This document shows, one piece after another, positions 1 through 64,000 of a stretch of DNA of 64,000 bases. A model generated the notes under the pieces. It was not told where the DNA came from. It did not search any database and was given only the letters and a program-made list of their open reading frames with translations. The DNA comes from Sphingomonas sp. NFR04 (GTDB lineage: Bacteria > Pseudomonadota > Alphaproteobacteria > Sphingomonadales > Sphingomonadaceae). Both the position numbers and the translations under genes were made by a program. How positions within the stretch are numbered: position 1 is the first letter of the stretch; each line of letters starts with the position of its first letter. The stretch is taken from the NCBI RefSeq assembly GCF_900114095.1, contig NZ_FORV01000007.1, positions 186,001-250,000 on the forward strand, in the 5' to 3' direction.

Positions 1-924
1 GCCCGGGCGATTCGCTGGACGCCCTCGGGCTATGTGCTCGACGCGCATCCCGTGGCGGGGCTCGACATGGCCGATCCGCGCCAGTTCGCACTCAAGGACC
101 GCAACCCCCGGCTGCTCGGGCTCACCTCGCTCTCCTGGCTGCTGCCGGTGGAGCTGGACGCCGACGCCCGCACGGTGGTGGCGGTGCATTACGACAAGGC
201 GATCGCGCCCAGCGCCTCCTACATGGACTATGGCGTCGAGGATGCGCGGATCACATGCATCGACGGCACCTACTGGATGACGGTGTGCGGCGTCTCGGCG
301 GAGCGGCACTGCACCGCCATGTACCGCTCAACCGACGGCTTGGATTGGGAGCTGCTCGGGGTGGTGCTCGACCACCAGAACAAGGACATGCTGCTGTTCG
401 AGGGGCGGATCGGCGGGTTCTTCCACGCGCTGACTCGGCCGCTGGGCGAGGTCTATTTCGCCTATCCGGACGACTCGCCGTGGCTGGGCGGCCCGTCGAT
501 CAACCTCGCCCGCTCGCCCGACGGGCTGCACTGGAAGCCGCTCGACCAGCCCGGCATCCGCGCCCGCAAGGGCTCGACCTCGAACCAGCGGATCGGCGGC
601 GGCAGTCAGCCGGTGCTCACCGATGCGGGCTGGCTGCTGATCTACCACGGGGTGGAGAAGCGCGACGCGGTCGGCATCTATCGCAGCTTCTGGGCACTGC
701 TCGACCGCGACGATCCCAGCATCCTCCTGCGGCAGGAGGACAATGTGCCGCTACTCGAAGCGAACCCGGCGCTGACCGCGGATATCGCCCACCAGCTATA
801 CCTGCCGACGCCGGTGGTGTTTACCACCGGGCTGGTTGATGCCGGCGAGCGCTACATCGTCGCCAGCGGCGAGGCGGACCTGGCATGCCGGATCACGCAT
901 ATCCCGAAGGCGCGATTCCGGTGA
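1..924 (+). CDS. GH130 family glycoside phosphorylase/hydrolase (5' cut by window)
   Basis: The frame is open from base 1, so the N-terminus lies outside the window; the first in-window candidate start (GTG 34) is internal. The protein reads as a five-bladed beta-propeller of family GH130, which phosphorolyses or hydrolyses beta-mannosides. Supporting motifs are YGVEDARIT, NKDMLLF followed by GRIGGFFHALTRP, the SNQRIGGGSQP segment and LIYHGV near the C-terminal half. Substrate cannot be read from sequence. It precedes a GH13 alpha-glucosidase and a GT4 glycosyltransferase on the same strand, so a role in turnover or synthesis of a small glycoside is plausible. Confidence 0.8.
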   Translation, partial: ARAIRWTPSGYVLDAHPVAGLDMADPRQFALKDRNPRLLGLTSLSWLLPVELDADARTVVAVHYDKAIAPSASYMDYGVEDARITCIDGTYWMTVCGVSAERHCTAMYRSTDGLDWELLGVVLDHQNKDMLLFEGRIGGFFHALTRPLGEVYFAYPDDSPWLGGPSINLARSPDGLHWKPLDQPGIRARKGSTSNQRIGGGSQPVLTDAGWLLIYHGVEKRDAVGIYRSFWALLDRDDPSILLRQEDNVPLLEANPALTADIAHQLYLPTPVVFTTGLVDAGERYIVASGEADLACRITHIPKARFR

Positions 925-935
925 TTGGTCCTAAA

Positions 936-1096
936 AATCCTCCCCGGCACGGGGAGGGGGACCGCCGCCGAAGGCGGTGGTGGAGGGGCCGCGCCGCAGG
1001 CGCGGTGCGGGTGCAGCGCGCCGGACCACCGCCGCGTGCCGCGGCGGCCCCTCCACCATGCTGCGCATGGTCCCCCTCCCCGTGCCGGGGAGGAAT
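936..1096. repeat. Long nested inverted repeat between GH130 and GH13 genes
   Basis: Arms at about 938-963 and 1069-1094 are near-perfect reverse complements (core CCTCCCCGGCACGGGGAGGG). Inside them is a second pair built on GGTGGAGGGGCCGC (near 978-992) and GCGGCCCCTCCACC (near 1045-1059). The element fills the intergenic space and ends about 20 bases before the GH13 start. It looks like a REP/MITE-type palindrome and could form a strong hairpin in the transcript between the two genes. Confidence 0.8.
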
Positions 1097-1114
1097 TTTC
1101 GCGAGGACGCACCT

Positions 1115-2794
1115 ATGACCGACCCCCTTTGGTGGCAATCGGGCGTGATCTACCAGGTCTATCCGCGCTCGTTCAACGACTCGAACGGCGACGGCATCGG
1201 TGACCTCGCCGGCGTTACCGCGCGGCTCGACTATCTGGTCGATCTCGGCGTGGACGCGGTGTGGCTCTCGCCGATCTTTCCCTCGCCCATGGCCGATTTC
1301 GGCTATGACGTGGTGGACTATTGCGGGATCGATCCGCGCTTCGGCACCCTCGCCGACTTCGACGCCTTGCGCGACGCAGCCCATGCCCGTGGCCTCAAGC
1401 TGCTGCTCGATTTCGTGCCCAACCACAGCTCGAGCGAACATCCCTGGTTCCTTGAAAGCCGGTCGTCGCGCAACAACCCCAAGCGCGACTGGTATATCTG
1501 GCGCGACCCCGCCCCCGATGGCGGCCCGCCCAACAACTGGCAGAGCTATTTCGGCGGCAGCGCCTGGGAATGGGACGCGGCCACCGGACAATATTATCTC
1601 CACCAGTTCCTCAAGGAGCAGCCCGAGCTCAACTGGCGCAACCCGGACCTGCGCGCGGCGATGCTGGAGGCGATGCGCTTCTGGTTCGATCGGGGGGTCG
1701 ACGGATTCCGCATCGACGTGCTGTGGCTGGCGATCAAGCATCCCGACTTCCCCGACAACCCCGCCAACCCCGACTGGCACGACGGCATGCAGGACATCGA
1801 GCGGCTGCTGCCGGTCCACTCGGCCGACCAGCCCGAGATGATGGAGATCATCGCCGCGATGCGCGAGGTGGCGGAGGACTATACCGACCGCGTGCTGATC
1901 GGCGAGATCTACCTGCCGATCCCGCGCCTGGTCGCCTATTATGGCGAGGGCGCCAACGGCGTGCACCTGCCCTTCAACTTCCACCTGCTCGATGCGAAGT
2001 GGGACGCTGCGGCGCTGGCGCAGTTGATCGCCGATTACGAAGGCGCCCTGCCCGCCGATGGTTGGCCTAACTGGGTGCTCGGCAACCACGACAAGCCGCG
2101 CGTTGCGTCGCGAGTAGGGCCCGAACAGGCGGCCGTCGCGATGCTGCTGCTGCTCACGCTGCGCGGCACCCCGACATTGTACCAGGGCGACGAACTCGGC
2201 ATGCCCAACGTCGCCATCCCGCCCGACCGGGTGCGCGACCCGCAGGCGCTGCGCGAACCCGACACCGCGTTCAATCGCGACGAGGTCCGCACGCCGATGC
2301 CCTGGGACGCCAGCGCGCATGCCGGGTTCAGCACGGTCGAGCCCTGGCTGCCGCTCAACCCCGACTGGGCCGAGCGCAACGTGATGGCGCAGCGGGACGA
2401 AGCTGGGTCGATGCTGACCTTCACCCGTGCGCTGCTCCAGCTGCGGCGGGCGCATCCGGCGCTGTCGGTGGGCAGCTGGCACGCGGTGTCGAGCGACGGC
2501 GCGGTGCTGGCGTACGAACGCCGGCATGGCGACGCGCGCGTGCTGGTGGCGCTCAACCTGTCGGATGCGCCGCAGACGCTGGACTTGCCCGACTGGGCGC
2601 AGGCACTGGCGCCGGTGCTGACCACGCCCCCCACCCGTCATCCCCGCGAAGGCGGGGATCCATTTGCCAGTGCGGCCGGGGATGACTCCGACGCGTTCCC
2701 ACCAATGGATCCCCGCCTTAGCGGGGATGACGGCGGGATTGTGGATGGCGCTGTCCTCTCCCTCGCCCCCAACCAAGGCATTTTGCTCGCATGA
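1115..2794 (+). CDS. GH13 alpha-glucosidase (oligo-1,6-glucosidase type)
   Basis: 559 residues, retaining alpha-glucosidase of the alpha-amylase superfamily, probably cytoplasmic because no signal peptide is seen. Region I is DFVPNH, region II GFRIDV gives the nucleophile near D201, region III GEIY gives the acid/base near E264, and region IV NHD gives the transition-state Asp near D326. The N-terminus WWQSGVIYQVYPRSF is typical of the family. ATG 1115 is preceded by GAGGA; an upstream in-frame extension runs through the palindromic repeat and is not used. Residues about 508-540 are encoded by an inserted palindromic repeat (HPREGGDP signature) in the C-terminal beta domain. Confidence 0.9.
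   Translation: MTDPLWWQSGVIYQVYPRSFNDSNGDGIGDLAGVTARLDYLVDLGVDAVWLSPIFPSPMADFGYDVVDYCGIDPRFGTLADFDALRDAAHARGLKLLLDFVPNHSSSEHPWFLESRSSRNNPKRDWYIWRDPAPDGGPPNNWQSYFGGSAWEWDAATGQYYLHQFLKEQPELNWRNPDLRAAMLEAMRFWFDRGVDGFRIDVLWLAIKHPDFPDNPANPDWHDGMQDIERLLPVHSADQPEMMEIIAAMREVAEDYTDRVLIGEIYLPIPRLVAYYGEGANGVHLPFNFHLLDAKWDAAALAQLIADYEGALPADGWPNWVLGNHDKPRVASRVGPEQAAVAMLLLLTLRGTPTLYQGDELGMPNVAIPPDRVRDPQALREPDTAFNRDEVRTPMPWDASAHAGFSTVEPWLPLNPDWAERNVMAQRDEAGSMLTFTRALLQLRRAHPALSVGSWHAVSSDGAVLAYERRHGDARVLVALNLSDAPQTLDLPDWAQALAPVLTTPPTRHPREGGDPFASAAGDDSDAFPPMDPRLSGDDGGIVDGAVLSLAPNQGILLA
2636..2733. repeat. Palindromic CGTCATCCCCGC repeat inside the GH13 coding sequence
   Basis: Left arm 2637-2664 contains TCCCCGCGAAGGCGGGGATCC; right arm 2704-2732 is its reverse complement with about one mismatch (GATCCCCGCCTTAGCGGGGA). 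It is read in frame as HPREGGDP and then MDPRLSGDDGG, with no stop. A second copy of the same family lies at 7127-7224. Confidence 0.9.
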
Positions 2795-2806
2795 TCAACC
2801 CACCCG

Positions 2807-2883
2807 CGCCCCTGCGAAAGCAGGGGCCCAGTGCCACGCGCGATTCGCTCTCCAACCCTGGGCCCCTGCTTTCGCAGGGGCAC
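2807..2883. repeat. Inverted repeat, GCCCCTGCGAAAGCAGGGGC family
   Basis: Arms 2808-2831 and 2857-2882 are reverse complements around CCCCTGCGAAAGCAGGGG and CCCCTGCTTTCGCAGGGG. It separates the GH13 stop from the GT4 start and is related in design, though not in sequence, to the element at 2636. Confidence 0.85.
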
Positions 2884-2903
2884 GGCGCAGCGCAGGGCGC
2901 CGC

Positions 2904-3914
2904 ATGAAGATCGCCATGCTCGCGCCGATCGCCTGGCGCACCCCGCCGCGGCACTATGGTCCCTGGGAGCTGGTGACGAGCCTGCTCACCGAGGCGCTGG
3001 TCGCCAAGGGCGTCGACGTCACCCTGTTCGCCACGCAGGATTCGGTCACCACCGCGCGCCTCGCCGGGGTGGTGCCGCGCGGCTACGAGGAAGACCCGGC
3101 GATCGATGCGAAGGTGTGGGAATATGCCCACCAGTCGCACCTCTTCGCCCGTGCCGGCGAGTTCGACCTGATCCACAACCAGGCAGATTTCCCCGCCCAT
3201 GCCTATGCCCCGCTGATCGACACGCCGATGGTGACGACGATCCACGGCTTCTCCTCCGAGCGCATCCTGCCGATGTACAAGCCGTTCGAGGACCGCGTGC
3301 ACTATGTCGCGATCTCGGATGCCGACCGGCACCCGGCGCTGCGCTATGCCGCGACGATCCACCACGGCATCCGCCTCGACGATTTTGCCCATGACGCGGA
3401 CGGGAGCGACGACCTGCTGTTCTTCGGCCGGATGCATCCAGACAAGGGCGCGGCCGAGGCGATCGCCGTCGCCCAGGCGACCGGCCGCCGGCTGAACCTC
3501 TACGGCATCGTCCAGGACCAGGGCTATTTCGAGCGCGCGGTCCAGCCGCACCTGGGTGACCGCATCGTCTATCACGGCCCCGTCGGCGGCGAGGCCCGGA
3601 TCAAGGCACTCGGCAGCGCCCGCGCGCTCCTCCACCTGATCAACTTCGACGAGCCTTTCGGCCTGTCGGTGATCGAGGCGATGGCGTGCGGCACGCCGGT
3701 GATCGCTGTGCGTCGCGGATCGATGCCAGAGCTGATCGACGATGGCCAAACCGGGCTGCTCGTCGCCTCGGCCGACGACGCGGTGGAAGCGGTAGACCGC
3801 GTCGGCGCGATCGACCGCGCAGCCTGCCGCCGCGCGATCGAGGCGCGCTTCTCGGTGGAGGCGATGGCTGATCGCTACATCGCGCTCTATCACCAGATCC
3901 TAGACCGCGGCTGA
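2904..3914 (+). CDS. Glycosyltransferase family 4 protein
   Basis: 336 residues, GT-B fold retaining glycosyltransferase, soluble. The N-terminal domain begins MKIAMLAPIAWRTPPRHYG with the acceptor-side glycine/proline pattern of GT4. The C-terminal nucleotide-sugar domain shows LLFFGRMHPDKG and the EPFGLSVIEAMACGTPVI block, which contains the family E-x7-E motif. ATG 2904 was chosen because translation upstream runs through the palindromic repeat. Its last 15 bases overlap the 3' end of the convergent AraC gene. Donor and acceptor are unknown; its neighbours GH13 and GH130 suggest glucoside or mannoside metabolism. Confidence 0.85.
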   Translation: MKIAMLAPIAWRTPPRHYGPWELVTSLLTEALVAKGVDVTLFATQDSVTTARLAGVVPRGYEEDPAIDAKVWEYAHQSHLFARAGEFDLIHNQADFPAHAYAPLIDTPMVTTIHGFSSERILPMYKPFEDRVHYVAISDADRHPALRYAATIHHGIRLDDFAHDADGSDDLLFFGRMHPDKGAAEAIAVAQATGRRLNLYGIVQDQGYFERAVQPHLGDRIVYHGPVGGEARIKALGSARALLHLINFDEPFGLSVIEAMACGTPVIAVRRGSMPELIDDGQTGLLVASADDAVEAVDRVGAIDRAACRRAIEARFSVEAMADRYIALYHQILDRG

Positions 3915-4787
3915 GGCACCGCTCCGTTCGCGAAAGGCGCGCGGCGGGGTACCCACATGCCGCGCGAAGAAGCGCGAGAAATAGGCCGGGTCCTCGAACC
4001 CCACCGCGTCGGCGACCTCGCCGACCGACAGGTTCGAATAGAGCAGCAGCCGCCGCGCCTCGAGCAGCGCGCGTGCATCGAGCATCGCCGCGGGGCTGCT
4101 CCCCGCGACCCGGCTGCAGGCGAGGCGCAGCGCGGTGACACTTACCCCCAGCGCGCGGGCATGGGCGCCGACGGATTCGCGCAGGCGAAAGCGCGCCTCG
4201 ATCCGCGCGCGCAGCCGGGCGACCACCTCCGCCTCGCGCCGACTGCCTGCGCCGAGGGCCGGCGCCGCGCCGCCGCAGCGAAGGCAGCGCACCAGGATCG
4301 CGAGCAGCGCCGCTTCCACCGCCGCGCGCTGCCCGGGCGCCGCCCAGCTCAGCTCGCGCTGCACCTCGCCCAACGAAGCGGCGATAGACTCCCCCTCGCC
4401 TTCGGTCAGCGGCAACGCTCGCGGCACCCGGAACAGCCCGTCGAGCGCCGGATCGCGCATCGCCAGCTGCGCGAGATAGGCGTCGGCTATGGTGCACACC
4501 CAGCCGCGCGACTCCCGATGCCAGCCGAAACCATGGACGATGGCCGCCGGCACCAGCAGCAGCGCGGGCGCCGCGAACGTCGCCGTCTCGGCCTCGGCGG
4601 TCATGGTGCCGCCGCCCTCGGCGATCAGGATGACATGGTGGAGATCGCGGTGCAGATGCGGGCGTATCGTCCATTCGCTCGGCCGCGAGCGATCGTCGAG
4701 ATCCTCGACATGGACGAACCCTTCGGCGACGCCCCGCTGCGGCTCGCCATAGAGATAGAAGGCCGGGACCGGGCTCCGTTCGCGCAT
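3900..4787 (-). CDS. pobR: AraC-family regulator, PobR-like, divergent from pobA
   Basis: 295 residues. The N-terminal cupin-like sensor domain (about 1-140) carries RPHLHRDLHHVILI; the C-terminal double helix-turn-helix ends with GFEDPAYFSRFFARHVGTPPRAFR, the AraC signature. ATG 4787 is preferred because it starts directly before the sensor domain; the longer frame to 4883 would overlap the divergent promoter space. It is transcribed away from pobA across 110 bases, the usual layout for an AraC-type PobR that activates pobA in response to 4-hydroxybenzoate. The symbol rests on this context. Confidence 0.82.
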   Translation of the reverse strand: MRERSPVPAFYLYGEPQRGVAEGFVHVEDLDDRSRPSEWTIRPHLHRDLHHVILIAEGGGTMTAEAETATFAAPALLLVPAAIVHGFGWHRESRGWVCTIADAYLAQLAMRDPALDGLFRVPRALPLTEGEGESIAASLGEVQRELSWAAPGQRAAVEAALLAILVRCLRCGGAAPALGAGSRREAEVVARLRARIEARFRLRESVGAHARALGVSVTALRLACSRVAGSSPAAMLDARALLEARRLLLYSNLSVGEVADAVGFEDPAYFSRFFARHVGTPPRAFRERSGASAAV

Positions 4788-4834
4788 GACAGCAGTCTGG
4801 CAGCGTCGGGCGAATCGTCCAAGTAAAAGGTTGA

Positions 4835-6067
<1,233 letters not shown>

Positions 6068-6069
6068 CC

Positions 6070-7080
6070 ATGATGACGCTGCCCACCCGCACCATCGGCC
6101 CGTTCACCGTCTCGGCGATCGGATTGGGCTGCATGAACCTCAGCCACGCCTATCTGCCGCGCCCCGACGCGGCCGATGCCGAGCGGCTGCTGCTCCATGC
6201 GCTGGATGCGGGCGTGACCTTCCTCGACACCGCCGCGCTCTACGGCTTCGGCGCCAACGAGGAACTGCTCGGGCGCACGGTGATGCACCGCCGCCGCGAC
6301 TTCACGCTGGCGAGCAAATGCGTGCTCGGCGGATCGGACGGCAAGCGCGGCATCGACGGCAGCCCGGAAGCGATCACCCGCACGCTGGAGGATTCGCTCC
6401 GCCGGCTGAACACCGACCATATCGACCTCTATTACATGCATCGCCTCGATCCGACCGTGCCGGTGGAGGAATCGGTCGGCGCGCTCGTCCGCGCGGTGGA
6501 GGCGGGCAAGATCGGCGCGATCGGGCTATCGGAGATGTCCGCGGCGACGCTGCGGCGCGCGCATGCCGTCCATCCGATCGCGGCGATGCAGACCGAATAT
6601 TCGCCCTGGACGCGCAATCCGGAGATCGCGGTGCTCGATGCCTGCGCCGAGCTCGATACCGGTTTCGTCGCCTTTTCGCCGGTCGCGCGCGGGCTGCTAG
6701 CCGGCGGGATCGCGGCCGAGGGCGTGCCCGAGGGCGACCTGCGCCGCGGCATGCCGCGCTTCCAAGGCGACAATCTCGTCCGCAACCTCGCCATGGCCGC
6801 GCGCTTCCGTGCGATCGCCGAGGCGGCGGGCTGCTCGATGGCGCAATTGTGCATGGCGTGGCTGCTGTCGCGGCGCAGCTTCATCGTGCCGATCCCCGGC
6901 ACCACGCGGATCGATCATCTCGACGACCTGCTCGGCACCTTCGCGCATCCGGTGGCGCCCGAGCTGCTCGTCCAGGTCGACGCGCTGTTCCCGCCCGATG
7001 CCGCCGCCGGCCCACGCTACGCACGGGAAGCGCAGGCGCAGGTCGACACCGAGACCTGGCCGGACGAGCAGCTCGCCTGA
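6070..7080 (+). CDS. Aldo/keto reductase
   Basis: 336 residues, NADPH-dependent (beta/alpha)8-barrel reductase. Catalytic tetrad residues are visible: Asp and Tyr in FLDTAALYG, Lys in ASKCVLGG, His in LYYMHRLDP. The GMNLSHAY N-terminal loop and IPGTTRIDHLDD C-terminal coenzyme-binding segment fit the AKR family that reduces aldehydes. It starts two bases after the pobA stop, so it likely serves in the same aromatic operon, perhaps reducing an aromatic aldehyde; that substrate is inference. Confidence 0.88.
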   Translation: MMTLPTRTIGPFTVSAIGLGCMNLSHAYLPRPDAADAERLLLHALDAGVTFLDTAALYGFGANEELLGRTVMHRRRDFTLASKCVLGGSDGKRGIDGSPEAITRTLEDSLRRLNTDHIDLYYMHRLDPTVPVEESVGALVRAVEAGKIGAIGLSEMSAATLRRAHAVHPIAAMQTEYSPWTRNPEIAVLDACAELDTGFVAFSPVARGLLAGGIAAEGVPEGDLRRGMPRFQGDNLVRNLAMAARFRAIAEAAGCSMAQLCMAWLLSRRSFIVPIPGTTRIDHLDDLLGTFAHPVAPELLVQVDALFPPDAAAGPRYAREAQAQVDTETWPDEQLA

Positions 7081-7126
7081 GGGTTTCTCGAACGTAGCTA
7101 TACGCTATCGTTTTCACCAAATACGT

Positions 7127-7224
7127 CGTCATCCCCGCGAAGGCGGGGATCCATTGGCGCTGACGCCATGGCGCTTACCCCAGCGTCCTGGCAAATGGAT
7201 TCCCGCCTTCGCGGGAATGACGAT
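7127..7224. repeat. Palindromic CGTCATCCCCGC repeat, second copy
   Basis: Left arm 7127-7155 (CATCCCCGCGAAGGCGGGGA) and right arm 7194-7223 (GATTCCCGCCTTCGCGGGAA) form a long hairpin with a central CGCTGACGCCATGGCGC-type part. It sits between the convergent ends of the aldo/keto reductase and the GntR gene and could act as a bidirectional transcription end. Confidence 0.88.
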
Positions 7225-7267
7225 GGTTGTTCAGCGCCGGGACCACGCCACGCCGATGCTGGGTCGG

Positions 7268-7957
7268 CTACTCCGCCAGCATGCGGAAGGCCCTGCGATT
7301 GGCGACCGCCACCGCCGCGTGCCCGCGCATCAGCCGCTCGGCACGCCCGGCATCGCCGCTGCGGATCGCGTCGAACACCGCGCGGTGCTCGCGGTGGGCC
7401 GCCAGCAGGTGGCGATACTCGCCTTCCAGATCGTCCCAGTCGAGCGCCAGCGCCGCGGCGGAGGCGAAGGGCAGATGGTTGTTGCGACCGAGCGCCAGCG
7501 CGATCGAGGGGTTGTTACTCGCCGCGATCAGCAGGTCGTGAAAGGCGAGGTTGTAGCGGTAGAAGCCATCGAGATCGCCGTCTGCGAGGTGCCCCTTGGC
7601 GAACAGCGCGTCGCCTTCCGCCAGGATCGCCTCCAGTTGCGCCAGTTCCGCCTCGCCCAGCCCGCGCTCAGCGACCCGACGCGCCGCCAGCCCTTCGAGC
7701 ACGCCGCGCACCTCGATCGCCCCGCTGATCGCCGCGGCGTCCACCGCGCGCGGGGTATAGCCGCGCGCGCCGAGCTTCTCGACCAACCCCTCATGCTCCA
7801 GCGCCCGCAGCGCGGTGCGCACCGGCATGCGCGAAACGCCCAGCGCCGCGGCGGTGGGAATCTCGGCGATCCGTGCGCCCGGCTTGATCGTGCCGTCGGC
7901 GATCATGCGGCGGAGCGCGACCAGCACCTGCTGGCCCGGCTTTGCAGGCTTGTCCAT
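7268..7957 (-). CDS. vanR: GntR-family (FCD domain) regulator, VanR-like
   Basis: 229 residues. An N-terminal winged helix (LVALRRMIADGTIKPGARIAE, then GVSRMPVRTALRALEHEGLVE) is followed by an all-helical FCD ligand domain with FYRYNLAFHDLLIAASNNP and a C-terminal AHREHRAVFDAI helix that supplies metal/ligand histidines. It lies 41 bases downstream of vanA on the same strand. The perfect ATTGGATCCAAT operator in front of vanA is the box known for VanR repressors of this family, which vanillate releases. Symbol by context and operator. Confidence 0.85.
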   Translation of the reverse strand: MDKPAKPGQQVLVALRRMIADGTIKPGARIAEIPTAAALGVSRMPVRTALRALEHEGLVEKLGARGYTPRAVDAAAISGAIEVRGVLEGLAARRVAERGLGEAELAQLEAILAEGDALFAKGHLADGDLDGFYRYNLAFHDLLIAASNNPSIALALGRNNHLPFASAAALALDWDDLEGEYRHLLAAHREHRAVFDAIRSGDAGRAERLMRGHAAVAVANRRAFRMLAE

Positions 7958-7998
7958 CGCCGGCGCTTAAAGCATCGGCGCGGTGCCCCGCCAAGGGC

Positions 7999-9096
7999 CT
8001 AGGCCGCGGCGTCGACCGGGGCGGCCTGCTCGGCGGCGATCGCCCGCTCGATCATCAGCCGCGAGCGCACCCCGCCGGCATCGATATTGAGCTTCATCAG
8101 CCGGCGCTCGGGGTAGCGCAGCAGATTGGCCTGCTGACGTTCGAGCATCTCGAGATCCTCGCCGAAGATTGTGCCCTGGCCGGCGCGGATCGTATCGGTC
8201 AGTGCCGCGTCCGCCACCGCGAAGCGCCGCGCCATGCCCCAGAAATAATGGTGCGAGGTCTCGGTCTCGGGGGTGATGAAGTCGACGACGATGCTCGCCG
8301 CCTTCCAGCGATCCTCGGCATGATAGCCGCCCTTGCCGGCGAGCGCGACGCCCACCTCGATCAGCACGTGACTCGGCAAGGTGAAGCGGCAGATCTGCCA
8401 GCGATCGACCGGCTGGTCGTCGGGCAGCCCGGCGCCGCGCAGCGCCATCTTCCAGAAAGGGGGCGCCTCGATCCCTTCCATGAAGCGACGGGTAACCACC
8501 TGCTCGCCCTCGATCAGCGTCTCTACCGGCGCCTCGTCGATCTCCTTCTGGCCGATGCTGGTGCTGTGGACATAGGTTTCGTGGGTGAGATCCATCAGAT
8601 TGTCGACCATCAGCCGATAGTCGCAGGCGATGTGGTAATAGCCGCCGCCATAGGCCCAGTCCGGGCTTTCGGCCCAGGCGAGGTGGTGGAGCTTGGCCGG
8701 GTCGGCGGTCTCCGCGTCGCCGGGCCATACCCAGAGGAAACCATAGCGCTCGATCACCGCGAAACGGCGGATTCCGGCGAATTTATCGACGCGCTGGCCG
8801 GGCATCGCCGTGGCGCGCCCGGCGCAGCCCATCACCAGCCCGTGATAGCCGCATACCAGTTCGCCGTCGCGCACGAAGCCAAGCGACAGCGGCGCGCCGC
8901 GATGCGGGCAGAAGTCCTCGAGCGCGACCGCCTGTCTCCCAGCGCCGCGGAAGAACACCATGGGCTGCCCGCAGATCGTGCGGCCGAGCGGGCGCTCGGC
9001 AAGCTCGTCGGCCGCTGCCGCGACATACCAGGCGTGTAGCGGCCAAGGCGGCGCGGCATCCCGGGCCTGCCCCGGCAGCTGCGGGGATCGACTCAT
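7999..9096 (-). CDS. vanA: Vanillate O-demethylase oxygenase subunit
   Basis: 365 residues, Rieske non-heme iron oxygenase converting vanillate to protocatechuate plus formaldehyde. The Rieske cluster ligands are C63, H65, C82 and H85 (CPHRGAPLS, CGYHG). The mononuclear iron site is in NLMDLTHETYVH (H172, H177, with bridging D169). Start ATG 9096 is preceded by GAGGAGAGGA. It needs an electron-donating reductase (VanB), which is not present within the window. Product protocatechuate is also the product of the neighbouring pobA, so both feed the same ring-cleavage route. Confidence 0.92.
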   Translation of the reverse strand: MSRSPQLPGQARDAAPPWPLHAWYVAAAADELAERPLGRTICGQPMVFFRGAGRQAVALEDFCPHRGAPLSLGFVRDGELVCGYHGLVMGCAGRATAMPGQRVDKFAGIRRFAVIERYGFLWVWPGDAETADPAKLHHLAWAESPDWAYGGGYYHIACDYRLMVDNLMDLTHETYVHSTSIGQKEIDEAPVETLIEGEQVVTRRFMEGIEAPPFWKMALRGAGLPDDQPVDRWQICRFTLPSHVLIEVGVALAGKGGYHAEDRWKAASIVVDFITPETETSHHYFWGMARRFAVADAALTDTIRAGQGTIFGEDLEMLERQQANLLRYPERRLMKLNIDAGGVRSRLMIERAIAAEQAAPVDAAA

Positions 9097-9120
9097 GTTC
9101 CTCTCCTCGTGTCGCGCACG

Positions 9121-9161
9121 CTATTGGATCCAATAGGCGCATGCGCTATCGGGTTTGTCAA
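9121..9161 (-). promoter_or_regulatory. vanA promoter with VanR operator
   Basis: CTATTGGATCCAATAG at 9121-9136 is a perfect 16-bp palindrome containing the ATTGGATCCAAT VanR box known from Caulobacter. On the minus strand a consensus -35 TTGACA occupies 9161-9156, so at normal spacing the -10 (around 9138-9132) overlaps the palindrome. Repressor bound there would block polymerase; the vanA start is 25 bases further on. Confidence 0.85.
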
Positions 9162-9742
9162 TCTCGCGCGCGGCCTCTCCGGCCACCCAGGCATGGCGAC
9201 CTTTGGCGCGCGTCCGTCTGACGGTTGGATCGATGAATCCCCGGATCTGGTATGAAAGCGGGATTAAACGAGCATGAAGCATGGCTAACTGTTCGACGAC
9301 AGGCCCATGCCGTAGCGGCACTGCTGCGACGGACGCACCAACAGAGCGCCGATGCGCGCACCGTTATTGCAGCCGCAACTATGATGCGTTGCGGCATCTT
9401 CTCCCTCGCGCCCTGTGTTGTCGGGCGGGATGGTGCGGGGCCGAAACGGAACCGCGTCGCGCGCCAACAACTACTCCGCCATCGCCACAGACGGGCGCAA
9501 ATTCAGCCGCGCGCGCTGTTTTCTGCATTGACCAACGGCGAAACGGGGTCCAACGAATATCACCAAATAATGTTGCAATGTGAAGGCGCGGCACGTGCAA
9601 CGGTATTTGGGTTTGGTTTGATCGGCCGCGGGGCACGGCCTGGTCGGTGCTTGCGAAGCGCGGCTAGGGGTTTGTTAACCATGTTCCACCACGATCGATC
9701 CGATGCCCCGGGTTCCACCCCGGCTTTCGTTTGTTGACTGCT
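9162..9742. other. About 580 bases without a convincing gene
   Basis: Short frames exist here on both strands but have no family motif, no good ribosome site and arginine-rich shadow composition. The stretch separates the divergent vanA and aldolase-family genes and presumably carries the latter's promoter; the last 100 bases contain TTTGTTAACCATG and a hairpin-like CCCGGGTTCCACCCCGG, neither of which I can assign. Confidence 0.5.
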
Positions 9743-9756
9743 AAAGGAAAATCCTT

Positions 9757-10560
9757 GTGACTCCGAATGAGCGTAAGATGCTTGATTGCCTCAAGAAGGG
9801 GCGCGACCATTACGGTGTCGTTGCCGTCAAGGCAGAGTTCGAAGCGGAGGGCACGCGGCCGGACGAGTTCCTCCGACTCCTCGAACTCGCGCAGCGCGCG
9901 GACCTCAAGGTTGCGCTGAAGATCGGTGGTTGCGAAGCGGTTTCCGACCTCCTGTCGACCAAGATCTACGGCATCGACTATGTCATCGCGCCGATGGTCG
10001 AGACGCGCTACGCGCTGTCGAAGTTCATCGATGCGAAGAACAAGACCCATGGCCCGAACGAGGAGCGTACCGAGTTCCTGTTCAACCTGGAAACCCAGAC
10101 CACGCTCGACAATCTCGAAGACATCGTGCCGCTGGCGAAGGGCAATGTCGACGGCATCGTGTTCGGCCGGGTCGACTTCACCCTGTCGCGCGGCATGGCC
10201 CGCACCGCAGTGAACGAGCCGACCATTACCGAGGCCGTGCTGCGCGTCGCCCAGGAATGCGTCAACAACGACCTGGAGCTGGTCGTCGGCGGTTCGGTAT
10301 CGATGGAAGCAATCGACGCGCTGCGCGAGTTCCGCGCGGTGCGCCTCGACCGGTTCGAGACCCGCAAGGTGATCTTCGACGGTGAAGCCGCGACCAGCAA
10401 GTCGCTCGCCGACGGTATCGCCAACGCGGTCGAGTTCGAGCTGCTCTGGCTCAAGAACAAGCGCGACTACTACAGCAAGATCGCCGCGGAAGACGCATCG
10501 CGCATCGAGATGATGGAGCGCCGCATCGCGGTCACCGCAGACACCGCTGCCGCTGCCTGA
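9757..10560 (+). CDS. HpcH/HpaI aldolase / citrate-lyase-beta-like protein
   Basis: 267 residues with the phosphoenolpyruvate/pyruvate-barrel pattern of HpcH/HpaI and CitE-like enzymes: KIGGCEAVSDL, a strand ending IAPMVET (typical metal/substrate loop), FLFNLETQTTLDNLEDI and FGRVDFTLS with the expected acidic residues. These enzymes cleave or form C-C bonds with acetyl-CoA, pyruvate or related donors; the actual substrate is unknown. GTG 9757 is preceded by AAAGGAAA. It stands alone on its strand and ends at a strong terminator shared with the polysaccharide operon, so a link to that operon is possible but unproven. Confidence 0.78.
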   Translation: MTPNERKMLDCLKKGRDHYGVVAVKAEFEAEGTRPDEFLRLLELAQRADLKVALKIGGCEAVSDLLSTKIYGIDYVIAPMVETRYALSKFIDAKNKTHGPNEERTEFLFNLETQTTLDNLEDIVPLAKGNVDGIVFGRVDFTLSRGMARTAVNEPTITEAVLRVAQECVNNDLELVVGGSVSMEAIDALREFRAVRLDRFETRKVIFDGEAATSKSLADGIANAVEFELLWLKNKRDYYSKIAAEDASRIEMMERRIAVTADTAAAA

Positions 10561-10598
10561 TACGGCCCGGCCCGTCGGCGACGGCGGGCAGGACCTGC

Positions 10599-10642
10599 AA
10601 GAAAGGCCGCAACCTCCCGTGCGAGGTTGCGGCCTTTCTTTT
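10599..10642. terminator. Bidirectional intrinsic terminator, perfect 18-bp stem
   Basis: Left arm 10599-10616 and right arm 10623-10640 are exact complements around loop CCGTGC; the outer stem is AAGAAAGG against CCTTTCTT, so a T-rich tail follows on both strands. It lies between the stop of the aldolase-family gene (plus) and the last gene of the polysaccharide operon (minus) and should end both transcripts. Confidence 0.92.
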
Positions 10643-10680
10643 GTCCATAGCAGATAGGCCGCGCTACGGCGCCAACCGCC

Positions 10681-12318
10681 TCAGCGCGGCGCGTCGTGCG
10701 CGCCCCGGAAGTCCACGATCGTCACGATGCGGCCGCCGGTCTCGCCGGGCTGCGGCACGAACCGCGCCACCGTCTTCCCGCGTGCGACATAGTCGCGATA
10801 GGCGGCATATTCCTCGGGGAAGGCGCTGCGTTCGGCCTTGTAACGCTCATATTGGGTGAGGATCGCAAAGTCGGCCCGGCAGGTGTCGCGCTTCGCCGCA
10901 GCCACGGTGCCATAGTCGACATTGGCGCGCGTGCCCCGCGCCTGATCGATCGAGCCATAGCCGATCTTGCCGTGCAGCTTGGCCGCCGCATCCACGCAGC
11001 CGGCCTCGGCCATCGGGAACAGGAAGTGCCAGGGTTGCGGCAGCAGGTCGAAGGCGAAGTGCTCGACCAGCACGCTGCTGCCGGGCGGGATGTGCGCGAT
11101 CGCCCAGGCCGAGGCACGCTGCCGCGTATCGTGCATCCGCTCGCGCGCCTGTGCCAGCGACGTCGTCGCCAGCGGCACGGCGACCGCGGCGGCCGCGAGC
11201 ACGCCCGCGGCGATCCGCCAGCGTGCGCCGACCGGGGCGACGACGCGGCACAGCCCCAGGGCGACCAGGATCGCGCAGATCGGCAGGATCGGCATCGCCC
11301 AGCGCTCCCACACCATGGTCTGGGTGCAAAGCAGGACGAAGAAGCTGGCGAGCAGCGGCAGCAGCAGCGCCGCCATCCGCGGCCTGCGCCCGGCAACCGC
11401 GATGCCGGGCGCCAGCAGCAGCAACCCCGCGATGCTCAACCCGGTCGAGAGCGGGCCCGTGAGATACCAGCGGGCATTGAACCAGAGCGACCCGCCGGTC
11501 GATCCCAGGTGCCGCGCCTGGCTCTCGCCGGTCAGGTTGCGCACCACCGTCGCATGGTCGAGCACGAGATAGGGCGAGAGCAGCGCGCAGAAGAGCAGCG
11601 CGGCCAGCCCCGTGGCGATCGTCCGCGCCAGCGCCGCCCGCAGGGAAATCGCCCCCGTGTGTCGATACAGCCAGATACCGCCCGCGACCGGCAGAAAGCT
11701 GAGCGCGAACGGCCATTTGGTGGTGATCGCGCAGCCGAGCCAGAACGCCGCCAGCACATGGTCGCGCCACCGCCCGCGCTCGGCGATATTCAACGCCGCC
11801 AGCATCACGAGCAGCATGAAGAAACACGCCATCATGTCCGATCGGATGATCTGCGAATAGGTGATGTGGACCGGGCTGAGCGTCAGCACCGCCGCCGCGA
11901 TCAGGGCAACCTCCGCCCCCGCAAGCCGCCGGGCAAGGCGATAGGTCAGCAGGATCGTGCCCAGCGCGAAGGCCGTCATCGCCAGCCTTCCCGGCAGGAT
12001 GATCCAGCTCGGATCGGCATAGACCGCTGTCCCGAACGCGTCGAGCGAGGCAAAGCGGCCGCAGAGCCAGCCGCCGAGGCCCACCAGCACGTTGACCACG
12101 GCGAGCACATACATCGTCGTCGTGGCAGGATGGCCGAACCACCCGGGATTGAGCGTGTGCCCGCGCAGCATGCGGATCGCGCCGAGCTCGAACATCAGTT
12201 CGTCGGGATCGTTGAGCGCCGGCAGGCCGAACCCGATCGAGGGCAAGCGCAGCCAGAGCGCGACGACCACCAGGATCGCCAGCACCCAGCTCGGCTTCCA
12301 CCGCAGGGCTTCGCTCAC
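10681..12318 (-). CDS. Polytopic glycosyltransferase, GT39/ArnT-like
   Basis: 545 residues with about ten to twelve hydrophobic segments and a periplasmic C-terminal domain. The first external loop carries LNDPDELMFELGA, the acidic pair used by GT39/GT83 (PMT/ArnT-type) enzymes that take a sugar from a polyprenyl-phosphate donor. It is the last gene of the leftward operon and starts inside the stop of the beta-helix gene (ATGA overlap). With the GtrB/GtrA-like pair upstream it probably decorates a periplasmic glycan; the specific sugar is not deducible. Confidence 0.75.
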   Translation of the reverse strand: MSEALRWKPSWVLAILVVVALWLRLPSIGFGLPALNDPDELMFELGAIRMLRGHTLNPGWFGHPATTTMYVLAVVNVLVGLGGWLCGRFASLDAFGTAVYADPSWIILPGRLAMTAFALGTILLTYRLARRLAGAEVALIAAAVLTLSPVHITYSQIIRSDMMACFFMLLVMLAALNIAERGRWRDHVLAAFWLGCAITTKWPFALSFLPVAGGIWLYRHTGAISLRAALARTIATGLAALLFCALLSPYLVLDHATVVRNLTGESQARHLGSTGGSLWFNARWYLTGPLSTGLSIAGLLLLAPGIAVAGRRPRMAALLLPLLASFFVLLCTQTMVWERWAMPILPICAILVALGLCRVVAPVGARWRIAAGVLAAAAVAVPLATTSLAQARERMHDTRQRASAWAIAHIPPGSSVLVEHFAFDLLPQPWHFLFPMAEAGCVDAAAKLHGKIGYGSIDQARGTRANVDYGTVAAAKRDTCRADFAILTQYERYKAERSAFPEEYAAYRDYVARGKTVARFVPQPGETGGRIVTIVDFRGAHDAPR

Positions 12319-13973
12319 GCGCCTTCGATCACGATGTCGGCGACCCGCGCCTGCGCCGCCGATCGGTTGCCGATCCGGACGCGGCTGTCGGCACCGCCGC
12401 CGAGCGCGGCATCGTCGATGCCGGTAGTGTCGATGCGCAGGCGGCGGCTTTCGCTATCGAGCTGCACCCCGGCCGAATATGCGGCGGTTTCGCAGCCCAG
12501 CAGCAGCGCCACCGACCCGCGGCTGCACTGGCGCAGCGATGCCGCCGGACCGCGCATGTCGCGCGACGCACCGACCCAGGCCTGTACCGCGAAGCCGCGG
12601 CAGCGATCGAGCTGGAGGGGCGCGACATGCTCCAGGATCTTCAGCCCGTTCACCTGCACGCCGGCGCTGTCGCGGGCGAGAAGGCCCACCGCGCCGCCGC
12701 CGGCACGGCTGTTGGTTCCGCCCACCATCTGCCCGCCCTGGATGCTGATCGCCCCCCGCTGCGCGACGCACTGGATCGCCGCCTTGGCGGAAGGCGCCGC
12801 CGCGATATAGGGATCGGTGATGTCGATCAGCGCCTGCGGGCTGGTATCGCGAATGTCGATGCCGACAGCGCCGCACTGGTCGAGCACCGGCATGTGCAGG
12901 TGCAGATTGACATGGCCATCGCGCGCGCGCCCGCCGATCTCCGCGGTCTTGCCGTCGACGCGAATGCCCGTTGCGGGGCCCGCCGTCTCGAAGTTGGTGA
13001 TGAAGCTGTCGGCGAACGCGCCTTCGAGAAGGAGGCCGACATTGTCGCCCAGTGCCGGATCGCCGCCGATCGTGGCATTGCAGTCGGTGAGGAACAGCGA
13101 GGCGTTGCCGCCGGCCAGCCCGATCGCCTGTGTGCCGTCGAGGAAGAAGCCGCGCCACGGCGCCCCGCGCTGCGTGCCCGGAATGGCGCGGAACGCGACG
13201 CAGTTGATCATTTGCGACCGCACCAGCCCGCGCGCGACGAAGCCGATGCCGTGTTCGGCGGCGCTGATCTCCTCGAAGCGGGCGAACAGCAGGAATTCGG
13301 CGCGCAGGCCCGCGGGCGCGCGCGCAGGGTCGCCGCCCACCGGCGCCGCGCGGCACAGGGCGATGCCCGTCACCACGATGTTCTGCGGATAGTCGTTGAC
13401 CGAGCGCGGGCGCTTGGCGGGCCCCACGCGCAGCACGTCGGCGGTACCGTTGGTCACCACCAGCCGCGTGCCGGCGCCTGCTGCGGTGCCGCGAAAGCCC
13501 GCCCCGACGACGCGGACGAACGGACGCTCGATCACCCAGGTGTCGGACAGGAAATAGTCGGCGGGCAGGAGGTGCAGCACCGGGTGCGCCGCGAGGCATG
13601 CAGTCAGCGCAGGCAGGCTGTCGACCCCGCCATTGCCGGGCGCCGCGCCCCACCATTCGGGATGCGCGTGCGGCGTCCGGCCCTGGTTGAGGTCGACGCG
13701 CCCTGCCCCGGTGAACACCCGCGCGACCGGCGCCGCGAATTCACCCAGCACCCGCAGCGTCGCACCGGCGGCGATGTCGAGCACCGCGCCAGGCTGCAGC
13801 TGGAGGTCGCCCTCGATCGTCTGGTCGGCGGCGATGCGGTGGATCCCGGCGGGCAGGATTCGCGGCGGCGGGGTGTTCTCCGCCGGTGCGGGTGCGGCCC
13901 GCGCCTCGACCAGGCCGCCCAGCAGCATCGCCGAGGCCGGCAAGATCGCGCGACGCGAGAAGGTGGCGGTCAT
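12315..13973 (-). CDS. Exported right-handed beta-helix protein
   Basis: 552 residues. The N-terminus SRRAILPASAMLLGG resembles a Tat signal ending near ARAAPA. The rest is rich in short strand-turn repeats (for example GIALCRAAPVG, ITDPYIAA, ISIQGGQMVGG) as in pectate-lyase-like parallel beta-helices, with PEWWGA early in the mature protein, a motif common in phage-tailspike-like and polysaccharide-binding helices. No catalytic site is obvious. Its place between two membrane glycosyltransferases, with 4-base overlaps on both sides, suggests modification, trimming or anchoring of the exported polysaccharide. Confidence 0.65.
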   Translation of the reverse strand: MTATFSRRAILPASAMLLGGLVEARAAPAPAENTPPPRILPAGIHRIAADQTIEGDLQLQPGAVLDIAAGATLRVLGEFAAPVARVFTGAGRVDLNQGRTPHAHPEWWGAAPGNGGVDSLPALTACLAAHPVLHLLPADYFLSDTWVIERPFVRVVGAGFRGTAAGAGTRLVVTNGTADVLRVGPAKRPRSVNDYPQNIVVTGIALCRAAPVGGDPARAPAGLRAEFLLFARFEEISAAEHGIGFVARGLVRSQMINCVAFRAIPGTQRGAPWRGFFLDGTQAIGLAGGNASLFLTDCNATIGGDPALGDNVGLLLEGAFADSFITNFETAGPATGIRVDGKTAEIGGRARDGHVNLHLHMPVLDQCGAVGIDIRDTSPQALIDITDPYIAAAPSAKAAIQCVAQRGAISIQGGQMVGGTNSRAGGGAVGLLARDSAGVQVNGLKILEHVAPLQLDRCRGFAVQAWVGASRDMRGPAASLRQCSRGSVALLLGCETAAYSAGVQLDSESRRLRIDTTGIDDAALGGGADSRVRIGNRSAAQARVADIVIEGA

Positions 13974-15355
13974 GGCTGCGCGCCGGCCTCGGCGACGGGC
14001 GGCCGGGGCCGCGCGACACCCGGGAGCAGCGGATAGTCACGCCGATAGCGCCACCGGCGGCTCCAGCCCTGGTGCCGGATGTCGCGCCACACCGCGGCGA
14101 TCGTGGCGGCAGACATGCTGACCCCGACGAGGATCAGCAGCCCCGGGCGCAGGAACATTCCGAGCGCGACGCCGAGATGCACTTCCACCTGCGCGCCACC
14201 GGCGAGATAACTGATCCGCTGCAGCGGCGGGATATAGCCGACAATGATGTCGCTCGGCAGCGCGAGGATGTAGCAGAGGATGATCGCGATCGGCCGGGCG
14301 ATGCCGCGCCACGACTCCATGAACACGAACATCAGCACCAGCGCTTCGGTATAGCCGCCGGCCTCCGAGCTGATCAGGGCGAGGCAAACGCCGAAAAAGG
14401 CGACCCGGTGCGGCGGCACCGCTTCGGGACGGAGCCAGGTCGCCACCGCCGCCAGCACGATCGATAGCTGGCCCAGCCGGGTTACGGTGGGCAGGAACAC
14501 CAGACCGAAATCGGCAACCCGCGATCCAACGATGGTACTGACCGGGAAACTGGTGCCCTGCAGCATCGAGATGAGCGGCTGGTAGGTTACCGAATACCAG
14601 ACGTCGAGCACCTGTGCCGCGATGAAGCCGGTCGAGTAGGTGAAGATGTTGTCGAACAGCTCGATCGGGGTACCGACCCCGAGAATGCCGTAGGTGATCG
14701 CGTAGATCAGCACGGTGGCGATCAGCGCCCCTTCCGCCCACAGCCATTTGCGCCGAAGGAGCTGGGCGAAAATGGTGGCGATCAGGTAGATCTTGAAGTT
14801 CACCGCGATGCCGGCGAAGAACCAGCGGGCGCGCGCCGATTTGATGATCGGCCCGAACGCCAACAACATCGCGGTGAAGCACAGCAGGATGATGTTGCCG
14901 CGCTCCAGCGCGAACATCATCGGCATGCCCGTGGACACGGCGATGGCGCGCGGAATCGCGGTGCGGCGGTCGATCTTGCTGAACGCGATCGCAGTAAGGA
15001 TGATGTTCATCACGAAGATCGCGTGGATGGCGACCAGGCCTACCCAGTCGCAGTCCCGGACCTCCTGCCCTTCCGCACCGAGATAGCAGCTGCCCTTGCC
15101 CAGCAGCCGCATCACGACGAACGACAGCGGCGGGTAGATCGTCCCCCATTTGTCGTAGGTGCCGCGGTCGTGCGCCCAATAGGCGGTATTGAACCAGTCC
15201 ATGAAGGTGTCGGACGGTTCGTAGAAGAAGGGCTGCTGCAGATAGCCCTCGAAATACAGCACCCACATCACCCGGCCGATCAGGGCCAGGACGAAGAAGC
15301 CCATCGCATATTCGAACCACAGCCAGAACCGGCCGCCGTCGCGTGCCCGGATCAT
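13970..15355 (-). CDS. Polytopic membrane protein, GT87/DUF2029-like glycosyltransferase
   Basis: 461 residues with roughly ten to eleven membrane segments. The first periplasmic loop has YEPSDTFMDWFNTAYWA and GTIYPPLSF, a layout seen in GT-C fold mannosyl/arabinosyl-transferases of the GT87 group, where an early Asp is catalytic. FALERGNIILL and NFKIYLIATI are typical conserved helices. ATGA overlaps couple it to the GtrA-like gene upstream and the beta-helix gene downstream. Function as a polyprenyl-phosphate-sugar-dependent transferase is inference. Confidence 0.65.
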   Translation of the reverse strand: MIRARDGGRFWLWFEYAMGFFVLALIGRVMWVLYFEGYLQQPFFYEPSDTFMDWFNTAYWAHDRGTYDKWGTIYPPLSFVVMRLLGKGSCYLGAEGQEVRDCDWVGLVAIHAIFVMNIILTAIAFSKIDRRTAIPRAIAVSTGMPMMFALERGNIILLCFTAMLLAFGPIIKSARARWFFAGIAVNFKIYLIATIFAQLLRRKWLWAEGALIATVLIYAITYGILGVGTPIELFDNIFTYSTGFIAAQVLDVWYSVTYQPLISMLQGTSFPVSTIVGSRVADFGLVFLPTVTRLGQLSIVLAAVATWLRPEAVPPHRVAFFGVCLALISSEAGGYTEALVLMFVFMESWRGIARPIAIILCYILALPSDIIVGYIPPLQRISYLAGGAQVEVHLGVALGMFLRPGLLILVGVSMSAATIAAVWRDIRHQGWSRRWRYRRDYPLLPGVARPRPPVAEAGAQP

Positions 15356-15735
15356 GCCGCGCGCCTGCGGAACACAAGGCTTTTCAGCGCGAAGTAGTTG
15401 ACGACCGACACGATCACCGCGGACATCAGCCCGGCGATATAGGGCGACGCGACGAAGCGCGAGATCAGCGCCAGCGTCGCCAGCCCCAGCAGGTAATTGA
15501 CGCCGTAGGACAGCGCGAACCGCAGCTTTGCCGGCCCCGCGTCACGGAACACGTGGCGGCTATAGGTCAGGTAGTTGAACGCCATGCCGAGCAGGTGCGC
15601 GGTCAGCTGCGCAACGAACATGTTCATGCCCAGCCACACCAGCGCCGCATACATGCCAAGCCCGAAGGCGGTGTTGAGCACCCCCATCTGGTAGTAGCGC
15701 CACAGCTCCTGCAGGCGTGCGCGGGTCATTACCAT
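15352..15735 (-). CDS. GtrA-like membrane protein
   Basis: 127 residues, four transmembrane helices, the GtrA fold (GVLNTAFGLGMYAALV, then FNYLTYSRHVF, where NY..R.VF is diagnostic, and VNYFALKSLVFRR at the end). GtrA proteins are thought to flip polyprenyl-phosphate-linked sugars across the inner membrane. ATG 15735 starts two bases after the GtrB-like gene's stop; a TTG at 15741 would overlap that stop instead. Confidence 0.82.
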   Translation of the reverse strand: MVMTRARLQELWRYYQMGVLNTAFGLGMYAALVWLGMNMFVAQLTAHLLGMAFNYLTYSRHVFRDAGPAKLRFALSYGVNYLLGLATLALISRFVASPYIAGLMSAVIVSVVNYFALKSLVFRRRAA

Positions 15736-15737
15736 GA

Positions 15738-16688
15738 TCAATAATCCGGCGGGAAGTTCACGCGCTCACGCTCGAGAACCAGGGGGGTACGCCGGGTACG
15801 CTCGGAGATGATCCGGACATTGTCGCCGAGAAGGCCGATGAAACCGAACAGCGCGGCGAATTCGGCTTGGACGACCGAGGCGATGAACCAGCCCGCGATC
15901 GGCTTGCCGAGGACGAACGCCACCATGCCGCCGATCAGCATGACCAGGGTGAGCAGCGCGCCGAGCGCGCCGATATAAAGCGGCATGCGCAGCAGCTTCT
16001 TCGACGATCCCGCCAGTGCCGACATCGCGAAATCGAACAGCGCGAAGAAATTGTTCTTCGACTTGCCGGCCGCACGCGGCGCGCGGGGATAGCTGATCGT
16101 CTCGAGGCGATAGCCGGTCTCGACCAGCATCGCCCGGAAAAAGGGTTCGGGCTCGGCAAGCCGACGCGTCGCCTCGACGACGCGCGCGGTGTACAGGCCG
16201 AAGCCGGTGGCGTTCGGCACCACCGGATAATCGCCGAAGTTGCGCGCCAGCCAATAGGACAGGCGCCGCATCACCGTGAGGACCGGCCCCGTCTTCTCCG
16301 TCTCGCGCACGCCCAGCACGATATCCACCCCGGCGCGCCAGCGCTGGACGAAATGCGGGATCAGCGTCGGCGGATCCTGGAAATCGGCGCACATGCCGAT
16401 CACCGCCCGGCCGCGCGCCTGGTAGATGCCGTAGGTCGGCGAGCGCATCTGGCCATAGTTGCGGCTGTTGACGATCAGCCGCACCCGCGGATCCTGCGCG
16501 CAGATCGCGCGCAGGATGTCGACGGTGCGATCCGTCGAGTCATTGTCGATGAAGATGATCTCGAAGCTTATCGCCAGCGGCTCCAGCTCCGCGATCGTCG
16601 CCGCACAGATGGCGGCGGCATTCTCTTCCTCGTTGTAGCACGGGATGACGACCGAAATGTCGGGGTGCGTATCGGCCCGGGTCGACAT
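15738..16688 (-). CDS. GtrB/DPM1-like glycosyltransferase family 2 protein
   Basis: 316 residues. The GT2 domain begins ISVVIPCYNEEENA, has IIFIDNDSTDRT and the ADFQDPP acidic motif at the active site, and ends with two C-terminal membrane helices (LGALLTLVMLIGGMVAFVL and SVVQAEFAALFGFIGLLG). This is the architecture of GtrB and related enzymes that move a sugar from a nucleotide to undecaprenyl phosphate on the cytoplasmic face. It lies two bases after the PCP gene and directly before the GtrA-like flippase. Confidence 0.85.
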   Translation of the reverse strand: MSTRADTHPDISVVIPCYNEEENAAAICAATIAELEPLAISFEIIFIDNDSTDRTVDILRAICAQDPRVRLIVNSRNYGQMRSPTYGIYQARGRAVIGMCADFQDPPTLIPHFVQRWRAGVDIVLGVRETEKTGPVLTVMRRLSYWLARNFGDYPVVPNATGFGLYTARVVEATRRLAEPEPFFRAMLVETGYRLETISYPRAPRAAGKSKNNFFALFDFAMSALAGSSKKLLRMPLYIGALGALLTLVMLIGGMVAFVLGKPIAGWFIASVVQAEFAALFGFIGLLGDNVRIISERTRRTPLVLERERVNFPPDY

Positions 16689-16690
16689 GG

Positions 16691-17779
16691 TCAGGCCAGG
16701 CCCTTTTCGAGCAGCGGCGGCCGCGCCGAATAGAATTCGATCGCCACGCCGATCACGACCAGGCAGATCAGGATTGCCAGCGGGAAGATGTTGAGCTGCC
16801 GCGTCGTATCGATATAGGCCGGCTCCAGCACGCGGACGTTGGCGCTGGACGTCAGGTCTTCGACCGAGGTACCCTGCAGGAACTTCTTGTAGTTGTCGTA
16901 CAGGCTCTGCGCGAAGGTCAGTTCACGGCGCAGGCGGTCGACCTCGGTCGACTGCTGCACGACCTGCCCGACCGAGCTCTGGTCACCCGGCTTGAGCGAC
17001 TTCGCGGAGGCAAGCTGCGTCTGCAGCGCCTCGACTTCGGCGATCACCTGGCGGATGCGCATGTTGTCGTCGGTCGCGAACTGGCGCATCTGCGCGAGCT
17101 GCACCTGCTTCGAGCGGATCATCGCTTCCATTTCCGGGATGCGATCGCCGGCAGCATAGATCGCCGCCTGCGGGCTCGAATAGCGCGTCTTCAGTCGGAA
17201 GGTGTCATAGGCGCTCTGCGCCTTCGCCAGACGGTCGCTCGCATTTTCGACCAGCTCGAACAGGATCCTGCGCTTATAGGCGGTCTGATCGAGCGCGATC
17301 GACGCCAGCTGGGTACGTACCGCGTCCGTGTAGGCGGAGATGATGTTGCGGGCCAGATCGGGATCGCGGTTCTGGATCGAGAACTGGATGATCCCGCCCT
17401 TGAGCGAGCGGATGTCCATGTGCCGGTCGAGCCAGCGATGCGTGGCAACCTCGTCGCGGCCCAGCACCTGCTGGAGCTTGAGCTGCTTGGACACCTTGCT
17501 GCGGACATAGTCGCTGCGCGCGATCTTCAGCGCGACTTCGATCGCCGCCTGGTTGCCGAAGACGCTGTTCATCGCACCCAGCTGGCCCAGCGCCCCGCTG
17601 AGGCCGAGGCTGCTGGGCTCGCTGGTGGTCAGGCTGGTCGCCGCGCGATATTTCTGCGGGAACAGCGTGAGCAGCGCGAAGATGATGATCAGCACCAGCA
17701 GCGCTACGCGCCGCCAGAGCGGGTTCCGCACGACGGGCGCGTTGGCGATGGTGCCGGTGATGGTGCGAGGGGGGGTCAA
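16691..17779 (-). CDS. Polysaccharide co-polymerase / capsule export inner-membrane protein (KpsE/Wzz type)
   Basis: 362 residues with one membrane helix near the N-terminus (LLVLIIIFALLTLF), a long periplasmic coiled-coil region (about 150-300) and a second helix near the C-terminus (FPLAILICLVVIGVAIEF). The conserved helix-flanking proline pattern PAYIDTTRQLNIFPLAI fits Wzz/KpsE proteins. It lacks the cytoplasmic tyrosine-kinase domain of Wzc. The start is a TTG that overlaps the OPX stop (TTGA). It should partner the OPX protein in moving polysaccharide across the envelope. Confidence 0.85.
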   Translation of the reverse strand: MTPPRTITGTIANAPVVRNPLWRRVALLVLIIIFALLTLFPQKYRAATSLTTSEPSSLGLSGALGQLGAMNSVFGNQAAIEVALKIARSDYVRSKVSKQLKLQQVLGRDEVATHRWLDRHMDIRSLKGGIIQFSIQNRDPDLARNIISAYTDAVRTQLASIALDQTAYKRRILFELVENASDRLAKAQSAYDTFRLKTRYSSPQAAIYAAGDRIPEMEAMIRSKQVQLAQMRQFATDDNMRIRQVIAEVEALQTQLASAKSLKPGDQSSVGQVVQQSTEVDRLRRELTFAQSLYDNYKKFLQGTSVEDLTSSANVRVLEPAYIDTTRQLNIFPLAILICLVVIGVAIEFYSARPPLLEKGLA

Positions 17780-19743
17780 TTGCTGATCGCCGCTACTGCG
17801 GCCGCAGAGAGGCCGAATTGGAAGATGATGGCCGAGATGTCGCGGATCTTCGCCCAGACCGACGAAGACTGCGTCTTGAGCGGCACGAAGACGGTGTCGC
17901 CCGGCAGCACCTTGGCCTTCAGCGCACCCCGCTTCTGCGTCAGCACCGAGCCGTTGGCACGAACGACGAAGATGCGGGCCTTGTCGGCGCCGCGGATCGG
18001 ACCGCCGGCGCGTTCGAGATACTGGCCGACCGATCCGGCCATGCCTTCGAGCAGGAACGATGCCGGACGATACACCGCGCCGAACACGCCCACCGTCGCC
18101 ACGCGCGGCGGTACGACGATATGGTCGTTATTCTCCACCGCCAGGTCGTCCGGCAGCGGGGTGGTCACGTCCGAGATGTTCAGCACCAGCCGCCCATCGG
18201 GCTGCTTGGTGCGCATCTGATCGAGGAAGCTGCGGGCCGCCGCGATCTGTGCCTGGCGCTGGCCCGCATCCTGCAGCGAATCGCCGGTGAGCGGTGCCGC
18301 GGCGAGCGACACTTCCATCTGGTCCACGGCCTCCGAGAAGCTGCGGCGCTGCTGCGCCCGCACCGATTCGCGATAGTATCGCGTGCCGTACACATAGGCG
18401 CGCGGCGTCAGCCCTCCGGCCATTTCGAGGATCTTCGACAGCGGCGTATTGGGCGGCACATAATAGTTGCCCGGCCGGTTCACTTCGCCCTCGATGCGGA
18501 CGACCGCCTGCTGGCGCTCGAGCGGCCGCGTGAGCGAGCCCTGCGGCAGCAGCTGGATGATGTCGCCGCCCTCGGCGCGTTCGGCACCGGCGAGGCTGCG
18601 GTCGATCATCCGGCTGCCCACGGTATCCTGATCGGCCTGGCGATACAGGATGAGGCGCGACGGATCGGCGATGGTGGTCGGTCCGCCGGCCAGCGCCAGC
18701 ACGTCCGCCAGGCTCTCGCCCTCGCGCGTTTCGTAGATCGCCTCGTCGTTGACGCTGCCGACCACGGCGACCTGCTTGCCCACCGCCGGGATGAACAGCA
18801 CGTCCTCGTTCTGCAGCACCGGATCACGCGAGCGATCGCCCTTGCGGAGCAGCTGATACAGGTCGAAGTCGGTGACTTCGCGGCCGTTGCGGTAGAGCTT
18901 GACCGAGCGGAAGCTACCTCCCGAGGACGGGCCGCCCGCGGCGAGCACGGCATTGACCAGCGTCGACAGGCTGGTCACCGAATAGGCGCCCGGATTGTTC
19001 GCGAAGCCGGTGACGTAGACGCGTACGCCGCGCAGCCGCTTGACGCTGACCGAGACGTCGTAGCCGCGGAACTGGCGGCCGATGGCGGCGGAGACGCGAT
19101 CCTTCAGATCGCGGTAGCGCACGCCGATCAGGCTGATCGAGCCGACATTGGGCAGGAAGATGCGGCCGTCGCGATCGATCTCGCGGTCGACACTGCCGTC
19201 GACGGAGCCGGTCATCGAGATCGACACCACGTCGCCGACGTTCAGCGCATAATCGGGCGGAATCGTCGTGGTCGCAGGTACCGTGAAGTCGCGTGCGCTT
19301 GCCGTCAGCAGATCGGCGCCATAGCGCTTCAGGTCACGGCCGGTGACCTCGCGTGCCCAGCGTTCGAACTCGCCCGGCGCGGCCGGCTTCTTGAGGTCGA
19401 CGCTGTTCAGGTCGAGCAGGCCGTTGTTGCCGCGCTGCGGCCCCGATGCGGGGCTGTTCTGCGGCTCGTAGCTGGTGACCTCCGACCCGCTGATCGACAC
19501 CGGCTCATAGGGGCGCGTGGTGATCTGGCTGCCGTAGGAGCCGCGCTCGCCCTGTCCCGCGCCGCTGCTGCTGTCCATGCCGGATTGCTGCGCATTGGCC
19601 TCGCGGGCTGCCTCGGCGAGTTCGCTGGGATCGACAAGCTGCGCGAGCGCGGGAAGCGGTGCAAGCATCAGCGCGCCCACCGAAACCGATCCAGACAGGC
19701 GAAGGATCGCCCTGGTCGCGCTGGACTTGATGGTTACCGTCAT
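17776..19743 (-). CDS. Outer-membrane polysaccharide export protein (Wza/OPX family, SLBB domains)
   Basis: 655 residues with an N-terminal signal peptide ending LPALAQ. The Poly_export domain starts near PPDYALNVGDVVSISMTG; several SLBB domains follow (VYVTGFANNPGAYSV, VAVVGSVNDEAIYE, VRIEGEVNRPGNYYV, VGVFGAVYRPASF), and the C-terminal helix FGLSAAAVAA may span the membrane. It is longer than E. coli Wza (about 380), as is usual for multi-SLBB OPX proteins. No lipobox cysteine is visible. Its stop overlaps the start of the PCP gene. Confidence 0.88.
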   Translation of the reverse strand: MTVTIKSSATRAILRLSGSVSVGALMLAPLPALAQLVDPSELAEAAREANAQQSGMDSSSGAGQGERGSYGSQITTRPYEPVSISGSEVTSYEPQNSPASGPQRGNNGLLDLNSVDLKKPAAPGEFERWAREVTGRDLKRYGADLLTASARDFTVPATTTIPPDYALNVGDVVSISMTGSVDGSVDREIDRDGRIFLPNVGSISLIGVRYRDLKDRVSAAIGRQFRGYDVSVSVKRLRGVRVYVTGFANNPGAYSVTSLSTLVNAVLAAGGPSSGGSFRSVKLYRNGREVTDFDLYQLLRKGDRSRDPVLQNEDVLFIPAVGKQVAVVGSVNDEAIYETREGESLADVLALAGGPTTIADPSRLILYRQADQDTVGSRMIDRSLAGAERAEGGDIIQLLPQGSLTRPLERQQAVVRIEGEVNRPGNYYVPPNTPLSKILEMAGGLTPRAYVYGTRYYRESVRAQQRRSFSEAVDQMEVSLAAAPLTGDSLQDAGQRQAQIAAARSFLDQMRTKQPDGRLVLNISDVTTPLPDDLAVENNDHIVVPPRVATVGVFGAVYRPASFLLEGMAGSVGQYLERAGGPIRGADKARIFVVRANGSVLTQKRGALKAKVLPGDTVFVPLKTQSSSVWAKIRDISAIIFQFGLSAAAVAAISN

Positions 19744-19794
19744 GAAAATCTCATTTCCTTCGCTTGTCGTCTGGCGCCGCCGTGCGGGCCACTA

Positions 19795-20772
19795 TCATGC
19801 GGCTGGCGGAGAGGCCAGCACCGGCGCCGACGCAACCGCGCCGCGCAAAAAATCGGCCGTTTCGCGAATTTGCTGATCCAGCGGAACAGTTGCGATGCCG
19901 TGCTGCGCAAGGAGCGCTGCATAGCTCGCGTCGTCACCCGCATAGCGATCCGCCGATCCTTCCGTGATCAACGCTCGTTCGACCCCCACGCCTCCCAAGG
20001 TTTCCGCCACCGTCGCGGCGACGGCGCCCAACTCCATCACGGCCCCCCCGGAATCGAATTGGACGACGCCCGACGTATTTTCGCGCATCAGGGACAAAAT
20101 CAAGGAGATAAGTTCGCGAATGGCCACATAGGCGCGGAATACCTCGCGCGGCGCCCGCACGGTGATCGGCCGCTGCGCCAGCGCGTCGAGGATGAAGTTG
20201 GCGATCGCATAGGCCGCGTGCTTGTTGATATATGGCCCGGTGATGTTGAAGATCCGGCCGATCACCGCGCGCCGGCCGGACTCTTCCGCCCAGGCGGCGA
20301 AGCGGCGTTCGTCCTCCAGCTTCATCGCGCCGTACAGCCGCATCGCCCGGCTCGCCTGCAAGTCATCGACCTTGGTCACCGCCCCCGAGGAGGCGACGAA
20401 CAATGCCTCGACCGGCAAGCTCCGCGCCGCCGCGAGCACCGTCGCGCTGATCGTCTCGTTGGCGGCGCGATAGTCTTCCTCGCTGAGCGTCTCGGCGCGA
20501 TCCTTGGTGAGGAACGCGAAATGGAACAGCCAGATGCGCTGCGCCTGCAGCTGCAGCAGCTCCGCCAGCGGCTTTTGCCGCACCTGGCGGCCGCTCTGCA
20601 GCGTCAGCGTGCGTGCAGCGCTGCCGTAACAGGAGACGCGCGTCTCCAGCGCGTCGCCCAGCGTCTTTTCCAGCAGGTCGAGCGTCGCCAGCCCCAGCCA
20701 CCCCCCGGCTCCGGCAAGGACGATATGCTGGTCGCCCTCTGCCAGATGGCGGGCGACGGCGGGTTCAAGCAT
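19795..20772 (-). CDS. Extended SDR (NAD-dependent epimerase/reductase), candidate YerF-like reductase
   Basis: 325 residues. The nucleotide-binding loop is VLAGAGGWLG; the catalytic pair appears as YGAMK (Tyr-x3-Lys) with SSGAV upstream supplying the Ser; GRIFNITGPY is a typical extended-SDR substrate segment. ATG 20772 overlaps the HAD stop by eight bases; the longer frame to 20871 lies wholly within the HAD gene. In CDP-yersiniose synthesis the last step is reduction of the acetyl side chain by an SDR (YerF); this gene is the only SDR reductase after the YerE-like gene, so that role is the leading guess. A CDP-abequose-synthase-like 4-ketoreductase is the alternative. Confidence 0.72.
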   Translation of the reverse strand: MLEPAVARHLAEGDQHIVLAGAGGWLGLATLDLLEKTLGDALETRVSCYGSAARTLTLQSGRQVRQKPLAELLQLQAQRIWLFHFAFLTKDRAETLSEEDYRAANETISATVLAAARSLPVEALFVASSGAVTKVDDLQASRAMRLYGAMKLEDERRFAAWAEESGRRAVIGRIFNITGPYINKHAAYAIANFILDALAQRPITVRAPREVFRAYVAIRELISLILSLMRENTSGVVQFDSGGAVMELGAVAATVAETLGGVGVERALITEGSADRYAGDDASYAALLAQHGIATVPLDQQIRETADFLRGAVASAPVLASPPAA

Positions 20773-21427
20773 GGACCGAACCGATGCGTTCCGACAGCGC
20801 ATCGGTGAAGGTGGCGAAGCAGTCGAAACAGGCGGACTGGCCGGGATCCCATTCGGGGTCGGCATAGCCATAGGTCATCAGGTAGAACGCCATGCCCGCA
20901 TCCCGCGCGACCGCGTGATCGAGTTCGCTGTCGCCGACGAATACCGCCTCGTGCGGCGCACAGCCGAGACGATCGGTAACCGCACGCAGCAGATCGGGCT
21001 CGGGCTTGGGCCGCAGCCCCGGCTGGCCGCCGACGACGACTTCGAAATACTGGGCCAGCCCGGTGTCCGCGAGCACCTTCTCGCACAGATTCTGCGGCTT
21101 GTTCGAGCAGATGGCGAGGCGGAGCCCGGCGCGGTGCAGCCGCTCCAGCCCGGCCGCAACCCCCGGGAACAGGCTATCGCGCTTGGTGACGTGGCGCGCA
21201 TAGCGGGCGCGGAAGTCGACCAGGTCGTTCGCGAAGTGGCGCCGCGCCGGCCCGAGCAACGCCGAGACCATCTCCGCGCCGCCGCTGCTCATGTGCAGCC
21301 GCGCCTCGACCGGATCGATCGCGTGCTTCACCCCCCGATCGCCGATCATGCCCGTCAGGATCGACACGCAGACCTCGCAGCTGTCGACCAGCGTGCCGTC
21401 GAGATCGAAGATGACGTGCCGGATCAC
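20765..21427 (-). CDS. HAD-superfamily hydrolase (phosphatase type)
   Basis: 220 residues with a cap domain. Motif I is FDLDGTLVDS, motif II is CSNKP, and motifs III/IV are KPEPDLL and VGDSELDHAVARDAG. GTG 21427 overlaps the stop of the YerE-like gene (GTGA), which signals translational coupling. HAD-IA phosphatases of this size remove phosphate from sugar phosphates or phosphoglycolate. A phosphatase is not part of the known yersiniose route, so its substrate here is open. Confidence 0.85.
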   Translation of the reverse strand: MIRHVIFDLDGTLVDSCEVCVSILTGMIGDRGVKHAIDPVEARLHMSSGGAEMVSALLGPARRHFANDLVDFRARYARHVTKRDSLFPGVAAGLERLHRAGLRLAICSNKPQNLCEKVLADTGLAQYFEVVVGGQPGLRPKPEPDLLRAVTDRLGCAPHEAVFVGDSELDHAVARDAGMAFYLMTYGYADPEWDPGQSACFDCFATFTDALSERIGSVHA

Positions 21428-23268
21428 GGGCGCATCGCCTCGGCCAGATCCTCGCGCGAGAGGAAGGGCGAGAGGTCCTCGAGCGTCGGCGACACCATCG
21501 TGCCGTCCTCCAGGCGCCGCGAGCTGAGCTTGGGGGCGAATTCCTGGCGCTTGTCGATCATCACTTCGCACAGCTGCGGCCCCTCGCCGTCCAGCGTGGC
21601 GCGGATCGCCGCCGACAGATCGGCATGGCCCGCGACGTTGGACGAGGGCAGGCCGAAGCCCGCCGCCAGCTTGGCGAAATTGGGGAAGGACAGGCCGCTG
21701 TCCGGGCCGCAGCCGACGATGTTGTCCGGGAAGTGGTTCTGCTGCGACTGGCGGATCGAATGATAGCCGTCATTGTTCAGCACGAAGATCTTCACCGGCA
21801 GATTCTGGCCGACGATCGTCTGCAGTTCCTGCAGGTTCATCATGATGCTGCCGTCCCCGGCAAGGCAGATGATCCGCCGTCCGCCGCCCGCCTGATAGGC
21901 GCCGATCGCGGCCGGCAGGTCATAGCCCATCGAGGCGCAGCCCGAATTGGTGAAGAGGCGCTGGCCCTGTTTCAGATCGGCCGCCTGGAACATGGTGACG
22001 CAGGCGGTGCCGTCGCCGGAGACGATGATGTCGCCTTCCTCCAGTTCGCGGAACAGCAGCTCGCCGAACACATAGGGGTTGATCAGCCCGTCGGTCTCCC
22101 AATAGTCGGGCAGGACCACCGGATATTGCGCCGCGCGCCCGCGACTGCGCGCCAGGAAGGCGGCGCGCGCCTCGGCCTTGTCGCCTTCCGGCAGCGGCAG
22201 GGCCGCGGCGACCGCGAAGAAGGCGCGCAGGTCGGCGTGGATCGGGCGGTGGAGGCTGAGCGTCGGCTTGGCGAGCTCGGCGCCGTCGATCTCGACCATC
22301 GCGATGCGGGCGTTGCGGGCGAAGCTCTGCCAATTGTAGCTGATCTGGCGAATGTTGAGGCGCGAGCCGAGCACCAGCACGTAATCGGCGGTCTGCACCG
22401 CGAAATTGCCGCCGCGATCGCCGACCGTGCCGGGCCGGCCGACATAGAGCGGGTGGGCGTTGGGCATCGTGTCGTGCGCGTTCCAGCCGGTCACCACCGG
22501 CACGCCCAGCCGCTCGACGAAGCGCAGGAATTCGGCATGCTGGCCCGCAATGCGGACGCCGGCGCCGACCAGCACGACCGGACGCTCGGCGGCGCAGAGT
22601 TCGCCCAGCATCGCCGCGACTTCCGCCTCGAGCGCTGCGCCTTCGAGCAGGCCGAGTTCGGCACGGTTGTTCGGCACCTCGCCGGCCTCGTCGGCGCTGG
22701 CGGGGTCGAACGGCTCGAGCGCGTCGAAATCGACCGGCGCGGCCTGGACGTCGATCGGAACATCGATCCACACCGGGCCCGGGCGGCCGCGGCGGCACAG
22801 ATACAGCGCCTTCTCCACGACCTTGCGCGTGTCGAGCGGATCGTTGAGCACCACGGCATATTTGGTGATGCCGCGTACCATCGAGACGATGTCGACTTCC
22901 TGATCGCCCAGCTGGCGCAGCGGGATGGCCGGATAATTGCCGGCATAGGTCTCGCGCTTCACCTGGCCGGACACGACCACCATGCCGATCGAATCGACAT
23001 AGGCGCCATATACGCCATTGAGCGCATTGACGCCGCCCGGCCCGGTGGTGACGTTAACCACCGCCGGCGTGCCGGAAAGACGGCAATAGGCCTCGGCGGC
23101 GATCGCCGCGGCCTGCTCGTGATGGGTGAAGACCTTGTTCAGGCCCTTCTCTCGGCCGAATGCATCGTTCAGATGCATGGCACCGCCGCCGGTGAGCATG
23201 AAGCAGTCGGTGATCCCGTGCTCCACCAGCATGCGGGCAATGAGATCGGCTACGCGCGTTTTTGCCAT
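21424..23268 (-). CDS. Thiamine-diphosphate enzyme, YerE/acetolactate-synthase-like
   Basis: 614 residues in the three-domain acetohydroxyacid-synthase layout. The N-terminal PYR domain has the activating Glu in FTHHEQAAAIAAEAYCR (E51); the middle domain has VVLVGAGVRIAG; the C-terminal PP domain has the ThDP/metal motif CLAGDGSIMMNLQEL ending in VLNNDGY. Placed in a CDP-3,6-dideoxysugar operon directly after rfbH, the best-known relative by context is YerE, which transfers an acetyl unit from pyruvate to C-4 of CDP-3,6-dideoxy-4-keto-glucose. A housekeeping acetolactate synthase is less likely since no small subunit or ilv gene is nearby. Confidence 0.8.
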   Translation of the reverse strand: MAKTRVADLIARMLVEHGITDCFMLTGGGAMHLNDAFGREKGLNKVFTHHEQAAAIAAEAYCRLSGTPAVVNVTTGPGGVNALNGVYGAYVDSIGMVVVSGQVKRETYAGNYPAIPLRQLGDQEVDIVSMVRGITKYAVVLNDPLDTRKVVEKALYLCRRGRPGPVWIDVPIDVQAAPVDFDALEPFDPASADEAGEVPNNRAELGLLEGAALEAEVAAMLGELCAAERPVVLVGAGVRIAGQHAEFLRFVERLGVPVVTGWNAHDTMPNAHPLYVGRPGTVGDRGGNFAVQTADYVLVLGSRLNIRQISYNWQSFARNARIAMVEIDGAELAKPTLSLHRPIHADLRAFFAVAAALPLPEGDKAEARAAFLARSRGRAAQYPVVLPDYWETDGLINPYVFGELLFRELEEGDIIVSGDGTACVTMFQAADLKQGQRLFTNSGCASMGYDLPAAIGAYQAGGGRRIICLAGDGSIMMNLQELQTIVGQNLPVKIFVLNNDGYHSIRQSQQNHFPDNIVGCGPDSGLSFPNFAKLAAGFGLPSSNVAGHADLSAAIRATLDGEGPQLCEVMIDKRQEFAPKLSSRRLEDGTMVSPTLEDLSPFLSREDLAEAMRP

Positions 23269-23448
23269 GCTATTCGAACCAGCTCACTTTTTGCCGAGAA
23301 GATCTCCATCATTGTAGATGCGACTTCCTTAACCGGCTCGATATCGTTGATGATTGTCTACGGGGTTCGACGGATCGTAGCGGCCCTTGTTCCCGCCAGT
23401 GCCTGCCGGGGGCGCCCGCCTGCGCCGCCCGGCACACCAAGTTTCGCG

Positions 23449-24810
23449 TCAGGCGCCCTGACGGAGGAAGAGCGCGATCTGCTCGACGATATAGTCGAGA
23501 TGATCGGCGGTCAGCCCCGGATAGACGCCGATCCAGAAGGTGTTGGTGGTAACCAGATCCGCATTGGTCAGATCGCCGACCACGCGGTAGTTGCGACCCT
23601 TCATATAGGGCTGGCGCAGCAGGTTGCCGCCGAACAGCAGGCGCGTGCCGATCTTCTTCTCGTTGAGATACTGGACCAGCGCCTCGCGATCGATGCCCGC
23701 TTCCGGACGGATCGTGATCGGGAAGCCGAACCAGGACGGCTCGCTGTTCGGAGTCGCCTCCGGCAGGATGAACACGTCCTCATGCGCACGCAGGCGCTCG
23801 GTCAGCCCGGCGAAGTTGCGCGCACGGGCGGCGATGAAGCCGTCGAGATGGCCGAGCTGCGAGAGGCCGACGGCCGCCTGCATGTCGGTGATCTTCAGGT
23901 TATAGCCGGCGTGGCCATAGGTATATTTGTGGTCGTAGCCCATCGGCAGCGTGCCGAGCTTGCGGGCGAAGCGCTTGCCGCAGGTATTGTCCTGGCCCGG
24001 CGCGCACCAGCAATCGCGGCCCCAGTCGCGCATCGACTCGATCACGCGCTTGAGGCGCGGCTTGTCGGTGAACACCGCGCCGCCCTCACCCATGGTGATG
24101 TGGTGCGCCGGATAGAAGCTCAGCGTGCCGATATGGCCGAAGGTGCCGACGCCCTGACCGTTATAGGTGGCGCCCAGCGCGTCGCAGCAATCCTCGACGA
24201 CCCAGAGATTATACTTCTCGGCGACGCGCATCACCTCGGCGAGGTCGAACGGGTTGCCCAGCGTGTGCGCGATCATGATCGCACGGGTCTTGTCGCTGAC
24301 CGCCGCCTCGATCATCTCGGGCTTGATGTTGTAGGTGGGGATGTCGACGTCGACGAACACCGGGGTCAGGCCGTATTGCAGCGACGGGTTGACCGTGGTC
24401 GGGAAGCCGGTGGCGACGGTGATGACCTCGTCGCCCGCCTTCAGCGCGTCGCCGCGGAAATAGTGCGAGGTCAGCGTCGACAGCGCCAGCAGGTTCGCCG
24501 ACGAGCCGCTGTTGGTGGTCAGCGCGTGCGCGACGCCGAGACGCTTGGCCAGCTTAGCCTCGAACGCGTCGTTGAAGCGACCGGTGGTGAGCCAGAAGTC
24601 GAGCGAGGAATCGACGAGATTCCGCATGTCGCTCGAATCATAGACCTTACCCGAGACCGGCACGACGCTTTCGCCGGGCACGAAGGTCTTGGGCGCGTGG
24701 AAGCGCCGGGCATATTCCTCGGTCAGGTTGAGGATCAGCGAGCGAAGCTGGCCCTCGTCGCAATCTTCGGCCAGCGCGGCCGGGTTCGCAGCCAGTTCCT
24801 GAACAGTCAT
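23449..24810 (-). CDS. rfbH: CDP-4-keto-6-deoxy-D-glucose 3-dehydratase (E1)
   Basis: 453 residues, a PMP-dependent [2Fe-2S] dehydratase that removes the C-3 hydroxyl of CDP-4-keto-6-deoxyglucose. The iron-sulfur motif C-x57-C-x-C-x7-C is met exactly by C209, C267, C269 and C277. The usual PLP lysine is replaced by histidine in [14 protein letters not shown] (H236), the hallmark of this enzyme. It starts four bases after rfbG. A 180-base gap without a gene separates its end from the YerE-like gene. The partner reductase E3 (ddhD/ascD type) is not in the window. Confidence 0.95.
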
Positions 24811-24814
24811 GATC

Positions 24815-25888
24815 CTACTTTCTCCCCGCCAGCACGCGGTCTAGCTGCTGGCGATATGCATCCAATTGGGCAATTGATGTTTCAAGCGCATTTCCGCCAT
24901 CGGCGACGGCGCGGTGCCAGTCGACGATGTAGCGCAGGGCGTCTTCGAGCCGAAGCGCCGGGCGCCAGCCGAGTTCGGTGCGCGCCTTCGAGCAATCGAG
25001 CTTGAGGATCTTGGCCTCGTGCAGCTGCGCCTGCTCCTCGGTGCGCCAGGAGGCACCGCCCCAGGCGGCGCACATGCGATCGGCGATCCAGCGCACCGGC
25101 TGGGTGTCGTCGTCGGCCGGGCCGAAGTTCCAGCCGGTCGCCGCCCAGGCATCGCCCGCGGCGAGGTGCTGCGCGATCATCAGATAGCCGCCCAGCGCTT
25201 CGAGCACGTGCTGCCATGGCCGGATCGAGCCCGGCGAGCGGATGAACGGCGCTTCGCCGGCGATCAGCGCGCGGACGATGTCCGGGATCAACCGGTCCGC
25301 CGCCCAGTCGCCGCCGCCGATCACGTTGCCCGCACGGACCGAGGCGAGCTGCGGCCCGTTGGCGAAGAAGCTGCGGCGATAGGCCGCGATGATCAGCTCC
25401 GCCGCGCCCTTGCTGGCGCTGTACGGATCATAGCCGCCCATCGGATCGCTCTCGCGATAGGGCCAGACCCATTCGCGGTTCTCGTAGCATTTGTCGCTGG
25501 TGACGCAGACGATCGCCTTCAGCCCGTCGACGCGGCGGCAGGCATCGAGCACGTGCGCGGTGCCCTGGACGTTGGTGGCGAAGGTCTCGACCGGCGTCTC
25601 GTAGGACAGGCGGACCAGCGGCTGCGCGGCGAGGTGGAACACCACCTCCGGCTGCGCGGCGGCCATCGCCGCCTCCACCGCCGCCATGTCGCGGATATCG
25701 CCTTCGACATGGGTGACCATGTCGGCGATTCCGGCCTGGCGGAACAGGCTGACCGGCTCCGCCTCGAGCGAGAAGCCGGTCACCTCGGCGCCCATGCGGG
25801 TCAGCCACAAGGCCAGCCAGCTGCCCTTGAACCCGGTGTGGCCGGTCAGGAACACCCTGCGGCCACGCCAGAAATCTTCGTTCACCAT
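24815..25888 (-). CDS. rfbG: CDP-glucose 4,6-dehydratase
   Basis: 357 residues, an extended SDR converting CDP-glucose to CDP-4-keto-6-deoxyglucose. The NAD loop is [18 protein letters not shown], a stretch typical of RfbG; catalytic residues appear as TSDKCYEN and [12 protein letters not shown] (Tyr-x3-Lys); [18 protein letters not shown] and RPWQHVLE are further RfbG signatures. ATG 25888 overlaps the rfbF stop by seven bases; the frame continuing to 25915 is not needed. Confidence 0.95.
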
Positions 25889-26655
25889 GACTTCCAGGGA
25901 GCTCCCTGCGCCCACAGGGCTTCGAGATGCTGCTTGTCGCGCAGCGTATCCATCGGCTGCCAGAATCCGTCGTGGCGATAGCCCATCAGCTCGCCCGAGG
26001 ACGCCAGACGCTCCAGCGGCTCGCGCTCCCAGATCGTTTCCGGTCCATCGATCAGGTCGACAACGGATGGATCGAGCACGAAGAACCCGCCGTTGATCAG
26101 CCCGCCGTCACCGGCCGGCTTCTCGACGAAGCTGCGCACGCTGTCGCCCTGGAACTCGAGCGCGCCGAAGCGTCCCGGCGGTGCGACGGCGGTGATCGTC
26201 GCCTTGCGGCCATGCGCGCGATGGAAAGCAAGCTGCGCCGTCACGTCGATATCGGCGACTCCGTCGCCATAGGTGAAGCAGAAGGGCGTGCCCGGCTCCA
26301 GATACTGGCGCACGGCGCGCAGACGGCCGCCGGTCATCGCGTCCGTGCCGGTCTCCACGAGCGTGATCCGCCACGGCTCGCTCCAGTTCTGGTGAACCTC
26401 CATGCTGTTCTTGGAGAGGTCCAAAGTCACGTCGGCAGTATGCAAGAAGTAATTCGCAAAATACTCCTTGATCATGTACCCCTTATATCCGAGGCAGATC
26501 ACGAAGTCATTGATCCCATGACTGGAATAGATCTTCATGATGTGCCACAGAATCGGCATCCCGCCAACTTCCACCATCGGCTTGGGACGCACGGACGTCT
26601 CTTCGCCTAGGCGGGTTCCCAGCCCCCCGGCTAGGATAACTGCTTTGACCGACAT
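25882..26655 (-). CDS. rfbF: Glucose-1-phosphate cytidylyltransferase
   Basis: 257 residues. It makes CDP-glucose from CTP and glucose-1-phosphate, the first step of CDP-dideoxysugar synthesis. The N-terminal nucleotide loop AVILAGGLGTRLGEET-x-RPKPM and the sugar-site blocks TGGRLRAV, FCFTYGDGVADID and FWQPMDTLRDK are diagnostic of RfbF. It is the first gene of the leftward operon; the 306 bases upstream should hold the operon promoter. Confidence 0.95.
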   Translation of the reverse strand: MSVKAVILAGGLGTRLGEETSVRPKPMVEVGGMPILWHIMKIYSSHGINDFVICLGYKGYMIKEYFANYFLHTADVTLDLSKNSMEVHQNWSEPWRITLVETGTDAMTGGRLRAVRQYLEPGTPFCFTYGDGVADIDVTAQLAFHRAHGRKATITAVAPPGRFGALEFQGDSVRSFVEKPAGDGGLINGGFFVLDPSVVDLIDGPETIWEREPLERLASSGELMGYRHDGFWQPMDTLRDKQHLEALWAQGAPWKSW

Positions 26656-26961
26656 GATATTCCAGTAATTGAGATGACTTTGCCCGCGCCTCCGTGGAAG
26701 CTTCCGGTTGGCCTGTCAAGTTCTCTCTCAGACAGCTGGTCGCAGGGAGGAAGCGCAACTAGGCGACCGCCCGCGCGCACGAAGAAGAAGCTGCGGGCGC
26801 CAGAGGCTGCCCGGGTTTTTCGATAGCAGCGGTTGCCGAAAGCATCAGTTGCGCGTCCGGGCGCGTGTTAACAATACGCTCCAACTATTCGCCCTTCGGA
26901 CAGATTGCGCCGATGGGCCGGCATCGCGGCGTGGCGCCTCCCCCTTGGATCGCCGGCCGGG
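26656..26961. other. Intergenic leader of the polysaccharide operon
   Basis: No credible gene is seen in these 306 bases. They lie upstream of rfbF and downstream of the DUF2235 gene on the same strand. I could not identify a confident -35/-10 pair; the sequence next to rfbF is comparatively AT-rich (AATTACTGGAATATC on the minus strand), with GGA as the weak ribosome site. Confidence 0.5.
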
Positions 26962-28041
26962 CTATACTTTGATCGCGTCGGGAGGCCGCCGCTCGGCATA
27001 GCCCGGTATCTCCCAGGCGATGTGGTGGACCAGCGGCGCAGGCGGCAGGGTACGGCGGCGGAACAGGTTCGCCCGCCACTCCCAGCGTTGCTTGGCGAAG
27101 CTGTAGCGTTTCTTGGGCACGAATTCGGCCAGCGACCAGAAGAAGGTCATCGTACGGTCGTGCAGCGTCGCGGTGGGGGATGCCGGGGCGTAGCGGGGAT
27201 TGGTCTTGCCGAGCACTTCGTCGAGCCGCCCCTGGTCGAGCAGCAGCCCCGCCGCGCGCGCCTCGTCCGCCATCCAGGCGAGCGGATATTTGGACAGGCC
27301 GCTGTCCGCCTCGGGCCAGCCGCCGCCGACATCGCCGTGCCAGCCGGGAAACCATACCTGCCGGATGTCGCGGCCGGGCTCCTCCTCGAACCAGTTGACC
27401 CGGAAGAAGCCGCGACGCTCGTCGAGCGCCATGGCATGGCGGATGATCGCCGTGCCGGGAACCTTGCGCGTATAGGGCAGCGCCAGCGGGTCGCCGATCC
27501 AGCCGACCGAGTTGACCGTATCCCACACGCCGAGGAAATGGACGGGGCAGTCGCGCCAGGAGATGGTCGTCTTGAAGTCGGCGGCGAGCTGGAAATAGTC
27601 GCGCTTGTCGGACTCGCGCCTGGCGCGCCGGATCGCCCACATCATCTCCACCGCGAACGGCACCAGGGCGTCGTTGCCCGGCGCCGCGAGGCCGTACATC
27701 GACAGCATCGCCGCCACCACCCGCGCGGTATAGGCACCGCGGCTGAAGCCGAACAGGAACACCTGGTCGCCCGGCTGATAGGCGTTCATCAGGAAGCGAT
27801 AGGCGTCGACGATGTCGTCCTGCAGCCGGTAGCCGAAGGCGAGCCCCAGCCACTTGCCGACAGTGCCGCCCACCTTGGTGCCGATGCCGGTCGGCGCCCG
27901 CGTGCCGATGCCCGGATGGTAATAGACCGCTTGCCGCGCAGGATCCTTTTCCAGCGCGTGGAAGAGCTTGATCACGCTGGTGCGATCTTTTGCGAACTCG
28001 TTCGAAGTACCGTCGCAGCACAGCACAAGATTGCGCGCCAT
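26962..28041 (-). CDS. DUF2235 alpha/beta-hydrolase-like protein (Tle1-related)
   Basis: 359 residues. It begins NLVLCCDGTSNEF, the standard opening of DUF2235, and has the nucleophile elbow LFGFSRGAYTAR and the acidic GVWDTVNSVG motif. The same domain forms the phospholipase core of Tle1 type VI effectors, but no VgrG, PAAR or other secretion gene is near. ATG 28041 has GGAGGCGAAAGA in front; a longer start at 28074 is poorer. It is divergent from the diheme cytochrome gene across 149 bases. A lipase/esterase role is likely, its substrate unknown. Confidence 0.82.
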   Translation of the reverse strand: MARNLVLCCDGTSNEFAKDRTSVIKLFHALEKDPARQAVYYHPGIGTRAPTGIGTKVGGTVGKWLGLAFGYRLQDDIVDAYRFLMNAYQPGDQVFLFGFSRGAYTARVVAAMLSMYGLAAPGNDALVPFAVEMMWAIRRARRESDKRDYFQLAADFKTTISWRDCPVHFLGVWDTVNSVGWIGDPLALPYTRKVPGTAIIRHAMALDERRGFFRVNWFEEEPGRDIRQVWFPGWHGDVGGGWPEADSGLSKYPLAWMADEARAAGLLLDQGRLDEVLGKTNPRYAPASPTATLHDRTMTFFWSLAEFVPKKRYSFAKQRWEWRANLFRRRTLPPAPLVHHIAWEIPGYAERRPPDAIKV

Positions 28042-28190
28042 TTCTTTCGCCTCCCCCGACGTTCCCACCTGCATCCCATCTTGCCCGTTTCGCGCAAAGC
28101 TGTCACCATCCCAAGCAAAGAATGTACCCGGGTCCGTGCGTGCGACGAGTCTTAGCGTTTCGTTACTGCTCTGGAGGGGGAAAAGACATT

Positions 28191-30650
28191 ATGAGGATCG
28201 CCCGCTCGGTGGCGTTCATCCTGCCGCTGCTCGTGCTGGGGGCGTGCAGCGGCGGCAACAAGGACGCGGCCGCGCTGGCCGGTCTCGACGCGGACCATTT
28301 CAAGCACGCCGACGAGGATTATTTCCGCGCCATGGACAATGGCCTGCCGCTCACCCGGGAGGAAGTGCAGGGCCGCAACATGTGGCTGGTCTGGACCGGC
28401 GGCAACGATCGCTTCTGGGACTATATGAACAAGCCGACCTTGGGCGGGTTCGACCTGCTCAAGATCGTCGCGCCCGATCCCAATGGCCCCAATCGCCGCG
28501 ACCATCGCTGGCACCAGCTCGGCATCGTCAACGAACCCTGTTTCGACGCGCCGAGGCAGCCCGACAAGTTCGGCCTGTGGCGCGACGTGCGGCGCAGCGG
28601 CCCGGACTGCCCGGCCGACCCCTTCGCCAACGCGCAGAAATATCCTGGCGTCGTCCAGGGCGCGCTCGGCAAGGTCCAGCCGGCGGGCTCCTATTATGGC
28701 GAGCCGACCGGCATCCTGGGGCTGCGGCTCTTCCCCAACCCCGCGTTCGACGAGAAGGCGCGCGCCGCGTGGAACGCCGAGCGCTACTACCGCGACCCCA
28801 ATTACTATAACCGCAAGGATCTGGTCCGGCCGTACCGCGTCGGCATGAGCTGCGGCTTCTGCCATGTCGGCCCCAGCCCGATCCACCCGCCCGCCGACCC
28901 CGAGCATCCCAGCTTCGCCGAGCTCAATTCGACGGTGGGCGCGCAATATATGTGGGTCGACCGGATCTTCTTCCCCGATCCCAACCCGCGCAACTTCATG
29001 TACCAGCTGGTGATGACCTATCGGCCGGGGGCGATGGACACCTCGCTCGTCTCCACCGACAACATCAACAATCCGCGGACGATGAACGCGATCTACAGCC
29101 TCGGCGCGCGGCTGGGAATCGCCAAGCGCTTCGCACACGAGAAGCTGAAGGGCGGCAGCGCCGACAACACCCAGTTCAACCAGTTCACCAACGATCCCGC
29201 GCTCACCCAGTTCTTCCACGCGCCCGACGATGTGTGGACGCCGCACGTGCTGAAGGACGGATCGGATTCGGTCGGCGCGCTGGGGGCGCTCAACCGCGTC
29301 TATCTCAATATCGGGCTGTTCAGCGAAGACTGGCTGACCCATTTCAACCCCGTCGTCGGCGGCAAGCCGATCACCCCGATCACCATTGCGACGGCACGCC
29401 GCAACTCGGTGTTCTGGCGCGCGACCGAGGCGGGCACGCCGAACATGGCGCGCTTCTTCCTCAAGGCCGCCCAGCCCGACCGGCTGCGCGCGGCGCCCGG
29501 CGGGGGCGCCTACCTCGCCAAAGACGCGGCGCTGGTCGGCAGCGGCCGCACCGTCTTCGCCGAGACCTGCGCGCGCTGCCATTCGAGCAAGCAGCCCCAG
29601 GCACCCGCGGGGATCGACCTGAGTGCGGCGATCACCAAGGACTACAAGGCCGGCTTCCTCGCCTGGTGGCGCTGGACGCAGACCGCCGACTTCAAGGCGA
29701 AGATGCGCGCGATCGTCGAGCGGCCCGATTTCCTCGACGGCAATTATCTGAGCAACGAGGCGCGGATTCCGCAGACTCTGCTACGCACCAACCAGTGCAG
29801 CCCGCTCGCCACCAACGCGCTGCGCGGCAATATCTGGGACAATTTCTCCTCGGAGAGCTACAAGACGCTCGGCTCGATCGGCCAGTCTTCCTATCAGGAC
29901 CCGTTCACCGGCCAGACGCTCGCCTATCCGATGCCGGGCGGCGGGCGCGGCTTCACCCGGCCGCCGTCGCTGATCGCGCTGTGGTCGACCGCGCCCTTCC
30001 TGCTCAACAACAGCGTCGGGCCGTTCAACGGCGACCCCTCGGTGGCGGGGCGCATGGCCGCGTTCGATGCGGCCATCGCCCAGATGCTCCGGCCCGAGCG
30101 CCGCGACCGCGATCCGCTCCAGCCGGGCATTCGCGGCCGGATCGATCGCACCACCCAGACCAGCTATATCTTCGTCCCCGAAAGCTGGGTGCCGCAGCTG
30201 CCCGGCATGCCCAAGGCCGATCGGGACCTGCTGGCCAAGCTCACCGACGCGCAGGGCAATATCGCGCTGGGGCCGATCCCCAAGGGCATGCCGGTCAACC
30301 TGCTCGCCTCGCTCCAGCCGCTGGCGGAGAGCGACGATCCGCGGGTGATCGTCCAGCATTACCATGCGGTGCTCGAGACGCTGGTGACGCTGAAGCGCCT
30401 GCTGCTCACCTTGCCGCGCAATGCCGACGACAAGACGCTGCTCGCGCATTTCGCACCGATGCGGGGCGATCTGATGAAGCTCAGCAAGTGCCGCGACTTC
30501 GTGGTCAATCGCGGCCATTATTTCGGCACCGCCCAGTTCAACGACGCCACCGGCCTCACCGCCGACGAGCGCGCCTTCGTCCAGACACCCGAACCGGTGC
30601 TGAGCGATGCCCAGAAGACCGCGCTGGTCGCCTATCTGAAGACCCTGTGA
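28191..30650 (+). CDS. Large diheme c-type cytochrome lipoprotein
   Basis: 819 residues. A lipoprotein signal (LPLLVLGACSGG, Cys about residue 18) places it in the envelope. Two heme-c sites are present, CGFCH at 221-225 and CARCH at 460-464, with a long spacer. The two-heme, single-chain plan recalls MauG and RoxA-type diheme enzymes, though it is longer than either, and this relation is not proven. GGAGGGGG precedes ATG 28191. Its GTGA stop/start overlap with the GMC flavoprotein suggests the two work as one unit, the cytochrome accepting electrons from the flavin. Confidence 0.8.
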   Translation: MRIARSVAFILPLLVLGACSGGNKDAAALAGLDADHFKHADEDYFRAMDNGLPLTREEVQGRNMWLVWTGGNDRFWDYMNKPTLGGFDLLKIVAPDPNGPNRRDHRWHQLGIVNEPCFDAPRQPDKFGLWRDVRRSGPDCPADPFANAQKYPGVVQGALGKVQPAGSYYGEPTGILGLRLFPNPAFDEKARAAWNAERYYRDPNYYNRKDLVRPYRVGMSCGFCHVGPSPIHPPADPEHPSFAELNSTVGAQYMWVDRIFFPDPNPRNFMYQLVMTYRPGAMDTSLVSTDNINNPRTMNAIYSLGARLGIAKRFAHEKLKGGSADNTQFNQFTNDPALTQFFHAPDDVWTPHVLKDGSDSVGALGALNRVYLNIGLFSEDWLTHFNPVVGGKPITPITIATARRNSVFWRATEAGTPNMARFFLKAAQPDRLRAAPGGGAYLAKDAALVGSGRTVFAETCARCHSSKQPQAPAGIDLSAAITKDYKAGFLAWWRWTQTADFKAKMRAIVERPDFLDGNYLSNEARIPQTLLRTNQCSPLATNALRGNIWDNFSSESYKTLGSIGQSSYQDPFTGQTLAYPMPGGGRGFTRPPSLIALWSTAPFLLNNSVGPFNGDPSVAGRMAAFDAAIAQMLRPERRDRDPLQPGIRGRIDRTTQTSYIFVPESWVPQLPGMPKADRDLLAKLTDAQGNIALGPIPKGMPVNLLASLQPLAESDDPRVIVQHYHAVLETLVTLKRLLLTLPRNADDKTLLAHFAPMRGDLMKLSKCRDFVVNRGHYFGTAQFNDATGLTADERAFVQTPEPVLSDAQKTALVAYLKTL

Positions 30651-32440
30651 GCCAGGTCTACGACTATGTCGTGGTCGGTTCGGGCGCGGGCGGCGGCACG
30701 ATCGCCGCCCGGCTGGCCGAGGCCGGTTACAGCGTCGCGGTGATCGAAGGCGGCAGCGATCCGCTGCACTGTGGCAAGGATCGCGCCGGCGTCGACTATC
30801 GCGTGCCCGCCTTCCACCCGATGGCATCGGAAAATCCGGGCTTCGACTGGCCCTATTATGTCCGCCATTTCGACGACGAGGCGCGCTGCGAACGCGACGG
30901 CAATTGGGCCCCGCGCGGCATCTATTATCCCCGCGCCGCCGCGCTCGGCGGCTGCACCGCGCACCATGCGATGATCTTCCTGACCCCGCCCGATTCGGAC
31001 TGGGACACGCTGGCGGCGGCGACCGGCGATTCCGGCTGGTCGGCCGCCGCGATGCGCCGCCATCGCCGCGCGCTCGAGGCGTGCCGGCACCGCCCGTTGC
31101 GCCGCCTGCTCGCGCGGTTGGGCATCGATCCCACCGGCCATGGCTGGCGCGGCTGGCTGCGGGTGGAACGGGCGATGCCGCTCAAGGCGCTCGCCGACCT
31201 GCCGCTGTTGTGGATGCTGGTACGGCTCGCGCTCGAAGACCTCGGCCGCGATCGCGGCTGGCTGCGGCGGCTGGGGCTGTTCCTCACCGATTTCGGCGAC
31301 CCCAATGACGTGCGGCGCGCGGGCGGCGAGCAGCTCTGCTATCTGCCACTGGCGACGTACCGCCATGCCCGCGGCGGCACCCGCGAGCGGCTGCTCGACG
31401 TGGCGCGGCGCCACCCCGATCGGCTCCACCTGCGCACCGAAAGCTGGGCGAGCGCGATCCAGTTCGACGGCGACCGCGCCACCGGCGTGCGGGTCGAACG
31501 TTGCCCCGGCCGCCAGCACGATCCCTCTCGCCCGGCCGAGCAGGTCGAGATCGTCGCGGCACGGCGCGAGGTGATCGTCGCCGCGGGCGCATTCGAGACG
31601 CCCAAGCTGCTGATGCTTTCCGGCATCGGCGATCCTGCCGCCCTCGCCGCCTGCGGCATCGCGCCGCGCATCGCCCTGCCCGCGGTCGGCCGCAACCTGC
31701 AGGACCGCTACGAGATCGGCATCGTCCATCGCATGGCGAGACCCTGGGCATCGCTGCGCGGCGCGCGGTTCGACGTGCACGACCCGCTCTATCGGCGGTG
31801 GCGCTGGTGGCGCGGCGGCATGTACACCTCCAATGGCTGCGCGATCGCGGCGCTGCGCCGCTCGTCCCGTGCGGATGGGGCCAATCCGGACCTGGTGCTG
31901 ATGGGGCTGCTCGGGCGATTCAGCGGCTATCGGGAGGGCTATGCGGCGGCGATCTGGCCCGGGCTGAACGGTTTCACCTGGGCGATCCTCAAGGGCGGTA
32001 CGCGCAACCGGGCGGGCAGCGTGACACTAAATCCCGCCAATCCGCGCGGCGCGCCGATCATCAACTTCCGCAACTTCGCGGAAGGCGGCGCGGCCGATCT
32101 CGATGCGCTGGTCGAGGGCGTCACAATGGCGCGGAGTCTCGCCGCGCCGCTGATCGCAGCGGGGCTGATCGCCGAGGAGGAAATCCCCGGCTCCGGCCTT
32201 ACCGGTCCGGCACTGCGCGACTGGGTCGCCGATCACGCCTGGGGGCATCACGCCTGCGGGACGGCCGCGATCGGTCCGGTGCTCGACGGCCAGTGCCGGG
32301 TGCACGGCGTCACCGGCCTGCGGGTGGTCGACGCTTCGATCTTCCCGCATATCCCGGGGCTGTTCCTCGCCGCGCCGATCATGCTCGCGGCCGAGAAGAT
32401 CGCCGCCGACATCCTGCCCGGGGCGCCCGCTACCGCCTGA
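30647..32440 (+). CDS. GMC-family FAD oxidoreductase
   Basis: 597 residues. The FAD dinucleotide fold is YVVVGSGAGGGTIAARLAEAGYSVAVIEGG; the GMC N-terminal block YPRAAALGGCTAHHAMI follows; the mid-domain is AAGAFETPKLLMLSGIG; the C-terminal block has HACGTAAIGP and LRVVDASIFPHIPG. It oxidises an alcohol group of an unknown substrate. GTG 30647 overlaps the cytochrome stop. No Tat or Sec signal is seen, so either it acts in the cytoplasm or it is exported together with its partner. Convergent with the Dyp peroxidase gene, four bases apart. Confidence 0.88.
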   Translation: MSQVYDYVVVGSGAGGGTIAARLAEAGYSVAVIEGGSDPLHCGKDRAGVDYRVPAFHPMASENPGFDWPYYVRHFDDEARCERDGNWAPRGIYYPRAAALGGCTAHHAMIFLTPPDSDWDTLAAATGDSGWSAAAMRRHRRALEACRHRPLRRLLARLGIDPTGHGWRGWLRVERAMPLKALADLPLLWMLVRLALEDLGRDRGWLRRLGLFLTDFGDPNDVRRAGGEQLCYLPLATYRHARGGTRERLLDVARRHPDRLHLRTESWASAIQFDGDRATGVRVERCPGRQHDPSRPAEQVEIVAARREVIVAAGAFETPKLLMLSGIGDPAALAACGIAPRIALPAVGRNLQDRYEIGIVHRMARPWASLRGARFDVHDPLYRRWRWWRGGMYTSNGCAIAALRRSSRADGANPDLVLMGLLGRFSGYREGYAAAIWPGLNGFTWAILKGGTRNRAGSVTLNPANPRGAPIINFRNFAEGGAADLDALVEGVTMARSLAAPLIAAGLIAEEEIPGSGLTGPALRDWVADHAWGHHACGTAAIGPVLDGQCRVHGVTGLRVVDASIFPHIPGLFLAAPIMLAAEKIAADILPGAPATA

Positions 32441-32444
32441 GACG

Positions 32445-33872
32445 TCAGCGCGCCGCGATCGATGCCAGCCCCGCGAGGCCGGGCAGGAAGAAATAGGCTC
32501 CGCCGCGCACGGTGACGAAGCGCGGCAACGCCCGGGCGATGCGCGGCAGCCCCTCGGCATCGTGATAGCGGAACAGATCGGTGCGGCGCGCATCCGGGAA
32601 GGGCAGGCGGTTGCCGAGCAATGGATCGCTCTCCTGGCACAGCCCGGCAAAGGTGGGGCTGGCCAGCCACGCGCCCTGGACGAACTCGAACTGCCGGGCG
32701 AGATTGGCGTTGAGGCACAGGAAGTGGAGTCCGGCTTCGGGCGCGGGCCCATCCAGCCCCAACGCCGCTTCGGGCGACAGCAGGGTGCCATAGGGCCGTC
32801 CGCGGCGGAGCAGCCGGTGGAAGCGCGCGCTCGCCACCGCATCCTCCTGCGCCGGCCCCGCGAAACCGAGCGTCGCGATCAGGTCCCGGACGAAGCCGCG
32901 CCGGCCCAGCGGATCGTCGCCGACGCGCGGATTGGCGCGGCGGACATGCGCGCCCAGCGGACAGGCGAGGCCGTGCGGGTCGTCCTTGAACAGGAAGTCG
33001 TTCGCCCCGGCGCCCTCTCCGGCAAGTCCCGGCAGCGCGTCGCCGTCGATCCCCCGCCCCACCAGCCGCTCGGCAAGCCAGCGCGCCTGGCCAGGGCCCG
33101 CCGCCTCGGCGGTCCAGCGCCAGAAGCCGGCCACGTCCTGCTCGAGCTGGCGGTACACGAGATAGCTGCCGTTGCGCTGGACCAGCGGCCCGCCGGGATC
33201 CCCCGCCACCGCGCCATATTCGTTGGTGTGGCCCAGCAGCACCTCGCCGAGCGCGATGCCCGGCCGATAATCGCGATTGACCGCGCCGGTCAGCGCGAGC
33301 CTGGCTTCCCAGTCGAGATCGGGCTGCGACAGGCCGTCGGCAAAGCCGAAGGGTTCGCGCGAGGGCCGGCCGTCCTCGTCCCCCGGGCAGCTGTCGAGCG
33401 CCGCCACACGGGTGAAGCCGCTTGCGAGCGCATCCTGCTCGATTGCCGACGCCCAGCCGCCGAACGCGTCCCGCCGCGCGATCAGCACGAGGAGCATGTG
33501 CGGCTCGTTCGCGCCCACGCCCCAGTGCCAGCGATCGGGGGCGTTCTCCCCGACATCGCCGAGCCGGTGCGATCGGCGCTCGCTGCCCGCCATGCCGTCG
33601 AGAAATTCGGGGGCCAGCGTCTCCAGCTCCGCCGCTTCGAACCCGGCCGCGATCAGCCCGGCGGGGGTGAAGGCGATCTGGAGCACCCGGTCGAGCGTGG
33701 TGCCGCCGCCGCCCACCGCGCCGGCGGGGGTCGGCACCTGCCGGGCCAGCCAGGCCTTCGCCGCTGCCGCATCGCCGATCCGCAGCAACAGGTAGCGTGC
33801 GGCGCCGAGCGAGCCGAAGCCGGATCGCACCAGCGCCTGGACGTCGTGCAGATCGGCGCGCGGTGCGGGCAT
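32445..33872 (-). CDS. Dyp-type heme peroxidase
   Basis: 475 residues. The family GxxDG motif is GFADG at 176-180 (catalytic D179), the proximal heme His is H309 in CPLGAHVRRANPR, and RRGRPYG further on matches the distal-side arginine loop. Lengths near 450-500 fit class C/D rather than the short class B enzymes. ATG 33872 starts four bases after the stop of the membrane protein upstream; a longer frame overlaps that gene. No signal peptide. Role in peroxide-dependent oxidation, possibly linked to the adjacent catalase-like protein. Confidence 0.88.
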   Translation of the reverse strand: MPAPRADLHDVQALVRSGFGSLGAARYLLLRIGDAAAAKAWLARQVPTPAGAVGGGGTTLDRVLQIAFTPAGLIAAGFEAAELETLAPEFLDGMAGSERRSHRLGDVGENAPDRWHWGVGANEPHMLLVLIARRDAFGGWASAIEQDALASGFTRVAALDSCPGDEDGRPSREPFGFADGLSQPDLDWEARLALTGAVNRDYRPGIALGEVLLGHTNEYGAVAGDPGGPLVQRNGSYLVYRQLEQDVAGFWRWTAEAAGPGQARWLAERLVGRGIDGDALPGLAGEGAGANDFLFKDDPHGLACPLGAHVRRANPRVGDDPLGRRGFVRDLIATLGFAGPAQEDAVASARFHRLLRRGRPYGTLLSPEAALGLDGPAPEAGLHFLCLNANLARQFEFVQGAWLASPTFAGLCQESDPLLGNRLPFPDARRTDLFRYHDAEGLPRIARALPRFVTVRGGAYFFLPGLAGLASIAAR

Positions 33873-33876
33873 CGGC

Positions 33877-35145
33877 TCAGATCTCCGCCACGAAGCGGTG
33901 CAGCGCCGTGCCGGTCGGCCGCGCTTCGAACGCCGCGCGCAGCCGGGCATTGCGCGCCATGTCGTAGGCAGTCAGCCCGCGAAAGGCATTGTACCAGAGC
34001 TGGGTCGGGATCTGGTGGTGGAACAGATACCATTTGAAGTCCTGCTCGTGGCGCGCCCCGCCCAGGATCAGCCAGTCGGTGCGCGGATAGCCCAGCCCGT
34101 TCGAGAAGGAGAGATTGAGGCCATAGGCGACCTTGTTGATGAAGTCGTCATTATAGGCCTCGCGGCTGCCGTCGTAATTGCTCGCGAAGAACACGCGGCG
34201 CTTGTCGTCGAGGAAGGTCCAGCTGGCAAAGTGGATCGTGTTCACCCGCCCCAGCCGCCCGCGCCGGAAGAGGTGGTGCGCGCCCCAGCCGATCGCGGCG
34301 AGGATCGCGATGGTGAGCCAGCGGCGGAACCGGCCCGGCTTGAGCGTGCCGATCGCGCTATACTGGTTGGCGACATCATGATCCTCGATTGCCGAGAGCA
34401 TCGCGTTGCGCGCGCGGACGGGCCGCGGCGCGATCACCGGATCGGTCGTCTCGCGCCGCCGCAGCATCACGATCAGCACCGGCGCGGCGAGCAGCAGCAG
34501 CGGCAGGAAGGCCAGCAGCAGCAGCGGCGGCAGGAGCAGCCCGGCCAGGCCTGCGAGCCGCGCCAGCAGGCCGGGCGCGGGGACAGGCGTCAGCGGGACC
34601 GCCGCCGCCGCGGCCTCCAGGTGCGGCCACAGCGCTTCGGGTGTCGCGGCCGGATAGGCAAGCCGCGCCGCCAGCAGCGCATCGTGCAGCGCAGCTTCCT
34701 CGCGGATCTGCCGGCTCGCGCGATCGGGGCGATTGGCATAGGTGGCGGCCGGACGGATCTGGTGGCGGCGCATCCAGGCCGCCAGCGCATCCTCGGCAAG
34801 CCCGGGATCGCAATGGCGGAAGATGCGGGTGAGGCCCGGCGCGGCCGCCGCCACGAAGCGGTCGATCAGCTCCTCCGGCGAGCCGTCGCCGTCGACGAGC
34901 AGCGCGAGCCTGGTCGGCTCATGGGGCGGAAACGGGCTGTGCCCGATGCGATCGGGCAGCGACGGGTCCTCGAGCACCACGAACCGCGCGACCTGCACCC
35001 CGGCGATCGCGCCGAACGGGACGAGCGGATTGGCCGGGTCTGCCTGGCCCGGCGCGCAGGCCATCGACCGCAGCAATTCGTCGAGCGGCGCGATTGCATC
35101 CTGCGCCACTTCCGCCGCGACGAAGAGGGTCGACAGCCGCGGCAT
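33877..35145 (-). CDS. Uncharacterised membrane protein of the peroxidase cluster
   Basis: 422 residues; I do not recognise a named family. Residues about 1-165 are soluble and resemble a degenerate repeat of the C-terminal part. A strong hydrophobic hairpin follows (LLARLAGLAGLLLPPLLLLAFLPLLLLAAPVLIVML), then an anchored segment near WLTIAILAAIGWGAHHLF. The C-terminal domain has conserved-looking blocks NTIHFASWTFLDDKR, FFASNYDGSREAYNDDFI and HHQIPTQLWYNAF. It sits between the Dyp peroxidase (4-base gap) and a small soluble protein (10-base gap), so the three form an operon. Confidence 0.6.
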   Translation of the reverse strand: MPRLSTLFVAAEVAQDAIAPLDELLRSMACAPGQADPANPLVPFGAIAGVQVARFVVLEDPSLPDRIGHSPFPPHEPTRLALLVDGDGSPEELIDRFVAAAAPGLTRIFRHCDPGLAEDALAAWMRRHQIRPAATYANRPDRASRQIREEAALHDALLAARLAYPAATPEALWPHLEAAAAAVPLTPVPAPGLLARLAGLAGLLLPPLLLLAFLPLLLLAAPVLIVMLRRRETTDPVIAPRPVRARNAMLSAIEDHDVANQYSAIGTLKPGRFRRWLTIAILAAIGWGAHHLFRRGRLGRVNTIHFASWTFLDDKRRVFFASNYDGSREAYNDDFINKVAYGLNLSFSNGLGYPRTDWLILGGARHEQDFKWYLFHHQIPTQLWYNAFRGLTAYDMARNARLRAAFEARPTGTALHRFVAEI

Positions 35146-35155
35146 GGTGCCCGCC

Positions 35156-35587
35156 CTACACTTCCAGCACGAAGTGGATCAGCGGCTTCTTGCCCCAATA
35201 GACCTTGCCGAGGAACAGCCCCGGCGCGACCAGCCGGATCTCGTCGCGCACCCGCTCGGCGACGAGCGAGGTCTGCGAATAGTCGATGACGATGCAATCC
35301 TTCTGATCATACCAGCTCTCGCCATAATAAACCCTGGCGACGATCGCCTTGAGGCCGAATGGCAGGATGTGGTTGCGCAGAAAGCCATGTTCGGCGTCGA
35401 ACACCTTGCCCTGCCACGCAAAAAGATTGACGAGCTGCGCCAGTTCATGTGTGAAGACGGTGCCCGGCGCGATGATCGCGGTGCCCTTTGCCTCGCCATC
35501 GGGAATATCACCGCGTTCGGCACCGGCGAACAGATCGTCGAGTTCCTGATTCGATTTCGCCAAAAGATCGGCAACGGTGACCGTCAT
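35156..35587 (-). CDS. Small conserved-looking hypothetical protein
   Basis: 143 residues, soluble, no signal peptide, no family recognised. Composition is normal for a real protein (YYGESWYDQKDCIVIDYSQTS, LVAPGLFLGKVYWGKK). It is the first gene of the leftward trio with the membrane protein and the Dyp peroxidase, and is divergent from the catalase-like gene. Confidence 0.62.
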   Translation of the reverse strand: MTVTVADLLAKSNQELDDLFAGAERGDIPDGEAKGTAIIAPGTVFTHELAQLVNLFAWQGKVFDAEHGFLRNHILPFGLKAIVARVYYGESWYDQKDCIVIDYSQTSLVAERVRDEIRLVAPGLFLGKVYWGKKPLIHFVLEV

Positions 35588-35736
35588 GGCATCCCCTCTC
35601 CCGATTCTCTTCGCAAATCATCCCGCACTTCCTCGCTCCTGGCAAGTCATGCTTGGATTCTATTTGCGGCGCGACAGTATTCGCCGATGACAGCAATCGC
35701 ATTTTCCTGCACAATCGCGCGCAGATGGGGGAGTGG

Positions 35737-36924
35737 ATGCGCGCAATGGAATTGCGTTGGCTGCACGATGTTCTGCAGGGCACGCTGTATGCGGAGCGGC
35801 GGATCGATCCCTGGATCCGTCCGGCGCTGGACGCGCTGCTGCAGCGACCCGGCACCGCGCTGGTGCAGGCGCTGATCCGCGCCGGTCGCAAGGACGAAGG
35901 GCTGTCGCTCGCCGAGGAACGCATCGAGCCCGACGAGGCGGCGATCCTCGACCAGATCCTCACCCGGATGCGCGCGCACATGGCGCAGGACTTCGCGCCG
36001 GCGACGATGGAACGCGGCGGCAACACCAAGACGCACGGCGTCGTGCGCGGCGAGCTGACGGTGCATCCCGGGCTGCCCGAGGCACTGCGCAAGGGCATCT
36101 TCGCAGTCGAGCGCAGCTACCCCGCCTGGGTGCGGTTCGGCGGGCCGGGCCCGCACACGCCGCCCGATATCGACGATGTCGGGGTGCTCAGCATCGGCGT
36201 GAAGCTGATGGACGTGCCCGGCCCCAAGCTGCTCGACGACGAGGCGCATACCCAGGACCTGACCGGAATCAGCTGCCCTACCTTCACCACGCCGACGGCG
36301 CGCGAAAACGCCTATCTGCAATATTGGAGCCGGCGCGAGCTGCCGCTCTGGTACTTCCTCAATCCCGGGCGGCCGCACCTGCTCGACCTGCTGATGCAGG
36401 GCTTGTGGAGCAAGACCCAGGGCAACCCGCTCGGCACCCCCTATTACAGCTGCGTGCCCTATCTGCTGGGGGAAGGAACGGCGATGCACTATGCCTTCTT
36501 CCCCGAAGCCGCCGTGGACATGCGGGTCGACCGGCTGCCGCGGCGCCCCTCGGACAACTATTTGCGCGAGAACATGGCGAAGACGCTGGCGGCGCACGCG
36601 GCCCGCTTCACCATGACCGTGCAGCTGCAGACCGATCCGCGCCGGATGCCGATCGAGCATGCCGGGGTGCTGTGGCCCGAACGCCTCTCGCCGCGCGTGC
36701 CGGTGGCGACACTGCACCTTCCCCCGCAGCGCTTCGACAGCCCGGCGCAGCTCGCCTTCGCTCGCAACCTTGCGTACAATCCGTGGCATTGCATCGCCGA
36801 GCACCGCCCGCTCGGCAATCTCAACCGCGCCCGCCGCCGGCTCTATGCCGAGCTGTCGCGCTTCCGTCAGGCCGCCAATGGCGTCGGCCATGTCGAGCCG
36901 ACCGGCGCGGAGACGTTCGAATGA
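35737..36924 (+). CDS. Catalase-like heme-binding protein
   Basis: 395 residues. It shares the catalase core: the distal-His segment NTKTHGVVRGELTV (H100), the WVRFGGPGP and LSIGVKLMDVPG strands, and the C-terminal WHCIAEHRPLGNLNRARRRLY block that is very close to the heme-side helix of catalases. It lacks the long catalase N-terminal arm and belongs to the y4iL-like group of catalase relatives, whose activity is uncertain. Start ATG 35737 has GGGGGAG just ahead; starts at 35725 or TTG 35653 remain possible. Confidence 0.8.
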   Translation: MRAMELRWLHDVLQGTLYAERRIDPWIRPALDALLQRPGTALVQALIRAGRKDEGLSLAEERIEPDEAAILDQILTRMRAHMAQDFAPATMERGGNTKTHGVVRGELTVHPGLPEALRKGIFAVERSYPAWVRFGGPGPHTPPDIDDVGVLSIGVKLMDVPGPKLLDDEAHTQDLTGISCPTFTTPTARENAYLQYWSRRELPLWYFLNPGRPHLLDLLMQGLWSKTQGNPLGTPYYSCVPYLLGEGTAMHYAFFPEAAVDMRVDRLPRRPSDNYLRENMAKTLAAHAARFTMTVQLQTDPRRMPIEHAGVLWPERLSPRVPVATLHLPPQRFDSPAQLAFARNLAYNPWHCIAEHRPLGNLNRARRRLYAELSRFRQAANGVGHVEPTGAETFE

Positions 36925-37388
36925 GCCGCTCCGGCAACCGGCTGCTCCTCGCCGCCACGCTGGTCTATCTCTGGGGGGGGCTAGCGCTGGACCTGGTCAT
37001 CGCGGTGCTCGCCTGGATGCATCCGCAGCTCTGGTTCGGCTTCTTCCATGCCGGTACGCCGCAGGGCCTGGAGATCGCGCTGCTGCGGCGCGCCGCCGGG
37101 CAATGGGCAGCCTTCGCGCTGGCACAGGCCGCCGCGCTGCTATGGTTCCGGCGGGCGCCGGTCTGGCTGGCGATCATGGCCGGGATCCGCTTCTCGGACC
37201 TGTTCACCGACCTGTTCTACCTGCTCGCCGCGCGGCCGCTGACGCCGCACGGCTGGTGGGTACTCGCACCGCTGCCGCTGATGAACCTGGGCGGGGTCTG
37301 GCTGCTGCTGCGCTGCCACGCGATGATGGCGCGCACGCCTCGCCGTGGGCCGAAGCGGAAGCGTGTGCTCGCTGTCGCATCGGGTTGA
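36921..37388 (+). CDS. Small four-helix membrane protein
   Basis: 155 residues with four hydrophobic segments (LLLAATLVYLWGGLALDLVIAVLAW, WAAFALAQAAALLWF, WLAIMAGIRFSDLFTDLFYLLA, WWVLAPLPLMNLGGVWLLL). Its ATG overlaps the stop of the catalase-like gene (ATGA), so the two are translated together; it may anchor or supply the heme protein at the membrane. Family not recognised. Confidence 0.68.
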   Translation: MSRSGNRLLLAATLVYLWGGLALDLVIAVLAWMHPQLWFGFFHAGTPQGLEIALLRRAAGQWAAFALAQAAALLWFRRAPVWLAIMAGIRFSDLFTDLFYLLAARPLTPHGWWVLAPLPLMNLGGVWLLLRCHAMMARTPRRGPKRKRVLAVASG

Positions 37389-37466
37389 CGGTCGATCGAA
37401 TTTGTCTGACTAAAGCCGAGGACGGCGTGCCGATGGCAGGGGCGCTGCGGGTATAGGGCGGATGTC

Positions 37467-38564
37467 ATGATCGAAGGCCGTGATTCTAACAGGTGCGGCG
37501 ACGCGGAAACGGAGCGCGCGCCTTCGTTGCGCCTGGGCCGGCGCAGCCTGATCGGCGGCATGGCGGCGCTGTCGGTCGCGCCGGCGGCGGCATGGGCGCG
37601 CGATACGGCGACGATCGTCAATCCGGTGGTGCGCCAGCGCGCCGATGCGCAGGTCTTCCGCCACACCGACAGCTGGTATTACCTGACCGGATCGGTGCCC
37701 GAATATGACCGGCTCGTGCTGCGTCGCTCGAAGACGCTGGCAGGCCTCGCCACCGCGCCCGAGCGGGTGCTGTGGCGGCACGCGGCGCGCGGGCCGATGT
37801 CCGGCTTCCTTTGGGCGCCCGAACTGCACCTGGTCGACGGCAAATGGGTGATGTACTTCGCCGCCGGCCCCAGTGGCGGCGGCGAGGACGTGTTCCGCAT
37901 CCGCACCTATGCCGTGGCGTGCGACGGGCCCGATCCGATGACGGGCAGCTGGTCCGTGCTGGGGCAGCTCCAGACGCCATGGGACAGCTTCAACCTCGAT
38001 TCCACCAGCTTCGTCCACAAGGGGCGGCGCTATCTCGCCTGGGCGCAGCGCGAGCCCGGCATCGAGACCAACTCGAACCTGTATCTGGCGCCGCTCGCCT
38101 CGCCGCTGACGCTGGCCGCCAAGCCGGTGCGGCTGTCGGTGCCGACGCTCGACTGGGAGATACGGGGCTTCAAGGTCAACGAGGCGCCTGCCGTGCTGAT
38201 CCGCAACGGCAAGCTGTTCATGACCTATTCGGCGAGCGCCACCGATGCGCGCTACTGCCTGGGCATGCTCACCGCCCGCGCCGATGCGGACCTCATGGAC
38301 GCGGCCAGCTGGACCAAGTCGCCGGTGCCGGTGTTCCAGACTTCCGCCGCGCACAAGATCTACGGGCCCGGGCACAACAGCTTCACGGTAGACGAGCGCG
38401 GGCGCGACGTGCTGGTCTACCATGCGCGCGACTATGCCGAGATCCAGGGCGACCCGCTGTTCGATCCCAACCGCCACACCCGCATGCAGTATTTCCGCTA
38501 CCGCGCCGACGGCACGCCGGACTTCGGCGAACCGGTCGCCAACGGCCCGTTGCCAAGGCGTTGA
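37467..38564 (+). CDS. GH43 family glycosidase with twin-arginine-like signal
   Basis: 365 residues. A Tat-like leader (GRRSLIGGMAALSVAPAAAWA) exports it. The five-bladed propeller has ADAQVFRHTDSWYYLTG, LWAPELHLVDGKWVMYFA, the VNEAPAVL acid segment and YGPGHNSF, a pattern shared by GH43 alpha-L-arabinofuranosidases and related enzymes. Its stop overlaps the start of the next GH43 gene (TTGA), giving a two-gene operon. Confidence 0.85.
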   Translation: MIEGRDSNRCGDAETERAPSLRLGRRSLIGGMAALSVAPAAAWARDTATIVNPVVRQRADAQVFRHTDSWYYLTGSVPEYDRLVLRRSKTLAGLATAPERVLWRHAARGPMSGFLWAPELHLVDGKWVMYFAAGPSGGGEDVFRIRTYAVACDGPDPMTGSWSVLGQLQTPWDSFNLDSTSFVHKGRRYLAWAQREPGIETNSNLYLAPLASPLTLAAKPVRLSVPTLDWEIRGFKVNEAPAVLIRNGKLFMTYSASATDARYCLGMLTARADADLMDAASWTKSPVPVFQTSAAHKIYGPGHNSFTVDERGRDVLVYHARDYAEIQGDPLFDPNRHTRMQYFRYRADGTPDFGEPVANGPLPRR

Positions 38565-39559
38565 GGCGCTCCGCGTCGCTTGCACTGGCCCTGCTCGCGG
38601 CGGCGGGCGGGGCGGCGGCCAGTGCACCGCGCCCTGCGCCGCTGGTGCTGGAGGGTGCGGTCGCCGGGGTGCATGATCCGGCGATCCTGCAGGACGGCGA
38701 TACCTATTATCTGTTCGCCACCGGCCATCTCGGCAGCGCGCAGGGACTGCTGCCGCTGCGCACCTCGACCGACCTGCGCCACTGGACGCTGCGCGGACCG
38801 AGCGTTGCGAAGTTGCCGGACTGGGTGCGCACCGCCGTGCCGGGCGCGACGGGGATATGGGCGCCGGACATCTCCAAGGCCGGCGGCGAATATCGGTTGT
38901 ATTACGCGGTCTCCACCTTCGGGAAGAATCGCTCTGCCATCGGTCTCGCCACGGCGACACGGATCGACCCGGCGGCGCCGGCGGCGCATTGGACCGACCG
39001 CGGCCCCGTCGTGACCTCGGGGCCCGGCGACGTCTTCAACGCGATCGACCCGATGCCGTTCGGCGATGCGGAGGGCCGCGCCTGGCTGGTGTTCGGCAGC
39101 TTCTGGTCGGGCATCAAGCTGATCCGCATCGATCCCGCGACCGGGCTGCGGCTGGCAGGCGACGCGCCGCCCCGCGCGCTGGCGGCGCGGCCGGCCCCAG
39201 GCGCGGTGGAGGCGCCATATGTGATCCGCCATGCCGGGCGCTATTATCTGTTCGTGTCGTTCGACTTTTGCTGCCGCGGCACCGCGAGCAGCTATCACAC
39301 CGTGGTCGGACGCGCCTCGGCGCCGGACGGGCCCTATGTCGATCGTGCGGGGCGGCCGATGCTCGCGGGCGGCGGCACGATAGTGCTCGGCAACGGACGA
39401 GGGACCCGCTTTGTCGGGCGCGGCGGCGCCTCGATCCTGCAGCGGCGCGACGGCGATGTCATCGTCTATCATGCCTATGACACGCAGCGCGGCGGCACCC
39501 CGACGCTGCGGATCCAGCGGCTGAGCTGGACGCCCGACGGCTGGCCGGTGGCGCGCTAG
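38561..39559 (+). CDS. Endo-alpha-1,5-L-arabinanase (GH43)
   Basis: 332 residues with a Sec signal (SLALALLAAAGGAAASA). GH43 arabinanase signatures: GVHDPAILQ (general base Asp), WAPDIS, VFNAIDPMPF (pKa-modulating Asp), VEAPYVI (acid Glu) and the very characteristic FVSFDFCCRG. The start is TTG 38561, coupled to the upstream GH43 stop. It should cut the arabinan backbone in the periplasm or outside the cell. Confidence 0.87.
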   Translation: MRRSASLALALLAAAGGAAASAPRPAPLVLEGAVAGVHDPAILQDGDTYYLFATGHLGSAQGLLPLRTSTDLRHWTLRGPSVAKLPDWVRTAVPGATGIWAPDISKAGGEYRLYYAVSTFGKNRSAIGLATATRIDPAAPAAHWTDRGPVVTSGPGDVFNAIDPMPFGDAEGRAWLVFGSFWSGIKLIRIDPATGLRLAGDAPPRALAARPAPGAVEAPYVIRHAGRYYLFVSFDFCCRGTASSYHTVVGRASAPDGPYVDRAGRPMLAGGGTIVLGNGRGTRFVGRGGASILQRRDGDVIVYHAYDTQRGGTPTLRIQRLSWTPDGWPVAR

Positions 39560-39560
39560 A

Positions 39561-40544
39561 TCAGCGCGGCGAGGCCAGCGGCGCGATCACCCCGGCGGGC
39601 CCGGTGAAGTCCGGCACCGCGCCCCGCCAGCGGACGCGCTGGATGCGCGGCGAGCGCCTGGCGGTGCAGCCCATGCCTGCGTCCGGATTGGCGTGGTAGA
39701 CGATCCAGGTCTCGCCTCCAGGCGTCGTGAAGAAGCCGTTGTGCCCGGGGGCGAAGATGCGCTGTTCGGGGTTGGTCGCGAGGATCGGATCGGGTGCCTT
39801 GCGCCATGCCGCGGCGTCGAGCGGGTCGGTGCCGGCCGGCGCGCGCAGCAGGCCGATCGCATAGCCGTCGGACCAGCAGGCGCTGCCCGAATAGGTCAGG
39901 TACAAGGTCCCGCGCGGGCCCTGGAGGAACTCCGGCCCCTCGACGATCTGGCGACCGCCCTGGCGCTCCCAAGCGCGGTCGGGCCGCGCGATCGTCGTCT
40001 CCGCGCCGGTCAAGGTCCAGGGGTTGGCCATTGCGACGATCCGCAGCGCGCTGTCCGGCCCGTCATAGGCGGAATAGACAAAATAGCGGCGGCCTCGATA
40101 GGCGAAGGTCGTGCCGTCGATGCCTGTCAGCTGCGTCTTCAGCTTGCCGCGATCAACCCAAGGACCGCGCATGGGGTCTCGTCCGCTATTCTCGAGCACG
40201 AAGATGCCGCGATGCGCGTCGTCATCATGCCCCGCCGCAGCGGCGGTATAGTAGAGGTACCAGCGGCCGCCGATCCGGTGGAGCTCGGGCGCCCAGATCG
40301 ATTGCGCATTCGGTCCCGAGGTTGGCGGCGTCCACACCGTCACTTCGGGCGCATCGGCGAGGCGGGTGAGGTCGCGGGTCTTGCGGATCGCCAGCCGATT
40401 GCCCTGCGTGTTCATGTAGTAATAGGTCTTGCCGTCGCGGACGATCCAGGGATCGGGACCGGACTCCAGCAGCGGGTTATGAACCTGCGCCGCAACGGGC
40501 GCAGCAAGGGCCAGCAAGGCGAGCGGAAGAATCGCGCGGATCAT
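39561..40544 (-). CDS. GH43 family glycosidase, arabinofuranosidase-like
   Basis: 327 residues with a Sec signal (LPLALLALAAPVAAQ). Motifs: ESGPDPWIVRDGKTYYYMNT, IWAPELHRIGGRWYLYY, QIVEGPEFL (acid Glu) and FAPGHNGFF. The gene ends one base from the convergent arabinanase and starts four bases inside the next gene upstream on the minus strand (ATGA overlap). Confidence 0.87.
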   Translation of the reverse strand: MIRAILPLALLALAAPVAAQVHNPLLESGPDPWIVRDGKTYYYMNTQGNRLAIRKTRDLTRLADAPEVTVWTPPTSGPNAQSIWAPELHRIGGRWYLYYTAAAAGHDDDAHRGIFVLENSGRDPMRGPWVDRGKLKTQLTGIDGTTFAYRGRRYFVYSAYDGPDSALRIVAMANPWTLTGAETTIARPDRAWERQGGRQIVEGPEFLQGPRGTLYLTYSGSACWSDGYAIGLLRAPAGTDPLDAAAWRKAPDPILATNPEQRIFAPGHNGFFTTPGGETWIVYHANPDAGMGCTARRSPRIQRVRWRGAVPDFTGPAGVIAPLASPR

Positions 40545-41563
40545 GGGTTCGGGAAGGCCTTCAACAGGGCGTCATATTGGCGGCGGCTGATCGCGAGCAT
40601 CGATCCGTGGCGGATGCCCGCGGGCATCTCGTAGCGGTTCCACGCGGGGACGCCGGTGTTGCCCGAGACCTGGAACCAGGGGCCCTGCAGCGTCGGCGCC
40701 TTGGACAGGCCATAGCTGGTGCCGGCATATTGCTCGTAATAGAGCAGCCAGTCGGTGCCGTCGGGCGAGCGGATCAGCGTCGGCGCCTCGCGGAAATTGG
40801 GGCTGAGCGGCGCACTCGGCAGCGGATAGGGGCCGAGAAGGCTGGCGGCGCAGCTGATCCGGATCGTCTTGCCGGTGGTCCAGGCATAGCTCGGATAGCG
40901 CTCGTCCTTGAGGATCGCGCAATAGCCGCCGCGGTCGCCCGGCTGCAGGATGGTATCGATCGTCGCCATATCCCAGGAGAACAGGCGGCGCGGCGGATCG
41001 GCGAAGGTCCGCAGGTCCTTCGACAGCACGTAAAGCGTGCGCTGGCTGGCCCAATAGCGTTCCGGGTCCTGCGCGTCGCCGTCCTCGTTGGGCGTGTGCC
41101 AGCTAAGCAGGAAGCGGCCGGAGGCGCTGTCGAAGAACAGCTTAGGCGCACCGATCCGCTGCAGCGCGTGCGGGTGGCCGGGAATGCCGGTCAGGTTGGG
41201 CCGATAGGTGCCGAACGGCGTCCAGCGGATCAGGTCGTCCGAGACCCAGAAGCGGATCAGCGGATCCTCGTCGCTGCGATTGCCGACCAGATAATAGCGC
41301 CCGTCCGGCCCCCGCGCTATCGAGGCATGGCCGTGATAGTCGCTGGAGACCGGCTGCCCGCCATTGAGCGGGGTCCAGTGCAGCCCGTCGATGCTGACCG
41401 AATAATGGAGGACGCCGTAGCGCTCCTTGGTCATGTGCGCGAACAGATAGGCCTTGGCCGGATCGACGGCCGGCGTCTCGGGGCCGCCGGGCGCGGTCTG
41501 CGCGGCGGCCGGAAGCGCGATCGCGAACAGGGCCAGCCGACAGAGCGATCGAAGCAGATCCAT
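40541..41563 (-). CDS. Exported beta-propeller glycosidase (GH43-like)
   Basis: 340 residues, Sec signal LFAIALPAAAQTA. Five-blade style repeats with sugar-enzyme phrasing (YGVLHYSVSIDGLHW, ASIARGPDGRYYLVGNRS, FDSASGRFLLSWHTPN, FREAPTLIRSPDGTDWLLYYEQYAG). The first-blade Asp of canonical GH43 is not clear, so subfamily and activity are uncertain; FREAPTL could hold the acid Glu. It is followed by and overlaps the GH43 gene at 39561. Confidence 0.72.
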   Translation of the reverse strand: MDLLRSLCRLALFAIALPAAAQTAPGGPETPAVDPAKAYLFAHMTKERYGVLHYSVSIDGLHWTPLNGGQPVSSDYHGHASIARGPDGRYYLVGNRSDEDPLIRFWVSDDLIRWTPFGTYRPNLTGIPGHPHALQRIGAPKLFFDSASGRFLLSWHTPNEDGDAQDPERYWASQRTLYVLSKDLRTFADPPRRLFSWDMATIDTILQPGDRGGYCAILKDERYPSYAWTTGKTIRISCAASLLGPYPLPSAPLSPNFREAPTLIRSPDGTDWLLYYEQYAGTSYGLSKAPTLQGPWFQVSGNTGVPAWNRYEMPAGIRHGSMLAISRRQYDALLKAFPNP

Positions 41564-41621
41564 CCTGCTCTCCTCCAGGGGAGCGGCTGCACCGCCATGC
41601 TTGGGCAGTGCAGCCTGCCGG

Positions 41622-42767
41622 TCAGCGGGCGGCCGGCACCACGCCCTTGGGCGCGGCGGACAGGCGCCGGATCAGGTCGACCTCGGCCTGGCGATAGGGC
41701 TTGCCGTCGCCGTGGAAGACCTCGTGGAACCAGATGGTCGGCTCCTCATAGGTATAGGGCTTCTTCCAGCTGTCCCAGGGCAGCCGGGTCTGCGACTTGC
41801 CGTCGACGAAACCCCAGTTGAACATGGCGATGTTCAGCCGCTTGCCGATCGGCAGCGTGCCGTCGAAAGTCGATCCGTTGCCGCGCGCCATATATTCGGT
41901 GCACAGCACCGGGCGGCCATAGCCGAGCATCTGGTTGGCGCGCCGCTCGAACGTCTCGGGCCAGCTGTAATCGTGGAAGCTCAGCACGTCGGACTGGGCG
42001 ATCTGGATCTTCTCGACCGCGTCGAGCGTGCTCTGGTCGTCCCAATGGTCCCCGATCCACACGCCCGAGGTGAGCGGCTGGATCGGATCGGCCGAACGCG
42101 CCGCGGCGAACACGCGCGGCAGCAGCAGCGCCACATAGTTGTTCTTTTCCGGCGTCGACGCATAATTGCCGCCGCCGGGGTTGTTAGGCTCGTTCCACAC
42201 GTCCCAGCCGAGCACGCGCTGATCCTTGGCGAAGGTGGTGACGATATCCTTCACATAGGCTTCGAGCTTGCCGTATTGCGCCGCGTCCTTGAGCCGCGCG
42301 GCACCCGGCGATTGGGCCGAGCCCGAATTGTGGACGCCGGGGATCGGCGGGCGCTGCGGGCCGGCATGGGGATCGGGATCCCAGCAGCTGTCGAAGAAGA
42401 TCCACAGCGTCTTGATGTGGTGCCGGGCCGCGATCGTCATGAACTCGTCCATGCGCCGCTTGAGCCCTGCCGCGTCGGTTTCCCACAGCAGGTGGTGCAG
42501 GTTCACCCGCATCACGTTCATGCCGATCTTCTCGGCCCAGCCGAGTTCGAGATCGATGCGCTTGGGGTCCCAGGTCTCGGCCTGGAACATCTCGAGCTGG
42601 TTGATCGCGGTGGCGGGCGTGAAGTTGGCGCCGACCATCCAGGGCTGCTGGGCATACCAGCCATTGGCCTGCGCCTTGGTCCATTGGTCGCGCGCCTCGG
42701 CCGACGGCATGGTGGCGGCGATCGCCAGCGCGGCGCCGGCGAGAAGAAAGCTGCGGCGGATCATCAT
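41622..42767 (-). CDS. Exported GH5-like TIM-barrel glycosidase
   Basis: 381 residues with a Tat-like leader (IRRSFLLAGAALAIAATMPSAEA). The clan GH-A acid/base is in LGWDVWNEPNN and the nucleophile in RPVLCTEYMARG; FHDYSWPE lies between, as expected. Such enzymes are often labelled 1,4-beta-xylanase or cellulase-family, but here the neighbours point to arabinan or galactan side chains. Transcribed with the mutarotase upstream, 23 bases away. Confidence 0.8.
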   Translation of the reverse strand: MMIRRSFLLAGAALAIAATMPSAEARDQWTKAQANGWYAQQPWMVGANFTPATAINQLEMFQAETWDPKRIDLELGWAEKIGMNVMRVNLHHLLWETDAAGLKRRMDEFMTIAARHHIKTLWIFFDSCWDPDPHAGPQRPPIPGVHNSGSAQSPGAARLKDAAQYGKLEAYVKDIVTTFAKDQRVLGWDVWNEPNNPGGGNYASTPEKNNYVALLLPRVFAAARSADPIQPLTSGVWIGDHWDDQSTLDAVEKIQIAQSDVLSFHDYSWPETFERRANQMLGYGRPVLCTEYMARGNGSTFDGTLPIGKRLNIAMFNWGFVDGKSQTRLPWDSWKKPYTYEEPTIWFHEVFHGDGKPYRQAEVDLIRRLSAAPKGVVPAAR

Positions 42768-42790
42768 ATGGTCTGCTCCCCTGGTGTCGT

Positions 42791-43951
42791 TCAGCGCTTC
42801 TTCGGCGCCGCGGCCCGGCCGGTGGTCAGGCGATAGGTTATCACGTTGCGATAGGTCTGGCCGGGATCGAGCCGGGCGTCGGGGAAGCCCTTCTGGTTGG
42901 GCGCATCCGGGAAGATCTGCGGCTCCATCACGATCGCGTCGCCCTCGCGGTAGATGCGCCCGGCCTTGCCGTGGGTGGTGCCGTCGAGGAAATTGCCCGA
43001 ATAGAATTGCAGCCCCGGCTGGTTCGACCAGAGCTCGAAGCCGCGGCCCGAGGCGGGATCATAGACCTTCGCCATCAGATGCTGGTCGCGCGTCACTTCG
43101 CGGCCGATCACCCAATTGTGATCATAGCCGCGGCCGAAGACGATCTGCTGGTCGCGCGCATCGCGGACCCGGTCGCCCACTGCCTGGGGCGTGCGGAAGT
43201 CGAACACCGTGCCGGCGACGCTCTTGAAGGCGCCCGTGGGGATCGCGCCGGCATCGGTGGGCAGATAGGTCTGCGCCGGGATGGTAACACGGTGGCCCAT
43301 CGCCCCGCCCGTCGAGCCCTCGCCCGAGAGGTTCCAGTAGCTGTGGTTGGTGATGTTGGCGATCGTCGGCGCGTCGGTGGTCGCGGTATAGGTGATCGTC
43401 AGGTTGTTCTGCTCGTCGAGGGCATAGGTGGCGTCGACGGTCATCGTGCCGGGATAGCCCTGGTCGCCGTCGCGGCTGACATAGCGCAGCGTCACCAAGG
43501 CGGTGGGGCCGTCCTTCGCCGAGATGACCTCCCACAGCACCTTGTCGAAGCCGACGGTGCCGCCGTGCAGCGCGTTCTTGCCGTCGTTGACCGGCGTCTG
43601 GAAGCTGCGGCCGTCGAGCCGGAAGCGGCCCTCGGCCAGACGATTGGCAAAGCGGCCGACGGTGGCGCCGAAATACTGCCCCTTGGCGAGATAGTCTGCC
43701 ATGTTGTCATAGCCGAGGATCACGTCCGCCTTGCGGCCGGCGCGATCGGGCATCACCAGCGACTGGAGCATCGCGCCATAGGCGACGACGGTCGCCGATA
43801 CGCCGCGCCCGTTGCTGAGCGTGACCGACGCGACGGCGCGGCCGTCCGCCATCTTGCCGAAGGTGCCGCGCTTGGCAGTCGCCGCTTCGGCATGGCTCGA
43901 CAGCGCGACCAGCGCGGCGATGCCGCAGATCGCCATTGCACCCTTCATCAT
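42791..43951 (-). CDS. Exported aldose 1-epimerase (mutarotase)
   Basis: 386 residues with a signal peptide (GAMAICGIAALVALSSHAEA). Catalytic His is in ANITNHSYWNLSG and the catalytic Glu in GDAIVMEPQIFPDAPN; RFANRLAEGRF and NALHGG are further galactose-mutarotase motifs. ATG 43951 follows GGAGGAGAAGGA; the long frame to 44302 runs into the divergent TonB receptor gene. It interconverts alpha and beta anomers of released sugars in the periplasm. Confidence 0.9.
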   Translation of the reverse strand: MMKGAMAICGIAALVALSSHAEAATAKRGTFGKMADGRAVASVTLSNGRGVSATVVAYGAMLQSLVMPDRAGRKADVILGYDNMADYLAKGQYFGATVGRFANRLAEGRFRLDGRSFQTPVNDGKNALHGGTVGFDKVLWEVISAKDGPTALVTLRYVSRDGDQGYPGTMTVDATYALDEQNNLTITYTATTDAPTIANITNHSYWNLSGEGSTGGAMGHRVTIPAQTYLPTDAGAIPTGAFKSVAGTVFDFRTPQAVGDRVRDARDQQIVFGRGYDHNWVIGREVTRDQHLMAKVYDPASGRGFELWSNQPGLQFYSGNFLDGTTHGKAGRIYREGDAIVMEPQIFPDAPNQKGFPDARLDPGQTYRNVITYRLTTGRAAAPKKR

Positions 43952-44024
43952 CCTTCTCCTCCCAAGCGCTTTTTTTCGATTCTCAGCCCGTGCATGGCCG
44001 CTCTGCAAAAATATGATAAATATG

Positions 44025-44051
44025 TTGCTTGCGATGTCAGGCTTATATAAT
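44025..44051 (+). promoter_or_regulatory. Putative promoter of the TonB receptor gene
   Basis: A perfect TATAAT at 44046-44051 is preceded by TTGCTT at 44025-44030, spacing 15 (one base shorter than usual). It lies in the short AT-rich space between the divergent mutarotase and receptor genes, with the receptor ATG 57 bases downstream. Confidence 0.5.
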
Positions 44052-44108
44052 CTCCGCATCACGAACAAGCCCGCCACATGAGCGGCGCAAAAAAAGGGGA
44101 GGAATAGC

Positions 44109-46889
44109 ATGAAGGTGAAGCCATTCTTGTGCGCGTCCGTTTCGGCCGTTGTCGGCCTGAGCCTGGCGCCCGCCGCAACTGCCCAGACCGCGCTGGAGTC
44201 GCCGAAGCCGCAGACGTCGAGCGCCGACAGCATCAACCCGGCATCGCCCGCCGCTGCCGTGCAGGAAACGGGTGCGAGCGCCGAGGACACGATCGTCGTC
44301 ACCGGCCTGCGCCGCAGCCTCCAGTCCGCTCAGTCGATCAAGCGCAATTCGGACGGCATCGTCGATGCGATCGTCGCCGAGGATATCGGCAAGCTGCCCG
44401 ATACCTTCGCCTCCTCGGCGCTGCAGCGCGTTGCCGGCGTCAACGTCACCCGCGGCGGCGGGGAATCGGCCGGCGTCACCGTGCGCGGCCTGCCCGACCT
44501 CACCACCACTTATAACGGCCGCCAGATCTTCACCGCCGAGGGGCGCTATGTGCAGATCCAGGACTTCCCCGCCGGCACCGTCGCCGCGCTGGAGGTGTTC
44601 AAGTCAGGGCTCGCCAACCAGATCGAAGGCGGCATCGCCGGCGAGATCAACGTCCGCGGCCGCCGCCCGTTCGACTTCAAGGGCTTCGAGCTGTCCGGCT
44701 CGGTCAACGGCGTGCTCTCGCAGCAGTCGAAGGGCACGACCTGGAACGGCAATCTGCTGGTCAGCGATCGCTGGAACACCGGCATCGGCGAGATGGGCCT
44801 GCTGGTCAACGCCTCCTATGTCGGGATCAACTTCCTCGATTCGACCCGCGAACAGTCGCTGGTGATCCAGACGACCAACGCCACCAACGCCCCTGCCGGC
44901 CAGGCAGGGCTGCGCTATCCCGACGCGCAGGGCCTGTTCCTCGGCTATGGCGATCGCTGGCGCCCCTCCGCCAACGCCGCCTTCCAGTGGAAGCCGACGC
45001 CGGAGCTGGAAATCTACGCCGACGGCCTGTTCCAGGGGTTCCGCTCGCGCGATTACAACCGCTACATGTTCATCCCGATCTTCGGGGACAATCTGCAGCT
45101 GTCGAACATCACGACGCAGGCGAACGGCAGGAACATCGCCAGCATGACGGTGAGCGGTGCGACCCGCCCCGACGGGTATAGCGGCTCGTTCAACGGCCAT
45201 ACCGACACCTATCAGGGCGGCGGCGGCGCGATCTGGACACGCGACCGGCTGCGCATCTCGGCCGACGTCGCCTATACCGACAGCACCTACACCGCGAACA
45301 ACGTCAATATCGACTATGCCGCTGCCAGTTCGCCGGTGCGCAACGTCCAGTTCGAAGCGCCGATCGACGGCGGCCCGAGCCAGCAGTTCGTCAATTTCGC
45401 CGTCACCGATCCGGCCAACTTCATCAGCCGCGGGCTGTGGCAGGAGCTGCTGGTGGTGAGCGGCACCGACTGGCAGGCGCGCACCGACCTTTCCTATGAT
45501 TTCGACGGCGGCTTCCTCAAGCGCATCGATGTCGGCCTGCGCTATGCCGACCGCAAGGCCGCGCGCGACCTCGGCAATCTGTACATCAACAACGAGCTTG
45601 CGGGCGTTCCGCTGGCCTCGCTGCCCGGTGCCGATGTGCGCCCGACACGGCCGGGCTTCGCGTACAACTTCGTCGAGCCCAACGTCTTCTACGCCGCGAG
45701 CACCCGCGACAGCATCCGCAACAACCTGCCGGCGCTGCGCAGCTTCTTCGGCGCCCCCGCCGGCATCCCGCCGTTCAACCCGGCAGAGACCTTCCGCGCC
45801 AACGAGAAATCCTACGCCGCTTATGCGCAGGTGAAATACGGCTTCGACCTGGGCGGCACCAACATCGATGGCGTGATCGGCCTGCGCGCGGTGAAGACCA
45901 AGACCAGCATCAACGGCTTTTCGCGCGTCGAGGATGTCGGCGGCGTCGTCACCAACCCGCCGGTCAGCGCCAAGAACGACTATACCGACTATCTGCCCAA
46001 TGCGAGCGCCCGCATCGGCTTCACCGACAAGCTGCAGCTGCGCCTGGCCTTCACCCAGACGCGCACCCGGCCGAATTTCTTCGACCTGCGGCCGAACACC
46101 TCGCTGAATCAGCCGGTGATCCTCGCGCCCGGCGATCCGTGCCTGACCAACGCGACTACGCCGGAATGCGTCGAGCGCCTGCGTCGCGGCGGATCGGCCG
46201 GCAATCCATACCTCAAGCCGCTGACCTCGGACAATTACGACGTCAGCCTGGAATGGTATTTCTCGCGGACGGGCTCCTTCACCGCCGCGCTGTTCCGGCA
46301 CGACGCGAACGGCTTCCTCGCCACCGTCGACGATCGCACCCAGCCGGGGCTGCGGCTCGCCTCGCCGGTCAACCTCGGGAAGACCAAGCTCCAGGGCGCG
46401 GAGGTGACCTTCACCAGCTTCCTCGACATCGATGGGCTGCCGGACTGGGCCAAGGGATTCGGCGTTCAGGCCAACGGCACCTATATCGACGCCAAGGGCG
46501 ACCTGATCCCCAATTTCGCCGCAACCTATGGCGAGCAGCAGCAGGCCTTCCCGGGCGTGTCGAAATGGTCGGGCAACCTCGTCGCGCTGTACGAGAAGCC
46601 GCAATTCTCGGCGCGCGTGGCGTATAACTACCGCTCGAAGTTCGTGTCCTTCTACAGCCTCGAGGCGCTCGACCCGATCGCCCACCCCGTAATCGAGAAG
46701 GGCCGCGGCCAGCTCGACATGTCGGCAACGGTGACCCCGGTCGAGAACATCACCATCGCCTTCGACGTGGTCAATGTGCTCGGCAACCCGCTGAAGCGCT
46801 ACCGCCAGTTCGACACCGGCGACAGCTATACCCGGCAGGTGCTGTACCTCGAGCGGGCCTATTCGCTGGGCGTCCGCTTCCGCTTCTGA
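44109..46889 (+). CDS. TonB-dependent outer-membrane receptor
   Basis: 926 residues. Signal peptide ends near APAATAQ. A TonB box-like EDTIVVTGLRRSL precedes the plug domain (DGIVDAIVAEDIGKLPDTFASSALQRVAGVNVTRG); the rest is a 22-strand barrel ending in aromatic GVRFRF. No N-terminal STN domain, so no direct anti-sigma signalling. GGGGAGGAATAGC precedes the ATG. With the flanking GH43 genes it should import arabino-oligosaccharides; a specific ligand cannot be read from sequence. Confidence 0.93.
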   Translation: MKVKPFLCASVSAVVGLSLAPAATAQTALESPKPQTSSADSINPASPAAAVQETGASAEDTIVVTGLRRSLQSAQSIKRNSDGIVDAIVAEDIGKLPDTFASSALQRVAGVNVTRGGGESAGVTVRGLPDLTTTYNGRQIFTAEGRYVQIQDFPAGTVAALEVFKSGLANQIEGGIAGEINVRGRRPFDFKGFELSGSVNGVLSQQSKGTTWNGNLLVSDRWNTGIGEMGLLVNASYVGINFLDSTREQSLVIQTTNATNAPAGQAGLRYPDAQGLFLGYGDRWRPSANAAFQWKPTPELEIYADGLFQGFRSRDYNRYMFIPIFGDNLQLSNITTQANGRNIASMTVSGATRPDGYSGSFNGHTDTYQGGGGAIWTRDRLRISADVAYTDSTYTANNVNIDYAAASSPVRNVQFEAPIDGGPSQQFVNFAVTDPANFISRGLWQELLVVSGTDWQARTDLSYDFDGGFLKRIDVGLRYADRKAARDLGNLYINNELAGVPLASLPGADVRPTRPGFAYNFVEPNVFYAASTRDSIRNNLPALRSFFGAPAGIPPFNPAETFRANEKSYAAYAQVKYGFDLGGTNIDGVIGLRAVKTKTSINGFSRVEDVGGVVTNPPVSAKNDYTDYLPNASARIGFTDKLQLRLAFTQTRTRPNFFDLRPNTSLNQPVILAPGDPCLTNATTPECVERLRRGGSAGNPYLKPLTSDNYDVSLEWYFSRTGSFTAALFRHDANGFLATVDDRTQPGLRLASPVNLGKTKLQGAEVTFTSFLDIDGLPDWAKGFGVQANGTYIDAKGDLIPNFAATYGEQQQAFPGVSKWSGNLVALYEKPQFSARVAYNYRSKFVSFYSLEALDPIAHPVIEKGRGQLDMSATVTPVENITIAFDVVNVLGNPLKRYRQFDTGDSYTRQVLYLERAYSLGVRFRF

Positions 46890-46910
46890 CCGGAAGCACG
46901 AAAGTGCGCG

Positions 46911-46934
46911 GGGCGCGGCCAGGATGCCGCGCCC
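46911..46934 (+). terminator. Intercistronic hairpin after the TonB receptor
   Basis: GGGCGCGGC at 46911-46919 pairs perfectly with GCCGCGCCC at 46926-46934 around a six-base loop, 22 bases after the receptor stop. The T-tail is short (TGCTTTG), so it may be a weak terminator or a 3'-end stabiliser that lowers expression of the GH43 gene behind it. Confidence 0.5.
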
Positions 46935-46960
46935 TGCTTTGACACATGCAAGGAGCTGGC

Positions 46961-47926
46961 ATGCGACGCTTCATCTGGGGATGCGGGCTGGCCGCCCTCC
47001 TTGCGGGCACCGCGCTCGCCGACAATCCGCAGTTCACCGGCGCGGACCCGCACGCGGTGTTCATCGGCAAGGAGCTGTGGGTGTTCCCCACCGGCGGCCC
47101 GGGCGGCAGCTGGGCGGCGGACCGTTTCGGCGCCTTCTCGTCGCGCGACCTGCGGCATTGGCGGACGCGCGGCGAACTGATCCGTCGCGACCAGATTCCC
47201 TGGATCCAAGACGACGAGGCGCCTGCCCACTTCCTCTGGGCGCCCGCGATCGCGCAGCGGCACGGCCGCCATTATCTCTACTTCTCGGTGGGGCCCCAGA
47301 ACCCTACGCCCAGCCGCATCGGGGTCGCCGTCGCTGACCGGCCGGAGGGTCCCTATCGCGACATCGGCCATCCGCTGATCGCCGATGGCGGCCACGGCTT
47401 CGAAGCGATCGATCCGATGGTGTTCGTCGATCCCCGGTCGGGCAAGGCCTACCTCTACGCGGGCGGCAGCGCCGGTGCCAGGCTGCGGGTGTGGGAACTC
47501 CGCGCGGACATGACCAGCATCGCGCGCGAGATCCCCGTCGCTACCCCGCGCAACTTCACCGAGGGCGCCTTCCTGCACCTGCGCGGCGGCACCTATTATC
47601 TGTCGTACAGCCACGGCCGCTGGAACGGCCCCGACTATTCGGTCCACTATGCGACCGCCACATCGCCGACGGGACCCTGGACCTATCGCGGCGCGATCCT
47701 GACCGGCGATGCCCGCCACCAGGGCCCCGGCCACCACAGCGTCGTACGCACCCCCGCGGGCAACTGGCTGATCGTCTACCACCGCTGGGAAGGCGCGCGC
47801 GGCCCGGGCCCCTATCGCGGCGAGCGCGAGGTCGCGATCGACCGGCTGCGCTATGCGAGGGACGGCCGCATCCTGCCGGTGACGATGACCGACGGCGCCG
47901 CGGCACCGACGCTGACGGGGAAGTAA
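46961..47926 (+). CDS. GH43 family glycosidase
   Basis: 321 residues, signal peptide CGLAALLAGTALA. Propeller motifs GADPHAVFIGKELWVFPTG (general base Asp), FLWAPAIAQRHGRHYLYFS, EAIDPMVFVD (second Asp), FTEGAFLHLRGGTYYLSYSHG (acid Glu) and QGPGHHSVVRTP. ATG 46961 has AAGGAG in front. Most likely an alpha-L-arabinofuranosidase or beta-xylosidase type, co-transcribed with the receptor. Confidence 0.87.
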   Translation: MRRFIWGCGLAALLAGTALADNPQFTGADPHAVFIGKELWVFPTGGPGGSWAADRFGAFSSRDLRHWRTRGELIRRDQIPWIQDDEAPAHFLWAPAIAQRHGRHYLYFSVGPQNPTPSRIGVAVADRPEGPYRDIGHPLIADGGHGFEAIDPMVFVDPRSGKAYLYAGGSAGARLRVWELRADMTSIAREIPVATPRNFTEGAFLHLRGGTYYLSYSHGRWNGPDYSVHYATATSPTGPWTYRGAILTGDARHQGPGHHSVVRTPAGNWLIVYHRWEGARGPGPYRGEREVAIDRLRYARDGRILPVTMTDGAAAPTLTGK

Positions 47927-48204
47927 CTATGGCGGAAGGGTAGCTAGCGGAGCCGCAGCAAAATTGAGGTCAACCTCGAAGCATTCCTTCCACAGGCAAA
48001 GGCGCCAGGGCCGGCAAGTCGCTGCACGCTATCAAGATATCGAACGCCTCGATCGACCGCTCGGTATGACCCTCGCAATCTCGACGGCCACGACTTCTGC
48101 CGCTCGCCAGGCTCGGGCGGCCGACTATCGAGCGAAAAGCGGGCGAAGATCGCAAGGGTCTCGCTCGCCGACCTCAAGGGAAAGCGGGCGCGTTCGCCCA
48201 CGCG

Positions 48205-49683
48205 TCAATTCGGTTGAAGATGGAAACTGCGATCAGCCAGTCTTCTGGCTGCGAAGAAGATGGCTCCCGCAACAACCGTGGCGGCGACAGCAGGCACCAT
48301 TGAGGTCAGATCGAGGTTGCCAACCGCCGCCAGGATCACGCCGCCGCCAGCAGCGAAGGCGATGGCTGTCGGGATCAGCGGTCGCAGGGGAGTGGAGACG
48401 GCGAATTGTGCATGGATCATCCTCCGCCGGATCAAGGCCCTGGCGAGATACCCCAACAACAGTCCCGAGGCGATGCCGACCATGCCGAAACGTGCGAGGA
48501 GGAAGGACGCCACCACGCCGATTGCCGTGCCCGCTACCGTGATGACAAGCCCGTATCCCGGCGCACGATACGCGAAGAGCAGATCGGCGATGCCGAAGCT
48601 GGCCTGCAGGATCTCGGCAAGGCACAGGATCAGCATCGGCGCATAAGCGGCGGGATAATGGCCGCCCAGCAGGTGCAGGATCGCCGCTCCCATGCCGGCG
48701 ATGAGCAGGAAGGTCGGCAACTGCAGATCCAATATCTTCCTGCTCACGCCGGCGATGGTACGCCGCGCCGCATCGACACCGGAAAGCCTCAGTTCCCGCG
48801 CGACGATGGGCGTCAACAGGGCGTCGAAGGACTGGCGCACCTGCCGGAGCGGCGTGCAAACCTGCCGGGCCACACCATAAATGCCTGCCGGAGCATCGCC
48901 CAACATCAGACCAACGATGTAAAGATCCACCCGCTCCGCAAGCGCGGTGACGCAGTCCGTCCCCGTCACCCAGCTGTTGTGGCGCATCGTGCTGAACAGC
49001 TGCCGAAAACCGGAGGACCTCATGGTCACGCCGCGCATGTCAAAGCTCCGCAGCACTGCCGACAGGGCAAAGACAATTGCCGCAAGCGTGCCGGCGGCAT
49101 AGCCTATCACGAGGCCGAATTGCGGGGCGCCGAACAAGAAGGCTGCGACAGATACGAGGACAGCCACATAGGGTTCGATGATGCTTCTGCAGAGCACCTC
49201 GTAGCGAACAAGTCCCTGCCAGCGTGTGGCCGCGAGCAGGAGATCCAGCAACGCCTGCCCGGTGATGAGCGGCGCCATCCACAGCAGCGTCCAGCCGACC
49301 AGTCCGAGCCCTGGCAAGAGCAAGATGCAGGAAACAATCAGCACCGTGACCAGCGCACTGGCACCGACGACGATCAGACCCATTTCGAGCAGACGCTCAC
49401 CCGGCGACGTCGAACGCTCCGCATTTTCCAGGATCTGGAAAAGCATGGTCTTCATACCCGCACCGCCGATGGTGACGGAAACCTCGACCACGGCGAGCGC
49501 GACGCTGTAGGCGCCATAGAGCGTCGGGCCATACAAGATGGCGGCCACCAGCAAGAACGAAATGCGCGCCCCGAACTTGATCGCGAATCCGCCGCCTACA
49601 GCCAGCGCTCCGCGCTGGAGGCGTTCATTTCCGTCGGAACTCTGTGCGTCGGGTGTCGAAGGCAACGACCCGCCAACGGTCAT
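48205..49683 (-). CDS. Polysaccharide/lipid flippase of the MATE/PST superfamily
   Basis: 492 residues with about 12-14 membrane helices. The N-terminus GALAVGGGFAIKFGARISFLLVAAILYGPTLYGAYSVALAVVEV is the usual Wzx/MurJ-type opening, and the charged loop RVDLYIVGLMLGDAPAGIYGVARQV matches transporters of lipid-linked substrates. It begins within the stop of the MlaA-like gene (ATGA), an uncommon pairing. Because an inositol-lipid synthesis operon lies divergently upstream, transport of a lipid across the inner membrane is a reasonable guess. Confidence 0.82.
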   Translation of the reverse strand: MTVGGSLPSTPDAQSSDGNERLQRGALAVGGGFAIKFGARISFLLVAAILYGPTLYGAYSVALAVVEVSVTIGGAGMKTMLFQILENAERSTSPGERLLEMGLIVVGASALVTVLIVSCILLLPGLGLVGWTLLWMAPLITGQALLDLLLAATRWQGLVRYEVLCRSIIEPYVAVLVSVAAFLFGAPQFGLVIGYAAGTLAAIVFALSAVLRSFDMRGVTMRSSGFRQLFSTMRHNSWVTGTDCVTALAERVDLYIVGLMLGDAPAGIYGVARQVCTPLRQVRQSFDALLTPIVARELRLSGVDAARRTIAGVSRKILDLQLPTFLLIAGMGAAILHLLGGHYPAAYAPMLILCLAEILQASFGIADLLFAYRAPGYGLVITVAGTAIGVVASFLLARFGMVGIASGLLLGYLARALIRRRMIHAQFAVSTPLRPLIPTAIAFAAGGGVILAAVGNLDLTSMVPAVAATVVAGAIFFAARRLADRSFHLQPN

Positions 49684-50705
49684 TTGGCGCCTTCCGGGGG
49701 AGGGGGCGGTGCAGGCGTGTCCGGCTGCACCTCGGGCTTGCGCCGGCGATGGCCATGCACATGCAAGGCGTCAATTTCCGCCTGCCTGGACCGGAGGTAG
49801 GATGCGCGCGAGGCCGCATAAGGATCCGGCGAATCGCGGAACGACTGCAGCTTGTCGGCGAATTCAACCCGGTCGTCCAACGTGCCGATGATGGTCGCAG
49901 GCAATGTATACCAGACGCGGTTGAACGGCTTTCCGACGGTCGAGGGTAGCAAGAGCTTGTCCACGGAAAGGCCGACAAGGTCACGCACCGTCGTCGGACC
50001 GACGAGCGGAAGGAAAAGAAAGGGTCCCGACTTTACGCCATAGAAGCCCAGCGTGTTGGCGAAACTGTTGCGCCTTTTAGGAAGCTTGAAGGGCGCCTTC
50101 TTCGCCACGTCAACCACGCCCGCAACGCCAAGTGTAGAGTTGACTCCAAAGCGCCCGACCGTCTCGAACGCTTTCCCGATCTTGTGCTGCAAAAGATAGT
50201 TTACGAAGACGATCGGCTCGTTCAGATTGTTGAAGAAATGACGCAAGCCTGCGCGGAAAAACGATGGGAGTATCTTGGAATAAGCCTTGGCTGCGGGTGC
50301 GACGATCACCTTGTCGGCCGTCTGCACGACGGCATATGTCTTCAGGTTTATTTCCTGAAGAGGATCCTCGCGGGGCGGACGTGGCCTGGCGCTAACGACG
50401 ATCTCATCATCTTGCGCAGTTTCCGGTTGGGCTTGCTCGGTCGGGCCGCTGGCAGCCTGAGGAACGGGCGGGGTAGCCTCGGGTGCAGGCGCAGTAGCCT
50501 GGACAGCCGGCGGTGTAGCCTGCGCAGCAGGCGGAGTCGGCGCAACCGTGTCCTGCCCCGGCGGGAATGTGGACTCGGCATCTGGCGCGGGCACTACAAC
50601 GCTAACGATCGGCACCGCGATCAGCTCGTCAGGCGTGCCTGCCGCGTCCGCCGCCGCAGGGCCGCTCATCAGGAGCATCGCCGCCATCAAGGTAGAACCA
50701 CCCAT
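49680..50705 (-). CDS. MlaA (VacJ)-family outer-membrane lipid protein
   Basis: 341 residues. After a signal peptide (LMAAMLLMSGPAAADA) comes a Pro/Ala/Gln-rich segment (about 40-110) and then the MlaA domain: DPLQEINLKTYAVV, LRHFFNNLNEPIVFVNYLLQ, GRFGVNSTLGVAGVVDVA, FANTLGFYGVKSGPFLFLPLVGPTTVRDL. MlaA removes phospholipids from the outer leaflet of the outer membrane. Unlike typical MlaA, no lipobox cysteine is visible, and the proline-rich insert is unusual. Coupled to the flippase by a 4-base overlap. Confidence 0.87.
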   Translation of the reverse strand: MGGSTLMAAMLLMSGPAAADAAGTPDELIAVPIVSVVVPAPDAESTFPPGQDTVAPTPPAAQATPPAVQATAPAPEATPPVPQAASGPTEQAQPETAQDDEIVVSARPRPPREDPLQEINLKTYAVVQTADKVIVAPAAKAYSKILPSFFRAGLRHFFNNLNEPIVFVNYLLQHKIGKAFETVGRFGVNSTLGVAGVVDVAKKAPFKLPKRRNSFANTLGFYGVKSGPFLFLPLVGPTTVRDLVGLSVDKLLLPSTVGKPFNRVWYTLPATIIGTLDDRVEFADKLQSFRDSPDPYAASRASYLRSRQAEIDALHVHGHRRRKPEVQPDTPAPPPPPEGAK

Positions 50706-50991
50706 TATTTGGCATTCATGGCAGTGTGTCTCGCTGCGTTGGGCACGGATATGGGTACATCAGGACCGACATTCCGATCGTCCGGAGAGGTCAGAAGGAC
50801 GGGTGTATGGCGGGCGCAAATCGTCCCTTATCAGCAAAGTTCGACGAGTGTCACCGCCAATTCATTTGCCTGAGGGCGCCGGGTGCGGGCCATCGCCGCG
50901 ATCGCCCTGCGCACCCCCCCTGCACCGGCGAGCGAAACGCTGCTGCAAATCGCTTGCTGAACGGGCACCTGAACCCGTAGATTACGGATCA

Positions 50992-51840
50992 ATGACGCTT
51001 GCCATCATCGACCTGTCACGAGACCGCCGGATAGAAGATCCGACAAACCTGTGGATCATACATCCGGCAGCGCGCCGCCTGCTGCCCTGGTTCCTCGATC
51101 GCGGGATCTCCGCCAATGCCGTTTCCCTGGCCGGCCTGGCCCTGGGAACGGCAGCGGCGCTCGCCTACGCCCAGTGGAAGATCTGGCCTTTTGCCCTTGC
51201 CGGTTTGCTGCTGTCCGTCGGCTGGCTGGTTGCCGATGGCTTGGACGGGATGATCGCGCGCGCCACGGGCACCGCCAGTCCGCTGGGGCGGGTACTGGAC
51301 GGGCTGTGTGACCATGGCGTTTTCACCCTGATCTATGTTTCGCTGGCCTTGTCGATCGGCACATTGGAAGGCTGGGCATGGGCGGTTGCCGCTGGCGTTG
51401 CCCATATGGTCCAATCCAACCTGTACGAGAGCGAACGGGCCCGCTTCCACCGTCGTTGCAAGGCGATGGCGCTGATTGCCCTTCCAGCGCCCAGCCGCAA
51501 TCCGCTCGTTCGCCTGTACGATTATGGCTGGGGAATGTTGGACCGCGTCGCCGCGCGGTTCGACGACGTGCTGCAGCATCACCCTGCTCCCACCGATCTT
51601 GCGGCGCGATATGGAGCCCTGGCCGCCAGGCCCATGCGGCTGATGAGCCTGTTGTCCGCCAATGTTCGGGTCTATGCGATTTTCTTTGCTTGCCTTTTCG
51701 GCAATCCACGCCTGTTCTGGTGGTTTGAGCTTGTCCCGCTGAACATCATCCTCATCTTCGGACTATTCCAGCATCGCATGGTCGAAAACAACCTCGGAAC
51801 CGTGTCGATGAATCATTCTCTGACAAATCAAAGGAAGTAA
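50992..51840 (+). CDS. CDP-alcohol phosphatidyltransferase family protein
   Basis: 282 residues, about six to eight membrane helices. The full CDP-alcohol signature D-x2-D-G-x2-A-R-x8-G-x3-D-x3-D is met by D82, D85, G86, A89, R90, G99, D103 and D107. These enzymes join a CDP-activated alcohol to a second alcohol or phosphate. With inositol-phosphate synthase next and a nucleotidyltransferase after it, the likely product is an inositol phosphate lipid or an inositol phosphodiester. ATG 50992 lacks a strong ribosome site. Confidence 0.88.
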   Translation: MTLAIIDLSRDRRIEDPTNLWIIHPAARRLLPWFLDRGISANAVSLAGLALGTAAALAYAQWKIWPFALAGLLLSVGWLVADGLDGMIARATGTASPLGRVLDGLCDHGVFTLIYVSLALSIGTLEGWAWAVAAGVAHMVQSNLYESERARFHRRCKAMALIALPAPSRNPLVRLYDYGWGMLDRVAARFDDVLQHHPAPTDLAARYGALAARPMRLMSLLSANVRVYAIFFACLFGNPRLFWWFELVPLNIILIFGLFQHRMVENNLGTVSMNHSLTNQRK

Positions 51841-51846
51841 AAACTA

Positions 51847-52944
51847 ATGCCCGCCATTAACATCGCCATCGTAGGGGTGGGGAACTGTGCCAGCTCTCTC
51901 GTGCAGGGGCTTTCCTATTACCGCGAAGGTGCGAATGAGACCGTCGGTCTCATGCATTGGGACCTGGGCGGTTACAGGCCGAACGACATCAGCGTCGTCG
52001 CGGCGTGGGACATCGATCGACGCAAGGTCGGCAAGGATGTGTCAGAGGCCATTTTTGCGAAGCCCAATTGCACCGCCATCTTTTGCGAGACCGTGCCTCC
52101 CACGGGCACGAAGGTGCAGATGGGGCATATCCTCGACGGCGTAGCCGAACATATGGCGGACTATGGCGACGATCGGACCTTCCTGCTCTCGAGCGAGCGC
52201 GAAGCGTCCAAGGCGGAAGTGGTCGCCGCCCTGCGCGAGACCAAGACCGACGTGCTGATGAACTATCTGCCGGTAGGCTCGCAGGCCGCCAGCGAGTTCT
52301 ACGCCGAATGCGCGCTCGAGGCGGGCGTTGCGTTCGTCAACAACATCCCCGTGTTCATCGCCAGTGACCCGGTGTGGGCGGAGCGTTTCACCAAGGCTGG
52401 CGTGCCGATTATCGGCGACGACATCAAGGCGCAGCTCGGTGCCACCATCGTTCATCGCGTGCTGACCGATCTGTTCGCCAAGCGGGGCGTCAAGCTGGAG
52501 CGGACCTATCAGCTCAACACCGGCGGCAACACCGACTTCCTGAACATGTCCAATCATCGCCGTCTCGCCTCCAAGAAGATCTCGAAGACCGAGGCGGTGC
52601 AGTCGGTCGCGGCCGAGCGTCTGGAAGACGAAAATGTGCATATCGGCCCGTCCGACTATGTGCCGTGGCAGAACGACAACAAGGTGTGCTTCCTGCGGAT
52701 GGAAGGGACGATGTTCGGCGGCGTGCCGATGAACCTCGAGCTGCGCCTTTCCGTCGAGGACAGCCCCAACAGCGCCGGCGTCGCCATCGATATGATCCGC
52801 TGCGCCAAGCTGGCAAAGGATCGCGGTCTGGCGGGGCCGATCGATGCGGCATCGGCCTATTTCTGCAAGCACCCGCGGTTTCAGATGACCGATGATCTCG
52901 CGGCGCGCGCGGTCGACGAGTTCATTGCCGTTGCGGCGGAATGA
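51847..52944 (+). CDS. ino1: Inositol-3-phosphate synthase
   Basis: 365 residues, the bacterial/mycobacterial-length form. It converts glucose-6-phosphate to myo-inositol-3-phosphate with bound NAD. The N-terminus INIAIVGVGNCASSLVQGLSYY is the Ino1 nucleotide loop; IGDDIKAQLGATIVHRVL, YQLNTGGNTDFLNM and KISKTEAVQS are conserved active-site blocks. GGAAG precedes the ATG. Its last four bases overlap the next gene. Confidence 0.94.
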   Translation: MPAINIAIVGVGNCASSLVQGLSYYREGANETVGLMHWDLGGYRPNDISVVAAWDIDRRKVGKDVSEAIFAKPNCTAIFCETVPPTGTKVQMGHILDGVAEHMADYGDDRTFLLSSEREASKAEVVAALRETKTDVLMNYLPVGSQAASEFYAECALEAGVAFVNNIPVFIASDPVWAERFTKAGVPIIGDDIKAQLGATIVHRVLTDLFAKRGVKLERTYQLNTGGNTDFLNMSNHRRLASKKISKTEAVQSVAAERLEDENVHIGPSDYVPWQNDNKVCFLRMEGTMFGGVPMNLELRLSVEDSPNSAGVAIDMIRCAKLAKDRGLAGPIDAASAYFCKHPRFQMTDDLAARAVDEFIAVAAE

Positions 52945-53663
52945 TCGACACCGGCATTGTTCTCGCGGCAGGCGAAGGCTCGCGCCTTCGCGACGTCGCC
53001 CCGCTCAAGCCGCTTTGCCTCGTTGACGGGCGGACCCTGCTTGCGCATGCCGTGTTCGGCATGGCGCAGGCGGGGCTCGCGCGAACGATCGTGGTCGTCG
53101 GCTATGAAGCGGAGACGCTCGAATCCTATGTTGCGGCGAACGACTGGCCGATCCCTGTCGAGACCGTGCGGGTAGAGGATCACCGGCATCCCAACGGCTC
53201 GTCGCTGCTCGCAGCAGAGCCGCTGCTGGGCGACGAGGAGGCGATCCTTGCGATGTGCGACCATCTGGTCGAACCGCAATTCTACCGGCGAATGGCCGGC
53301 ACCACGACGGGCGGCGGTGCATCGCTCGGGATCGACCGGCGGATCGACAGCGACTGGATCGATCGTGACGACGTGACGTGCGTGCAGACCGAGGGCGACC
53401 GCCTGGTCGGCATCGGCAAGGGCCTCGCGTCCTATGACTGCTTCGATACGGGCGTCTTCACCGTCGGCAGGGGCCTCTTCGATGCACTCCGCGGGTTGGA
53501 AACGCCATCCCTCACCGAAGGGATGCGGCGCCTGGCTTCCGACCGGGCCGCGGTCGTCAAAGATTGCAGCGATCTTCAATGGATCGATGTGGACGATGAA
53601 CGGGCGTGGCGCATTGCAGAAACCTGGCTGGCATCTCGTCGCCAAAGCGCCGTTCCACGCTAG
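52941..53663 (+). CDS. Sugar/inositol-phosphate nucleotidyltransferase (IPCT-like)
   Basis: 240 residues with the nucleotidyltransferase fold: GIVLAAGEGSRLRD followed by LKPLCLVDGRTLL, HPNGSSLLAAEPLL, and the metal-site AMCDHLVEPQF. The GEGSRL plus PLKPL variant and the HPNG block resemble inositol-1-phosphate cytidylyltransferases, which make CDP-inositol for di-inositol-phosphate or inositol-phospholipid synthesis. ATGA overlap with ino1 supports that substrate. Confidence 0.8.
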   Translation: MIDTGIVLAAGEGSRLRDVAPLKPLCLVDGRTLLAHAVFGMAQAGLARTIVVVGYEAETLESYVAANDWPIPVETVRVEDHRHPNGSSLLAAEPLLGDEEAILAMCDHLVEPQFYRRMAGTTTGGGASLGIDRRIDSDWIDRDDVTCVQTEGDRLVGIGKGLASYDCFDTGVFTVGRGLFDALRGLETPSLTEGMRRLASDRAAVVKDCSDLQWIDVDDERAWRIAETWLASRRQSAVPR

Positions 53664-53792
53664 GCGGACGGGCGAGCGGATGCGGTGGCGGTTCTGGGCG
53701 CGAAATGGCAGATCGTCGCACATGCCTGACGGGACGAGGGCTACGGCGCTAGCCAGTTCGGCCCCCGGTTTCAGCCTTTCCGCAGCTATCCC

Positions 53793-53822
53793 GTTCCCGC
53801 CGCTCAAGGCAGCGGCGGGAAC
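53793..53822. terminator. Hairpin between convergent genes
   Basis: GTTCCCGCCGCT (53793-53804) pairs with AGCGGCGGGAAC (53811-53822) around a six-base loop. It lies between the nucleotidyltransferase stop and the end of the convergent LysR gene. No T-run follows, so it is either a weak terminator or a Rho-assisted 3' end. Confidence 0.5.
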
Positions 53823-53893
53823 TGCCTGACCCAGGCGCTCTGGCGCCGTTGCGCCCTCCCCCCGCCCGTCGTTTCTGAACGCGGCGTCCAGAG

Positions 53894-54793
53894 CTAGCGG
53901 AGCGCTGCTGCGACCTCGGTGATAAGGTTGCGCAGCCAGCGATGCGCCGGGTCATGGCGGTACCGGACATGCCAGGCCATTTCGACGGGGAAGGTCCCCA
54001 GGTCGACCGGCGCATCGAGCACCTTCAGCCGAGGATCGTGCGCCAGCCTGCGGCAGATCAGCGACGGCAGCGTCGCGCAATAATCGGTGACCGCGACCAT
54101 CTCCGCCACCGCGAAGAAATTGGTGACCGAGATCGCCACGTCGCGCTTGAGCTGCTGCTGCGCCAGCGCCTGGAACAGCCCGGCGCGCATCCGCCCCGGC
54201 GGCACGATGTTGACGTGCTTCATGCCCTCGAACTGCTCCCGGGTGATGCTGTCCCCCACCTCGGGATGGCCGGCCCGCACCACGCAGGCCAGCCCCTCGT
54301 CCATCACATGCTGGACGACGAGATTGTCGGGCGGATCGATCACCCGGCCGAGCACCAGCGCCGTCGTGCCCGAGACGACGCCGGTCTCCACCAGATCGTT
54401 GCCATAGGGGGTCAGCCGCAGCTTGATGCCCGGCGCCACCTGCTGGAGCCGCGCCACCACCGCGGGCACCAGCACGAACTCGACATAGCCGTTGGGCGCG
54501 ATGGTCAGCAGGCGTTCGGCGGTGGCGGGATCGAACTCCTGCTGGCCGAGCACCGCATCGTCGAGCCGGGCCAGCGCCTCGGCGATCGAAGGCGCCAATT
54601 CCAGCGCGATCGGGGTCGGCTGGATGCCGTAGCGCTCGCGGATGAACAGCTGGTCCTGCAGCATCAGCCTTAGCCTGGCGAGCGCGTTGGACAGTGCCGG
54701 CTGCGTCATCCCCATCCGGTCCGCGGCGCGGGTGACGCTGCGCTCTTCCATCAGCGCCACGAAGATCGGCAGCAGGTTCAGGTCGTAGCGCAT
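53894..54793 (-). CDS. LysR-family transcriptional regulator
   Basis: 299 residues. Winged helix: LNLLPIFVALMEERSVTRAADRMGMTQPALSNALARLRLML at the N-terminus, typical of the NodD/SyrM-like subgroup; the rest is the periplasmic-binding-protein-like effector domain. Divergent from the DJ-1 family gene across 119 bases, so it likely controls that gene and the monooxygenase after it. Confidence 0.88.
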   Translation of the reverse strand: MRYDLNLLPIFVALMEERSVTRAADRMGMTQPALSNALARLRLMLQDQLFIRERYGIQPTPIALELAPSIAEALARLDDAVLGQQEFDPATAERLLTIAPNGYVEFVLVPAVVARLQQVAPGIKLRLTPYGNDLVETGVVSGTTALVLGRVIDPPDNLVVQHVMDEGLACVVRAGHPEVGDSITREQFEGMKHVNIVPPGRMRAGLFQALAQQQLKRDVAISVTNFFAVAEMVAVTDYCATLPSLICRRLAHDPRLKVLDAPVDLGTFPVEMAWHVRYRHDPAHRWLRNLITEVAAALR

Positions 54794-54826
54794 GCAGTCA
54801 TATCGCTGGCAGTATATCTGAAATCA

Positions 54827-54841
54827 AGAAGATAAACTTCT
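54827..54841. promoter_or_regulatory. Inverted repeat in the LysR/DJ-1 intergenic region
   Basis: AGAAG-ATAAA-CTTCT, a perfect 5+5 dyad with five-base spacer, lies in the AT-rich middle of the divergent promoter space. Size and place suit a LysR recognition half, but the site is short and could be chance. Confidence 0.4.
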
Positions 54842-54912
54842 GGAATATGTCGGATGGGGCCATGTTGCACCTGCCGCAGCGGTTGCGGCGCACCGCATGA
54901 AAGGCTTCCACC

Positions 54913-55707
54913 ATGACCAAGGGCACCATCCTCATCCTCGGCTCCAACGCGACGCAGATCGAGCTGCGCGGCGGCGGCAGCGCCACGATCGGCCAGTATC
55001 TGAACGAAACCGTGGTCCCCACGCTGGCGCTGATCGACGCCGGCTACGACGTCGTGCTCGCCACGCCCAACGGCACCAAGCCGATCATCGACGCGGTATC
55101 GGACACGGTCGACCATTTCGGCGGCGACCAGGCCGCCTATGATCGGGCCCGCGCCTTCTTCGCCGATTCGCCCGAGATGAACAGCGTGCAGACGCTGCGC
55201 GCGGTGATCGAGGGCGGGCTGGACCGGTTCGCCGGCGTGTTCGTGCCCGGCGGCCATGCCCCCGCGGTCGACCTGATGCAGGATCCCGATGCCGGCACCA
55301 TCCTGCGCCACTTCCACCAGGCCAGAAAGCCGACGGCGCTGCTCTGCCACGGCCCGGTCGCCGTCCTGGCCGCGCTCCCCGAGGCCGCTGCCTATCGCGC
55401 GGCACTGGCCGCCGGCGACAGCGAGAAGGCCGCGGCGCTGGGGCAGGACTGGGTCTATGCCGGCTATGGCATGACCGTGTTCTCGGCGAGCGAAGAGAAG
55501 ATCGCCGAGCAGCACCTGCTGGGCGGCGAGCTGCTGTTCGACATGGAACGCGCGCTGCGCACGGCGGGCGGCAACGTCTCGGTCACCGCAACCAACTTCG
55601 CGCCGAACGTGGTCGTGGACCGCGAGCTGATCACCGGGCAGAATCCCGCCTCGGACCACCAGCTCGCCGCCGCGCTGGTCGACGCGCTCGACCGCGCCCA
55701 GGGGTGA
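54913..55707 (+). CDS. DJ-1/PfpI family protein
   Basis: 264 residues, glutamine-amidotransferase-like fold. The nucleophile elbow is ALLCHGPVAVLA with the reactive Cys; VFVPGGHAPAVDL supplies the acidic/backbone part; the large-insert form (YAGYGMTVFSASEE) resembles Hsp31-like or isonitrile-hydratase-like proteins. Could be a glyoxalase III or chaperone-type enzyme. First gene of a likely two-gene unit with the monooxygenase. Confidence 0.82.
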   Translation: MTKGTILILGSNATQIELRGGGSATIGQYLNETVVPTLALIDAGYDVVLATPNGTKPIIDAVSDTVDHFGGDQAAYDRARAFFADSPEMNSVQTLRAVIEGGLDRFAGVFVPGGHAPAVDLMQDPDAGTILRHFHQARKPTALLCHGPVAVLAALPEAAAYRAALAAGDSEKAAALGQDWVYAGYGMTVFSASEEKIAEQHLLGGELLFDMERALRTAGGNVSVTATNFAPNVVVDRELITGQNPASDHQLAAALVDALDRAQG

Positions 55708-55778
55708 GCACCCGCATGACCGGTGGAGCACTGCGCCTGCGCTCCACCCCCCTTCCCCGACCGAAAAGGAACTCCATC

Positions 55779-56075
55779 ATGTCCACCAACGTGAAAACCG
55801 TCGCGATCCTCACCGCCCATGCCGGCAAGGTGGCGGAACTCCGCCAGCTGCTCGATGCCATGCCCGCGCCCAGCCGCGCCGAGCCGGGCAACCTCCGCTA
55901 CGATCTCTGGCAGGACCGCGACGACCCCGCCCGCTTCGTGCTCGACGAACTCTATGTCGATGCGGATGCCGTCACCGCCCACCGCGCGAGCCCACACTTC
56001 CAGGCCTATGCCGCGAAGATCGCCGACCTCGCCGAGCGGACCGCGATCCCGCTCACCCCCGTCGCCGTCGCCTGA
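55779..56075 (+). CDS. Antibiotic-biosynthesis-monooxygenase (ABM) domain protein
   Basis: 98 residues, one ferredoxin-like ABM domain (VAILTAHAGKVAELRQLL, EPGNLRYDLWQDRDDPARFVLDELYVDADAVTAHRASPHFQ split over the usual strands; His pair present). AAAAGGAA precedes ATG 55779; a longer frame from 55704 is unlikely. Small quinol or heme-related oxygenases share this fold; function unknown. Confidence 0.85.
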   Translation: MSTNVKTVAILTAHAGKVAELRQLLDAMPAPSRAEPGNLRYDLWQDRDDPARFVLDELYVDADAVTAHRASPHFQAYAAKIADLAERTAIPLTPVAVA

Positions 56076-56165
56076 TCATCGGCATCGAACGCGCCGACGG
56101 CGCCAAGCGCTGAAGCAGGAATGCTCCGCGCCGTCGGCCCTCCCGGTCGGCGGCGCGGACGCGGC

Positions 56166-56891
56166 TTACCAGGGCACCTGCTGCTGCTCGAAATAGAAGC
56201 GGCCGGTCACTTCCGGTGCCGCCTGGGTGGCCAACCAGACGATGCCTCCCGCGGCCTGCTCGACGGTGCGATAGCCCGTATGATCGTTGAAGTCGGTCGC
56301 GGTATAGCCCGGGTCCGCCGCGTTCACCGCGATGCCGAAGGCGGCCAGTTCCTTGGCGAAGGCGAGCGTCACCGCGTTGAGCGCCGTCTTGGAGCTGTTG
56401 TACCCGAGGATGTTGACCGGGTGGTGCGGATTGGCCGGATCGGACAGCCAGCCGAGCGAGCCGAGCCCGCTGCTCACCATCACCACGCGGGCATCGTCCC
56501 CCGCCTTCAGCAGCGGCAGGAAGGCCTGGGTCATCCGGATCTGCGCGAAGACGTTGGTTTCGTAGACCGTCTTGATGTTGTCGAGCGGCTGCTCGCTGGG
56601 CAGGATGGGCTGCAGGCCGGGAATGCCGGCATTGTTGATCAGAATGTCGAGCTTGCCGTCTTCGGCCTCGACCCGCGCGACCGCGGATCGAACGCTCTCG
56701 TCGCTGGTCACGTCGAGATGCAGCAGGCGAACGTCGATGCCTTCCGCGGCAAGTTGCTCGGCCGCTTGACCGCCGCGATCGGCGTCGCGGCTGCCCAGCC
56801 AGATGCGCAGCCCCTGCCCACCCAGCTGGCGTGCGGTTTCGTAGCCGATGCTCTTGTTGGCACCGGTGATGAGAACGGTCCGGTCGGTCAT
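56166..56891 (-). CDS. Classical short-chain dehydrogenase/reductase
   Basis: 241 residues. TGANKSIGYETA is the NADP loop (TGxxxGxG variant), NNAG is at ILINNAGIPG, and the catalytic Ser/Tyr/Lys are in VMVSSGLGSLG and YNSSKTA. Divergent from a LysR gene across 118 bases, which probably regulates it. Substrate unknown. Confidence 0.88.
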   Translation of the reverse strand: MTDRTVLITGANKSIGYETARQLGGQGLRIWLGSRDADRGGQAAEQLAAEGIDVRLLHLDVTSDESVRSAVARVEAEDGKLDILINNAGIPGLQPILPSEQPLDNIKTVYETNVFAQIRMTQAFLPLLKAGDDARVVMVSSGLGSLGWLSDPANPHHPVNILGYNSSKTALNAVTLAFAKELAAFGIAVNAADPGYTATDFNDHTGYRTVEQAAGGIVWLATQAAPEVTGRFYFEQQQVPW

Positions 56892-57009
56892 GTCCTGCTC
56901 CTGCGCCGCGCCCGGTGGCGGTCTGCCGCCGGAGCCGCGCGGCTCGACCGGCAATATCGGCGTTCGCCAAGCTTTGATAAATGGCCCAGAACCGAATAGG
57001 CTGATCGCC

Positions 57010-57933
57010 ATGCCGAACAATGCCGATGTGCCGAGCCTCGACAGCCTGCGGGTCTTCCTGTCCGTCGTCGACGCACGTGGCTTCCGGTCGGCGTCCAAGC
57101 AGCTCGGTCTCTCCCCCTCCACCGTCAGCGAAAAGATCGCCGATCTGGAGCAGCAGCTGGGCGTTCCCCTGCTCACCCGCACCACCCGCAGCGTCGTGCC
57201 GACCGAAGCGGGGCGCGCGCTGGCCACGCGCATGGCGCCGCTGCTGGCCGAGGCACGGGCTGCGCTGCAGGACGCCGCCAATTCGCAAGCCGAGGTTCGC
57301 GGGCTGCTCCGGCTGAACGTCACCGGCGCGGTGATGGTCGACATCCTCCCGCCGCTGCTCGATCGCTTCCTCATCCTGCACCCGCAAGTTCGCGTCGAGA
57401 TCGTGGTGGAGGACCGGCTGGTCGACATCGTGGCGGCCGGGTGCGACGCGGGCATTCGCTATGGCGAGCATCTGGCGAAGGACATGATTGCCGTGCCGAT
57501 CGGGCCGAAGCAGCAGGCGCTCGCCTATGCCGCCGCGCCGTCCTATCTGGCCCGTCGCCCCGCGCCGCAAGCGCCGCGGGACCTGATGGCGCATGACGCG
57601 ATCCGCCTCCGCTTCTCGAGCGGCGCGCTGGTCGCCTGGGAGTTCGAGCGAGACCAGGAGTCGATCACGATCGACCCGCCCGGCAGGCTGATCATCGGGG
57701 TGGATGCGGCGCCGGCAGCCATCGCCGCGGCGTGCGCCGGGCATGGTGTGGTCGGAACCTTCGGGAACTGGCTCGCGCCCCATCTGGAGGACGGATCGCT
57801 GCTGCCCGTGCTGCCCCAATGGTGGCCGGTGTTCGAAGGGCCGCGATTATACTTCTCCAGCCGCTTCGTCCCCGCGCCGCTGCGGGCGTTTATCGACCTG
57901 ATCGCTGCCGATCGACGAAAAGACGGGACGTGA
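57010..57933 (+). CDS. LysR-family transcriptional regulator
   Basis: 307 residues. N-terminal winged helix LDSLRVFLSVVDARGFRSASKQLGLSPSTVSEKIADLEQQLGV (split across helices) and an effector domain typical of the CrgA-like group (DAGIRYGEHLAKDMIAVPIGP). It faces away from the SDR gene and should control it. No strong ribosome site is seen at ATG 57010; ATG upstream frames lie in the SDR gene. Confidence 0.86.
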   Translation: MPNNADVPSLDSLRVFLSVVDARGFRSASKQLGLSPSTVSEKIADLEQQLGVPLLTRTTRSVVPTEAGRALATRMAPLLAEARAALQDAANSQAEVRGLLRLNVTGAVMVDILPPLLDRFLILHPQVRVEIVVEDRLVDIVAAGCDAGIRYGEHLAKDMIAVPIGPKQQALAYAAAPSYLARRPAPQAPRDLMAHDAIRLRFSSGALVAWEFERDQESITIDPPGRLIIGVDAAPAAIAAACAGHGVVGTFGNWLAPHLEDGSLLPVLPQWWPVFEGPRLYFSSRFVPAPLRAFIDLIAADRRKDGT

Positions 57934-57948
57934 ACGGAAAGGGCGGCT

Positions 57949-58779
57949 TCAGTCGCGCCCGCTGAGCGAGTCCAGCGCCGAGCAGATGTGCGTGCGGAGC
58001 GCCTGGTCACGGGTGATTTCCAGCATGGCGCTGAGGCTGGAGCGGGCGCCGCCAATCTCTCCCGCCCGCAGCAGCAGGCGGGCGCGTTCCCACCAGCCTT
58101 GCCCGTGATCCGGCGCGATCACGGTCATCCGCTCGTACAGCGTCAAGGCGCGTGCGGCGTCACCCGCGGCTTCCGCTCGGCTCGCCTGGTTCATCAGCAG
58201 CCGCACCAGGACCGAGCGGTTCGACATGGGCGTGACATGCTCGATCGTGGGCACCACCGCCGGTCCCAGCACCCCGCGCAGCAGCGTGGCAAGATCGTCC
58301 GCCGCGACGATGCGCCCATCGTTGAACGGATCGATCAGCACGGCTTGGGTCTCGGAGCCCAGCCGGGCGAGCACATGGCCGGGGGTGTTCAGCGCATCCA
58401 CGCGCCAGCCGAGCCGCCGGGCAGCGGCGACATACAGAATGGTGAGGCTCACCGGCAGCCCGCGCCTGCGATCGATGACGCGGATGAGGTCGGCATTGGC
58501 GGGGTCGTCATAGCGGGACCGGTCACCGCTGAACCCGAAGGTCTGCGCCATCACCTCGGCCAGCACCTGCGCGCGCTCCTCGACGGTCTCCGCATCTCCG
58601 CCGACCGTCGCCAGCTGTTCGGTGAAGTCGTTGAGTTGACCGACATAGGGGCCGAGATCCACGTCGGGATGGTCGAGCGCTGCCAGTTGGAGCGCGGCCG
58701 CGTCGAGGTCGATCGCCTCGTCCTCCATCAGGCCGAGCTGGAGGATCGCGTCGGTGGGTGCGGAGGTGGCCAAGATCAA
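57949..58779 (-). CDS. SirB1-family transglutaminase-like/TPR protein
   Basis: 276 residues. The Transglut_core2 domain (DLIRVIDRRRGLPVSLTILYVAAARRLGWRVDALNTPGHVLARL, in parts) is followed by a TPR-like C-terminal (AARALTLYERMTVIAPDHGQGWWERARLLLRAGE). Family role is unclear. Start is TTG 58779 or TTG 58773; AAGGAAG upstream fits either. Confidence 0.82.
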   Translation of the reverse strand: MILATSAPTDAILQLGLMEDEAIDLDAAALQLAALDHPDVDLGPYVGQLNDFTEQLATVGGDAETVEERAQVLAEVMAQTFGFSGDRSRYDDPANADLIRVIDRRRGLPVSLTILYVAAARRLGWRVDALNTPGHVLARLGSETQAVLIDPFNDGRIVAADDLATLLRGVLGPAVVPTIEHVTPMSNRSVLVRLLMNQASRAEAAGDAARALTLYERMTVIAPDHGQGWWERARLLLRAGEIGGARSSLSAMLEITRDQALRTHICSALDSLSGRD

Positions 58780-58816
58780 ATCTTCCTTCTGCCTTCAGCG
58801 GCGCCGACGTCGCCGA

Positions 58817-59482
58817 TCAGCGGGCGAGCGGCGACTGCGCATAGTCGCGCAGGAGGTGCGCCACGTCGTCATACAGCGCCACCGCGCCCGCATCGGTCAG
58901 CGCCTCGTCGGCAAAGCCGCCCGAGCGTACGCCGATGGCGGCGATCCCGCACTTGCGGGCCGCCTCGATGTCATAGGGTGTGTCCCCCACGACCATCACC
59001 TCGTCCGGCGCGAGCGGCGCGACCTTTTCGAGCGCGGTCGCGAAGATGTCCGGGGCGGGTTTGGTACGCTCGACATCGTCGGCGCTGGTCGTCTCGGAGA
59101 CGATCTCCTGCGCATCGAGCAGATCGATATAATGGTCGAGTTCTTGCTTCGAAGCCGACGAGGCAAGCACCACGCGCAGACCGTCCGCTTGCACGCGCGC
59201 AAGGATCGCGCGCCCATCGGCAAACGGCTGGACCCTGTCGAGAAACTTGGCCTTGAAGATCTCCCCATGCGTCTCGCCGAGCTTTTCCTGGGCATCCGCA
59301 TCGATGCCCGGCAGCAGCGTCGGGACCAGCATGTCTGTTCCCTTGCCGATCTGATCGTGGATCGTGCCCGCATCGAAGCTTTTGCCGATCGTCGCGAATG
59401 CCTCCTGCCAGGCGGTCACGTGGAAGGCGTTGCTGTCGACGAGCGTACCGTCGATGTCGAACAGAACGGCTTTGATCGGCAT
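58817..59482 (-). CDS. HAD-superfamily hydrolase (beta-phosphoglucomutase-like)
   Basis: 221 residues. Motif I FDIDGTLVDSNAFHVTAWQ, motif II LASSASKQE, motif III TKPAPDIF, motif IV VGDTPYDIEAARKCG. A helical cap lies between motif I and II. Phosphosugar phosphatase or mutase activity is likely. GAGGTGACGC precedes the ATG. Confidence 0.88.
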   Translation of the reverse strand: MPIKAVLFDIDGTLVDSNAFHVTAWQEAFATIGKSFDAGTIHDQIGKGTDMLVPTLLPGIDADAQEKLGETHGEIFKAKFLDRVQPFADGRAILARVQADGLRVVLASSASKQELDHYIDLLDAQEIVSETTSADDVERTKPAPDIFATALEKVAPLAPDEVMVVGDTPYDIEAARKCGIAAIGVRSGGFADEALTDAGAVALYDDVAHLLRDYAQSPLAR

Positions 59483-60482
59483 GCGTCACCTCGGCGCCAG
59501 GAGAACAGGGTCGGCGATCCGGTGATCGCGGTGGGTAGACGAACCGAGCGCATCGCCTCCCCCAAGGTTCCACCTGGGCCGCGCCGGAGGGTGGCGGCAC
59601 AAGCTGGTACGGACTGCCAGCGCCGCATCCGCCGGTCGTGCAGCAACGGACAACATGGAGCGGCCGCCCCTTCCATCGCCTGCCCCTGAAGACCGGGAAG
59701 TCCGCAGCGGCAAGCCTAGGCGAGGTTCACCCTGCGCAATCTTCCGGCGAGTAGCGAAAGCGGAAACCGCTGATTTCTGCGGTTGTCTAGCGGGCTTAGC
59801 GGGTTTGAGAGGCCCAGAAACGGCGCAGGTGGCGGAGCGGGAGGAAGCCTGAGGCCGATCTCAAAGCATTGAATTTAAAGTTGAATGTGCAAGGGCGCGC
59901 AAGGGGCCCCCACATTTTTCCCCACACTTTTGCTGAGATCGCCAGATACAATCTGACACGACTGCCGACCGCTACTCGCCCAATCCCAGTCATCCCGAAC
60001 CCGTCCGGTAAAACCTGAAGGCCGCCGTTCGCTGATGCGACGGGGCATGGCTGAGTTTGGGACATTGCAGTCATTCCCAGGCCGGCGTCGAAATGGCGGC
60101 TTTCAGCCAAACATCGGACGTTTTGAGAGACTGCACATAGCTGCAGGGGACGGGCAACGCTGGCCGATAGGCGACTGTTCCTTGAGGATGAAGCTGCGGG
60201 GATAGCTGACACCCACTCGACGACGGCTGCACCAGTCGGCACATCCAAGACATCCATCGGCAAAATTTCGCTCACTAGGAGCAGACTGTCAGTTAATGAG
60301 ACAGAATTCTTGAGGTCTGGCTCGTAACGGGATGTTCGGTTGCCTATGTATAATTCCGACATGCTGGTCATTCGAAATAGGATCACTGCAGCGAGCTTCG
60401 ACCTCTTCCAGATGGAAAAGCGCTTCCCGTCAAAGCGATTACATCTAGCCAGAGTCTTATGAGAGCGTCAGGAAGGGTAGGA
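59483..60482. other. Gene-poor junction of about 1 kb
   Basis: No frame here has a family motif. Composition shifts: left of about 59750 it is as GC-rich as the rest, right of it AT content rises and stays higher to the window end. A minus-strand frame (60386-59796) is open but its product has no recognisable domain. The stretch probably marks the edge of a genomic island; no tRNA or integrase was found. Confidence 0.5.
59908..59931. repeat. Imperfect tandem repeat of a 12-mer
   Basis: CCCCACATTTTT and CCCCACACTTTT lie directly one after the other (11 of 12 identical). Such AT/C-rich repeats occur at integration or regulatory sites; here it sits where base composition changes. Confidence 0.55.
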
Positions 60483-60854
60483 ATGGCAGCTGACCTCACA
60501 TCCTATCAGCAGCGGGTCGAGGAGTGGCTCGAAGCATGCTTCCCTCCATCAGTGCGATCGGATCGGGCGGAACGTACACATCGTTTTCTGGAAGAAGCCT
60601 TGGAACTCGCCCAGGCGAATGGCTGCAGCCATGACGATGCGGTCGCGCTGGTCCATTACGTCTTCGGTCGTCAGAAGGGAGAGCCTACACAGGAAGTCGG
60701 AGGCGTGATGGTTACGCTAGCCAGCCTTTGCAGCGCCACGGGAATCCATATGGGCGAAGCCGGCGATGTCGAGCTGGCACGCAATTGGGATCGTATCGAC
60801 GCGATCCGCGCCAAGCAGCAGGCAAAACCTCACGGATCGCCGCTGCCGCAATGA
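60483..60854 (+). CDS. MazG-like nucleotide pyrophosphohydrolase
   Basis: 123 residues, all-helical. The phage/MazG-like helix HRFLEEALELAQANGCSHDDA carries the ExxE-type metal-binding acids, and GRQKGEPTQEVGGVMVTLASL supplies the second half. These proteins hydrolyse NTPs or dNTPs and are common on phages and islands. ATG 60483 has GGTAGGA before it. The stop overlaps the next micro-ORF (ATGA). Confidence 0.75.
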   Translation: MAADLTSYQQRVEEWLEACFPPSVRSDRAERTHRFLEEALELAQANGCSHDDAVALVHYVFGRQKGEPTQEVGGVMVTLASLCSATGIHMGEAGDVELARNWDRIDAIRAKQQAKPHGSPLPQ

Positions 60855-60934
60855 AAGGTGCCGCCGTCGACCTCTCGCTTGCCGGGGGCAAGCCGGTAGA
60901 TTTGCCTGATCGCCGATCTGGGGCTCAGCCTTGA
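60851..60934 (+). CDS. 27-residue micro-ORF coupled on both sides
   Basis: ATG 60851 sits in the MazG-like stop (ATGA), and its own TGA (60932-60934) contains the TTG start of the toxin-like gene (TTGA). Sequence MKGAAVDLSLAGGKPVDLPD and then RRSGAQP; no signal or membrane segment. It may be a real small protein or a coupling device that carries ribosomes to the next gene. Confidence 0.4.
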   Translation: MKGAAVDLSLAGGKPVDLPDRRSGAQP

Positions 60935-61260
60935 TCACGATTTCCTTTAAGGATGAGCCACTGCACGACACGTGCGTCGATCTTAGCCGAGCGGAAGCCG
61001 CGTACGGTAGTTTGCACGCGGCTGCGTTGGTGACGTTCATATCGGATGCCCGTGCCTTCGAGAATGTGCAGGAGCTGATCGACTTCCCCGGCCACGAAAT
61101 AAAAATTTTGGAGGACGATTCACTTTCCGTCGCGATTGGTTCAGGGTATTGCGCGGCGCTTGTCGTGGTCGCCAAGCGTTTCGATCGCGACGCAATGGGC
61201 CGTGTGATTTGGTCGAGCGTGACGAGGTTAAAGCTAGTGACAATGTCGAGGGTGCCTTGA
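60931..61260 (+). CDS. RelE/HigB-like toxin (killer-suppression type)
   Basis: 109 residues. Size, position before an ImmA-type antitoxin and the closing block RVIWSSVTRLKLVTMSRV resemble the small proteins annotated as killer-suppression protein, which share the RelE/HigB fold. TTG 60931 is the only start that fits. The stop overlaps the antitoxin start (TTGA). Toxic activity is inferred from family and operon layout only. Confidence 0.6.
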   Translation: MITISFKDEPLHDTCVDLSRAEAAYGSLHAAALVTFISDARAFENVQELIDFPGHEIKILEDDSLSVAIGSGYCAALVVVAKRFDRDAMGRVIWSSVTRLKLVTMSRVP

Positions 61261-62360
61261 AGCAAGGACAGGAATTCACTCCTGACTGGTTCTCAAAGCC
61301 TGGCGACTCGTTGCGCGCACTGATGCTTCGACAAAACCTTTCCGCCCTTGAAGTTGCCAGCCATCTGGTCGGCGGGATGATCACGCTGCGCGGCCTTCTC
61401 GATGGATCCAGCGCGGTCGATAGAGAGCATGCTACCGCACTCGCTGGGGCGGTCGGCGGCACCATGTCATTCTGGCTCAAGCGGCAAGAGCAGTACGAAT
61501 CAGCGCTGGAACGAGCCGTTGATCGCGCCACGGCAGTGGAAGCCGACGATTGGCTCCTTCTTCCCGTCCCCGGCGAAAAGCCCAGAGGTCGTCTGACATC
61601 TGAAAAGCGCCGAGACGAAGTGCGTCGGCGCCTGCGATTCTTCAACGTCGGCACCATGGATGCGTGGCAGGCCCGTTACGGGAAGATCTGCACCAGCACG
61701 CTGTTCCGCACGTCTGCGGCTTTTGATTCGGCCGATGGCGCTGTGCTCATGTGGCTGCGCGATGGCGAATTGAGTTCTGATCTCGTATCCACTAAGCCGT
61801 GGAATGCTGGCAACTTGCAGGATCGTCTTGATACGATCCGCAAGCTCTCAAAGCTGAAGCGCCCCGAAGCGTTCTTGCCCAAGCTCAAGGAGTTGTGCGG
61901 CGAAGCTGGCGTGGCTGTCGTCGCGAAGAAAGCGCCGTCAGGATGTCGGGCTTCCGGCGCAAGTCGATTTGTTGCCCCTGACAAGGCGATGATCCTACTC
62001 AGCTTCCGCGGCCGTTCCGATGATACGTTCTGGTTCACGGTGTTCCACGAGATCGGCCATCTAATTCTGCACGGCGCCAAGACGTTCGTCGATTCGGAAA
62101 TGGGCAATAACGACGTGGACGAGAGCGAACGCGAAGCAAATGAGTTCGCGTCTGACCTCATCGTGCCTCCGGCGCGTAAGGAAGAATTTCGGGAGCTGCC
62201 GGCCGAAAAGTACGATGTCACGCGTTTTAGCGTGTCAATTGGTGTATCACCTGGACTGACCGTTGGTCAGATGCAGCACCGCGCTATGATCAAACCCGAT
62301 CAGCTCAATTATCTGAAGCGCCGCTGGCAATGGGACGAACTGGCAGAGGTGATGGACTGA
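61257..62360 (+). CDS. XRE-ImmA/IrrE metallopeptidase-type antitoxin
   Basis: 367 residues. Residues about 15-75 form a HigA-like helix-turn-helix (LRALMLRQNLSALEVASHLVGG and GGTMSFWLKRQ). The C-terminal domain has the zinc peptidase motif FHEIGHLILHG with the third-ligand helix ESEREANEFASDLIVP. GAGGG lies six bases ahead of TTG 61257. Proteins of this plan act as antitoxins or as regulators that cleave a repressor. Confidence 0.8.
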   Translation: MKQGQEFTPDWFSKPGDSLRALMLRQNLSALEVASHLVGGMITLRGLLDGSSAVDREHATALAGAVGGTMSFWLKRQEQYESALERAVDRATAVEADDWLLLPVPGEKPRGRLTSEKRRDEVRRRLRFFNVGTMDAWQARYGKICTSTLFRTSAAFDSADGAVLMWLRDGELSSDLVSTKPWNAGNLQDRLDTIRKLSKLKRPEAFLPKLKELCGEAGVAVVAKKAPSGCRASGASRFVAPDKAMILLSFRGRSDDTFWFTVFHEIGHLILHGAKTFVDSEMGNNDVDESEREANEFASDLIVPPARKEEFRELPAEKYDVTRFSVSIGVSPGLTVGQMQHRAMIKPDQLNYLKRRWQWDELAEVMD

Positions 62361-62377
62361 GCCTCCCTTAGGATGTC

Positions 62378-63292
62378 TCAGCCCAAGTAGTGCACAAAAC
62401 TTCTCGGGCTCTTTTGCCAGTTACACAGCGCGTCTTCCATGACCGCCATCCCGACCTTCAATCGGACGTCCAGTACGTCCAGCACCTGCTGTACTGCCTG
62501 ATGACGAGTACCGCTGGTTCGCGACCCGTCGATGAGGAGGCGCGCGCCATTTCCCGGACCGGTCGCGCCCTGGATATATGCTGAGCCCGCTTTGATCGGC
62601 GCAAGCCCGTAACGGCCGATCAGCGAGAGGTAGTCGAACTTTGCCAGGCGGCCGAACGAATTAATCGCGAGGCGCTGGTACAGATAGTCGAAGATGGTGT
62701 GCGGGTTGTTGCCTGCGGCAACGACAGCCTCCGCGAAGAAGGCCGCATGTCCTGCCGGCCCGATCCATGCCAGATAGTCTGAAACAGCACGTTGCATCGG
62801 CCGTTTCGCCGTCGGACGCAGGCTCTCGTACTTGCGGTGATTCCCGAAGTTGCCGCCGACGTTCATCCAGTTGGCAGTGAGCCAGTCGTTGAAGGCGGTG
62901 GGATTGGCGGAGACGGTTGGCCAGTCCCAGATACCTGCACCAAGCTGACCGTAGACGTCCTGAAGGCGACGCCATCGGGAGTCGGGCCGGCGGGCAAAGT
63001 GCGTCATCAGGAAGATGAGCCAGCCGGCCTCATCAACATTGCCTTGCTGCATGTGAAAGGCGACCGCCCGTTCGGCATCGAAGGAGGCGTGGTTTGGATC
63101 GGCCCGATTTGCTGCAATCCCGCCGCGCTGGACCATCCGATAGTAATCCTCACGCCGCAGGCTGGCGATGAACTGATAGGCCAGCGTTTCTATAGTCTTG
63201 TCGTCCGGCAGACCCTTAAGTCCTTGGGCAGCTTTGGCAGCTTTGAGTTCAGCGACGAGGCGTTGATGTTCTGCATTCCGTGACGGCCACAT
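62378..63292 (-). CDS. Alpha-glutamyl/putrescinyl thymine pyrophosphorylase, clade 3-like
   Basis: 304 residues, soluble. The blocks AGWLIFLMTHFARRPDSRW, LGAGIWDW, GGNFGNHRKYESL, AVSDYLAWIGPAGH and FDYLSLIGRYG match what I recall of the aGPT-Pplase3 family, helix-hairpin DNA-glycosylase-like proteins predicted to install or exchange modified thymine in DNA. GAGGAT lies ten bases ahead of ATG 63292; the ThyA-like stop is 14 bases upstream, so both genes form an operon. Family call is from memory of sequence pattern, not a search. Confidence 0.7.
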   Translation of the reverse strand: MWPSRNAEHQRLVAELKAAKAAQGLKGLPDDKTIETLAYQFIASLRREDYYRMVQRGGIAANRADPNHASFDAERAVAFHMQQGNVDEAGWLIFLMTHFARRPDSRWRRLQDVYGQLGAGIWDWPTVSANPTAFNDWLTANWMNVGGNFGNHRKYESLRPTAKRPMQRAVSDYLAWIGPAGHAAFFAEAVVAAGNNPHTIFDYLYQRLAINSFGRLAKFDYLSLIGRYGLAPIKAGSAYIQGATGPGNGARLLIDGSRTSGTRHQAVQQVLDVLDVRLKVGMAVMEDALCNWQKSPRSFVHYLG

Positions 63293-63306
63293 TGGTAATT
63301 CGATCC

Positions 63307-64000
63307 TCAGGCTGCTTGGGGCTCGCCGGCGTCGGGCGCGCGGCTCTTAAGATGAAGTCGGCCATCCAGATATGGGCCATAGGAATTGCAGGCGAGTTCA
63401 GCCTTCAGCTCTTTCAAACGATTGGGATAGTCGGCTACCCATTCCCGCGCCCAAAAAGCCTGGAGTAGACGAACGATATCCGCCCAGTACGGGTCGTCGA
63501 TCTCGTCTGCTGCCATGAGATTTTCACCAGCCCGCAGCCGACGCTCGATATCTAGGAAGCGAGCGACCATGTCGAACGGATTGCCCGCTGGCATCGGCGG
63601 CATTTCGCGGGTCTGCTGGAAGCCCTCAACGACGTAGGCGTTCATGTCATCCAGCTTGTCTTCGTAAACATGCATGCTGCCGACATACTGGTGGTATTCA
63701 CCCATCTCGACGCCCAGCCGCCTCGCCATCATCTCCTGCAACATGGTGAAGCAAAACACGTCGTGGGGCAGGCCAAAAAAGGCATCGTTCGAGCGCAGTG
63801 TGGCGGACATATGCAAGTGGTTATCACGCAGGTGGAACTGCATTGTGGTCGTGCAGGGGATTTCCTTATGCCGTGTGGTGATGTCCTCGGCGTTGAACAG
63901 TTGGATTACTGCTCGCCGGGATCCGGGCTTGTCGGTCAGCAGCTTGTGGATGCTGTCGAACTGGTTAATGCCTTCACGCAGAGAGAGAAGCCGGGGGCCG
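63307..64000 (-). CDS. Thymidylate-synthase/dUMP-hydroxymethylase homologue (5' cut by window)
   Basis: The frame stays open to base 64000, so the N-terminus is outside. Catalytic Cys is in EIPCTTTMQFHLRDN (codon 63855-63853); substrate Asn region is ATLRSNDAFFGLPHDVF; GVEMGEYHQYVGSMHVYED matches the ThyA His-containing H-x-Y block. The VGEFIH of standard ThyA is replaced by MGEYHQ, and the C-terminus is divergent and about 100 residues longer than usual after that block, as in phage-type hydroxymethylating relatives. Co-directional with the thymine pyrophosphorylase-like gene. Confidence 0.8.
   Translation of the reverse strand, partial: GPRLLSLREGINQFDSIHKLLTDKPGSRRAVIQLFNAEDITTRHKEIPCTTTMQFHLRDNHLHMSATLRSNDAFFGLPHDVFCFTMLQEMMARRLGVEMGEYHQYVGSMHVYEDKLDDMNAYVVEGFQQTREMPPMPAGNPFDMVARFLDIERRLRAGENLMAADEIDDPYWADIVRLLQAFWAREWVADYPNRLKELKAELACNSYGPYLDGRLHLKSRAPDAGEPQAA

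Follow-up and report, generated by a model that had tools for sequence, protein, structure and literature searches.

The right edge of a 64,000-nucleotide stretch of the Sphingomonas sp. NFR04 genome (contig NZ_FORV01000007.1, positions 186,001 to 250,000; hereafter the window) carries a thymidylate synthase (TS)-like gene beside a gene for an aGPT-Pplase3 protein, which raises the question of what such a pair does in a bacterium. An earlier note had read it as a possible cellular thymine-hypermodification system that starts from 5-hydroxymethyl-dUMP. We find that these two genes make up one half of a module of four to five genes, represented in the window as follows:

60459..60854, plus strand: MazG-like all-alpha nucleotide pyrophosphohydrolase candidate, 131 aa; accessory of one module variant
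60931..61260, plus strand: HigB-like (RelE-type) toxin candidate, 109 aa, TTG start
61257..62360, plus strand: helix-turn-helix and M78 (ImmA/IrrE) zinc metalloprotease, antitoxin or sensor candidate; longest open reading frame from 61149
62378..63292, minus strand: predicted aGPT-Pplase3/ADDT-type amine or amino-acid transferase (Pfam), 304 aa
63307..64000, minus strand: predicted MilA-like deoxycytidylate 5-hydroxymethylase of the TS superfamily, 329 aa; entire gene 63307-64296 (L005:3307-4296)

Judging from sequence, we put a probability of about 0.58 on the two genes being the modification arm of a horizontally moving four- to five-gene defence module, in which an abortive toxin–antitoxin pair resembling PD-lambda-2 is tied to cytosine modification. 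The protein families, the cytosine-type active site, the linkage within the subfamily and the defence neighbours of the E. coli copies that we read are established on sequence or fold grounds. Searches of the open-licence full-text literature found neither a test of the module's function nor a printed description of it. If the reading is right, a cytosine branch of nucleotide or DNA hypermodification exists inside bacteria, tied to toxin–antitoxin immunity, and E. coli offers a tractable system for studying chemistry and gating together.

A convergent module in mobile and defence surroundings

The hydroxymethylase gene, whose product matches PF00303, has its 5' end 296 bases past the window edge at 64000, and the spacer between it and the aGPT gene was recounted as the 14 bases given before. 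The earlier note described this pair correctly but overlooked the 109-aa HigB-like open reading frame at 60931 and the link between the pair and the M78 gene (61257-62360). The stop codon of the HigB-like gene overlaps the likely M78 start (TTGA).

The module occurs in many phyla, at a minimum of 91 non-redundant loci, a lower bound obtained from two scans and one order sample after merging loci with aGPT proteins at least 95% identical. The loci were drawn from the best 80 of 117 relatives in species genomes, with 23 loci coming from a scan of the IMG/VR viral collection. Alongside the aGPT gene, the hydroxymethylase is found in 90 of the 91 loci, the XRE-M78 protein in 89 and the HigB-like protein in 86; wherever a core gene is missing (six loci), a contig end is met on that side. 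Where all four genes are present (85 loci), the hydroxymethylase–aGPT and HigB–M78 pairs are convergent in 83, and the aGPT–M78 gap is at most 60 bases in 79, with a median of 2 bases. Mantel correlations over the 85 loci (r 0.74–0.89), a test that leaves shared host ancestry in place, were matched by 0 of 999 permutations. Chance neighbours were rejected on the locus counts, permutations and tight gaps. Linkage of the four genes is near-universal within the sampled aGPT subfamily and speaks for that subfamily only, because two aGPT peptide patterns served to pick most loci. Partner genes were sought with profiles made from the first 7–8 loci, so that these loci match by construction; this covers 7 of the 8 strong M78 matches in one search. 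A divergent solitary aGPT-Pplase3 (L169) and M78/HigB-like relatives lacking the hydroxymethylase–aGPT pair were also found, and both count against the main reading.

Mobility of the island, proposed from the outset, is supported. MobA/MobL relaxase, TraD and ArdC genes lie to the right of the window; by Pfam, 12 open reading frames scanned between position 64000 and the contig end include no DNA kinase, glycosyltransferase or amide ligase, the partner genes envisaged there in the earlier note, and three of them have no match at all. Elsewhere, a Pantoea copy resides on a P1-like phage-plasmid, judged by annotated neighbours, and an Agrobacterium copy on a plasmid, while recombinase-like clusters, recognised by reading, are near 21 and 14 loci. 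A search for an empty insertion site within the genus returned partial matches only. Among 5,426 complete E. coli genomes, 231 match a four-gene query, 226 of them over at least 80% of its length. Three E. coli regions were read, two of which are the same island: one setting contains a type I restriction-modification system, a dGTPase-family gene and SIR2, the other an integrase at tRNA-Leu together with type I restriction-modification. With such genes adjoining the copies read, the anti-phage role suggested earlier is likely. Mrr-type nucleases occur near three further loci.

PADLOC has no model for the hydroxymethylase–aGPT pair. A tally of its families for 87 of 137 listed flanking proteins, drawn up without a control set, gave 227 families at 1e-10; among the matches listed, each family has at most three proteins, and IetA, cytosine methylases and reverse transcriptases appear. 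The DefensePredictor study (Science 2026, PMC13092281) lists aGPT-Pplase and MazG as domains in defence systems that it only predicts, and UDG in the legend to its Fig. 6F, and the E. coli systems that it validated include ones with TS and a 5-hmdU kinase; its text and legend, the parts compared here, give no composition of an aGPT system, cytosine chemistry, HigB/M78 linkage or distribution.

Given these surroundings, the modification arm might instead shield a mobile element (ICE, prophage, plasmid or phage-plasmid) from host restriction, the toxin–antitoxin arm being a plain addiction module. The conjugation genes right of the window, the Pantoea and Agrobacterium replicons, the integrase at tRNA-Leu, the recombinase-like clusters and the 23 IMG/VR loci would all suit such a role. 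Yet no kinase to carry hm-dCMP into DNA was found in the module, and a tblastn search across 50,697 isolated-phage records, where one would expect such protection, gave no aGPT relative. The two arms are moreover joined across phyla at that 2-base median gap, and the E. coli copies adjoin unrelated defence genes. We consider element protection unlikely, though it is one of the two strongest competitors.

The toxin–antitoxin-like arm

Cytosine modification coupled to abortive defence, the reading that we favour, draws on the plus-strand genes. The M78 protein matches PF06114 (E 1.8e-11), and HExxH is kept in all 106 homologues of at least 300 aa. Its helix-turn-helix resembles HigA (TIGR02607, E 3.8e-5; 23.5 bits, under the curated cut-off of 47.7), and its best PADLOC model is PD-Lambda-2_B (E 1.2e-17 for the window's protein, 8.9e-24 for that of L015). 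The passages on PD-lambda-2 in PMC9519451 describe an abortive defence system with a HigB-like gene followed by an XRE-peptidase gene. This order argues for our reading: the module likewise has a HigB-like gene and then an XRE-M78 peptidase gene, the latter recognised by PADLOC as component B.

For component A, gene position agrees with PD-lambda-2, and family matches are sparse: PF05015 (HigB-like_toxin) is matched by 1 of 35 family members (E 1.6e-4), phrog_3066 ('toxin of TA system') by one (E 3.2e-4), and PADLOC models by neither the window's protein nor three relatives. The window's own member matches neither PF05015 nor phrog_3066, and the family profile (A8) has no credible match in the PDB; both results weigh against the main reading, and the 109-aa protein is only weakly indicated as a toxin. 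A counterpart of the third, P4 antitoxin-related component was not recognised on reading the conserved neighbour clusters. Unlike PD-lambda-2, the module couples its HigB–M78 genes to two nucleotide- or base-modifying genes.

We propose the following mechanism. In the first arm, on the minus strand here, the TS-family enzyme would use methylene-THF to convert dCMP into 5-hydroxymethyl-dCMP, and the aGPT-Pplase3/ADDT protein would next swap the 5-hydroxyl for an amine, from an amino acid or a polyamine, to give a hypermodified cytosine, as a nucleotide or within DNA. The second, convergent arm would comprise the HigB-like toxin and the XRE-M78 protease, as in PD-lambda-2. The MazG-like accessory could return dCTP or a 5-substituted dCTP to the monophosphate, and the alternative accessory, a UDG-fold glycosylase, might handle base by-products. 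In a healthy cell the modified cytosine would be an 'all is well' signal sensed by the XRE-M78 protein; a phage that seizes the dCTP pool or destroys host DNA would remove the signal and free the toxin, leading to abortive infection. The exact products, their place in the pool or in DNA, the toxin nature of the small protein and the gating are what we infer here. The gating logic, taken alone, is tentative, and we hold with slightly less confidence still that cellular immunity uses a hypermodified cytosine, as nucleotide or DNA mark, for an antitoxin signal whose loss or alteration unleashes a HigB-type toxin through XRE-M78. If true, this would amount to 'modification addiction' without a restriction enzyme and to an equivalent, for cytosine and inside cells, of the thymidine hypermodification known from phages.

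The predicted transferase and the accessory genes

A computational survey by Iyer et al. (NAR, 2013) is said to have defined the aGPT-Pplase clades and proposed cellular self/non-self uses; its view was reportedly thymine-directed, and it is not known to describe toxin–antitoxin coupling. The identification of the 304-aa protein as an aGPT-Pplase3 holds firmly, with matches to PF18746 (E 1.5e-117, 392 bits, gathering cut-off 25) and to PF18724, ADDT or 'Amino acid:DNA transferase' (E 6.6e-72, 242 bits, gathering cut-off 26.2). Among solved folds, its AF2 model (pLDDT 96.1) best matches PUGT, the 5-PmdU glycinyltransferase of phage PaMx11 (Z 10.8 over 222 aligned residues, rmsd 4.4); it is also near the queuosine-5'-monophosphate enzyme DUF2419 (Z 8.7). 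For helical proteins, the models of which often reach middling values, the aligner advises a Z of about 13; the aGPT model is mostly helical and the PUGT match falls below this, which counts against the main reading, as does a Foldseek search of the PDB with nothing at E <= 0.001. A sequence search of the PDB reached a best E of only 0.46, PHROGs were uninformative, and aligning the aGPT profile to the lone PUGT sequence in hhalign gave a probability of 3.4%, the aligned stretch taking in the C-terminal E..x.CxW motif. PUGT (PaMx11 gp46) is itself an ADDT protein by Pfam (E 1.6e-27); the two share a family and have related folds. That the module protein places an amine or amino acid on a 5-(phospho)hydroxymethyl pyrimidine is predicted from the fold match to PUGT.

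The accessory gene takes one of two forms, MazG-like in 33 of 91 loci and UDG-fold in 30, never both. The MazG-like companion noted earlier is borne out weakly: its family profile (A4) matches pyrophosphatase 4qgp at E 0.001 and phrog_715 (MazG-like) comes up only at 0.12, whereas the strong PHROG matches are to families with no assigned function, and the 131-aa protein has no Pfam match. The UDG-fold protein, of the variant absent from the window, has the UDG superfamily fold, aligning with the family 4 UDG 4zby (Z 14.4 over 181 aligned residues, rmsd 3.3; E 4.7e-5 in Foldseek); a PDB sequence search with its profile was uninformative. Its gene is placed between those for the hydroxymethylase and aGPT in 26 loci. 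A NUDIX cluster, one member of which was checked by Pfam, is near three loci.

T4 needs a dedicated hm-dCMP kinase. None of the window's five module proteins matches the 5-hmdU DNA kinase family (HMUDK, PF18723) in Pfam, and a whole-genome search for HMUDK was empty with its controls silent too. We found no hydroxymethyl or hm-dCMP kinase in the module that might bring the product into DNA or activate it for the amine transfer, which tells against the main reading. The missing kinase would suit a modified nucleotide that stays free, leaves no DNA mark, and serves as an alarm or antimetabolite when infection raises dCMP, either acting on the M78 protein or poisoning phage DNA synthesis. The MazG-like and NUDIX accessories, being nucleotide-handling, and the fold similarity to DUF2419 are likewise in its favour. 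However, the closest fold belongs to a transferase whose name refers to 5-PmdU, PUGT, which acts at the DNA level; UDG-superfamily folds, present in those 30 loci, also normally act on DNA. A free nucleotide seems to us improbable, to the same degree as element protection.

The active site of the thymidylate synthase-family enzyme

The favoured reading has cytosine as the substrate base, and the features of the TS-family protein suggest an enzyme that hydroxymethylates cytosine rather than uracil. Its best sequence match in the PDB is the CMP 5-hydroxymethylase MilA (E 3.6e-44; 154 bits, whereas the best thymidylate synthase reaches 68). At the uracil-reading position, Asn177 of E. coli ThyA, all 108 homologues have Asp, and at His147 all have Thr. 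The 108 rows come from 110 loci, two being left out for best open reading frames under 230 residues (L046, 56 aa; L074, 198 aa), and contain near-duplicates of the same loci from two collections. MilA (5b6d, 5jnh) and T4 dCMP hydroxymethylase share this cytosine-type site, with its Asp and an acid at Cys-3, and the Thr after the Cys is common to MilA and the module enzyme. Residue roles were taken from the relevant parts of PMC5175136, PMC6400193 and PMC8670742, the second giving the dCMP hydroxymethylase features compared here: catalytic Cys, Asp179 equivalent and acid at Cys-3. These are C148, D179 and E145 in the window's protein, and recur in 108, 108 and 101 of the 108 homologues; the seven exceptions at Cys-3 (six Ser, one Pro) count against the assignment. 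Also against it, the Ser/Thr found in the T4-type enzyme two residues before the active-site Tyr (T4 Ser94) is Gly in 101, the window's included, and Ser in 4, and 34 have Gln or Lys in place of the second phosphate-binding Arg (R128 here). In support of the main reading, a phage gene (ATCCB) that carries the module enzyme's diagnostic residues adjoins an annotated beta-glucosyltransferase.

The window's protein has neither MilA-type ribose-preference residue. At Ala176 of MilA, Ser is found in all 108 homologues, and at Lys133, Arg in 88, the window's protein having both; MilA's Lys persists in 20, which counts against. With the ribose-selecting positions in a deoxy state, the reaction is most likely dCMP to 5-hydroxymethyl-dCMP, rather than the CMP reaction of MilA. 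A tree of 37 rows, one in three module loci plus L005, has bootstrap support that is not settled.

Thymidine hypermodification in PaMx11 (gp51, TS-family hydroxymethylase; gp50, HMUDK; gp46, PUGT) resembles the module in the acid at Cys-3 and in its ADDT protein, and these relatives, with the partner's Pfam name and the TS-family membership, favoured thymine chemistry. That proposal does not stand up: the base-reading residue is Asn in gp51 but Asp, as in MilA, in every module homologue, and gp50 (PF18723, E 5.6e-41) has no counterpart in the operon. We rate hydroxymethyl-dUMP synthesis as very unlikely. The PaMx11 pathway also differs in that the module sits on bacterial chromosomes and mobile elements with a toxin–antitoxin-like partner. 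Given the Asp and the operon without HMUDK, the MazG-like protein is not naturally read as removing dTTP; dCTP or hm-dCTP is the more natural target, and the MazG family includes dCTP pyrophosphatases. Mildiomycin-like nucleoside biosynthesis, or plain nucleotide metabolism, is least probable of all: MilA is the closest characterised enzyme, but its Ala176 and Lys133 are replaced, the 45 largest neighbour clusters listed included none that looked biosynthetic, which set a nucleoside-antibiotic cluster aside, and linkage to M78 and HigB-like genes is constant.

The catalytic Cys, the altered substrate blocks and the non-housekeeping character that the earlier note had seen in the gene are all confirmed. 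Housekeeping thymidylate synthase was rejected on its best NCBIfam score (90.6, cut-off 174.55), the Asp and Thr at Asn177 and His147, and a second thyA in the genome; the gene is not the sole, housekeeping thyA, because a separate ThyA passing NCBIfam cut-offs lies on another contig, beside what reads as a DHFR-like open reading frame. A promoter scan placed one minus-strand promoter-like site 48–76 bases upstream of the hydroxymethylase start (4 sites in the stretch, 1.3 expected), which says nothing on function. The hydroxymethylase is filed as 'thymidylate synthase' in RefSeq rows, and, if our reading is right, TS-family genes with Asp177 are misnamed.

The gene pair at the window edge

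Two adjacent genes run leftward on the same strand from beyond the right edge of the window, with a gap of 14 bases between them. The first encodes a thymidylate synthase (TS)-family protein, here termed HMase, and the second a protein here termed aGPT:

63307-64296 (window numbering; cut at 64000), minus strand: TS-family gene, 329 aa, from ORF reading
62378-63292, minus strand: aGPT-Pplase3 gene, 304 aa, from Pfam

The 304-aa protein matches Pfam aGPT-Pplase3 with E 1.5e-117 and ADDT with E 6.6e-72. Elsewhere in the source genome (4.77 Mb in 18 contigs), a separate ThyA passes the NCBIfam thymidylate synthase cut-offs, which the window protein fails. The earlier note's observation of a ThyA-like gene paired with aGPT-Pplase3 therefore stands, and the first gene is distinct from the genome's housekeeping thyA.

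The thymine chemistry proposed there, via 5-hydroxymethyl-dUMP, is not supported, since the base-reading residue is Asp rather than Asn in 108/108 homologues and the nearest solved relative is MilA. A PDB sequence search placed two sequences of MilA, the CMP 5-hydroxymethylase, nearest to HMase among solved proteins, at 154 bits against 68 bits for the top-scoring thymidylate synthase. In published work, exchange of Asn177 for Asp changes the substrate from dUMP to dCMP, and residues 177 and 147 are the pair that best tells contigs with modification from those without (PMC8670742); cytosine is recognised by Asp179, and the water used in hydroxymethylation is activated by an acidic side chain at Cys-3 (PMC6400193); and MilA A176S/K133R moves the preference from CMP to dCMP (PMC5175136). 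At positions 177, 147, Cys-3, MilA 176 and MilA 133, the window HMase carries Asp, Thr, Glu, Ser and Arg. Among homologues, Asp177, Thr147 and the Ser equivalent to MilA 176 are each found in 108/108, an acidic residue at Cys-3 in 101/108 and Arg at MilA 133 in 88/108. The T4-type Ser/Thr two residues ahead of Tyr is replaced by Gly in 101/108; the second phosphate-binding Arg is present in the window HMase and is Gln or Lys in 34/108 homologues. In a tree, four phage genes with the cytosine signature, one of them adjoining an annotated beta-glucosyltransferase gene, cluster with MilA and the module HMases. ThyA and the TS-family enzyme of PaMx11, a phage with thymidine hypermodification, fall outside this group with support 88/97, in a tree where both are long branches and the bootstrap had not converged; the PaMx11 enzyme has Asn at the base-reading position. 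Judged from sequence, the window protein would be a cytosine-type hydroxymethylase, with a probability of about 0.9.

A linked module with a toxin-antitoxin-like arm

The aGPT-Pplase3 domain (PF18746) is rare, being found at 8 loci in 7/396 genomes of an order sample and in 4/398 genomes of a phylum sample. At 8/8 order-sample loci, HMase and aGPT lie opposite an XRE-M78 protease gene, which a HigB-like gene precedes at 7/8 (the eighth, L017, hits a contig end); a MazG-like gene lies ahead of the HigB-like gene at 6/8. A scan of one genome each for 84,980 species yielded 117 aGPT relatives, of which the best 80 were used; by record title, their hosts span several proteobacterial classes, Bacteroidota, Chloroflexi, Planctomycetes, Acidobacteria, Actinobacteria, Myxococcota and Verrucomicrobia. 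Together with 23 viral-collection loci and the order loci, these made 111 loci, or 91 once near-identical ones were merged. In these 91, HMase is present at 90, M78 at 89 and HigB-like at 86, with MazG-like at 33 and UDG-like at 30; the latter two co-occur at 0/91 loci. The six loci that lack any of the four core genes (HMase, aGPT, M78, HigB-like) each run off their contig on the side where the gene is absent. In the 85 complete loci, the arms are convergent at 83 and the toxin-antitoxin genes share the aGPT strand at 2; a median of 2 bases separates the arms, and the gap is <=60 bases at 79/85. Distance matrices of the four core proteins correlate (r 0.74-0.89, host phylogeny uncorrected), showing joint inheritance. 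Genome G232 carries two divergent copies of the entire five-gene module on one contig (L015, L016). HMase reads as two pieces at L034, L074 and L120, as does M78 at L067; frameshifts, insertions, decaying copies or assembly errors are possible causes.

The second arm looks like PD-lambda-2, an E. coli abortive system in which a third component accompanies a HigB-like and an XRE-peptidase gene (PMC9519451). The best PADLOC model for the M78 protein is PD-Lambda-2_B (E 1.2e-17 in the window, 8.9e-24 at L015), and the HigB-like gene precedes XRE-M78 in both systems. The small protein is weakly HigB-like by position and profile: 1/35 members matches the Pfam HigB-like toxin model (PF05015), and the member at locus L061 matches a PHROG toxin-antitoxin toxin. 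The HExxH motif is found in 106/106 M78 proteins. In the order sample, the eight aGPT loci give the eight strongest M78-profile matches, at 549-644 bits, seven of them having built the profile. Next come four relatives at 246 bits and less; a HigB-like gene lies upstream in three, and the 3.4-4.1 kb examined contain neither HMase nor aGPT in any of the four. The toxin-antitoxin pair therefore also occurs alone. By analogy, we lean towards an abortive action of the toxin arm.

The putative transferase and accessory genes

The AlphaFold2 model of aGPT (pLDDT 96.1) is closest, among the solved structures re-examined, to PUGT, the 5-phosphomethyl-dU glycinyltransferase of PaMx11 (Z 10.8, 222 residues, 4.4 A), followed by DUF2419, an enzyme of queuosine salvage (Z 8.7), and by glycosylases of the helix-hairpin-helix type, with the aligner's own warning that Z values of this size in helical proteins can reflect common helix arrangement. 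Foldseek with the model returned no PDB match at E <= 0.001 and, from a viral library, a mycobacteriophage ADDT protein (E 4.6e-5). PaMx11 gp46, which is PUGT, scores as ADDT by sequence (E 1.6e-27), which independently supports its kinship with aGPT. By family and modelled fold aGPT is a predicted transferase, probably acting in amine or amino-acid transfer. The neighbour of gp46, gp50, is HMUDK (E 5.6e-41). A Pfam scan found no HMUDK in the window operon; a genome-wide HMUDK search gave no match, its controls being likewise silent. The module yielded no kinase, so modification at the DNA level has a missing step.

The aGPT C-terminal motif is found in 109/110 proteins. Among the four phylum-sample carriers, G718 has all four core genes. 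Another, L169, encodes at 1651-2559 a divergent 302-aa aGPT-Pplase3 protein (E 6.5e-54; C-terminal motif M-E-A-A-I-C-H-W-Q-K) amid core-type genes (trpB-, prfA- and lysS-like by inspection); 12 kb of sequence there contain neither an HMase nor an M78 or HigB partner. L169 is a solitary branch of the family, which is therefore not always in the module.

A UDG-like gene lies between HMase and aGPT at 26/85 complete loci, and its model folds like the UDG superfamily, with Z 14.4 against family 4 UDG and further matches to UdgX and TDG. Members of this ~265-aa family (L061:9213-9998 and relatives) that were tried had no Pfam or PHROGs match, nor did the profile match PDB sequences. Brig1, a UDG-fold defence glycosylase, removes alpha-glucosyl-hmC from T4 DNA (PMC11078745), so there is a precedent for an enzyme of this kind working on substituted cytosine. 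Near 11 loci there is a DUF4031-type cluster (two members Pfam-checked), and such genes adjoin HMase at L063, L064, L076 and L020:14443-14835; a NUDIX cluster occurs near 3 (one member Pfam-checked).

Predicted function and genomic setting

All functional likelihoods given here are judgement. The module is likely to serve in anti-phage or anti-element defence; gating of the toxin by modified cytosine is a tentative, rather doubtful prediction. The DefensePredictor study (PMC13092281) counts aGPT-Pplase and MazG as domains of defence systems that it predicts, mentions UDG in the legend of the same figure, and validates further E. coli systems containing a TS or a 5-hmdU kinase; its figure may already show this very module. 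The open-licence literature searched gave no mention of the cytosine assignment, the toxin-antitoxin coupling, the three accessory variants or the prevalence in E. coli.

G+C per kb is 0.55-0.60 across the window's module versus 0.62-0.68 further right. There, in L005 (the locus of the window's module, its position 5226 being 65226 in window numbering), Pfam identifies a MobA/MobL relaxase-helicase, TraD, a HEPN-nucleotidyltransferase protein and ArdC at 11993-18478; MobA/MobL, TraD and ArdC indicate a mobile element, and the set as a whole suggests that an integrative or conjugative element extends past the point where the contig stops. Just past the module, L005:5226-6932 (65226-66932, window numbering) encodes a protein of 568 aa in which a RelA/SpoT-type domain scores E 2.9e-6, and beyond it a 412-aa ORF without family matches adjoins a HigA-type antitoxin gene. 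By tblastn, aGPT relatives number 8 among 72,556 plasmids and none among 50,697 phage records. One plasmid carrier is, by annotated neighbours, a P1-like phage-plasmid of Pantoea with an Mrr-type nuclease adjoining the module; some of the viral-collection loci look prophage-like from their neighbours.

Among complete E. coli genomes, 231/5,426 match the module query, 226 over >=80% of it, all chromosomally and mostly at 60-80% identity. The three regions examined, two being the same island, all have the four core genes, and type I R-M lies nearby together with a MazG-like gene. Two of them also contain SIR2 and a gene of the dGTPase family, whereas in the third an integrase stands at a tRNA-Leu. 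Two E. coli HMases carry the cytosine signature. RefSeq labels HMase as 'thymidylate synthase' among the E. coli rows listed and in these regions (L166-L168), where it leaves the HigB-like ORF unannotated in 2/3.
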